From Mesaphorura yosii (Eukaryota; Arthropoda; Collembola; Poduromorpha; Tullbergiidae): a DNA stretch of 64,000 bases. A model generated the notes under the pieces. It was not told the origin of the DNA and did no database searches. It was given only the letters and a program-made list of their open reading frames with translations. Within the stretch, counting starts at the first letter, position 1, and every line of letters begins with the position of its first letter. Made by a program: the position numbers and the translations under genes. The stretch is from contig WIXG01000120.1 of assembly GCA_009869945.1 (NCBI GenBank), forward strand, positions 124,001 to 188,000, given 5' to 3'. Below, piece by piece: positions 1 through 64,000 of the stretch.

Positions 1-2799
1 TGCACTTTCATTCTACGACGTCAGTTCGTTAGTTAGCTGTATTGCATTTTGCTGTCTCCGAGCAGAGTTCATTACGGTGCATGTTTCAGGACGAGGCGAT
101 GGCGGTTGAGCGGTTCCTTTGTTGCGTAATTGATAATCTGGGCCGCTTCAACTTATAAATCATTTATAAGGCTTCGAAAATGAGGGCGAGGAAAGTAGTC
201 GTCCGCGTCGCAAAAAAGAAAGTGCATCCGATGCAACAATGATGACAATGAAGAAGGTCGGCCTTGCTTTCCTTGTCTCTTTCAGGATTTATCCGACGTA
301 TCATTTCCATAGACGAAATTATACAAAAATATGTCGCTCATGCGGAAAGTTCGCTTTGCATTGCAGCAACATCTTGGCGCAGGAGGGTATGTCTCTAATG
401 GAATAATGGAGCTTGTTCCAAATGGTTATTGAATGCAATTCAGAATCACTTAATTCTGAATCATCCTCTGCTCCGAAATGCGTTTGGGACGGGAGATTCT
501 TTCAAGAGTCGAAATTATAGTCATCAAGCGCGAAGCAATAGTATTAAAATGTAAAGGAAAATGCTACCACTCGGATCAATGAGTTTGAATAGGCAGACAA
601 CAACGCGAGACGAAACTTAATTTGTATTTTGTTAAGCCGATTGCCAATCGAAAAGTTCCCCAGCCAATTCTACCGCTTGAAAATGATTCGTGTGATTAGA
701 AAAGAAAAGGTTGCTGATAAATTGGAAAGAGTCGACGATAATCAATTTCATTGCTGCTCAATAATAACAGGTCTCGTGAATAATGGAATGAAAGTCACGA
801 CCAGGGCCATAAAATCAAGGAAAGAGTGCACGAGTGAAATGCTTTCGTCGTTCGTGCCCCTGCTCGTTATTAAAATCGTAGTCACGCGTATACGCGTTTG
901 CTTGTGCTTGCGTGCATGTTAATCCAGAATCATTATTACAAAACTACCCGGCACGAGCAACTTCTTCTGTGGAGAGCTTTTATAAATTCACACTGGAGAA
1001 AATCAATACAACAATGCGATGCTGGTGCTCTGTTTCTGTTTACTTCCGGATTGAAATGCATGAGATTGTGAATGTAATTATAGACAAAATCACAAGTGTT
1101 AACTCGTTTGCCACTCGACTCGAATTGAATCGCCTGAATTCACTACTGAAATAAAACGAGTTTGTATGTCTTTCCAGAGAATGAGAGGACGGATTTCTGC
1201 CTACTCGAAGTGAAAGCATTCGTTTTGTCAGTGTTTACTTTGAAATCAGGATCTGTTCACTTGTGTATAATGGCTAAATGCCTGGGCGCTTGAGTTTAGC
1301 TGCAAATAATTGACATCTCAGGTTTTAAGTACAGTAGACTGGATTCTGTGGTGCGAGCGCGAGTTCGAGTCGCAGACTGTGTCATGTTACATTCAACATT
1401 GCTGAGCGTACCGCTTTGCTAGGTTTGCTGGTCTCTAGTCGCTAGCTAAGTGAATTTTTACATGCAAAGCAAAATCTGGCAATAAAATTCACACTCACTT
1501 CTGGAATTGCAGTGAATTCCAGGCCAGGCCCATTTTGGTGAACTTGCAAGAATGGAAAGCGTTGGTCGTTGGTCTTAAGAATTAATGAAGAATGTGGGAC
1601 GTGACAGCATTCGTTAATGAACACTTCCTCACGATGAGAAACAGCGCCGGTAAGAAAGCAGAGATTCGTTGGCCGGAATCAGGGAGAATAAATCAGCAAC
1701 ATTTGGCCGTCAAGATAATGCGATTTACTGCCAAGAAGAGACGCACCGAACTCTTTCTTTGTTAAAGAAAAGAATAATGCTCCTTGTAAAAGTGCAGTGC
1801 AGAGAGACTGCCCGGCACAAGAAACACAAAGCCAAAGCGGAAGCGCAGCCGGGAACTGCAGACTGCAATCACATCAAAGTAAATTTGATTAATTTATAAA
1901 CTTCAGATCCCATTTCTTTCGGTAACAGCGGCTCGGTTCGGGCAGACCGAAAGTGTACGACTTTAGAGTTCTGTAACGCGTGGCGGTCAACGAATTCTCT
2001 CATCCAACGTGAAAAATTTACTTGTTTTATGAAAAAACTTTTGTCCAATATAAGAAAGGGATTTTTATGCCAGTCAAGGAGCAAAGCGGGGTTTGGCTGT
2101 GGGCAAAAACTAATTTAAGCCACAACGCCACAAGCCATGTGTAATTGCAATTGCAGATGCAGGTCGTTATAAAAACTGCGTTACCCATTCTTTCCCCTAG
2201 AAACAGGGAATTAGTAAAGAATTTCTGACAGTCTGACAATTATTATTTCAGATTGTCAACTCCTGACAAAAACGTTGCGCTTCTGTCAATCCAACTGTCA
2301 TTTTGCAATTCCACTCTTTATTTCAATCCGAATTCTGTGCGTGCGTGCCTGCGTGCGGCAGCATCGAGTGTCAGCCAGCAAAGCATGCGCAAGTTCGAAT
2401 TCATACAACAAAGTGAATAGCGAAAGCCAGCTTCGACTCTTTGTCGAGCTGACGGCTCGTCCCGACTTTTATTGTCATGCAAGAGGAGGAGGCGTCCAGG
2501 GAATTCCAAATATGACATAAAAATGTAAAATTTCGGCTTAACTTGAGGGGAATATTTTTCGCTTCTCACTCCTGCCAGCCCACTACCAGTTAGCAGAGCA
2601 CATACACGCTTTCCTCTGTCTTTCTCTTTCAAGGGAATTCTATTATCTTATTAACTGATCATGGCTGCAAGGTGAACATTTCACTGCGACTGCAGCTTCC
2701 TCTCTCAAAATTGAATTCCGAATTTATGTCCTTGTTGCAGGCCTGCGGCAGAAGACTGAAGAGTAGAATTCTGAATTGACTGTGTTCAACAAGCATAAA
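1..2799. other. 5' flank of the Dok-7-like gene, no gene seen
   Basis: I see no reading frame with recognisable protein content on either strand. The short open frames here (all under about 105 codons) have low-complexity or cysteine-rich translations and overlap one another in several frames. The stretch should contain the promoter and 5' UTR of the transcript that starts translation at 2849, but I cannot place a TATA box or initiator with confidence. Confidence 0.6.
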
Positions 2800-2838
2800 A
2801 TGACGTGTTCAACGACCGAAGCCATTTTCAAAAAGTAG
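2800..2838 (+). promoter_or_regulatory. 12-codon upstream ORF before the Dok-7 start
   Basis: An ATG at 2800 opens a 12-codon frame that ends with TAG at 2836-2838, only 10 bases before the main ATG at 2849 and in another frame. If the 5' UTR includes it, scanning ribosomes meet it first, so it could damp translation of isoform a. This is seen in the sequence; the regulatory effect is inference. Confidence 0.45.
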
Positions 2839-2848
2839 CCGCGTCAAA

Positions 2849-3108
2849 ATGAGCGAGTGTGGGTCAACTCGGACGTGCTCCAGCAACGGAGAAGGCGAAG
2901 ATTACCGATTTGTGGCTGGCACAGAAGTTGCAATCATTGAAGGATACGGAAAGTACAGAGACGGAAAACGGGTGAGTTGAATGCGTGCGTGTGCAGAATG
3001 TGCTTTTACGATACTTTGAAACTGTAATTAGTATCTATTATGCCTCGTCTTATTCAATGTAGTGGAAACCGCGGTTCTGTGTCCTGTCAAAACTTTCTCC
3101 GGCAGCTG
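2849..3108 (+). other. Dok7: First-exon pair a of the Dok-7-like gene
   Basis: Exon 1a (2849-2971, ends in phase 0 before gtgagt) adds a 27-residue N-terminal leader before IIEGYGKYRDGKR. Exon 2a (3063-3108, 46 bases) encodes WKPRFCVLSKLSPAA and ends in phase 1 before gtaagt, joining exon 3 at 24671 through a GAT codon. It forms the first strands of the PH domain. A paralogous pair lies downstream at 8864 and 10356. Confidence 0.8.
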
Positions 3109-6100
3109 GTAAGTAACAAAGTTTCTTCCTTCATTGCATTGCAAGTCTGGCTTGTAATTCAAGTTCAAGCTCCAACCGCAAAATAGCCGTGCAGTTTCGT
3201 AAATTACGCAACGCGAAGAAGTCCAGATAAGTTCAAGCAGGAAAGTAAGAAACATAAAACTCACTGTGGAACGAATAGTTATCCCGAAAAAACATCGACA
3301 CAACTAATCCAACATAAAATCGAGCCGAATGTCACTTCAAAATTCGTTGACCTCGTCGTCGTTGCGTTCGAAACATAAGAAAGAATCGTCGTTAGAGAAT
3401 TACTCATTCAATTCATGGAAGAGGATTTGAAGTTTTATGGGTTTGAGGTTTCATTCTTTGACTTTAGAACTCGTGTGATAGTCTTCACAGAATTTAGAAT
3501 TTCATCACTCCGGAAAAATCCTTTCGGGACTTGTCGAAATGACTTCCTTCCATAGTCGCCTTTAATCATCTTGACTCCAAGTCGACCCGGGATTTATAAC
3601 GGATCACACGACAGTTTCTTCTGCTCGTGTGCGAAGGCTTTGCTTGCTTCATTTCACTGGAATCCATGACAGAAATCCTCCGTCAAAATCCCTCCAGCAT
3701 AAATTCCTCTGCCAAAATCTCTTCGTCAAAATCCCTTCAACATACACTCCTCTGCCAAAATCCCTCCGTCAGAATCCCTGCGATAGAATCCGTCCACGAC
3801 GAAATCCCTCCAATAATTAGAAAGAATAAGGCCTCAGATTAACATGGTTATGGTTTTTCACGATTTCGAATTAAGAACCTTCAAAGCCGAGCTCTGTCAT
3901 CATCATTTGCCACTGGACTCACTGTTCAGCTTGAAGAATTAAACATTTCTAAACCTGTATTTGAAAATACGGTATGTTTCAATTACAATATACACACATT
4001 TAATGCAAATGTCCGATAGCCGAGTTCAGAGGCACTTATATGTCTTTCATCCTACCCTTGAAGTCTACTCGTTCGGTGAGATTTTGACGCAGGGATTTTG
4101 TCGTACAGGGACTTCGACGCGGAGAGATTCTGTCGCAGGGATTTTGTCGTGCTACGATTTCACTGGATTTGGCTTGCAATAAGCTCTACAGTGAACCATG
4201 TGAAAAATTCTAAAATACCAGACGGAACAATCTCGTTCCAACCCATGTCTCGTACATGAGCGAATTCCTGTCTGTCTGAGCAGGAAGTTGTGTTGTAAAC
4301 AAGACGTTAATGCTATTATTATGTAATTTCGCCGACTTATGTGCTCCCTGAGAAGGAGATTACATTTTATTTGCATCACCACGGCTTAGCGAGCGAACTG
4401 CCACGCCGGCATAGCCTGCAAGGCACCAGACGAGGGAAAGTATAAGCATGCATTGAATGAAAAAATGCAGGCATGCCGAGCTGCTTATGTGAATGCTCTG
4501 TGAATACAGAAACGTATGAGTATTTATGTTGATAGTTCGTTGGAGTACGCACTGTAAATACAAATTGTGAAAGTCGAAGAGATTTATGACCATCGGCACT
4601 TCACAGTTCGCACTGAACTCATATCACAATAGAAAGTTTGGAGTGGAACGGCATGAATGAACTTATTAAAATTTGAGTTTCTCATTTCATGTATGAAAAT
4701 TTAATATTTCATTTACTCTTGTAATCGCGTTGTCTATGATGCCTCGAGTTTCATGCAGTTTCGTGAGGCTCGTACAGAAACAAAGTAATGCATTATGCAT
4801 TGCCGTTTGTGATAAATCTCATTCAAGCCACAATTGTAAAATATGATACGATTAAATCGATTTGCATGAAGTTTTCAATTCACAAGAGAAAGCATCCCTC
4901 TCCTTTCCTCCTTTGGCGAAAGTGGTGGAACTTCCATCTGCCTTTCCACCCTCGACACTGCTTTTGCTTTCTTTGTTGACTTGCTTTCTCCTGTACTGCA
5001 TTTTCACTTTTGATCAACAGATGGAGAAAGTCGTGCGTCGTACCCAGCGAGAAGGGTTTCATTCACCCTACCGAATGCCTACCATACCTTCTACGTGCCA
5101 CCATTCATTTCCTATCATATTGAATTGATCCTTTGCACAATAACGAGAATGCGGCGGTTTGCGCTTGCACATACAAGCAGAGGACTGAAATCAGAATTGG
5201 GGAAATGAAAAATGATAGATTTCCATCTGATAACGTAACTAGAAGGCAGGAGTTCCCTCACAGTAAGATAAACTCGTTTCTTGCGGGTATTTTATCACCA
5301 TCTCATTCATTTAATTGATTATGCTGTTGTGCATTGCATCCCTCACAGCACAAAAGCCATAATCCTGCGACACTCGATGTTTATGATTAGATTAGTAAAG
5401 ACTGAACAGCTGTGCTTGTGTTATCGCCACGCTTCCTTCATTGTTGAAGTGTCAATGTAGCTACTATTGAGCTCGTCAAATGAGGAGACGATGCTGCTGT
5501 TTGGTTCTGCCTTGCCTTTTACTTTTACTGATTCATAAAATTAATTAATAATTAATCAGGACTGTGAGGGCAGCGTGCACGCCTCTCCTGGTAAAATTAC
5601 ACAGGTTAATGATTCTGTATCACGACTTGGGAAGCCAGGCGACTAATTTATCGATGCCATTTCGCTTGGATATGCGTTCTGCGTTCGAAGAGTCACGCAA
5701 TTGATTTTGTGCTTACTCGTGCACGTGCATTTCATAATGTGAACGCAACTAATTTATGAGAACTGCGCATTGTGAGGCGGGCGCCGACTTCACATGAGCC
5801 ATCTAAATGGAAAAAGTTGCTCCGAATTCTGACATGTTTGTGGAGTCTCGTGAATCGTGATTTTTACAAACGAGTTTCTATTCTTCTGTACGTAGCCTGG
5901 AACTGAACGAGAAAATGCATACGCGACGCAACTCAACGAGGCTCGACTGTCGACTCGAGGCGAGTCGACGATTGCCTGAGAGTGAAGCGAGAGCACAAAT
6001 GCAATTCATAAATCTTGGTCTTGCTCGAATTCGAATCTTTGACTTTGGAAGGCAGGGCACGACAGGCTGCACTGTACTGAAAAAATAAACAAGCAGGAAT

Positions 6101-9100
6101 GCTGCGGTCTTAATGCAATATCGTATCGCATAAGTCTTTTCTATTGTGGGTCTGAGTACTTGTTAGTAATAAATACGTAATTTGTGGCATCGGTATGACT
6201 TTGAATGCGAATGCGGACGTGAACGTGAAATGTAAGTTATTAAAATGTCCCGCATTGAAATCGCTGTACACAAGCACAGAATTTCTTTCACTTTTATTCT
6301 GTTGTCGGAAGGATATTGCATGTAATCCTCTCGAGAAAAATTTCACATTCACGTGGGCACGAATACATGGAAATTCATTGTGTCGTGGTCGTAATCACGA
6401 GCACAGAGTGCATGCAATACATTTTTCTTTTGCCGACTGGAAACGCAATGGCAATGAAATGAAAATGAAGAAAGTTGGACTACGAACACTCTGAGATTGC
6501 TGTTTGCTGGCTTGGCACTGCAAGACGGCAGAAGCTGGCAAAAGACGAAACACGACGAGTAAAATGAGATTGGAGAAATAAAAGACTAATTTTGCAATTG
6601 GGAGTTGAGTTATGGCTTTACGCGTAATTTTGTTTGCTGTGTGTGTTTATTTAGCAGTATAGCGATTTACTCGAGTGAAGCATTTACGTTAATACGCGAT
6701 GTCTCGAGGGATGATTTACTTCAATTTGTAATGCAATTTTGGCACATGCTTACTTCCCGTTCGCGAGCGCACTGATCCGTTTGCGCGTGCTCAACCGCGC
6801 TGGAACAACTGGCTGACTTTCGCACATGCCTTTTTCTGTGGCTTGGCTTGGCTTGAATGAAATATGAAATATTCAAGTATCTTGTCGAACACGCACAAAT
6901 ACAAAAGGTCGACGCTTCATTACGCACTTGAATTGCCTCTCAAGCTAACCAAGTGCGATTACATTAATTCAGTTGGATCTGAACCCTGCTCAGACCAGGA
7001 GCACAAATGCCCATTTCATTTTGAAGGAGAATACACTTTAAACTTTACGACTTTTGAAATTCGAGTACACAAAACATATTTTCAATACCAGGAGCAATGC
7101 GAATGAAAGTGGTCATTTGACGCATCTGCTTCATTCCAGGCGAATTATACAATAAACTCGTACAGCATGCAGTTTCGTTACCTTATCCGGAATGAAAACT
7201 GTGAATTTAATGCCAGTCGTGTTGCTATTGCGAGTGCGAGTGCGTGTGCACTCGCCCTGCACTGCACTTTAGGAGCCGAGCCTCGGGTTCGAGTCTCGAG
7301 TGTTTTCTTCCCCTTCCGTCGCAATGGATGTGGAGGAGATTCAATGCTGGATGCAGTGCAAGGCAGGACGCAGGATTGTCATGTGCAGAACTTGTTCCTA
7401 TTTGTATCCTTCCTTTTATACGCTCATGCTCCTGCAATTTAACCAAGAGTAGACTGACTATCTCTTCAGTGCTCGCGCTCGCTCAGTTTGCCTTCAGTGT
7501 AGACTAAACAGTCGAGCTCGCCGGTTGCCGATCGTTTGTGCGTGCGTTGTGCGTATGTGAATTGGCCTGTACGATACGCGATACACAGCACATATTCATG
7601 GAGAAATTTGAATTTTGTATTAAATTCATAGTTCAGCGCTGTCCATTGTTTATTGTTCAACCGTTTTGTTCATCGTTCATCGTCCATCTCTGAGAAAGTC
7701 TGAGTAAAAGTCTGACTCGTCTTCGTTTGTCACCAGCCAAGCTCCAAGTCTCAAAGACCAGGCAGTGCTTTAGCATCCAATAATCATCGCATTAATTTTT
7801 ATGTGCGTCGAGTCTTCGTCTCTTCTTTCTCAGTGACTGGTGAAGTCGAGACCCGGCAAACCGGTGCCATTGTGCCAGCCATTTCAGCCATAATCCAGTT
7901 ACTGCCCATTAAGACTGACAAATTTCTACTAATAAACAATTGATAGTCGGCTGGTGAGAAGACGAGGCGAGACTGCAAAGATCGCACAATCTCAAGCTCA
8001 CTGCTGCTGCTCGAAAGAAGACGCAAGATAAGTGCTTTGATAGGAAAGACGACACCAATAAAATGATACTTGAGAGAAATGCCAAAAGAGCATTCTCGTG
8101 TTTCCCGATTTTGCAATAACAATACTTCATTTACACAGCTGCATTTTCAGCACACACATTTTTCATGCAGAGCAAAGCGCAGCGCAATTTGGAATTTGAG
8201 TTTGGATTTAACTCGACTCAGGGGAAGTATTGCATTGTGTGGTTGACAAAATAAATCTAAATTCAAACAGCGACAGCAGTCAAAGCGTCTGTGAAGAAGG
8301 GATTTACCACAATGCAAACAATGCAGGATCAATTTACAGGATTTAAATCCTTTCGCAGCGCAGCACAGTGAAGGATTGAAAGAAATTCGAGGACGTCACA
8401 TCGTCTGTTGCCTAGGTTTGCTTTCAACTTCAAGTCGAACTCGACTCGACCTTTTAATTGGTGTCAGTTTGCAAATTAAAAGCCATCCTCAAAGACGCGC
8501 CATAAATCACGCCGCGCTGCCAGTCTTCGTGCTTTATTGCCGTTGCAATTAATGAACTCTTGTTGATTCAGTGAACTTGTGCACTTTCGTCGTTCAGTTC
8601 AATAGCAGAGCAGAACAAAGTTCCATGCATGGACGCGAAATGACCTTTGAGGAATGCAACATCCTTCGTGCCATTCGATCAGTGTACCTAAAATACAGTG
8701 TGAACAGGTTTCGGTCAAGATTCCAAGAAACTGATTCAGCTGTTAAAAAGTTCGCAGGTGAATTCTTAATCTGAACAATAGTCCTCATTTTTGTGGTTGT
8801 GGTTTTTTGTTCGTCGGGATGCAACTTGAAATCTGACAGCTGAATACGCGCACTCGTAAAATTATGGATATTAATTCAATCATTGAAGGTCACTGCAAGT
8901 TTCGTGATGGGAAAAAGGTTAGACAGTCACACGCTGCTCGCGATAGCGATTTCTTTCTTTCGCGCATCTCCGCCTTGCTAACAATGAATGCTCAAATCTC
9001 TCTGCTGTGCGGGCTCTCGTTTCGCGTTTCTCCAGCACACGAAATGAAACTGCTGTGCTCCGGGCGAAGTACAAATTACGAATTATATGATTGCAGTCGT

Positions 9101-12100
9101 ATTCCCGAGCGCCAAGCCGGGAGCGTCATCACTGTGTACAATTATGCGTATCCAATTACAAGAATGATGATATGAAGACAAAGATTATTTATTTACTGCT
9201 AATTAAAAGCGTTAAAAGCACATGACACTTCTGTCGGCACTTTGCCCGATGAAAGAAAACTTTTGTTTGTCTTTCCAGTTAGTTTCGGTACAATGTCAGC
9301 CAGGCCAGACGATCGCGAAGTGTTGAGTGTAGTTTATTACACTCTGAAGCTGTAATTATGAAAGGACCACAGTCGTAGTCGTAATCGCAGTCTCGTAACG
9401 TAGCGTCGCGTCGTCATTATTGGAAAACTTCATCATTAACATTTCATTGTGTGCAAGTCGCCGTCACAGTCGTTGGATAAGGAAAAACGCTCTTAAAATG
9501 ATTTATGAGGAAAAATATGTGCCTCGTTTATAAAAAGGGTGAAAAAGTTCACTTTTTTAATCTTCGGTGAGTAAGCAAGTAAGCAAGCGCAAGGAACATG
9601 GAATGGAAGGACTTTGGACAAAATAACAGGAAAATAGTCCGGACAGAGGAAGGAGCGAAATGAGAAAGTTTTGAGTCTGTTGTTTTGTGAGTTGTGACGC
9701 GAGTTTGGTCGGAAGCTGTGAGAGCTGCGACGTTACCGGTAGCTTTAGTATAGAAATACGACACGGAAAGTTGGTCCTGAGTATTTAGCGTTCATTGCAT
9801 GCACTGACTCACTGGAATATCTTTACGGGTGATTGGGAGTCCACGTTGTAGAAAAGTAAATGATACTCACATGAACATATTCCAGGCTCCTAAATTAGTT
9901 TTGAGTTCTTGAGAAGCGAGAATAAAATGGTCAACTAAATGGACATTAAGTTTATTGAAAGACCAAGAAGAAATCAAGTCTTGCTTTATCAATTCTTGTA
10001 TTTGCTCAAGACTTTCCAGTGCATACACTTCCTGGAAATGGACATACAATATTCGAGTATCCACCGTATTTGCGATGATTCACTCGACAGCACATTACTA
10101 AAAGGACTGAAAGCCGACTTGCTTTTATCTTTATGAGATGAGTAACCAGTTTTCCCACGAAAACATGTGTTCGACCACCGCAAGACAAACCACTACAAAA
10201 ACTACAGATAATCTCTGTATTCCTACAGGATTAGGCCCGTCAAACGAACCAGCACCCATTGATTATTGAGCATTCAGCAGAGAGATTTGAGTATTAATTG
10301 TCGTGCAACGCACATGTTTCACCCATGATTTTGATCGCAAGAACTTATTTTACAGTGGAAATCACGCTGGACAGTCATAACGAAGCTGTCGCCAGTTGCA
10401 GGTAATTCAATCAGACTTTTTGACTCCATACAGCTTGATTGATGGTCAAAAAGTGGGACAACCACAGCAGCACTAACAAAGTAGCTGTGCGTGGCTGGCT
10501 TATTTATTGAACATGACTAAATTATGTAAAGCACCATAAATATAAATTGGGCGTAAATACGTGAATTGAGTAGACAATGTGTTGTCAGATCGTCAGAACA
10601 AGGTCGAATGTCGAATGATCATAATCCTGCTGCCATTTTCTCATAAACTTCTTGACATCTGGAATTGAATCTGCGAAGACCGAATTAAAATTCCTGCATG
10701 AATTTTCTAGTCCGCGCTTGCTATTTATACATTCAATCTGTCAGTCAGACTCCTGAGCAAATGCGGACGTGGGCACCGATTTTCTTCGCCGTTTATTATT
10801 TATTGTGTGTTTTGAGTATTTTGTGAGATGTACGAAGCATGTACAAACTACGAACCACTGAGCATCGTGTCAAAGGTTAATGCGTCTGGATGTTTGTTCT
10901 CACGTCGCCCTCATGAATTGTTAATGCACAAAGTTCCAGCATCCAGCTTGTCGTAGGGAGACGAGACAAGGCTGAGGCTGGAAGAAGTAATGGAAGATTG
11001 GACTTTCAGATACACCAGCTTGGCATGAGACTTGCCATATCTTGCCTTGCCATTCATCTTACTTTCGTTTCGCTTCGAGGGATGGCCAGTCGGTTTCATG
11101 CAATAATATTAGTTGGGTCCCATTGAGCGCAGCGTAGCACTGCAAAATCATATTTTAAGCAGTTCATCTTCTTTAAGATATTTATTTCATATTAAATAAA
11201 GCCTTTCAGAAGGGATAAGAACGATCATTTTTTTAAGTACTGTAGTAAGAGGTACAACTCCTTTTTATGGACTTCTTGCGTATTGCTTGTAAATATCGTA
11301 ATCACTTGCGACTTGCAGAGAAGCTGATACTCATACGTGAATTCAAATGACTCAGAGCTCGGCCAGCTCAGAGCTGACCAAATACCACGCTAAAGTCAAA
11401 TTGACACGGAGGGAAGTTCGTTGATTTGTTGTTGCTGCAAATAAAGCTGAGAGAGAACGTTCAAATTTCGATCGAATGCATCGCGTACGCGTATGCGTAT
11501 GCGTTTCTAATAATTTATAAGAATGAAGCTCAACCGAGTACGGAACAGAAAAGGGCTGGCAGTTGGTAGCTTTAGTTTATTCAGTTTCCTTCATTCATGA
11601 TGAGAATGAGGAAGGGCGAATTAGCAGTCGTATTGTGGGGAGAAGAGACACTGGCTTGGTCGAAGCTCGTCCGTATTTTGTCTATGACTTTGTTACATAC
11701 ACACGATCAAGATCATGATGCACATACACTTTTGTACTCAGGAACCACACACATGAGACCAATTAAATAATTCAGGCAACTCCAATACTTATATACGAGC
11801 ACGATCATGTTTGAACACGTATATGTATTCACATAGTTTCCTGTCAGCGACAAGAAGCCGGGCGATGTATCACTCGCGGGAGCCGACAGGGAATTATTTG
11901 CCTTCAACTAATTGCACTAATGAGATCATCAGAGTTAGGTTCGTTGTATAGTCCACATGCTCCTCTTCATTAAAGGCCCGTCGTGGTCTTGGCCGTGGTT
12001 TTGGGAGTATTCGGGCCTTGACTTTTCGTGACTTTCGTGTATCATGTTTTATGAATGCTATCCGAGTTCGATAGTAATCTATATAATTCAAAAAACTCGT

Positions 12101-15100
12101 GGAAGGGAATGAAGAACGAATTTGTCTACCGGGTGGTCCAGATTCATATCCAGATCCAAAACCAACTGATTTTGTTTTGTGCCGCATCACTCATAAACCG
12201 ATCTCTGCTGTAGTAAAAAAGATGAACTGGCACAAAGAGATCCGAATCGGATTCTCGTTAGCGTCTGCCTGTCAGTCTCACTTACCTTTTGTCGTTACCG
12301 TTAAAATGTGCTTGCCTCGAGCTGCTGCAGCGCTTCGGTATGACAATCTGATAAAATCTGAAGAATCTCCTCAGAATTCTTACAAACGCGCACGTTGGGT
12401 TTCCTTCGGGCTCGGAGTTCCGAGGCGATGAAAGTTTTGACTGAAATTTTTACGCCTGCCAATTCCTTTCCGGCTGAATTACACGCAACGCAGGAGCATC
12501 TCACAAATGCAAATACGCAAATGCATTGAATACCCGCGACCCACGAGTTTGTTTATAAAACCGCAAGTTATTTCATTTCATAATTCAAATTACAATTTTA
12601 ATATTTCCTTTTTGAGTGACAGCTGCTGGCATAACTGATGATACGATCTCGCAGAAAGTTTAATATTCACGGCCCCATGTTAAAATGCATACGTATAATA
12701 GCAACAGCTGGAAGCTGGCTGCATACGCAAGAAAGGTGCCAGACTGTGTTCATAAACTTAAACTTGGGCTTGATGGGCTTTATGGAGATATTAAGCACGG
12801 GAGCTTTCACGGCGCGGCGCGAGCGCGTGCACTGTGCTTTGTACATCAATTGAATTAGGAACTTGAAAATCACGTTTTGGCGAGTTTCTACAAATTCAGA
12901 GTGAAAGAAGGGCATAATTAATTCATAGGATTTTATTTGTTTCCAAATAAGGCTGTTCCCATCCATTGATTCTTGACACGATGAGACGGAGCGACGGTTC
13001 TTTGCAATAAATCATTCAAATGCGGGATTTGGAAAGGGCATAGCCGAATTTGTTTACAATACAGAGTTTTTCAGACGTATTGATTAAAAAAATTAAAACA
13101 TGAATCATACGAAGAAAAGAATCCCAACGAAGAAAGCGAAAAGAAGCACAGACACGAAAACGCCAATAATAATTTAATGTTTTCATATTCAAATGCATAG
13201 ACTTGTAAAAGTTAATTTTCTTCCGTAACTTTTAGAGTTGTTGTATCTGCACCGACAAAAGTACAAAAGTCTCCGTCTCAGCGACATAAATTGTATTTCT
13301 GTCATGACGCAACATGCGACAATGTCCTTCCATTCAAAGCGAGTGCGAGTGTGACAAGAATTACAAATTGAAGACAGGCAGCGCAGAGCGTCTTTGCAAA
13401 GGAAATGGGCAGCGGTTTTCTGTTCTAGCTGTCGGCCTGGTCAGCGTGTCGCCAAATTACCATTGCGCTTTGGCGCTCGCCGCTGACTTGTCACAAGTCA
13501 CAAGGTTTTACAAAGCTTGAACACTGCATAAGTTCAATGTCAAGGACACTCCGTGGGTCCCAACTTTCATGCGTGGTGCTTGTAAAGAGTTGTTAACGAA
13601 CCCCACAAATCAAAGAGCGATGTTTTGGCTGTAATTTGATAAGATGACGAGAATGTTTACAAGTGTGCTGGACCAACTCAAAAAACCAGCCAAAGCATCA
13701 ACAAATTGATAACCGCAAACTGAGCTTCGGGTCAAGACAGATTATTTGGATACCAAGACTTCACACAAGAAACAAATGGCTGATAGCCGGCAGGATCAGG
13801 AAATTGAGACGGTCGATGGATACATCAAACCACGCTTGAAATACGATGAATTCATGTCATCATTAATCATTTTTAACGAATTCATCGGGATGCAATCCCT
13901 TCTTATCTCTAAAACTGGAAAGGTTACGAAGATGGAAGCTCGTTGCTACTTTTTGACTTAAGGGTCGTTGGGACTGAAAGAGTTACAATTTTAAGTATCT
14001 CGCACCTGAACGCTGAGTACGTGCGATCTCTGTCTGCATGCTCAACTTTTTGTCACAGAGTCGGTTATTGAGAAATGTTTATCAGAGTAATAAACGGCGC
14101 GTACGGGATGACGCGTAACCAGATTAAATGGACTTCGAAATAATTCTTGAACTGGACTGAGTTCATCATGGCTATTTTTTCCCCGAAAATTCAATTTATT
14201 CGATCCTGGATTGAATGGGATAAGAATGCCAGCTTTCCAGCCTTAAAATAAAGTGACGGTCGTGTCAAGTGTCTTGCTCTTGAATTTTATTTCGGAAATC
14301 CACCGTCTGAAAGTTGTAAAGGGTCAAATTCCAGTGTGCTTTCAACCCTTTGAAGTCAACTTTAGTTCTCGTCTCGCGTGCTGGTGCTGGCAGAAGAACC
14401 GAGAAGTGTCGTGCTCCAAGACTTTTACTACGATTTTATTGAAGTTTATGTTTCCCTTCCGCATTGCCTTGCAGTATAAATTATAACGGTTGAGGGACTC
14501 ATATTCGTTTCGCTTTATTCGAATGCGTGATATATGGCAGCTCAGATTCTTCAGCAGCAAGCGTCTTCTTTTATTTTCATACCTGCAACTTTTCCCAACC
14601 TGTGCCTGAATTCGACATTCGAGTACCGTCGGTCGTTGTGATCGTAAGCGTTCTGGAACGATGGAGAAAGAAAACGGAGAGGAAGCGAGAGCTGGAAATG
14701 GAATCGCGAGTATTTATTTCTTGAGAGAAAGAAGTAAAAACAAAGCAGGAAAGAGCTGCAAAGCGTACGCGTGGCTCACGGCGATGTGTTTTTATCTTTG
14801 CAGCAGGGAGAAAATCTTGTTGGGTAAACGAAGCGTTGAGAGTGGTGGAGATGAATGTTAAGCGAATGCAGGAGTCGTCGCGTCGATGAGGATGAGATGA
14901 GAATCATTAAAACAAGGAGCAGGAGGGCTAAAGCTCACCAGCGGTTTTTTAGATCGTAAAAGAGACAAGATAAAACTTTGTTGTTTGAAACACAGCATGG
15001 GCAGCCAATTTGTACGATATTCCGCTCTTTTGACTTTACAAATGTGGAGAATAATGCAACTTTTGTCCGAGATCAATGAAAGAGTTACGAATTGCATAAT

Positions 15101-18100
15101 GGAACCTCTTTCAATCGGATTCCTGTCAGTATTTAGCGCTATTGAGGGTTTAACAGCTCGCTATATTTGGTATGGACCACTTTTATTTATGAGGTAGCCA
15201 ACCAACTATCTGGCAACGGCAATATCAACAGTAATGGAGTTCCTATAAAATAGGAGCTTCAGAGTGAGAGTGCGTGTATTACGTGTTGGGGAACTTAATT
15301 AATACTTTACCTCCTCCGGCAGTTTCTGATCCACTGGATACATTAATTCTGGTATTTTATCACATTCCGCAACAAGAAAGACAAGGCGTGAATTCATGAA
15401 CTTGAATTAAAGCCTAAATCAGGCATTGGCATTGAATGAGATTTATCTGCACACATAATCCTCATCCATTGAAATCGCGATGTGCGATCAATTCGTACGA
15501 ATAAGAATATGATGCTCTTCCTTCCTAAAAAGGAAAGTGTGAAATGTGAATCTGGAATCTCATCCCATTCAGTGCAAACCTATGAATTGAATGACAGCGA
15601 CAGTGACACCTGACAACTGACAAGCACCTGCATTGCTTTGCTAAGCATCATGGGAGAAAATCACACGTGTTGCTTTGAAATTTGCGAGCGTAAATCCTAA
15701 CTTAAGCTCGTTTGGCAAGCGGCAAGTGCATTTATGTTCTACAGGAATTTCTGATTATTTGGTTGAGTATTGCAGGCAGTAAACACGTCTTCAAAAACCC
15801 TGCGAAAGCAGCACAATATTGCTTGCACTTGCACGTTCGATAAAGAGAAACTGAATTACAAAAGAATTTTCATCTTGTCGCGCGCTGATGCCGCCCTCCC
15901 TCCGTAATAATCTAGTGCCGCCATAATCCGGCTCAATAAAGCTGGAGGTTGCTTCCAGTTTAGGTTGAAAGAAATGCAAGGGCGACAAAGTGGGTTTTCA
16001 TACATAATTTATATGAAAAGAATATGCGATAGTGCTTTCCCCTTCATATTTCTCCTCTCTCCTGTTGTACTGCACCACTTTTACTCGACTCAAATTTTCT
16101 CCAGTACATGAAGATGATTTTAACATCATAAAAAAGCACGCGTTCGCCATTGCCTTGCTTTTCAATATGACCCATGACGCGCAATTTGTGGTTGCATAAA
16201 TCATTTTGCTGTATTCTCTAATTTGCTTTTGTTCCTTTTCTTGCGCTGGGCGAGCAATTGCGAATTCGACTGAGAACTCTGTGAGCTGTTGTCTTATAAT
16301 TAACTTTTACGTAATTTGCCACGCATCCCGATTCTTCCGCCGCAATTTATTTCCGTACCTGCAGCCACGGCCAAAGTTGTCTGCTATAGCATTCGGCGCT
16401 GCGTGAAGAAACTGCCGTGCATCAAAGAACATTTTTCACATTTAATAATAAACTTGGTCTTGTCTGGCAGTGGCAAATTCGAACAGTTTTGTGGAAGTCT
16501 GCGGTGAAAAATTCGGATTCAGAAGTTTCTTTCACCTTGCAAACTCCAAACTCTGCGACTGCGATCCACCTCAACTGGTGCGTAATGTCTTGTCATTTTC
16601 AGAGATGCTGTGCCGTGATACATTTTCATTTTTTTTAAAGTTTCTTGTTTGCCGTTTACGGCTACGCGTTCGCACGAATAAAAGTTTTCTGTTAGTCGTG
16701 TAATGGAATTACAAAAACTCTGCAGACCCAGCGGGGATTATTTGTGCGAACTTTCTAGCCCAAACACATGCAAGGAAAACATTTGTGGGAAGAAAGTTTT
16801 AGTTTACGCTTTTCTTCCTAACACGACTCAATTTAAAATATTGTTCAAGCCGGCAGAGGATTTAAACTAGAAATGGCATAAATACCTGTTCTGTTCTTAT
16901 TTTGGAGTCATCCCACAGACCCAATTTTTCTCCGTCGTGGTCGTAAGTCGTAATGAGAGGAGTTCCTAATCTCCTTAATCGTTATTGCAGTCATTATCAT
17001 TATCATTAAGGACCGCAGTTTAATTCGCGTACAACAGTGAAATACCTTCTTGGGTTTATTCCCTCATTAATTTATCAGTCTTGTTTACACCGGCACTGGG
17101 CAATTTTCTGGTTGTTGTGTCGTGTTGTGTAAACTAATTTGAATCGTGGACGCCATAAAATACATTCCAGTTTCAGCATTCATTCATTTCGCTCGTTTGG
17201 ATTGCATGACTCGAGTTTTGTGTGACAAAATTCTCGATTCTCGTTTCGGCACCCGCCTGGCTGAAAACTTTTAATTAAGGTGTCGTGAAAACCGGATTCT
17301 GATTCTGATTCAGGCAAGGCGTAAAGTTTTAGTTCTTTAATTAGTAGAATTCCAAACGTAGACGCAGAGGATGCGACGTTCTCTGCGGTTGTACTGAGCT
17401 TTGCCTGACGGTAAGTGAAAGAGTGTTTTCGTCTCGTTTGAACCTTGAATTCGAAATTTCGGTTTGCTGGAATAGTTTGACGGAAAGTTGCTCGGCTTGC
17501 TTTTGCTCCAGTCTCTCAGAATCCGGACCCAGAAACAGAAACTGAGATTAAATTATGCAGACGGTTTCGCTATAAAATTCCTGCCTTCTCGCATTTTGTA
17601 TGCACGTCTGAAAGTTTGATGCATTTCCATTTTATTACGTTTCTGTCAAATTGTAAATTATAAAGATGTGTTTTTTGAATGCGTAATATAAATACCTTCC
17701 TCATGAGCGAGAGTTTTGTAATAAACGTACTTCGGGCAGTATAGAACGACCCTGATGAATATTTTCACTCAGCTCGCTGCCGCCTTTGTACGCCAATCCG
17801 TGCGTCGCCTCGCTTTTCATTGTGTTCTTTGGGTACCAAAAACCAAGCAAGAAAAACGGGCCCGAAGAAACTGCAGCAAATCGTGAAAGGCGACGTGACG
17901 GTGGAAAGTGCATGTCTGCGTCCGCAATCTTTCACGCTGCAGTAAAACTTTGAGCGGAGAAAAGAAAGGATATATCTCATTATGTCATTCGGGCCTTGGC
18001 ATTTCGTTGGATGCACCGCCGCGTCGTGCCGACCTTTTCTTTCTTTTCGGATGATGATTCAGCAAAAGCGTCCTTTTGTTCACTTTCCACTTATATTTCG

Positions 18101-21100
18101 ACCGTAGCTTTCGCTCGACGTGAATCATGTGTCATCGTGAGTTCCTGTGAGCCGCATGGTCCCAAGAAATAATTCATACCCCTGCGCAATGTTTTATGCC
18201 ACGTCACACGTCACGAGAAGTTATTAACCCATCAAATTAAGCTTGATTCAAGCATGTTTAATTGACAGTACTCGTTAATCACAATTTGGCAAAATCAAGA
18301 ATCAAAAATGATTCTTTTATCCTTCAACTTGAAGGGCTTCATTTCAGCGATTGCCGATGCCCGGATGTAATGCAAAACGAGGCGAGGCGACAAAATTCCC
18401 GTTAACAAGCTCCCTGTGCATGCGTCGCCTGCACGTGCACTTTTTAATTTTCACGGATTAAAGCTACAACTTGACTCACATTTTTATTTTTGATCACACA
18501 CGTCAAGCTGTGAGATATGACGCGTTGTGTGGTGTGTCCCTTTAATGAGGTGACAAAAAGGGTTCGTTTCTTTTCACTCACAGTCGCGCTCCATATGTTA
18601 ATTAGCGTTTAAACCCTCCTCGTCATTATCAGCTTCGGTTGAGGCGGGTCGCTTATGCATTCCAGATGTTTGAATTTGAGGCGTCAAATTCCTTGTTTCG
18701 TCCATCAGTGCCATTGAGTTTATTTGAGCCAGCCAGAAATCAGCCCTCAGCAGCAGCAACTTTTGGTGTTTAATGAGTGTGACAGAATAGTGGGGATCAT
18801 TTCGACTGTGGGCTTTGCAATCGATCACTTTTATTTCCCGTTTTACTTATCTTTAATGGCAGAAGGCAGACGCTTCTGGCAAGTGAAAGCGTTCGCATTC
18901 GACAAGATGCGTTTTAAGTCTTTTCTTGGCAACGCAACGATACGAAACTTTACATCAAGTGAAAGACCGTCAGCCTGCCTGGCCGGCTCAGTCGCCAATT
19001 CAGTTGGCTGAAATATTACGACAAATTGGCTCGCCTTGTTTCTTGTCGATGCGTCGAACCGTAATGTGTAGACACAGACACGCATTTGAGGTTAGCAAAT
19101 AAAAAAGCTGGCTGAATTCTAAAAAGTCAATACGTACGCGTATCTGCTGCACTCTGCACCATTATTGTGATTACTTACTGGGCTTGCCTGGCGTGGATGC
19201 CAATGTAAAAGTATCAATTCTGATCCCTGCTTACAGTCAAGCACCAAGCAGAGGCAGAAGCAAAGTAATAGGGAAGTTTATTTATTTTCGTTGCTGGTGA
19301 AATTCTCAGAATTCTGAGATGAAAGTGGAGAAAATACCAAGAAAATACGTGAGAGAAGTGAAGAAACGCGGAGATAATGCAGCAGGATGCAGAATGCATG
19401 GAATTGGAAAGCAGAACAGCGCAGGAAATCTGTCTCTTCGTCGGATTCAGAATTATGACCAAAGCGAGGCGAGGCGATAGGAAATCAAAATCAGAAATAA
19501 GGCTTGATATTAAGCATGAGATGGATGACAAGTTTACGATATCTTGTTCAAGTTCAAGGCAGAAGTAACGTGTAACGCGGTGCTCGCTCAAGACGAAGAA
19601 ATGCGAATGCGTTTCCATTTTTCGCTTGAGTCTCTCTTTTCCATTTCCAATGCTATTGCAATGCGACTGCTTCTTCCACTTCCTTTCTTTTGTGCTCTTG
19701 AAAATATTCGATCGCGAATTTGGTGGGCTCGAACTTTGTGTCTCGTGTTCGGATCTTTATTAATAAATTATTATTTGTTCCTAAATCTCGCCTCTGACTC
19801 GGCCTAACGCGAACCAATATTCTTCAATCAATTCGTCCTTTCTTTCGTAAGCTGGGAGCTGGAAAGCTGCACGCTGAGTTTAATATTGTCTTGTTACTCC
19901 AGCCAAATATAATTTGAACTGATCTCATGTCGCCACTCGCATTTATTGCAAGACTCAACACGCACTTTGATGACAATGAAACAATACGACGCAGCGCATG
20001 GGATTTATCATCACGCCATGCCGTCTTGTTTATCGTGTATCGTGGATAAAGACATCAGACGCCGACTTTGGCTTTGTACTTTGTGTTTTGTACGTGCTTG
20101 TGTTTGTGTTTTGTACTTGTCGTCATTGTCGTCGTCTTTTGTTCCGCGCCTGAGTTCCTTGGAATGAAATTGAAGATCATTTATAAGGATCTGAGGAATA
20201 ATTTCCCACTATTTTCCTCATTGTGTTGTCCAAATAATGCATGGCTTACAATGTTGAACTGCCGCAGATCCTCTTTAGTGCGTAGTACGAGTACATTTAT
20301 CTCTACTCTGCAATGCGTAGCTGGTTTCTTTGCGTGTGGTGCTCTTGCTCTTGTTGAAATGAGGGGATGCTGAAATCGATTTTTCCATTACTGCATCTTG
20401 CATTGCATTGCAGTTCAATACAAGCCTGGTCCGCACTGCAACCCAAAACTAAAACGCAGAAACAGCGTAAATTGATACGAAGACATAAACGTTAATATTA
20501 AAGCGGTGAGGCATCGATCGGTTCTCCGGAATTTTACCTTCTTGTCATAGACAATTGACTCCAGGCAGTGAAACAAAGACTTCGCTCGCTCGTAATTGTC
20601 ACCGGTGAACCCTTGAAATAATTTTTAAATGTCCGGGTTTATCTGAAATGTTCGAGTAGCACATCCAAATAAATGTCGACGCACCAAGTGTCTCTGTCAC
20701 ATAAATGAATAGCCGCTGTCAATAAACTTTTTCCTCTTTGAGATTCTACTCTTTTCATTCCGATGATAAAATCGAAGCCGAAGGGAGGAAGAAGACTTTC
20801 AAGGAACTTTCAAGTTCGGCGATGGCGACGTGACGACAAAGATGAATTAGTTTGGTTGCGTTGAACTTCCACGGCATGGCACCATTTGGAATGTAAACAC
20901 ATTTGTCTGCCCAGTCAGTAAAATATTGGCTTGACTTTTCTCTTTTTCGTTCACCGATTCTTCCACTTTGGGATCGATTCGTGGACTTCTGCGTTTAATT
21001 TCTGTAGCAGCAGTCGTCGACTACGTAAAATGCATGGAGCTTTACTCTGAAATTGCAAATTAGAGTTGCAGGGTCATTAATTGCGTGATTACGTCTTGGT

Positions 21101-24100
21101 CTTGCGTGGAGTGGGCGAGGAGGCTTAAATGCAACACGACACAAGGGTGTACTTTGCATTGTAATTTTCGAGATTCGAGTGTAAACGATAAGAGCCTCGT
21201 GAAATTAATACAGGAGTGAGGCGAGTCAGGTTCTTAAGCCTGCCTTTGCCTTTGCCTTGCCTGTGATCTAAAATTTGAAGCATCATTGTTTTAGCAAGAT
21301 AATATTTTACCATTTATGTCGAGAAGCCTTTCACTGCTACTTGCCTGTGCGTGCTCTCAAGTTTACTCAAGCTTGAATGAAACATTCTGTGAAATAATTT
21401 TCCAATGGTTATCTAAGACAAAGACCAAAGAGGCAAAGTGTTCAGTGGCTGACTCGTTTACTTAAGTCCTCTTCCCTCTGCTCGACTAGACTCATTTGGC
21501 TTCTTTCCATGCATTTCAAATTGGATTGCAGTTTTCGATTTAGCAGAATGCTGCTGAAAGTGTTCTCGACGCTGCGCTGGGTATCTGGACATCTCATCTC
21601 CTCTAATATAATATTCATTACCAATCTATTTTATTCCTGCCACAACGCCTGAGCTCCGTTTCCGAAAAGAGGGGAGAAAGATAGCACACAGCATTCGAGG
21701 TTTCCCGATTGCTTCCTTTCCTGGTGGCGGTGGAAATCACCGTGGCAGTGGCAAGTTTACAGCCAGACAATGGGATAATTAAAACCACCACGAGCCACGA
21801 CACACAACCAACAATCCAACCCTCTGATTAGGAAATTGCTTAATTGCTTGATTGCCCGACTGCTTTATTAGCAGGCTTCGGCTTTGGCCATACAAATTCC
21901 ACAATCCACACAACTTTGTTAATTAAGAAGCCCGCGGGCCGCCACCGCGCATTGCGGATGTGAACAAGACCTGGATTGACTAACGAGGACGTCACAACCA
22001 CAAAACATCCGAATTTTGAAGGAACAGCTGCGTTTCGCTGCGAGTGCGACTTACTTCATTTGATTTCATTGTTGTACTTCGTGCATTAAAAAAGTATACG
22101 AGTGCCAAAAGAACACTTTCCACAGGCACAGGCACACCTTTGCATTTGCTGAATGCAGTGACATAATTTTACTTCGGACAAGAATGGCATTGTGCATTAT
22201 TTGTCGAGCATTCATTCGGTTTCGGTCATGATTTGAAGGGTTGGGGTTGTGCTCGAAGTTCGATAAAGATGACTGCAATGCAAGGGAAGGGAAGGGTTCA
22301 TACAAAATGCAGTGCATGCATGAAGGGTTCGATTGTGTTCATGATGTACTGCACCTTTTGCGCTTTCCATGCCAAATTTGGGCAGCAATTTTTTTTGCCA
22401 CGCTGGGATATGACACTGAATATTATTATTAGCCATTCAGTCCTGCACGTATTCCATTCATCGTAAACGCGTACAATAATTTCACAGTGACAATGTTCAC
22501 AATGAAAAATATGACTGCAGTTTCAAGTTAATTGTCAATGACGTGCACGAACACGAAATGCCACATGCAACAAATCCCTCCTTTGATCTTTGTTGTGGAG
22601 AGCTCACGACTATTGCACATTTTTTGGTGATGGAGTGCAACAATCGGAGATGGAGTACTTTAATCTTTTGTTGAGAACAGAAATGTTGCTGGGCGCTTCC
22701 TCCAAATTTCTTTGTCAGGCTTCTCTTTTCAAAGTTTTTACTGCAGAATTAATTAAATTATAATATGCAAATGGAGAAAGTTTAAGAATGAAACCCGACG
22801 CCGCGCCGGCCGGCCGGGCACCGACACGAAGCATTGTTTTCTTCCTTCATGGGTCAAATAGCAGATCACAATGCGTTGAAGCACGCAAAGCTTGTAACAA
22901 GGGAACAAGGGAAGGAAAAAGGAACAACAAAGTTTTCGTTTTAGCCCAGACAAATTTGATCATCTTGCAACTTGCAAAACAAAAGACTTAAATCCTTTTA
23001 TATATGAAAATGCAACTGTTTACATTGCATCACGATTACGTTGCTTTGCTTGCCGTGCATGTGATTGCAGTTTGACATCACCAAAGTTTGTGTACCCCAT
23101 CCCGCATGCAAACTTTTCGCTTATTTGTTCGTGTTTGTGTCGTATCGTCTCATGGTGTAATGGAGAAAGGAAGTCGTGCAGTGCAGAGCGTGGAAAATGA
23201 ATAATACGTAATGTTTCCGTCGCCCGCTGTCGCCTCCTGGAATTCGATGTCACCAAGAACCATGCCCATGCATTTACTATGACACGGCACGGGCGTGTGC
23301 GTTTGTGCATCGACTAATTTGTTTTTCATTGACATGTCACGTTCGTGCCATAATCATAATCATTACGTGCATCCGCGCAAAACTATAATTAAATTAGTAT
23401 TCACATTCACATGCACAAATCGCGTATGAAATGAATTAAATTTAATGTTAAAAGCCCTGTCCTGTCTAAATTCTTTCCGGAAACTCACGTGCAATTTATT
23501 GCATTGCAAGATGGACAAATGATGTTCATTAACATTCGCATTCCCTTCAAAATCATACGAAATTGAAAAATTGTAGAGTTTACTTTATTAAACATCTCAT
23601 CAGATTGCGTTCGGTCGGAATCTGAGTAAATCGCTTTCAGAGTTTATGACGGCTACGCACGCTAAAAATAAATCAACATCACTACGTTTATTGACAACCG
23701 CATTCTGAAAAATGGAAGATGAGGATGAGGAGCGTTCCAGCTCTGGCCAGCTTGTGAGGGTATTCAACGAGATTACGCTCAAAGAGCAAGTCTTTTGATC
23801 TAAAAACTCCATTTCGGATATTTGTCTATTTACCGAAGCAGCCGAAGTTCACTCCAGTCCAGAAAACTCACAATAAAAGTTGAGAGACTCTTCCACGCCT
23901 GACTCTACGAGCTTACCCTCACAAGGCTTAAAGTTGAAGTTGTCTTTATCGTTTCAGTTTCAAGGACTAAAGTGATAGATGAGCACGGCAAGAGAATAAT
24001 TAAAATGGTCATTGCCACCATAAATTAGGACGTCATTTCTGATAGTGGAATGGTGGGCACAGAGGCCAAGGCAGTTAAAGAAATTGATGGGTTATTGAGT

Positions 24101-27100
24101 CCAAAGTAAAGCACAGCAGCTCGAATCAGACAGTAGAAATTTACGCAAGAAGTCTTCGCGCACAGTTTCGGTTGAGGGTTTTATTTTAAGCGAAATATTA
24201 TGAACATGAACTTGAGGAAGATTCATTACGATTGCATTTGTCAAGCAGGAGACAAAAATAAACCGAAGGGGAGTTCAGTTATGTTAACGACGTTTTGATC
24301 TCTTCTTTCCTTCCATTCTTTACAAATTGAATCGTAACAACTTCCATCTCGTTTTCTGACTGCACTGATGCGGCTTAAGACAGGCTTGCACTTGGAGGAT
24401 AATGACGACTCTTGTCGCTTGTTACATGGGAATTCCACAGTTAATTAGATTTCCTGCTCCCTTTGTCATTTTTAACTAGCTGATCCTGTGCGATAACTCT
24501 GCTTGCCTTCATGTCTGTTCCCGGCTAACAAAACAAAAACTTTGGAACTTGCACTTGAAACAGATCGCCTAACGTCTTAACTCGGCTTGACTTGCAATTA
24601 AATAAACAAATATGAACCATAAAATATGCATCCATTTCTAACACGTATTCTTTATTTTGACTTTTGACAGATTGCCTGCAACTACAAGTCTACCGAGACG
24701 ACAAGGAAAAAGCACGGAATGGGCACACGAAGGCTTCACTGTCGCTCCAGCATTTCCTCGCTGTGGAATCAGGTAATTAACTTAACTGCACTACGCATCC
24801 CAGGCCCCAGGATTAATACGTTAATGAATTCATGACGTAACGTACCATGGAAGAGTTCTCGAATCAAAATCAGCCTTGACCGAAAGATGTTCAAACGAAA
24901 CGTCTAATTAAAGTGGACGTTGAGTTGTTGAGAGTTGATAACCGACACGAGATTCCCTTTAGACTTTCAAAAAACGTACAGAAACGCTCTGCACTTATTA
25001 TAAAGGTTTCTGTTTCATAATGATGCTTCGCATTTGCTAGGATTCACGCTGGACAAAGAATCCCACACGCTCGCAATCATCTGCCAGGACCTCAACGTTG
25101 TGCTGGCGTTCGATAATCGCGAACGCCTCATTCAGTGGAGTGTGCGCATCGCCAACAATCTTGGAGAAGCTCAGCAATTTCTAGTCCAGCTGGCGAGTGC
25201 GCCTGTTAAATCGAAGCTGAATCCTGGACCAGTGAGGCTGCATGTCACGGATAAAAGGTTTTGTTTAACTGGAGGCACTCCGCCGAAGTTGCTTGGGACA
25301 TGGGAAATCTCACAGCTCAGGTAAGTTATTGTAAAGTCTAACCTGCAAGTAAGTGCCCTTAAGCACTGGGGTTCAAGATTACGAACGTGAATTTTATTTC
25401 AGGCGCTACGGTTTGGTCGACGGAAGGCTTGTATTTGAGGGTGGATCAAGATGCGGGAAAGGAGAAGGCGTTCACGTCCTCATTCCAGACCCACCACAGC
25501 TGAGTCATATAATCGAGGCGTTCGACACGTCAAGCAAGGGGCAGATGGGAAGAGGCGTGTCACGGCGCTTCGGATCAGGTGCGTACGCATGAAGTCGTGA
25601 GGGCTCCTGATTGAGAGAAGAGCAGAATCAAATACGAATTCTTTCTCATTTTCCTTGCAGTTACGGATTCGCCGAGGAAGATACTTGGAAGCCGGCTCTC
25701 TGAAGTTCGTGCTATCAACGATCCAACACCAAACGGTTGTGGAGTCGCATATAACTCAATGTCTCCCACACCTCGCGAGAGTCGCTCGGCGGAGGAGTTG
25801 TGCGCGGCTTGCACAGACGCCCCAGTTGGAACGTCAACCAACAATCTCTGGACGACTTCTGAGAGCTCGTCAAGATGCGACCTCGACAGCTGCGATGACC
25901 TACCGGTGATTGGTCAGTGTCAGCAAGCCAGTGGCGGCCCGGTGCGTGCATCTTCGCCAGTGAAGCAAACGATCGCGAAGCCATTACCGTCTGCGATGGA
26001 GCGCTGTCTCTCCTGCATGAGTAAGCTCGGTCAAGGAGGGCAACTACACGACGTGCTCAGTCCGTCTTGGACGATGGATTTGAGTGTGAACGCGGGCTGC
26101 CACAACACGAGCATCGGGTCGGGCAACAGTGACCGGCTGTCAATCTCGTCACACGGAAGCAGTGGTGGTGGCATTCCAGAGTACTGCTACGACACTCCGC
26201 GCTCTGTGCTCATGAACGAAATGCGACGAAGCCATCACTCAAATCGGTCGGGCACTCCCCCAGCGCCGCATACTTGCTGTAACGGGAGCAACTCGTCCGT
26301 GAACTGTCACAGGAGCTGTGCCCACTCGTCTGGGCAGTCACAGACACATCAACCGCGCTGTGACTCGCCGCACAAGAATCCGATGCTGAGGTATGGTTGT
26401 GGAGCACACCTGCCGAGTTGCCAGTGCCAGCAGCATCAGCAGCAAATGCAAAATGGACAGGGCCCAATTTACTACAGTATTGCGGAGCATCCGCCATGTA
26501 GCAGCAGCACATTCCAGACCAGCAACGAGAACAAAGCTCCCATAAATCCTCACACTCACGCGTATCACGACCCGTACGAGAATTACGACTTTCCAAAACA
26601 CTCGTCTAATCCCGTCAGCGTTCATTCCGGTCAAAAAAGCTGCTGTGGTGGAAGCGGCAGTCTGTGCTCAGGAGGTTCAGCTTCTGGCGATTGGACGAAG
26701 GTAAGTGGGACAACGCAAATAAACGCATCACCGCAAGTTTGGAGTTTGTAATTTCGTTAATATCTTTAATGCTTGTTCCTCTTTCATGCAGAATCAGCCG
26801 ATGGACAGAAGCTCGATCGCTTCTAGTGCGCACTGCTCAGATCATTCGGGCTCTGACTGGTACGACACTCCCAAGCCGCACGACTCGCTTCCAATTTACA
26901 ACAATGTCCCAGCCAATCGTTCGTGTCAATGCTGCCAGAATGGCCAGAGTTCTCTTCCCGCTGCCACAGTCAACAATGTACAAACGCAACATCAGCAAAC
27001 GTTCCAGCAGTCGAACAACCACGACTCAGCTGCGGTTTCCTCGTTCAATCCTCTTGAAAATTACGACGTTCCTCAAGCGTGTGCGCTGTCAGTCGCCGAC

Positions 27101-28678
27101 GCAAATCGCATTCACAGTCAACGATCTCAGAATCTGCCTGGGCGCGTGAACGGAGAAGGGAAAATGCCTCTCGTGACGTCGTCGCTACTCCAGGCGAAGA
27201 GTGCCGGCGTGTCGAATGCACAGGCAATTTATGCTCAAGTTGATAAATCGAAAAAGACACCACGACCTGTTCCTCAGCTTTCAACCTGTGATAACGAGAC
27301 GATGAGCAAGCAACCGCTGTACAGTAATGTGGGACAGAATTCGCCAAATGTAAACCACGTACTGGCGCCGGCACAGGCGGAGACAGCTTCGGGATCGGCG
27401 TCAATCCACGTCAGGGGACAGAGACAGAACCCACAAGTCCCACCCGAGTCGGAATCCGACGTTCACAATCCGCACAGCAACTACGTCAACCTGAATTTTG
27501 CAGACTCGCTTCTCTTGTACGAGAATGCCAAAGACATTAGAAAAGCTCGTGAAGCCGTGGCGGCAGGAGCAGCAGCGACGGCGACTGCGAGTGAAAAAGT
27601 CGCACTAGTCAAAAATATGCAAATCGAAAAACAAGAGGCCGAAATGGCAGGCGCAGGGAAAGAAGCGGAGAAGATTGAAGGCAAACCAAATGAGACTGCG
27701 GGCGGATCAGTCGAGCACCCGAGTTGTGAAAGCTCAGTCGCCAAAGTTCAGGAGAAGAAGAGTCAGAGTGTCGCGAATCCCACGAGTCGCGAGAAAGCGG
27801 AAGCCGAGGCCGAAGTCATTCTGCCTCTGAGGCGCTCTTCCAGCGTGCCATGCAAAGGCGGCCATGCTAATCGCGGTTCTGCCAGTTCCAGCGACTCTGG
27901 AGTCTCCGGGGACGGTGGTTTATTCTTCGATGACTCTAGTCCGTCGAACGACTTTGGAAAGTAAGACAAGATTTATGCTTTTCAGTCGTCCAAACATTGA
28001 TCCCTTGTTTACATCAATTTAAACTGCTTTCTTTTCGCTTGCAGTTTGTGTCTTCACGAGTCGCTGCCCCGCAAAGTCCAGCGAAACTCGCCAGGGTCCA
28101 CTGCGGGCAAAAATCCTTCCGTCGCTTCAACTCCGAAACCACAAAATTCAGAAATCAGACTGTACGAAAATACGCAGCCATACGCAACTGAGCCGCAAGG
28201 AGTTAAAATCCAAACCGAAGCACAAATTCACAGCAACAGCACGAACGGGACAAATGAGGAAGAACCGCCACAGCCACACTTGTCGAGTTCGCCAAAGTAC
28301 GAAACAATTCAGGAAATCGAGCCCCTCCTGGCCAAGGCGGCGACGACGTGCGTTTTACCTGCGAACAAAATTTCCGAACCGCACGCGCACGGGCGACGAG
28401 TGCTCAAAAACCCAGCGAGCAGTCTTGTCTCGGACACAAACAGCACGAGCAGCGGTGCTTCCGACATGTCAGACTACATCGAATCGCTGTCGTCGTGTTC
28501 ACGCGGCTCCATCGAGCTGGCGCACGCTCACGCCGCATCTTCGATTCACGTGCACCATTTGTCAGGGGCCGGGTCCAACATATCAACAGCGTCACCGAAG
28601 AAGTCGACCAACATGAAGCCGAGATCGGGCAAAGAGTATTTCAAAATTGATCGCAGCATGTTTGCAAAACAGACTTGA
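2849..28678 (+). CDS. Dok7: Dok-7-like PH-PTB adaptor protein (isoform a, 8 exons, 1189 aa)
   Basis: Exons are 2849-2971, 3063-3108, 24671-24772, 25041-25320, 25403-25578, 25661-26700, 26792-27960 and 28045-28678; phases agree throughout. A PH domain (about residues 28-130) with KYRDGKRWKPRF is followed by an IRS-type PTB domain (about 133-235) that keeps the arginines of QLRRYG and GGSRCG, which line up with those of vertebrate Dok-7. The long Ser/Gln/Cys-rich tail carries YDTP (twice), YDFP and YDVP, plus many YxN sites, as expected for SH2 docking. In vertebrates Dok-7 activates the receptor kinase MuSK at the membrane; the arthropod kinase partner is unknown to me. The tail is much longer than in vertebrates. 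Intron 2 is about 21.5 kb and holds an alternative start. Family assignment is strong on PH and PTB similarity; Dok1-type or IRS adaptors fit less well. Confidence 0.87.
3655..3830 (+). repeat. Minisatellite arm, ~14-bp unit (left arm of fold-back)
   Basis: About ten imperfect copies of a roughly 14-base unit, consensus near AAATCCCTCCGTCA, run head to tail. Variants replace CCGTC with TGCC or TTCGTC. The same unit recurs in reverse complement about 250 bases further on, so the two arrays form arms of a potential fold-back structure. Confidence 0.75.
4070..4165 (-). repeat. Minisatellite arm, inverted ~14-bp unit (right arm)
   Basis: Five or six copies of a unit near ATTTTGTCGCAGGG lie here, which is the reverse complement of the unit in the array at 3655-3830. 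Arrays of tandem repeats in inverted orientation around a short unique spacer resemble the termini of fold-back type transposons, though no transposase frame is visible and no target-site duplication was identified. Confidence 0.7.
5949..5969. repeat. Short perfect inverted repeat
   Basis: Nine bases, GTCGACTCG, are followed after a 3-base spacer by their exact reverse complement. It lies inside the long Dok-7 intron. No function is implied by its context. Confidence 0.6.
8864..8917 (+). CDS. Dok7: Alternative first coding exon 1b of the Dok-7-like gene
   Basis: The exon opens with ATG at 8864, encodes MDINSIIEGHCKFRDGKK and ends in phase 0 before gttaga. The stretch IIEG..K.RDGK matches exon 1a (IIEGYGKYRDGKR), so it starts the same PH domain with a short leader (18 residues against 41). 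It would pair with exon 2b at 10356 and join exon 3 at 24671, giving an isoform of 1166 aa. It must have its own promoter just upstream. Similarity and phase are seen in the sequence; its use is inferred. Confidence 0.8.
8918..10355. other. Intron between exons 1b and 2b
   Basis: About 1.4 kb separates the two alternative exons. The open frame that continues past the exon 1b donor to 9175 is read-through and shows no domain. I see no other feature. Confidence 0.6.
10356..10401 (+). CDS. Dok7: Alternative exon 2b of the Dok-7-like gene (PH domain)
   Basis: A good acceptor (ttattttacag) precedes 46 bases encoding WKSRWTVITKLSPVA and a gtaatt donor follows. Length and phases equal those of exon 2a, with 9 of 15 residues identical to WKPRFCVLSKLSPAA. 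It resembles the matching segment of vertebrate Dok-7 (WKSRW) more closely than 2a does. Splicing 2a to 2b would break the frame, because 2a ends in phase 1 and 2b begins in phase 0, so only one can be used. Confidence 0.82.
10402..24670. other. Long intron before Dok-7 exon 3
   Basis: About 14.3 kb without a coding exon I can recognise. It is AT-rich with scattered poly-purine and TTAATT runs. Open frames up to 134 codons occur on both strands but none has family similarity, splice context or conserved motifs. Such a long intron behind two alternative promoters is a likely place for enhancers, but nothing in the bases alone proves any. Confidence 0.55.
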
Positions 28679-29622
28679 AAACCCAAACTGAAACCAAAGA
28701 GTGTTCAAATTAATGACTAATGACTGGTCTTAGCAATTAATTATGTTTGCTCTACTCGCGTATTGTCTCTTGCTGTCTTAAACGCACAAGTTTTGTACAT
28801 TTGAGTAAATAGACTAAATTGTAGGTAGAAAGTAGGCTTTTGCATTTTGCTTGTACGATTTCGTAGTAGGAGCTGAAGAAGTAGAAGTTGTTTAAGCGTA
28901 AACTGCAAATTGTCGATGAAGGCGTAACACTAAGTTGCGTTTAGGTTTAGTTAGATAATATTAGAAATATGCGTCGCGATGGTCCAGTCCGCCGTTTTGT
29001 GAAACTGTTGTGAAATAAAAGCCGTGACATGTTAAAAAAGGAGCGTAAACGTGCTTGACAATTGTTGCCGGTGGGAGCTTACAAAAACAGCTTATTTTTT
29101 TTTTTTACAAAAAATCATATTTCAAATTCCATTTACAATTTTTACATTACAATACGTCCAGTGGTCCAAATTTTAGGATGAAGAGCTTCAGCCTTTCGCC
29201 TCTACCTAAACTGAAATCCTAAACTCTTCCTAGCATTACACGCAACACGTGCATAGTGTATCTGGAACTGGTGCTTAGAAATGGGAGTATCACATTCGGG
29301 TGCGGGTAGTAGAGTAGAGTCGAGTCCGTGTCGTTAACTTTTAAGAGTTCTCGGATACTTCCCTGCCACTGCACTGGATCTCGCGCAACGCAACGTTCAC
29401 ATAGAATGCACACATTTGTGTTGTAAGAGTGTTTGAGTTGCGCTCTTCGCCTTGTTATTTTACTTGACACTAGAATGGGCCAGCCAACTTCATAAGAGAA
29501 AGCACGTACGAGAAATAAGGCGTGTTCTTGGGTGAGCTCTTTTTGACTTGAATTTTGAATCGAAATCACATCAACTTCAACAAACGTCATTCTGATCGAA
29601 TAAGTATTTTACTGATAAAGCC
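28679..29622. other. Dok-7 3' UTR and Eps15 promoter region
   Basis: The first part, to about 29040, is the Dok-7 3' UTR. The rest, to 29622, must hold the Eps15 promoter and 5' UTR, since the two genes run in the same direction less than 1 kb apart. The minus-strand open frame at 29219-29590 has no recognisable content and I do not call it. Confidence 0.6.
29014..29019 (+). terminator. Poly(A) signal of the Dok-7-like gene
   Basis: A canonical AATAAA lies about 335 bases after the stop codon at 28676-28678. It is followed within 90 bases by a run of twelve T at 29095-29106. Confidence 0.65.
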
Positions 29623-32600
29623 ATGGCCGGACTGACGCCGAAAAGCGTAAGTGTAATTTGTGCATATTCAATATTATTCAAGAATTTGATAATTATTATC
29701 CGATTCTATTTTAAAGGTTGCTGGCCGACATTTGATCTTATTCGAGACGTTTTACTTGGCATTAGATCCAACCTCAAAGGGTTCCATTAGCGCAGTAGAT
29801 GCTGCCAATTTCTTAAAGAGATCTCAGCTCTCAGACACAATATTATCGAAGGTAATAAATTCCAATTCTGGTGTGAATTAACTATTAGTAATGTCAGCTA
29901 GCTAACGTAAATTGTGGGATTAGATATGGGATCTGTCAGACACAGCTGGCAAGGGATGTTTGGACAAGCTTGGATTCTTCACAAGTCTGAAGCTTGTTGC
30001 CCTTGCCCAAAATGGAAGAGAAGTCACACCAGCCGGATTACTTGACGATGTTCCGGAGCCAGAAATGGTAAGTAAATTGGTTAAACTTGCCCCTTATGGT
30101 CATTTATCACACTTGCCTCATTTCAGGATGCAAAAGCCGCACGAAAACCACCGGAAAAGGTTGAACCTGCAAAAGCACCCGTAATTCCACCACAACCAGC
30201 AAAGATACCCGCTATGGATTGGACCCCGAAACAGGCTGAGTTTATCAAGTATAAACAAATGTACTTAAGCCGGGAACCAGAAAATGGGATTGTCCCTGGC
30301 GCGAAGGTAAGCAGAGAGACTGCGTCTATGAGTTCGACGTTCGACATAGGATAGAGATAACATTCAAGATTCAATTCATAATTGACAGGCAAAGTCTTTA
30401 TTGATGGAATCGCAATTGCCGGTGGACAAATTGGGAAAAATCTGGGATTTAGCCGATGTCGACAAGGACGGTGCACTCAACGAAGCCGAATTCACTGTAG
30501 CCATGCACTTAGTGTGTAAATGCCTAGAATGGAATGTTATACCGGACGTACTGCCACCCGAGCTGCAGAAGCTGATCGCCCTCGGATCTGCAGCCGCTGT
30601 CCCACAAATGACTTCTGGAGCTCCAGCACCAGTCACGATTGCTGCTCCAATTCAGGCTACTCAATTGGTCACTTCAGCAGCCAAACCCATCCAGAAAGAC
30701 AACTGGGTAGTTCCTCTTGAAGACAGGGCAAAGTACAGGAATCTGTTCGAATCGTGTGATAAAGACCGAGATGGCTACGTTTCTGGAGCGGAAATCAAAG
30801 GTACAGCATTTGACAAAATTATTCTGGCGTACAAAAGTGACTTCTAAATTTGTTGATATGTTTAGATGTGTTCCTGCAATCGGGCCTACCACAAAATACA
30901 TTAGCGCATATTTGGAATTTATGTGACACCGATCAGAGTGGAAAATTAAGCACGGAGCAATTTGCACTTGCCATGTGGCTTGTGAAGAACGCCCTGGTAG
31001 GGATTGCGCCTCCAAATGCACTGACACCAGAAATGCTTGGGCCCTCAATGGCACCTACCGTCTCCGTTGTTGTAAGATTCCGCTTGTTGTTTTTAGTGTG
31101 ATTCCAGTAATTACTGACTGCATTTTGTGTATCTCTCTCAAGCCACAAAAACCACCGGAGCCAGTTGAGACAAATCCAGAGTTTGCACTAATCATCAAGG
31201 AAATTAATGAATTAAGCACGGAACGAATAAACATTGAAGATGAAATAGCATCGAAAGATTCCGAAAAGAAGATCAAAACTGGGGAGATTAAATCTTTGCA
31301 ATCTGAACTGGACACTCTGAGCGCAACGTTAAAGCAGCTGGAAACTCAGAAATCAGTCGCAGTAGGAAAACTCGCTGAACTGGAGTCTCAGGTAGGCAGC
31401 AGAACTCTTCAATCTAATCGCCTGGACAAGTCAAGTTAACAAGATGGAAATTACATTGATTCAGGTCTCGACACTTCGCGAGCAGGCCGATGAGCAAGAA
31501 TCAACGCTGGTAGCCCAGGAGCTTGAACTGAGTACAAAAGCAGCTGAGTTGCAAGGTTTGGATCAGGAGGAGCACGATATCATGACCAGTCTAGAGCAAT
31601 ATGGAAGGGACATTGAGAAATTAGGAAACATGCTTCAAGACGCTCTCCTGCAAATTAGTCAAAACAAAACTCGCGTCACATCTCTGACCGACTTAAAGGT
31701 TGGAATGGAGGAATCTGTCACAAAATTTGCGGCTGCTATTGAGTCAACCAACGTGTACACAGTCACCGAGCCAGAATTAAGAGATCTGAAGCCAGAACTG
31801 GACGAGTTACTGGAAGCCATCGAAGGAGCGCCTCAATACTTGAATGGAGAAGCGTCACAATCCAATGGGTTCGAATCAGCCTTTGAACCATCGTTCCCAG
31901 AAACAAGCAAACCTTGGGGAGACGCCTTCGGACCCAGCGGTGCGGTAGATCCCTTCGCTCCCAAGGATCCGTTTGCTCCTCATGATCCATTCGCCCCTGC
32001 ATCTGGAGGCCCGTCACGTCAAGACTTCAGTCCTGGAAAAGACCCATTCGGTGCAGAGCCATTCGCGGAGGAAGAAGCGCCCGCATTGCCGCCAAAAAGA
32101 CCTCCGCCTCGCCCAGCCCCACCTAAAAATGCGCCCGCAAGACCTCCTCCGCCTTCCATGGCCAAGCCAAGTAAGGAGACTTAAGAAAGTACACCTAATT
32201 AACTGCTGAACTAAATGAAACTAAAATATAATCATCATTTTAATTTAGGCAAACCTGATCCATTTACTTCTCAAGAGCCCGCGGATGGTGGTTTTGCAGA
32301 ATTCGCTGATTTCGCGAATTTTGATAATCAGGTGAGCCTTTGGTGTATGATCAAATTTCTAATGAGACTGTTGTTTACATAGTTTTCAATTGTGAAGTGC
32401 TAATAACTTGTGATTTTTCTCTTTTGTGCTTTCTTGGGTGCTATGAATTTCGGGTTTTACATGTTTACGCACACAACAGTAACAAATGTAGTAGATAATT
32501 GTCGTACTAATCTCGCGTTCCTTGTTATTGTTTAACTAGCAGCCGTGGGGTAGTAGCAGTAGCAGCAGAAATAATCACTCTCATCAGCAGCAGCAGCAGC

Positions 32601-32695
32601 GGCGTGGTCAGCCTCAGCTAGAATTCACCGAGGACCCGTTCAAGAATTACCGATACGAAGACCCATTTGCTCATAGTGATCCGTTTGCAGGATGA
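29623..32695 (+). CDS. Eps15: Eps15, EH-domain endocytic adaptor (10 exons, 763 aa)
   Basis: Exons are 29623-29646, 29717-29851, 29924-30067, 30127-30306, 30389-30800, 30866-31071, 31143-31391, 31465-32170, 32249-32331 and 32543-32695. Three EH domains lie at about residues 8-100, 132-225 and 266-360; EH2 has the EF-hand loop DVDKDGALNEAE and EH3 DKDRDGYVSGAE, while EH1 loops are degenerate. A coiled coil (about 380-545) for oligomerisation follows, then a tail with eight DPF motifs that bind the AP-2 ear and a proline-rich stretch (KRPPPRPAPPK). Eps15 works at clathrin-coated pits, binding NPF proteins such as Epsin. No ubiquitin-interacting motif is visible at the end, unlike the longer vertebrate form. 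The last acceptor is a tandem TAGCAG, so a glutamine may be variably included. Confidence 0.93.
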
Positions 32696-32753
32696 TGCTT
32701 TAGACTATTTAACTAACTAGCGTCTGATTTACAATCCAATCCAATGATGAGAT

Positions 32754-32759
32754 AATAAA
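32754..32759 (+). terminator. Poly(A) signal of Eps15
   Basis: AATAAA lies about 59 bases after the TGA stop at 32693-32695, a short 3' UTR. Confidence 0.65.
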
Positions 32760-33970
32760 ATTTAGTACTTGTTACCAAATCTTGTGTGTTCTCCAAGTCC
32801 GGTCATTCATTATGTATTATGCCGTGAATGCAAGAAAGTCAGATTGACGGAAACCTGTCGATGAATTCTATTTTTACTGCTTTGTATTTATTTTCCCATA
32901 ACTCAATAAATCCTCGGTGCCAAGTTTGGCATGTTTTCTACATGACATTCGTACACGCCCATGGAGAAGGTTTGCTAGCTTAAAGTAGTTTGCTTATCTC
33001 ATCGATTCGCTTTTTCAGCAGTAAGCCATCTCATTCTATGTAATAAGGAATAATTAAATCTTATCCAGTTCCTTCTTAATCTAACTAATATATGTACGAT
33101 TTGTATTTAAAACTAATGATAAATTCTTTTATTTCGACTAACACGAACTAATAATAACATTAAACAGTAAAATTATGTAACAAAGGCTTTGTATAACCTT
33201 TCACGTAGAATTCAGTGTGAAGATTGTATAGTACAATACTTAATAGTGGTAATTTGATTACCCTTAAAAGGTAGTTTCGGGGAATATGAGTGAAAAAGAG
33301 AGAAAAGATTTCCATGCAAAGTTGTCGTCCTGTGAGGACTTTAGCATTTCAACTATGCAACTAACGCACAAGTAAGTGCCGCTGCTAATTGTCACAAGTT
33401 CCGCCAGCATCAATCAGAATTCTATTCGAATAATTTAAACCTACAGCATGTAGGACGATATCAGAGTCTCAAGTCCATTTTCTTGTATCAGTGATAATGT
33501 TCGGCCGTGCCGTTGTTCTTGGCTATTACTCAAGTAGTATAAAGTTTCATTTTGCTCGCAGTGAGAGCTGAGCTCGCTTTAAACTTTAATGCAGTATGCT
33601 TTGACCCAAATCGGTGATCCAAAGTCATTTAATGTAAAAATGTACAGTGTTTGTTTTACAAGCCTCTTTGAAGCTTTCTCAAAAGCAGTTAGAGAAGTTT
33701 TCTCTAAAGTAAATGGAGATTTTGAATTGCAATGAAACCAACTCAGGCAAATGACTGAAAACCCTTTCAGATTATAGCTTACAACTAAAGAAGAGAATCC
33801 TTCTCTGGGCTGTTTTATGTGTTCTAAATCTTGTCTCTTTCATATTTCGTTGTTGCTCTGTCTCGGTGAATTCTAATAATTTAATTTCCCCACTTGCTCC
33901 AAGTCTACAAAGAAAACAATTACAATTATTCGTAACGCTATACTCCCATCATTTCAATTGCGCAAATGCA
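32760..33970. other. Convergent spacer; mask 3' UTR
   Basis: No coding frame is visible. Most of this stretch should be the 3' UTR of the minus-strand mask gene, whose stop is at 33971. Candidate minus-strand AATAAA signals lie at 33128-33133 and 32887-32892. Confidence 0.6.
33128..33133 (-). terminator. Candidate poly(A) signal of mask
   Basis: Plus-strand TTTATT reads AATAAA on the minus strand, about 840 bases after the mask stop. A second candidate at 32887-32892 would give a 3' UTR about 240 bases longer and bring it within 130 bases of the Eps15 signal. Confidence 0.4.
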
Positions 33971-47088
<13,118 letters not shown>

Positions 47089-50000
47089 GCACAATTCACT
47101 GATGTTGACGTCTGTTCAACGGCCAACTTGCAGGCCCAAATGGTAAATGGCACTGGTAAAGTCTTTTAGTTACCAGTCCACAAACGACGGCGTCCAAACG
47201 AGGAGTTCAGTGGCCGATTCCAACGCAGTGAGTTGATCTTTTAGATCGGATCCCGATCAACGTTCTAAAACTGGAATTTCTTAAAAGAGTTCATGCATAA
47301 TATTGTTGACGGCGCTCACTGACAAACAGACACTGACTTATAAGTAATTTTTCTTATTTATTGTTGCTTAACTGCTTAAAACTAGGGACTGAGTGTGGAG
47401 ACGTGATTATTATTGTAGCTTTTCCCTGCTGTGTAGTGTCGTCGTTATATTCATTACAATTACATTGAACTAAAAACAAAATTCAGATTGTAGTTACTTT
47501 AACTCGGGTTTGCGTTGCAGGGTTTGTTAATAAATAAAGGGCGAGATTGTGGATGGAAATCATACAGTTATTGCGATGGGGTATGTGAAACTCACGTAGT
47601 CTCGACTCTCGACTCGTATACGCATACGTTTCGTGCAGTGCTCGTATTTTATGATGAATTGAAATCATTTTTGTGAATAACATGATGGTGATGGTCTCTC
47701 TTAGCACAGCACAGCACAGACCAAGAGGATATACGCGAATAAGGCCAGCCAGTAAGAAAGGGTCATGTTATTTGTACAGCATACCAGCCATAAGGATAGC
47801 CGTCATAGCCTGTAGACAAAGCAGCCAAAGCCAAAGCCATGGCGCAGCCTGCTGCCAGCCGTGCCAACATAAGGAAAAGAATTGGAATGTGAGCGAAGCA
47901 AATGAATCATGCGACCGAGAAGGATACGGAATGGAACTTCACAGCCACGGCACAGTACAGCATAGCACGGCAACAACACACGAAAGGAGAACAGGCACAC
48001 AATGAGCATAGAAAAGCATAGCAGGCAGAAATGAGAACGAGACGGGACTGACGACGGCGAAACTCTCTCTCACAACAGACGGCCATGCCATTACAAGTCA
48101 TGTTCACTAGATGGAGGCCTCGCGTTCCGCCTGCCTGCCTGCAGTGCAAATCTCGTTGTCGACCAACGAACCTTTTTTCGCACACGCTAAACCCTCTGCA
48201 GACCACCAACGTCTCTGTGAGCAGCTTGTAGATTTCGCGAAAACAGAAAGGAGCAACGGAGAATATGCAATACGCAATGCGATACGCGAATTTGCTGAAT
48301 TGCACTGCGAGCGAGACGAGACATGAGTAGAGATGAGATGGGCTGCTGCTGGGGAGATGCGGCTGCGGGGAAAGATGAAATGCACAGGACAGGACGGAAG
48401 ACGGGCGGCGAGCCGACGTTGCAAATCTCGTCGCGAATGCAGTGCAATAATCCAATGTGTAGAAATACGGGACACGGGATTGGTAGACGAAAGATTAGGA
48501 TTAGCGAATGCGAAGTTGCAATGGGAATTCAACGTTGACTCGACATCTGCCTCATCTTCAAATGCGAAATGCATGCGTGTTCGCGGAAGGGAACTAACGA
48601 CTGACGAAGGGGATCGAGAACAATGCAATACACAAACGCAACGCAATGCCAGATTATGACAAGATTGTTGTAAATTCGTAACGTAACGGAGGTGAGGATG
48701 CAAGATGCAAGATGCATTTTCACGCGTTGCAGATTGCAGTTTATCAGATCCATGCGTTGATTTGTTAGCACGAAGTACAGACACGATTGACGATTGCAAT
48801 CTTTTTCGTGCGAATTCGTCGTGTAATCATAGTGTAGTCGTGTTAATTTCGCGACTCACGAGCGTGAGGCGGATGCAATAAAATGGATCGGATTCGTAGT
48901 GTTTAATATTTTGACACTTACGGACACGACGACGACGCTTTTCAAGCACGAATTCTTTCCTTTCCTGACATCAGACTAGAGTAAAACTGCATCTCTACAT
49001 GTCCTCTGATTACGATTACGCGTCGGTCTCAGTCTCGCTCTCGCACTCATACGTGAGGTGTCACGTGTCAGATTATGAAATTGAGCGACGCCTGGTCAGT
49101 GCGGTCAGGCCAACACATGGCGAGACACCAAGACACCTGTAAGTATGACACCAGCGTGGCACGGCATCGGTTTTGTGCTGCGGCTGCATGCACGTGTGCG
49201 AAAGTCCCAAATGCCTAAAATGCGCATGTGTTAATTTTTAAATGCGTCGTGTTTTGATGAGGACAGTCTCAATGCGCAGTCCATCGCCCCTTGCCCATAT
49301 TACCATATTTCATGTGGTGGCGGCATTGAGCTTAAGCTTTGGTCAACATAATTACGGCAGTGCGGCAGGCACGGGCAAGCGAGCAATTCGAACAATGTCG
49401 GATGAATGAAATGTGAAACATGCGTACGAGTAGGAGCAAGTGCGAACGCAAAGGATGATGAACCAAATGGACTAAATAATTCATACAATGCAGGAGCAAT
49501 GCAAAAAGATAATACGGTGCGTTAAGCTTCGGTGGTGCTCGTGCATGGCAATAGCATGGCAGTCGCACGCAATTATCATAAAACACAACGAATAACGGTT
49601 TTGGCCATATTTCTCATAATTGTTCTCGTTCCAAATTAATAGGACTAGTTTAACTCAATGAATCAGTGCATTCGCATTCATGCATTTGCGTTGTTCAAAA
49701 TGGCACGAAACGGCACAAGACCTCCGAACATTGAACATGTTCGGAGACGAAATCGGGGCAAGTTGGCCCCGATTTCGCTTCAAATCTTGGGATGAGAACT
49801 GTCATCATGAAATGCAATTAGCGAAAAGCAATAAAAGCTGGAATTCGTTTGCAAAAAGGCCCCGAGCCTCATTTTTACGGTCACAAGCAAAAAAACCATG
49901 CCACAATTTATTAATATAGCGCCGTGTATTCTGCATTTTGCAATTGACGACGACGACGACGAGAGACGACGAGGAGAAGGGAAGTGGTGTGACGACTGTA

Positions 50001-51615
50001 CTAATTTCGAGTGCTGTTATGAGAAGTCATAAAATTAAAAATAGAAAATTATGCGGCTGAAGCACTCAGGGCGAGACTGCGAGACCCACACAATGGGACA
50101 TAAAATACGAAGCAGGGCATTTTTGCAATGACGTCTGTAATTCGTGTCTGAAGTCTCGAATTTCGTGCCGGCTCTTAAGAATTGAATGTAGAAAGTCAGA
50201 GGTTGGCTGAGACTGTGGTCGCAAATGCAAAAATTGTGAATGCTATTTTTTAGTACTGTCTGGTTCCTGGTTCGGTCTCTTTTGACATGACGTGTTGGTC
50301 TTGCTTTCTTTGTCTCCTTTTGAGTGTTGAGTCACGGGTAGAGGACAAAGAATGTGGAGCTCAAACAATGGTAAAGGCTACGCAAGCGGGCAATACGGAG
50401 GGATGAATAGAACTGGAAAATAATGAAAACCCCATCCGCAGCCCCAACTCTACTTTACCGGGTACGGGAACAGCTGTCCGAATTTCAGTTCAAGGCTGAT
50501 TAGCTTCACTGTTTGCGGATTGACGTAATTCAAGCAAACCAATAATCTGTGGGCTTTAATTTGCTTTCCGGCTATGGCGAATGACAAATTCGCGGTTTGT
50601 TTCTTCGTACTTTACGTGTTTTCATGAGCCTGCTCCAATGGACAACAGGATTTTGGACCGTAAGCTGGAGAAGGCTGTCCGAAGCATTGAAGTACTGTTG
50701 ACGTCTTCCTAATGTTCCAAACTGGGAGTTATAAATCATCAAATCATGCAATGTGCAACGCGTATTTACAAATTACAACGGATTAATGAAAGAAAAAAGG
50801 AGATTGAATGCATCCTACACCATCTACTTTCTACTGAACTGCATTGACTTGAAAGGAATTGATTAATAACAATTGAAATGACTTCAGTGACTAGCAAATT
50901 TAACAGTAAAAGTCTTATACATCTAGAAATCCTGAACTTGCAGCGGGGAATTTTTCTTATCGTATTATTTTTTCTTGCATTTTGGCGAATGCTCTAGGAG
51001 GGCTGTTTTCTTGAATGCTCATTACCCAAATATCGGACTTAGGCTGCCAACATTCAGGAAACTTCCAATTTCGCCTCGTACAAACAAATGAGCTTGAGTG
51101 CAGCAAACGAAGGATTCTCAATTTGTCCGTCCGTTCTTCTGTCTCAAATCGCGCGAAAGCTAACTGGGACGAAGGCACCGAAAGACGTTTGTTTCTCAGT
51201 TCGATCGCAACAAAAACAATTTTACCTGGTTCATCTTGTGTGACCGGTTTGTTCCAAGGCCTGCTAAAATTCCATCATCGGGAGCTCAAAATACAACTGA
51301 ATACAAGCTTCTGCTTCTAAATTAAATCTCAATTTCGCTGAGCAGGACGCTGGTGCCCTGTTGCCTGTTATCATTTTGGCTGGTTCTCACAGAATTTGTC
51401 AGGTTAGTACTTCGCCGTTTTCTCCGTTTGAAAACAAATGCCAATAGAGAAAACAATAAAATAGAAGTTGGTGAACGTGTAGAAGCTCTGTAGCTGTATT
51501 GGCAATTACTGATTACACTTGTCTCCATTTTCCCGTATTAAATTACACGCTCCACTGAATTCTTCTAAACTAAAATGTGATATTTTTCAGATTCGTCACA
51601 CTGGGTAGAACCACC
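47089..51615. other. Divergent spacer between mask and Larp7
   Basis: It should contain the promoters and 5' UTRs of two divergently transcribed genes. Overlapping minus-strand open frames of 182 and 230 codons at 47907-48799 have Ser/Arg/Cys-rich translations in three frames at once, as base composition alone gives, and I do not call them genes. A probable acceptor (tatttttcag, ending at 51590) just before the Larp7 start suggests a 5' UTR exon somewhere upstream. One strong hairpin lies at 49748-49777. Confidence 0.55.
49748..49777. repeat. Perfect 12-bp stem hairpin
   Basis: CGAAATCGGGGC is followed by a 6-base loop and its exact reverse complement. It is the most stable short hairpin I noticed in the window and sits in the mask-Larp7 spacer. 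It is not followed by a T-run on the plus strand, so it does not look like a Pol III terminator; function is unknown. Confidence 0.7.
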
Positions 51616-53591
51616 ATGGAGCAACTAGTGAAACATGGAAATGATGGCGGCGTCGTTTCAGATGAGCAAGACGTTAAGAATGACGGCAAATCTAAAAGGA
51701 ATCGACATCGACATCAAAAATTGTATGCTGACATCAGAAAACAAATGGAGTTTTATTTCAGCGACTCCAACATTACAAAAAACCGACTGATGAAAGAGAT
51801 GGTGCAGGCTTCAGAATTCGTTGAGTTGGACACATTCATGGGGTTTAACAAAATTTCGGCGTTGACGAAAAATGTAGAGGAGCTTCGGAAGGCATTAAAG
51901 CATTCTGAGAAATTGGAGTTATCCTCGGATGGTCTTGGCGTCAAACGAAAAGTGCCGTTCGATGAGGCAAAGTTGAAGGACGAACAAGCCCTGGAAAGCT
52001 GTACAATTTATGTGGAAAACATCCCGAGAAATGTTGGACATGAATGGGTTGAGAAGATTTTCCAAGAATTTGGTTCAATTACCTACATCTCACTTCCCAA
52101 GTTTAGAAAATCTGGACAACCCAAAGGCTTCGCATTTGTTGAATTTGAAGAACAAATAAGTGCAGATCGGTGTCTAGAAGCGTACGGATCCATGGGTAAG
52201 TCTAAGTCCAAAATTTTCTGGTCCATTCATTTAGCGTTAGCGTGTACTTAATTTCCACTTGTCTTCCTCGCAGGAGCATGTCTCTCAGCTAACATTGATC
52301 CGAGTGATCTTATGAGTGTAAAAAGTTTTGAGGAAGAACATCCGTCGCAATCCCAACCAAGTGTACATTCAGAAACTACCTCACCAGACGCTGAAAAGAC
52401 CAACACTAATGGATCCGCCAAGAATAGCCGAAAGCGAGAATTCGACGACGGTAACAGCGCAGATTTCACCACAAATGTTAAGAAAGAGAGATTAGACGAA
52501 GGACCCCCAAGTGGACACCCTGAAGTTGAATCACATTCTCGTAAGCGGAACCAGCATGAATTGGCTCCGTCCGGCGAAACCGACGAAGCTGACAAAAAGA
52601 AACAAAAGCTTCATGTTGAACTCACATCTGAGGAGGAAGCTTACTGTTCAGCCGTAGAAGGCGACCTGGGCCCAGTAAACACAAGCAATTCTTCTCCGTC
52701 TAAAGAGCAAACACCTGCTGGAGAGAAAGAAGGCAAGAAAAAGAAGAAAAGACGGAGGAATAAGAAAAATACAGATTGGAACGAGACAGGCGTCCAGCTG
52801 GAAAACGACTCAATCCAATTAAGAATTTTGCCGAAGGTAAGTTACTCATTTCAAACTGTTATAATTCCCGTTTATATTTCACGTTAACCGCAATCTAAAT
52901 GGATACGTTTTCCATTTCTGCAGTCAAGCTGGCGAAAGCTGAGGAATCGATATCTCAATTTGCAGAGAGAAAACATGTCGAAGGTAAAGAAGCAATTGAA
53001 ACAGAAAAAAGAGCGATTGCATTCGGACGACCGTGTCCAGAAGATTGAAAGAAAGTTTGCAGCAAAGAGCATCTGTGTCAAAATCGAACTGAAGGAACCG
53101 GCAGAATCAGCCGAGTCGTTTAGATCTTTAGTTGGCGATTTTGTCCCAAAAGACTGGTTGAATTTTCTTAAGTTTGTCGATTACAAGGACGGCGAAGTTG
53201 AGGCTGTTGTCCGGTTTGATGGTGGACCACATGCCATGATGGGCATTAACATATTCTTCCAAAATTCTATGGGGCTTTTCAAGAACGCGATTGTCATGTC
53301 AGGTAGGCAAGCCGTTGATAATAATAACTGATCTTTTGTATTCATAGCTCTAGCCTAAATATTTCCCATTCGTGTATAGAAGAAGAAACGACAGCTTACT
53401 GGATGACTGTCAAAAGCAAAGCAAAGCATCAATCAAAATCAAAGCCCAAGAAAGTCGTTCGAGGGAAGGACAGACTGGCAAATGAAGCCGTGAAAGCAGC
53501 AATTCATATCAGATTTGACGATACCAATGATGACATCTCGCAAGAAAGTGAAGCTGCCCCTGATCGCACAGAAGACGGCAAAGTCAGCTAA
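51616..53591 (+). CDS. Larp7: La-related protein 7, 7SK snRNP component (4 exons, 577 aa)
   Basis: Exons are 51616-52195, 52274-52836, 52924-53302 and 53380-53591, in frame throughout; the ATG is in the strong context ACCACCATGG. A La motif (about residues 32-115, QMEFYFSDSNITKNRLM) and RRM1 (about 131-205, TIYVENIPRN and KGFAFVEF) are followed by a charged Lys-rich linker and a C-terminal xRRM (about 430-530). The end, with AYW..VKSKA, a Lys-rich segment and HIRFDD, matches the tail of vertebrate LARP7. Larp7 binds the uridine-rich 3' end of Pol III RNA, stabilises 7SK and so helps hold P-TEFb inactive; it also aids U6 modification. Length agrees with the family (human is 582 aa). It diverges from mask and converges with the spätzle-like gene. 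Confidence 0.92.
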
Positions 53592-54166
53592 CTATCCAGT
53601 ACATGTTTCCAATCTAAATCATGCGCTGTATTTTCCATTGTTCAGAATCGTAGTTACTGAATGGCATGTGTTCCTACAGACTGCAGTTTTGTTTACTTTT
53701 ATTACGTACAGCCTATTATGTGAAGAAACTCATTTCTATTTGCTAGATATACAAAGTGATATTAAACTATGTCTAATTAAAAATGTCTAACACTGAATTT
53801 GGAGTCGTTGCGCTTCAATGAAATCGGAACCGTGCAAGTTTCAGGGGAAGCGAAAATAGCTTGGAGAATGCAAAGAGACGCTAGTAGAGATAAACATAAG
53901 ATAACGTTACCTATAATGTGATTCAAAGTTTAACCAAGAATAAGATTGAAATCAAAGTAAAGTTAAGGTGGTACAACTTTCATTAGATTAAAGCACTTCA
54001 TCTACAATAATACATGCATGCACAACAAACTTTTCTAACCTTGTCATGTACGAAGTAGAGTCTAGTTTGGCGGCAATTCGAGAGCTAAATATGTATTTGC
54101 CAAATTCTAATGCTAATGTTACTCATTCGCTATAATTCCTAAAACGCGTCAATTCTAAAAATTAGT
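53592..54166. other. Convergent 3' spacer of Larp7 and spätzle-like gene
   Basis: Only 575 bases separate the two stop codons. A minus-strand AATAAA at 53698-53703 lies inside the probable Larp7 3' UTR, so the two transcripts may overlap at their 3' ends. No coding frame is supported. Confidence 0.5.
53761..53766 (+). terminator. Candidate poly(A) signal of Larp7
   Basis: ATTAAA, the commonest variant signal, lies about 170 bases after the Larp7 stop. No AATAAA was seen on this strand between the stop and this point. Confidence 0.4.
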
Positions 54167-57100
54167 CTAAGGGTTACACCGGCACACACAACACGAGGGA
54201 AACAGGAACCAATCCATGAAGATTCCTTTACAATCGTTGTCGGGGTCGTACGCCAGGAGCCGGTGCCACTTGTATTTCTGCTCGCACCCACAGTCGCCGG
54301 TGCATCTTGCAGTTGAAGTCTTCGCACAGACTTCCTGATGAATGGCTTGTTCAAAATGCTGAGTGTTCACAATGGCTCGCACTTTTCCTGCTGAGTTGGC
54401 CGCCCAGTAAGGTGTCGTAATTTCCACCTTTGATTCACACGAGTCCACCCTGTTACGAAGGAATAATTACAGTTTAATTAATTGGGTGCTTCGATGACGT
54501 CAAATCTTCCTCTGTAATTTATGCAAGCAAGCTTTTCCTACCTGTTTGATTTTGGCTGTTCTGTGGGTCCTCCCGTTCTAGGATTCACCGTCTGCCGTGC
54601 CTTTCGGGTGTGATTTCCATTCGAGTGCTCTTTGGCAATGTAATCCGGCACCTCTTCCTCGTAAACTTCTCTTGCGCTACGTCTCAAAATGTTGCCAACC
54701 GATCCACCAACGGGCCCATACTCTTCTGAGCCCAGCATGGCAAATTCTCCGTACATCCTCTTGATCAAAGCTTTGTTCTCGTCGATGAATCTCTCAATGC
54801 TCTCCCTAGAATGTTTCCACAATTTGCATTTAGACTAATTGAATTTAGGTTCTTTGAGAGTTCAGGGCAAGAAACTTACAATGGATATGTGTTTCCGGCA
54901 GTTGGACAAAAGAGTTGATTCAGACGCTTTATGCAGGGCAAGCCCCTCAGAATTTCTCCACGCACTTCCAGTCCGAGTGCGACAGATAACGCTGTCCACA
55001 AAATCTGGTAAAGTAAAATGATCAAATAAGTAAGGAACTTTCATGTGGTTTTCATCACAGAATTATTCAATTGAAGATATTTTCGGGGACAGAATTGATA
55101 CAGCTACGTACCGTCAGCACGACGCAAGTCCCATAAAATATATGTGAACTCTTGATAAATGTTGACGTTCTCAACCTTCCCATTTTCAGAGGAATTGCGA
55201 CTTGCAATAATCAGTCAATTTACTCGTGTAAAACTTTAACTATGCATTTTGTCAAGGCTTAACAACCTCCTTTCACTGCAGCAGTGCTCAGGTTTTTGAG
55301 ATCCGGTCGCTAACAATCGGTCACAGTGTTCAAGTGCATGGGCGGACGCCGACACATTTTATTGATTAAACAGAACGAGATTTCAATAACTCCAACGAAA
55401 ACGTGAACACGACTGACTTTGGATGGTTTATAGCGAATGAATGCGTAATGCAAATGTTGCTAATTTAGAAAAACTCTTAGAGTTGGAATTAATTACTGGT
55501 CTTAAGTAGTTTTACTTTCCGTGAGAATCAAATGCTCTTTTCTCTCACTCGAGTTGGCTACTGTAGACTGGAAGTGGAATTGCACTCGTCCTCTGTGACC
55601 CGTCGTGCAAAAAGGTAAATTCTCATCCTAGGCTCAAAGCATAAGCATAAGAATTATGAAACTTGGCATTTTCATTATTATAGCATTTTATTAAGACTCA
55701 GAGTTCCTCCATGAAGATAAGTGTTATATGACGGCTTTTGCGTGGAAAGAACCACAACGCAACAAAGGATGCGAGAAGAGGTGTAATAAAAGCACGCTGT
55801 AATTGTGTCTATATTTGTAGTTAATGTCTGATCTTTGTTCCCAAAATATTTTTGGTCATGGTCGGCCAATCTGAACCAAGGCTCGTTCCCCCACTCGATT
55901 TCACGGTTAAGGTTGAAACTACAAGACAACTGAAGCTCTGTGCAAGCTGAACACGGCGCTCTTAATGAATGAATCAAAAGCATTTGTCTCAACGCTTTAC
56001 ACGTTACCAATTTAAGCAAGGAGTAATTCAAAGGTTAAAGACAGCTGAGCTCTAGTCGAACCTGGCAATTTTAGTCCAAAAGTTGCGTGAGTCGCCAGTT
56101 CATGCAGTTCAGTCCTAAAAAGGACTTGAGCACGAAACTGAATTCAGATGTGATGTTCCTTCATTTCGGTGGAGGCGGTCTAGCTTTAACTTTATAGTGA
56201 TCTATCTGCCAACAATCTACGACACAAAACGATGGAACTCGAACAAGTTTTTATTTGGTTGGCTGCGTAATCTTCTCAATTTGGGTGACAACCAGGCTGT
56301 ACCAAGTTGACAGCGCTTATCTCATCGAGTCTCATCAAATCCAAGTGCTTCTAAACTTCTAATTATGTCATTATTCGCAACTTGTTCCAAGTGACACCGC
56401 GAACAGTATGTAATGTCATTCATTCAAGACTTGTCCCACATTTTGTGCCGGTGTTGCAAGTCGCCGTGAGTCATTCCTTGTCACACTCACTTAAACCATA
56501 TTGCATCCTGAGGAAATTCCTGTTTGAGTCCGGTCTCCGTATTACGTTTACGGATGATTGAATCTTTGAAACTTGAATCGCATCCTGGAACAGGAATTCT
56601 CTTTCCTGTGTTTCATTAAAATGGTGAAGTGGCAATCTCGCAATACGACAATTAAAAGATTTTTTTGTGAGCAAAATACAATGAAATGTTTTATGCGTGC
56701 TGCTCAACTCAACTGCTCTTGCAACTAAACCTGGCTTCACCATTCTTAAGAGTCAAAAATAAAGAAATGGCTTATTACGAATGAATAATCTGATGAAATG
56801 ATTCATTTGACCACAATAAGCTCTTCAGACACAGACAGAAGGCGGACTCAAACAATCAAGCCTTCAAGAAGTGACTGCGACTGCAAATGATCGTGCTATG
56901 CCTTGAGCACCTTGGGAGAACACAAAAATTAATTCAACAATGAGGAGAGCGATGACGTGCAAACGTGCGATCACGATCTTGTTGAATTGTATTGTGCATG
57001 CGTATGAATATGATTAGCAATTGGCAATGATATTTTACTTCATGTGTAACGTTATATTTCAAGACCTCCACGTCATAAAATTCAACAATCAGCCATGACC

Positions 57101-58904
57101 AGCCAAGCGTGCAATCGCGACTCTGCGTCTGCTATTTGCAGACTCAAGCGGAGATTTTCCAGTTTGTGCTGCGTCTTGTGCCCAGCAACCCAATTACAAT
57201 TTCTGCTTAATAGCATTGTTTACTTCCTTCCGAATGAATTGCAGCAAAAAATGCAACCGCAAACGCACGCGGCTGTACCCAAGTCGCATGGGGATTTTGC
57301 AGTGCAATATCCGGATTCTGATTTAAATAATAAACCTCTTCATATTACAATAATTAAATAATTCATAAATAATGAATTAAATGAATTGAGCCGTGCTGCC
57401 ATAAAATTAACTAGCAAGATAAGTGATGTGCGCAATTGTTGTGATTAATTCTCAGAAGTCTCCTGCCAGCAACGTCAGTCAGCTCTTTGATTCGTAAACA
57501 GTCGCATTGTAATCGATACTTATCTTGTTATCCAAATAACACGGCATAACATGTGATTTGGCCATTTATTCTTCCTTTTACAGGCCCCATTAAAAGATAA
57601 TCACTGTAATAATGAAAATTACGATTATACGCTGTGTTGCCGTATCATGTTCAAGTGCACCATAAAAACCACAACATGAACTTGAAGACAACTGTAAAAA
57701 ATTGATTGATGATCTTAATCACATTATTTCATACAGTGAGCTCCAACTTCTGTATTTTCATTATCATTGCCAAAAGGGTGCGGTTGAAGTACGTGCCGTG
57801 TATGCGAAGCGAATGAAGTGAGCAGCATTTGCAAAAACTTCCTAAACTCGCATCGCAAGCACTGTGCTCGTTCTGGCTGGTCAACTGACGAAATTAGAGC
57901 AACTTTTTACATTTGCATTAATTGTTATTGCTGATGCGCATTGTGAATGATTTTCATTTTCATAAATGGAATTCGGAAGTGATTTCTGCATCTCAATCGA
58001 GCTAATGTTGCGCAATAACCAGAAACAAAGGCGACGAAGGAAAAAATACTCGTCTTACCGGAATCTGATAAAATGTTCCATTGCTCACTGCGGAGTACGC
58101 GTACAAAGGCACAACAGGAACTAGTCCGTCCCGGGCGTAGATTGGTCCTGCAGAATTAAATCATGACTAATTAAAATTATGAGTGTCATGCTAAGAATGC
58201 TAGAAACCCTGGTCACTGAATTTACCCTGAATTGGCGTGACGCGAAGGTCGTGCGGGTAGTGAAGAATATTTCTTTGCGACACTTTCTTGGACTTTCTTC
58301 TCCTGCCGATGGTCGCAGACCGCGGCGGCTGAACGGGCACCGGCACTGGAGCGGGTGCTGGAGCAGGCACGGGGTCATAGTAATCGTCGATGGTATCATC
58401 GTGATAATTATTGTGGTTGACAACGGGAGACGAAAGCACCTGCGGCGTGAGTGTCTGTCGCTGAGTCTGTTGATGTTGATGCGCTACCGGATTTCCGTAA
58501 TAGTCCACACTAGATTGCTTAAGCTGGGGCTGCCGCTGTATACTTTGTGGAATCTGAAGATTCTGATACTGATGCAAATTCTGCTGGATATGCGCTGGAG
58601 ATATGTTGTTTAAATTCGGGGACGTACTGAATCTGTTTGGGATTCCAAAGTGCGTCGGTTGTTGTGTGTAAGACGTCCCTCCGCCATACGTAGACGGGAA
58701 CGATGAGAAGTTGAAGTTTTGTAAGAAACTCATGGTGAGGGTTTCTCGGTCAAACTGACTGTTTTTTCTCACTGGAATGGACAACAGAAACATAGGTCCA
58801 AAAAATCTGAAAGCTGATTCTCAAGCGTCATGTAAGCGATGAAACTCGAGAAAGAACTTACCGGCAACAGAGAGTCTTGCAGCTTGCGTCCGACATCCGT
58901 CGGG
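54167..58904 (-). CDS. spz3: Spätzle-family cystine-knot ligand, Spätzle-3-like (5' end unresolved)
   Basis: Exons read 58862-58904 (tentative), 58226-58771, 58059-58147, 54880-55004, 54542-54805 and 54167-54449, about 449 residues. The last exon encodes the knot: CESKVEITTPYW, then a spaced Cys set ending SCCVCRC, ten cysteines in all. Before it lie a conserved pro-segment (LNQLFCPTAGNTYP, IDENKALIKRMYGE) and basic sites LRRSAR and RKAR suited to furin cleavage. The N-terminal pro-region is Gln/Asn/Tyr-rich. Such ligands are secreted as precursors and signal through Toll-type receptors; Spätzle-3 has neurotrophin-like roles in flies. Near-identity of the knot to Spätzle 3 favours that paralogue over 1, 4, 5 or 6. 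No signal peptide was found: a further 5' exon must lie above 58904, and the join at 58771 has three possible acceptors. Confidence 0.85.
55005..58058 (-). other. Long intron of the spätzle-like gene
   Basis: About 3 kb between the pro-region exon ending NGTFYQIP and the exon starting ILWTALSV; both sides are in phase 0. I see no exon, repeat or RNA gene within it on either strand. Confidence 0.65.
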
Positions 58905-61900
58905 CTAAAAATTCCACCGTGCAGCAAACTTCTGGGCACGTGTACAAAAAGTTGGACAAACTGATCACCCACACAAATGTCACCAAAACGTCAAAACGCG
59001 TGTTCTTATTTTGGCCAAGCGAGCCAATTAATTCACAGATTCGAACTCCACCAAACTTAATTGGCACGAGATTAATCTCAGCTGCTTTGATCGAAATAAA
59101 CGTGCACGAGTAAACAGATTCCACGACTCAATGCACGGACAAAGGTTTTGCTCTCCTTATAAATCGTTGACTGAGATTAGTCATCCACCACGATTACGCA
59201 TCGCGCGCGTTGAGCAGACCTGAACTGGATCGTCGTCGCTAATTGCCAGAAATTCTTCAATTTCAGGTGGTGGTTGACTCTTGCTTTACGCTGTATGCCT
59301 TTGCACTGTGCTTACTGCATGTGAGCTAAATTAATTTTTAAAAGTTAGATGAGGACTATTAAACCCATAAAAACTTGGCAGTGGCAGTGGCACCATTAAG
59401 GTATGATGAGGATCGCTTTTTTGATTCAGAAAAAGTTCGACCGCAACAATATCAAGAGATCTGAGTTCTGAGTACTTCAGAGCCACGAATCCAAATTACG
59501 TGTTATGATCGGGGTACATGGAATCATTTAGTATTTAGTTCATTGCAGAGCACATGATAATAAAATCATGTTGGGCTCTGGTTCTCAATCGAATTATCAA
59601 GAGTTATTGTTGGCAAAGCCAAAGAGTACCGAGTACTTTGTGCATGATCGCCTTGGTCTTAAACTCATTCGTCTCCTACTCCTCAGCATTCTTTACAAGA
59701 CAACTACAACAGAACAAAGTCAGTCAATCAAATCACCTGTTACGATAGGCGCAGCATGCGCAATAATGCACAACAATTCGTGAGTCGAATACGAACACGA
59801 CCATCAATCGTAAACATAAACATTTCAGGACGCAGAACGTTGAGCAGATCAAGACAAATGACAAACCAAACCCATCACATCTTCCACGCATGAGAATGAG
59901 GTACTTTGTGCCCTTCTTCTCTGAGTCCCATCGCAAAGATTAATTCAAGCGTGGATTTAATTGATTTTTCGTTTTTGCATTTTAATGGCCAACTGAGCAA
60001 TTTGCCCTTGCGACGGCGGCTGCGGCGACCGCAGAATATATCTACGGAGTATCCAAAGCGCGTCTTCATCTATGGTGCCATTTTCTGACTGACTCTAGTC
60101 TCGTCTCCATTTTAAATTCTTTCAGTTTTTGGCATTTCAGACCATTATTACTCAACATGTTATGCAAGCATTTAATGACCCTCCGCCGCGCCGCCACGCT
60201 TCATTTAACTTGGAATTTGGCAAAAGGGTAGAAACAAAAACTGCAAACTATTATGTAAGCTCACGTCCATTCTTTGTTATTTTATTTTGACTCGGCTCTT
60301 AGAAAGGAAATCTGTTCTTTGTTTTATGATACTCACAAAGTCATCGTGAGTCAACAAAACTTCGGATATCGATTATTTAACTGCTGCGCAGAGTTCAGCT
60401 CGTTTATGAGGATAATTTACTTGGGCGAGACGGATCAAAAAAGACTCCTCACTGCGAACAGCTTTCGAGATCGTGAGGTTCAAGGGTGTGGCGACATCTG
60501 AAGTTGGGTCTCCTCCAGACTCGATCGATCGTCTCCCATTAATAAAGCTGGAATTTAAGGAATGCGTAATCGCGCGTTAAATTTGGACAAAATGACACCG
60601 CTTTCATAAAGCAATTAATAGAGACTGTGCATGTTGCGCGTGTTTTGACACACGTCTCAATTTCAATCTGACGTGTTAATCTTGACACTTTAAATGCTGC
60701 TCCTGGCAAAACCTATCCAGAATAAATGGTTTGCTTTTGCTTGTGCAAAAAATAAGTGCAAACTGTAAATGTCGACATCACGTTTCGAGATTTGCAATAT
60801 CTCAGATTATTTAATAATATTCAAGTGCAAATTCAACTCAATCTTTTAATCGATCGGCCGGCCACACCCGATCGAGTTCAACTGGGTCCTTGTAACACGT
60901 CCAAGTTATTTTCGTTCTCTTAATTGAAAACCAGTACGAGGATGTGTGCCGCAGTGTGCGAATGCGGAAACTTCAAACGCGAGTCCCAAGTGAAAAATTG
61001 AAATGAATTATGTGTGACACGTTCAGCCAGAATTTTTAATTAGAAAATGTGCATAAATTATTGCTTGGTCCACAGTACCGTCTTGGCTAGGTCTTGTAGT
61101 GATCCTAAAATCGTATATCGTATTTTGCTCGTGGTGCTTCATAAGTTTGTTACTTTACTCATGCTTGTCGTCACCTCGTTTTCTTCGCAATTCCGCATTC
61201 CACGTGCCTGTTCCACTCTCGCTCTCGATAACACCGTACGGTTCCATTCCAACATGCCACAGTTTTGTCTTAATTGAAATTGATATCGCTCTCATTCGGA
61301 TAGACGATAAAAAAAAAGTGACAGCGGCAAGGACCTTCGCGCTCACACTCGCACTCGTTTCTTGGAAATCTGGTACAAAATCTTTTGCGAGTTGAGTGGT
61401 ACTATCTTTATAAGGAAGAAAGCATGTGGCGGTAGCAAAAAAGAAACATTCCAGCGAAGTCTTTTGTACCGGAGACGTCTAAACGATCAATCAACAATGA
61501 CAAAGGGCACAATTATATAATTTATGCGGAGTTGCGCTAAATGAGAGCGGAAGCATCTTGGAATAATTACAATAAGAATGGCTTACACGCCTACTTAAGA
61601 ATAAATGTCCCAGTCAGTCGCATGTCATCTTTTTTGTCATGCGCGACGTCAAATGAAGTTGACTTTGGCGTCTGGCCGAATGTTTTTGCCGACTGCGCAG
61701 CATGAGAGCATTCTTGGCAGCAGTACAGAATGTATGGACATGTGAGATGGACAAGAAAGGTGTAAACAAGAGACGAATTTTAATTGAGATCTCATTCAGT
61801 CGTTTAATGCACCGTGGATGGTGAACAAAGGGTCTCTTGGCACTCGGAAAAATGAAGTTGCAATGCTAAATTGATCAATGAAGTCTAATAAAGTGTCTTT

Positions 61901-62090
61901 CTGCTATTGAACAAATAAATGGAAGTCTTGTCGTTCTGAATACGTCCTCGGATTTTGGATTGCTAATTTTATTGAGTTCATCTGTGTTAAGTAATTTTGA
62001 ATTTAGTAATGATATAGGCTCCTTGAGAATTTTCCACTCGGCATTGAATTCAATTCGTTTTACTCCAGTCAGACCACTTCGGCTCAAGAA
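58905..62090. other. Probable 5' region of the spätzle-like gene; no gene resolved
   Basis: About 3.2 kb without a frame I can assign. The missing signal-peptide exon of the minus-strand spätzle-like gene probably lies here. A hydrophobic minus-strand frame at 59733-59936 is a weak candidate, but its splice frame to the next exon could not be shown. The left part otherwise looks like ordinary AT-rich spacer. Confidence 0.5.
61968..61973 (-). terminator. Candidate minus-strand poly(A) signal after the RS frame
   Basis: Plus-strand TTTATT reads AATAAA on the minus strand, about 118 bases beyond the stop of the RS-rich frame at 62091. Its presence is compatible with that frame being the end of a real transcript. 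Confidence 0.3.
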
Positions 62091-62405
62091 TCATGACCTT
62101 GACCTTCGTCTCTTTCTCCGAGAGGTTGTGGCAGTTCGGATGCGAGTTCTTGTACGAGATTTCCCACGTCCACGTCGTGCTGACCGACTACGGCTGCGTC
62201 CATTCCAAGATCTTGACCGGGTGGACTGCCACCTGGCGCGGGAGCGAGACCGGGTGCGTATGGATTTTCTTCTGTGAGGTGCTTGATGAGAAGTGCTCCT
62301 CGCTTGTGTCCGGCTACGTCTTGTTCGAGGCACAGGTCGGGATTTCTTCTTGCGCGTACGCCCATTGTGACGGGGTTTGGCACGGATCTTGGATTTTGTG
62401 TTATG
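62091..62405 (-). CDS. Orphan RS-rich open frame (last exon or gene remnant)
   Basis: The frame is open for 104 codons between a TAA at 62406-62408 and a TGA at 62091. Its second half is an arginine-serine domain: RTRSRSRARWQSTRSRSW and GRSRSRSARRGRGKSRTRT, ending RRKRRRSRS. RS domains mark splicing factors of the SR family. No in-frame ATG stands near the start and no RNA-binding domain precedes it, so it is either a terminal exon whose upstream exons I cannot find, or a 5'-truncated remnant of an SR gene. The preceding gene on this strand, Gar1, has its own poly(A) signal at 62472-62477 between the two, which argues against a simple shared transcript. An acidic, Pro-rich frame overlaps it and looks like a shadow. 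Confidence 0.3.
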   Translation of the reverse strand, partial: HNTKSKIRAKPRHNGRTRKKKSRPVPRTRRSRTQARSTSHQAPHRRKSIRTRSRSRARWQSTRSRSWNGRSRSRSARRGRGKSRTRTRIRTATTSRRKRRRSRS

Positions 62406-62471
62406 TTATGATTTATGCATTGATGGTTGATGACAGAGTGCCTCAAATGCGGTCGAAGTTTAGAAAAGTAC

Positions 62472-62477
62472 TTTATT
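62472..62477 (-). terminator. Poly(A) signal of Gar1
   Basis: Plus-strand TTTATT, reading AATAAA on the minus strand, lies about 100 bases after the Gar1 stop at 62575. Confidence 0.6.
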
Positions 62478-62574
62478 TTATGTTTCTTGGAAAGTCAGCA
62501 GTAAGAAAATTCAATACGTGAACGAACAGAAATTGGCATGATTAAAAACAAAGTAGTCAAAGCAGATTCTGGAG

Positions 62575-63554
62575 TTAGCGTCCACGCCCGCCACGAAAGC
62601 CTCCTCCTCCTCCACGACCTCCGCCAAACCCTCCACCACCTCGGCCAAATCCACCTCCGCCACCCCTTCCACCGAAACCTCCACCTCCACGGCCTCCACC
62701 TACATGAAAGAAAGTTATTCTCTTTTCCTGAAACTCTGGATCATCTAAACATGCGTGCAACTGGTTTTACTAACCCCCACCTCGACCTCCGAATCCTCCA
62801 CCGCCACCACGACCACCGAATCCTCCTCCTGATAGACAATAATTGAAATTGAATGACAACACGAGAGCTTTAAGAACCTAGAGCCTATTGGTACCTCGGC
62901 CGCCTCCTCCACCTCTGCCCCCACCACCTCTCCCTCCGCCTCGACCCCTTCCACGACCTCCGCCACCTCGACTATCTCCGCCCGGAAGGAATCGTGCAAT
63001 CGGCAAGAGTTTCGCCGGATCTATGAACAACTGCATACGAGAACATAAGAATACTTCATCATTGCAGACAAAAGCTGGATATACAGTAATTAAAGAAAGC
63101 TACAAAAGTTGTGTACCTCGTCTTTTTCTTTGAAGGAAGTCGCTTTAACATCATCGCTCAGTTTAACTGACACGTAATATTCTTTGAGGGTACCAAATAT
63201 CTCGTCAATTTTCCCAATCTGTTGCTTATTCTGAAGATATATTGGAGCGTTGAAGTAAGGTACATCTTGCAGGGTTACTTTGCACACTAAATCATTCTGA
63301 CAAGGGTGGGTGAAGTATCCAAGTGTTATGACACGCTCTGGCGGCCCCTGATCTTCAAATCGGCGACCTCCGCCGCCGCCTCCTCGACCTCCTCTAAAAC
63401 CACCTGCAAGAAAACGACGAAGTTGAAATTGTCTCCAGTTCCAGCGCAGAAACCACATAGGGATACGTGGTGAATCGGCCAACTCACCCCTTCCACCACC
63501 ACCTCCACCTCTTCCACCGCCGAAACCTCCACCGCCTCCACGAATAGGCCCCAT
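62575..63554 (-). CDS. Gar1: GAR1, H/ACA ribonucleoprotein subunit (5 exons, 222 aa)
   Basis: Exons are 63488-63554, 63117-63403, 62895-63030, 62775-62828 and 62575-62699, in frame throughout. An N-terminal RGG tract leads into the six-stranded core (about residues 45-130: [28 protein letters not shown]), closed by [15 protein letters not shown], then a long second RGG tail. Gar1 binds the pseudouridine synthase dyskerin (Nop60B in flies) in H/ACA particles and helps turnover of guided pseudouridylation of rRNA and snRNA in nucleoli and Cajal bodies. Length matches the human protein (217 aa). The RGG tail is split over small exons, all joined in phase 1 within glycine codons. It starts 261 bases from a divergent gene. 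Confidence 0.94.
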
Positions 63555-63815
63555 TCGTAGTTAACTAAATAATAATCACGTCAATTAATGCAGCCTGGAG
63601 TTATGTGGCTAATTAGTACAAAAGTCGCAGTAAACACATTGCACATGTACGCCGTTCCCGAAGTTTTGAATTATGAATCTTGTGCGGACTTTTTCTGTGC
63701 CCGTAACCTTGCATTTGTTCAAGCTGAATGTGGGAACAACTGCATCCAGTGTCAAGACCAGTCACAGGACAATTAAGTTAAAGTATTTTACATCGATTGA
63801 TGGTGTTTAACTACG
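63555..63815. promoter_or_regulatory. Bidirectional promoter of Gar1 and the right-end gene
   Basis: Only 261 bases separate the two divergent start codons, so both 5' UTRs and promoters must share this stretch or overlap it. No TATA box is obvious. The plus-strand open frame at 63588-63776 has no recognisable content. Confidence 0.6.
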
Positions 63816-64000
63816 ATGAATCAGTCAATAATTACGGAACTCGTGTATTCTCTCCGGCGGCTGGAATTTCCAGCACAAGCCAAGGAATGTCTAACAAAAA
63901 TTGGTAAGCTTTGGCCTTGGCTGAGAACCTCTTGCAATAAAAGCGTTGACGATATTTTAACATTATTCCAGACCAACTGTACTTTTCTGTCCGATCAAGC
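63816..64000 (+). CDS. Unidentified protein, first two exons, cut by window end
   Basis: Exon 1 (63816-63903) encodes MNQSIITELVYSLRRLEFPA and nine more residues, ending in phase 1 before gtaagc. Exon 2 starts at 63972 after attattccag and reads DQLYFSVRSS to the end of the window. The join gives an open frame of 39 codons. I do not recognise the family; the start looks like an alpha-helical N-terminus without signal peptide. The short intron, phase match and shared promoter with Gar1 make it likely to be a real gene. Confidence 0.6.
   Translation, partial: MNQSIITELVYSLRRLEFPAQAKECLTKIGKLWPWLRTSCNKSVDDILTLFQTNCTFLSDQ

What the first reader, a model, noticed from the sequence alone, without database searches (positions are those of the whole stretch)
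2849..10401. Duplicated, mutually exclusive first-exon pairs in a Dok-7-like gene
Two exon pairs encode the same PH-domain segment: 1a+2a (2849-2971, 3063-3108) and 1b+2b (8864-8917, 10356-10401). The second exons are both 46 bases, both run phase 0 to phase 1, and share 9 of 15 residues. Because 2a ends in phase 1 and 2b begins in phase 0, using both breaks the frame, so exclusivity is built into the phases. The order 1a-2a-1b-2b implies two promoters about 6 kb apart, and isoform a has a 41-residue first exon against 18 in b. The two forms would differ in the strands that usually contact phosphoinositide. I know of no described isoform pair of this kind in Dok-7, but cannot search.
Basis: partly seen in the sequence, partly recalled or inferred. 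Interest (0 to 1): 0.8.

Follow-up and report, generated by a model that had tools for sequence, protein, structure and literature searches.

The report
Two alternative starts for springtail Dok-7
A springtail gene for the membrane-signalling adaptor Dok-7 carries two alternative sets of opening exons for the same part of the protein, and insects carry a comparable pair of alternative starts that did not turn up in the open literature searched.

Summary
A profile built only from database Dok-7 proteins finds them as the only strong matches in the window (44.3, 44.0, 40.6, 29.9 bits; next 3.4; 60 resampled windows reached at most 7.9). Spliced to the shared exons they give Dok-7 proteins of 1189 and 1166 residues. 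The organism is a springtail (79% to Orchesella, 78% to Folsomia). Insects also have two N-terminal types: of 159 database proteins with the whole segment, 19 with Ala32 are all long and 140 with Val32 all short. On a tree of the shared domains the type switches 11 times, as expected if one gene makes both. Corrections: the frame forbids 2a with 2b, but 1a with 2b stays in frame; residues reported to contact phosphoinositide are basic in both window forms, so loss of lipid binding is not implied. Promoters and junctions are inferred; no RNA was available. Whether the springtail a pair descends from the insect duplication is undecided: one duplication fits better than two, not significantly head to head, and the free tree puts it with chelicerate b-types. 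Known kind, apparently unreported instance.

The parts
2849..2971 (+). exon 1a: ATG, 41 residues, Ser/acidic extension plus first PH strand (phase 0 to 0)
   Evidence: profile score 29.9 bits
2972..3062 (+). 91-base intron between 1a and 2a
   Evidence: gtgagt ... tgtag
3063..3108 (+). exon 2a: 46 nt, PH beta1/beta2 region, Ala32 type (phase 0 to 1)
   Evidence: 40.6 bits
8864..8917 (+). exon 1b: ATG, 18 residues (phase 0 to 0), the start type shared with mouse and chelicerates
   Evidence: 44.3 bits
10356..10401 (+). exon 2b: 46 nt, PH beta1/beta2 region, Val32 type (phase 0 to 1)
   Evidence: 44.0 bits
24671..24772 (+). shared exon 3 (phase 1 to 1), PH domain continued
   Evidence: tblastn
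25041..25320 (+). shared exon 4, end of PH domain and start of PTB
25403..25578 (+). shared exon 5, PTB domain
25661..26700 (+). shared exon 6, tail (holds the YDTPR motif)
26792..27960 (+). shared exon 7, tail
28045..28678 (+). shared exon 8, tail and stop codon (one search took the stretch to 28681, three bases past the stop)

Best explanation
This is the only Dok-7 gene detected in the springtail assembly. An old tandem duplication of its first two coding exons left two interchangeable starts. Transcripts begun upstream of 1a join 1a to 2a over a 91-base intron, skip 2b and go to exon 3 (isoform a, 1189 aa). Transcripts begun at 1b, inside the long a intron, join 1b-2b-3 (isoform b, 1166 aa, the form like mouse and chelicerate Dok-7). 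Including both 2a and 2b shifts the frame to a stop in exon 4, so mis-spliced a transcripts should be destroyed. Both forms keep basic residues at the PIP-contact positions, the PTB domain and the tail. They differ in the N-terminal extension and in the surface of beta-1/beta-2, which more probably tunes membrane or partner choice or N-terminal regulation, in different tissues or stages, than switches lipid binding off. Shown: exons, frames, homology, the two types in insects. Inferred: promoters, skipping of 2b, decay, tissue use, functional difference.
For: Four exon matches far above chance. Intact ATGs with upstream in-frame stops, and splice borders. Constraint while diverging: differences between the two copies by codon position are 13/9/21 (binomial P 0.025 for the third-position excess); NG86 gives dN 0.32 and no finite dS (returned -1, taken as saturated; two other estimators failed). 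Both spliced forms match mouse Dok-7 3ml4 (E 7.9e-46 for b, 6.3e-44 for a). Insects have two types: among 159 proteins with the whole segment, all 19 with Ala32 have long N-termini (42 or more residues before position 9) and all 140 with Val32 short ones (at most 21) (type is defined by residue 32, so the linkage with length is the finding). With a looser anchor, 162 of 210 proteins: 141 Val short, 19 Ala long, 2 Ala short; the two are P0051 and P0137, whose exon 1 part does not align. 0 of 210 proteins carry two segments (strict pattern). One gene appears to make both in several insect lineages: the core tree of 62 rows needs 11 switches (10 forced), and Anopheles funestus (a) and An. gambiae (b) are identical over its columns. 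Several representatives of both types are named isoform X1, X2 or X3 by NCBI.
Against: No RNA evidence. The two springtail relatives listed do not show an a-type: Orchesella P0138 is b-type and Folsomia P0139 has neither start (only one representative per 90% cluster is seen). The 1b donor (gttaga) is not a strong consensus. 1a+2b is in frame, so a third isoform is possible. For the link to the insect a-type in particular: window a scores better on the insect b profile (61.4) than on the a profile (53.5), sits with six chelicerate b-types in the free segment tree (90/85, not starred; highest identity 79% to Limulus P0209), and its extension is not measurably like the 19 insect a extensions (181 of 300 shuffles score as high).
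Confidence: 0.78

Rival explanations
1. Only b is used; 1a and 2a are a relic of a partial tandem duplication that still looks intact.
For: No a-type in the two springtail relatives listed; 1a is the weakest of the four matches; no RNA.
Against: 1a and 2a keep frame, start and donors gtgagt and gtaagt although no finite synonymous distance between the copies could be estimated; 2a matches the Limulus exon at 86.7% of 15 residues. A relic of that age should have decayed.
Confidence: 0.1
2. One upstream promoter feeds all transcripts: the main choice is splicing (1a to 2a or to 2b), giving isoform a and an in-frame hybrid 1a+2b; 1b is a minor or later start.
For: 1a+2b stays in frame.
Against: 1b is itself a conserved start: 44.3 bits, 78.9% over 19 residues to Orchesella. 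No long N-terminus with Val32 occurs among the 159 database proteins with the segment or the 162 of the looser count, though these are other species and one representative per cluster.
Confidence: 0.12
3. 1a and 2a belong to a separate, truncated Dok-7 copy and not to this gene.
For: Apparently tandem Dok-7 genes exist in Lepidoptera and planthoppers.
Against: tblastn with four Dok-7 proteins found no second copy of the core exons in the window; in the 124 kb upstream there was one weak match (Orchesella, 40% over 40 residues, E 0.11). None elsewhere in the assembly beyond a 17.4-bit match. 10 of the 16 ORFs of 100 aa or more that I counted between 2.2 and 23.2 kb were tested and match no Pfam family.
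Confidence: 0.03
4. The springtail pair and the insect pair arose by two independent duplications (convergence), or the springtail a pair is of another age. This bears on origin, not on how the pair works.
For: Window a scores better on the b profile, lacks L11, N16 and G24 of the insect a-type, groups with chelicerate b-types at 90/85 in the free tree, and its extension shows no similarity. Two duplications are not rejected head to head (p-AU 0.12, 0.17, 0.15 under three models).
Against: One old duplication fits 5.9 to 7.1 log units better. In a three-tree set with the free tree, two duplications had p-AU 0.033 (p-SH 0.09) against 0.183 for one; both lie well below the free tree (17.9 and 12.0 log units). 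Holding window a with insect a costs 0.05 log units in the mixture-model tree, with springtail b 2.46. Window a shares with insect a W/Y at 10 (19 of 19 a, 0 of 140 b), Arg18 (10 of 19, 0 of 140) and Ala32 (defining).
Confidence: 0.42

Closest known systems
Insect Dok-7 orthologues with a-type and b-type N-termini (database gene models, e.g. a-type Rhopalosiphum LOC132929305 X1, Anopheles maculipalpis LOC126567764 X1, Diorhabda LOC130442549 X1)
   Same: Two alternative N-termini over the same PH residues, long with Ala32 or short with Val32, on one core.
   Different: Insect a-type has L11 and G24 (19 of 19), N16 (16 of 19) and often SPAR motifs in its extension; the springtail a has none of these. 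Exon layout in insects was not seen here.
Vertebrate DOK7
   Same: PH and PTB; form b aligns to mouse 3ml4 from residue 5. That human DOK7 exon 1 has 54 coding nt and exon 2 has 46 is recalled, not from a call.
   Different: Passages read of PMC5585400 describe isoforms from a 5' splice choice in intron 4; passages of PMC10885033 report an alternative intragenic promoter. Neither set of passages describes a duplicated exon 1-2 pair.
Homologous alternative initial exons selected by separate promoters (type B of PMC3228551, e.g. Drosophila silver)
   Same: Homologous start exons; chosen by promoter rather than by splicing (passages).
   Different: Here a pair of exons is duplicated, and the second member is internal and must be skipped in a transcripts.
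Internal mutually exclusive exon clusters (Dscam type)
   Same: 2a and 2b: same length, phase and fold element, in frame only singly.
   Different: 1a and 1b are initial coding exons, and 1b lies between 2a and 2b, so the cluster is not a simple internal one.

Membership tests
Dok-7 | PH followed by IRS-type PTB, closest to Dok-7 among solved structures | tested here: met
   3ml4 E 7.9e-46 (b) and 6.3e-44 (a), next best Dok-5 (1j0w) at about 2e-4. Pfam finds both domains but under the curated cut-offs: PH 20.0 (a) and 16.3 (b) against 25.1 bits, IRS 21.6 and 21.9 against 22; Orchesella P0138 is under both too.
Dok-7 | basic PIP-contact residues K18, K20, R22 (exons 1-2) and R54 (exon 3) | tested here: met
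   Window a R, K, R; window b K, K, R. The 161 of 161 is not independent, because the pattern demanded basic residues there; anchored only on SPxAD, 160 of 162 database rows are basic at 18, 162 at 20 and 162 at 22, the two exceptions having an unaligned N-terminus. Position 54 reads K by my alignment by eye. Residue list from PMC4961371 passages.
Dok-7 | tyrosine tail with a YDTPR-like Crk site | tested here: inconclusive
   YDTPR is present in exon 6; that it is a Crk site is recalled.
Homologous alternative first exons | two ATG exons of matching end phase and homologous sequence | tested here: met
Homologous alternative first exons | two transcription starts | not testable with these tools
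   no RNA or 5' end data held
Internal mutually exclusive exons | 2a and 2b of equal length and phase, similar, and frame broken if both are used | tested here: met
Internal mutually exclusive exons | neighbouring internal exons in one cluster surrounded by further exons | tested here: not met
   1b lies between 2a and 2b and 1a/1b are initial coding exons; definition from PMC3228551 passages
Insect a-type N-terminus (same duplication) | falls in one clade with insect a | tested here: inconclusive
   insect a is one clade (99/97); window a falls with chelicerate b-types (90/85); adding it to insect a costs 0.05 log units (p 0.50), joining it to springtail b costs 2.46 (p 0.36)
Insect a-type N-terminus (same duplication) | similar N-terminal extension | tested here: not met
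   181 of 300 shuffles score as high (144 of 300 without the last four residues)

The most novel reading that the evidence does not exclude
A single duplication of Dok-7 exons 1-2 before springtails and insects parted created a two-start PH switch kept for over 400 million years (date recalled) in both lineages, and in Lepidoptera and planthoppers the gene was later duplicated so that one copy shows only the a start and the other only the b start: an alternative-exon pair turned into separate genes, twice.
Probability: 0.42. Interest if true: 0.62.

Novelty: new member of a known kind. Interest (0 to 1): 0.45.

Why it matters
Dok-7 is studied as the MuSK activator at the vertebrate neuromuscular junction. 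Arthropods have Dok-7 orthologues, and here they are seen to have two versions of the first part of the membrane-binding domain. The pair gives a natural, long-kept comparison of two PH variants on one adaptor, and a promising case (apparently one gene in beetles, aphids and mosquitoes; apparently split genes in moths and planthoppers) for testing how alternative exons become paralogues. The mechanism itself, alternative homologous first exons, is known.

Tried and rejected
Extension homology between springtail a and insect a: negative. Simple profile classification: window a scores nearer insect b than insect a. In one search the Orchesella and Limulus rows were one residue out of register and are void; one search repeats them in register. 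My first count of basic PIP-contact residues was circular, because the pattern demanded them; one search recounts without that demand. COX1 search for the organism found nothing; the organism came. My first protein search used a 623-residue query, whose length limit shut out long relatives; one search used the full 1189 residues. ORFs against Pfam: nothing in the 10 tested. The tree script printed nothing in 300 s and was replaced by a smaller one. Assembly or haplotype artefact rejected: 2a and 2b differ at 19 of 46 bases. Structure prediction was not used. Literature: the ten searches listed no title or abstract start on arthropod Dok-7 isoforms; two searches found 0 papers, while searches matched from 84 to thousands of papers of which only 8 to 20 were listed, and only open-licence papers are held. 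Seen as passages: PMC4961371, PMC8006230, PMC3228551, PMC5585400, PMC10885033; none was read whole.
Full report
Observation. Spliced to exons 3-8 they give open proteins of 1189 (a) and 1166 (b) residues; the stop is at 28676-28678. Upstream of each ATG the same frame holds a stop. I built profiles of exon 1 (last 15 residues) and exon 2 (15 residues) from 159 database proteins (55 distinct segments), without the window, and scanned both strands with splice borders required. The window gave 1b 44.3, 2b 44.0, 2a 40.6 and 1a 29.9 bits and nothing else above 3.4. The 124 kb upstream gave at most 3.3. In 60 first-order Markov resamples of the window the best were 7.9 (exon 1) and 6.2 (exon 2).

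Identity. Both forms match mouse Dok-7 (3ml4) over PH and PTB, with Dok-5 far behind. Pfam PH and IRS are found but under their curated cut-offs, IRS narrowly and PH clearly. The nearest listed proteins are Orchesella dallaii (79%) and Folsomia candida (78%), so the window is from a springtail. The search of the 93 Mb assembly gave six matches, five at this locus and one of 17.4 bits at another PTB gene; it did not list 1b or 2b, so single short exons elsewhere could escape it.

Relatives. Three protein searches gave 210 proteins (the two large searches list only their best 120, of 149 and 269). 159 match a strict pattern for the whole exon 1-2 segment; 51 do not, many of them gene models that begin at or near exon 3, and were left out of the counts. 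I call a-type what has Ala at position 32 (human numbering) and b-type what has Val. All 19 a-types are long (42 or more residues before position 9) and all 140 b-types short (at most 21). With a looser anchor (162 of 210) there are two more a-type rows, P0051 and P0137, with a short unaligned start, and two more b-type rows, P0023 and P0120. No protein carries two segments (0 of 210, strict pattern). The a-types come from Hemiptera, Coleoptera, Lepidoptera and Anopheles, and the two partial ones from Vanessa and the termite Zootermopsis. The nine chelicerate proteins printed (Limulus, Tachypleus, scorpion, spiders, ticks) are b-type, as is mouse; the spider P0081 and mite P0112 models lack the segment.

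One gene or two. A tree of the shared PH-PTB part (62 rows: 61 chosen from the 159, and the window) needs 11 changes of type, 10 forced by starred branches. Close orthologues differ in type: Anopheles funestus (a) and gambiae (b) are identical over the tree's columns (89.4% over the whole tail), and Rhopalosiphum (a) and Semiaphis (b) share 89.9% over 1070 residues. Since each database cluster (90% identity) shows one representative, this is what one gene with two starts would give. The eight lepidopteran a-types instead form their own clade (96/92), about 50% identical to the nearest b-types. Several species have a and b proteins whose records have the same length (Epargyreus, Aricia, Colias, Maniola jurtina, Pectinophora, Nilaparvata), which suggests genes on one chromosome, one per type. 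That a lepidopteran a gene lacks b exons was not tested.

Same duplication as in insects? Undecided. For: window a shares with insect a W or Y at 10 (19 of 19 a, 0 of 140 b) and Arg18 (10 of 19, 0 of 140), besides the defining Ala32. One old duplication fits 5.9-7.1 log units better than two; two had p-AU 0.033 (p-SH 0.09) in the three-tree set, one 0.183. Against: head to head, two duplications are not rejected (p-AU 0.12-0.17); both constrained trees lie 12 or more log units below the free tree; the free mixture-model tree puts window a with six chelicerate b-types at 90/85, not starred, on a long end branch; it scores better on the b profile; it lacks L11, N16 and G24; the extension shows no similarity. 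Only 28 columns are available. 2a resembles the Limulus exon at 86.7% of 15 residues, so it may simply have kept old states.

Mechanism. The 1a-2a intron is 91 bases; 2a to 3 spans 21,562 and contains 1b and 2b; 1b to 2b is 1,438. Isoform b therefore needs its own start inside the a intron, and isoform a must skip 2b. Using 2a and 2b together gives a stop at codon 131 in exon 4, with further exons downstream, a likely decay target (decay inferred). 1a+2b is in frame, so a hybrid is possible in principle, though none was seen among the database proteins counted. An acceptor-like AG ends at 2740 and another at 8839, so upstream non-coding exons cannot be excluded and the promoter positions are open.

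Function. The paper passages seen (PMC4961371) place PIP contact at K18, K20, R22 and R54. The window reads R, K, R (a) and K, K, R (b) at the first three. Without demanding it in the pattern, 160 of 162 database rows are basic at 18 and 162 of 162 at 20 and 22. So both forms should be able to bind PIPs. What differs is the extension and, from position 9 to 34, residues 10, 11, 13, 18, 21, 23, 24, 26, 27 and 32. Tuning of lipid choice, dimerisation or regulation is inference.

Novelty. Ten literature searches listed no paper on arthropod Dok-7 isoforms; several matched far more papers than they list. Gene databases already hold both insect types as isoforms or uncharacterized proteins. Homologous alternative first exons are a known kind (PMC3228551 passages), and an alternative intragenic promoter is reported for human DOK7 (PMC10885033 passages). 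Hence: real, matched in kind by insects, apparently unreported, of moderate interest.

Noticed in passing
database proteins P0124, P0127, P0128, P0130-P0134 and P0041, P0044, P0046, P0047, P0052, P0060, P0075, P0084, P0089, P0093: Lepidoptera show three Dok-7 clades in the core tree: one a-type and two b-type, several on records of the same length within a species, which looks like neighbouring genes split by start type.
   Followed up: partly
database proteins P0003 and P0126 (Nilaparvata lugens): Two loci (LOC111049377 b-type, LOC111049973 a-type) on records of the same length, in separate clades of the core tree: a second apparent split.
   Followed up: partly
51 of the 210 fetched database proteins: Many Dok-7 gene models begin at or near exon 3 or with an unrelated N-terminus (e.g. 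Folsomia P0139), so the small first exons seem often to be missed by annotation.
   Followed up: no
window 25661-26700: Exon 6 encodes YDTPR, like a motif I recall from the vertebrate Dok-7 tail.
   Followed up: no
window 29900-32200 (+), 35700-44800 (-), 51570-53330 (+), 63090-63560 (-): ORFs that read like Eps15, an ankyrin-repeat/KH protein, a La-related protein and a GAR1-like protein; labels recalled from the translations, not searched.
   Followed up: no
contig C120 about 113600-118000 (upstream of the window): ORFs that read to me like Ig and fibronectin-III domains (cell-adhesion gene), not searched; they may bound where an a promoter could lie.
   Followed up: no
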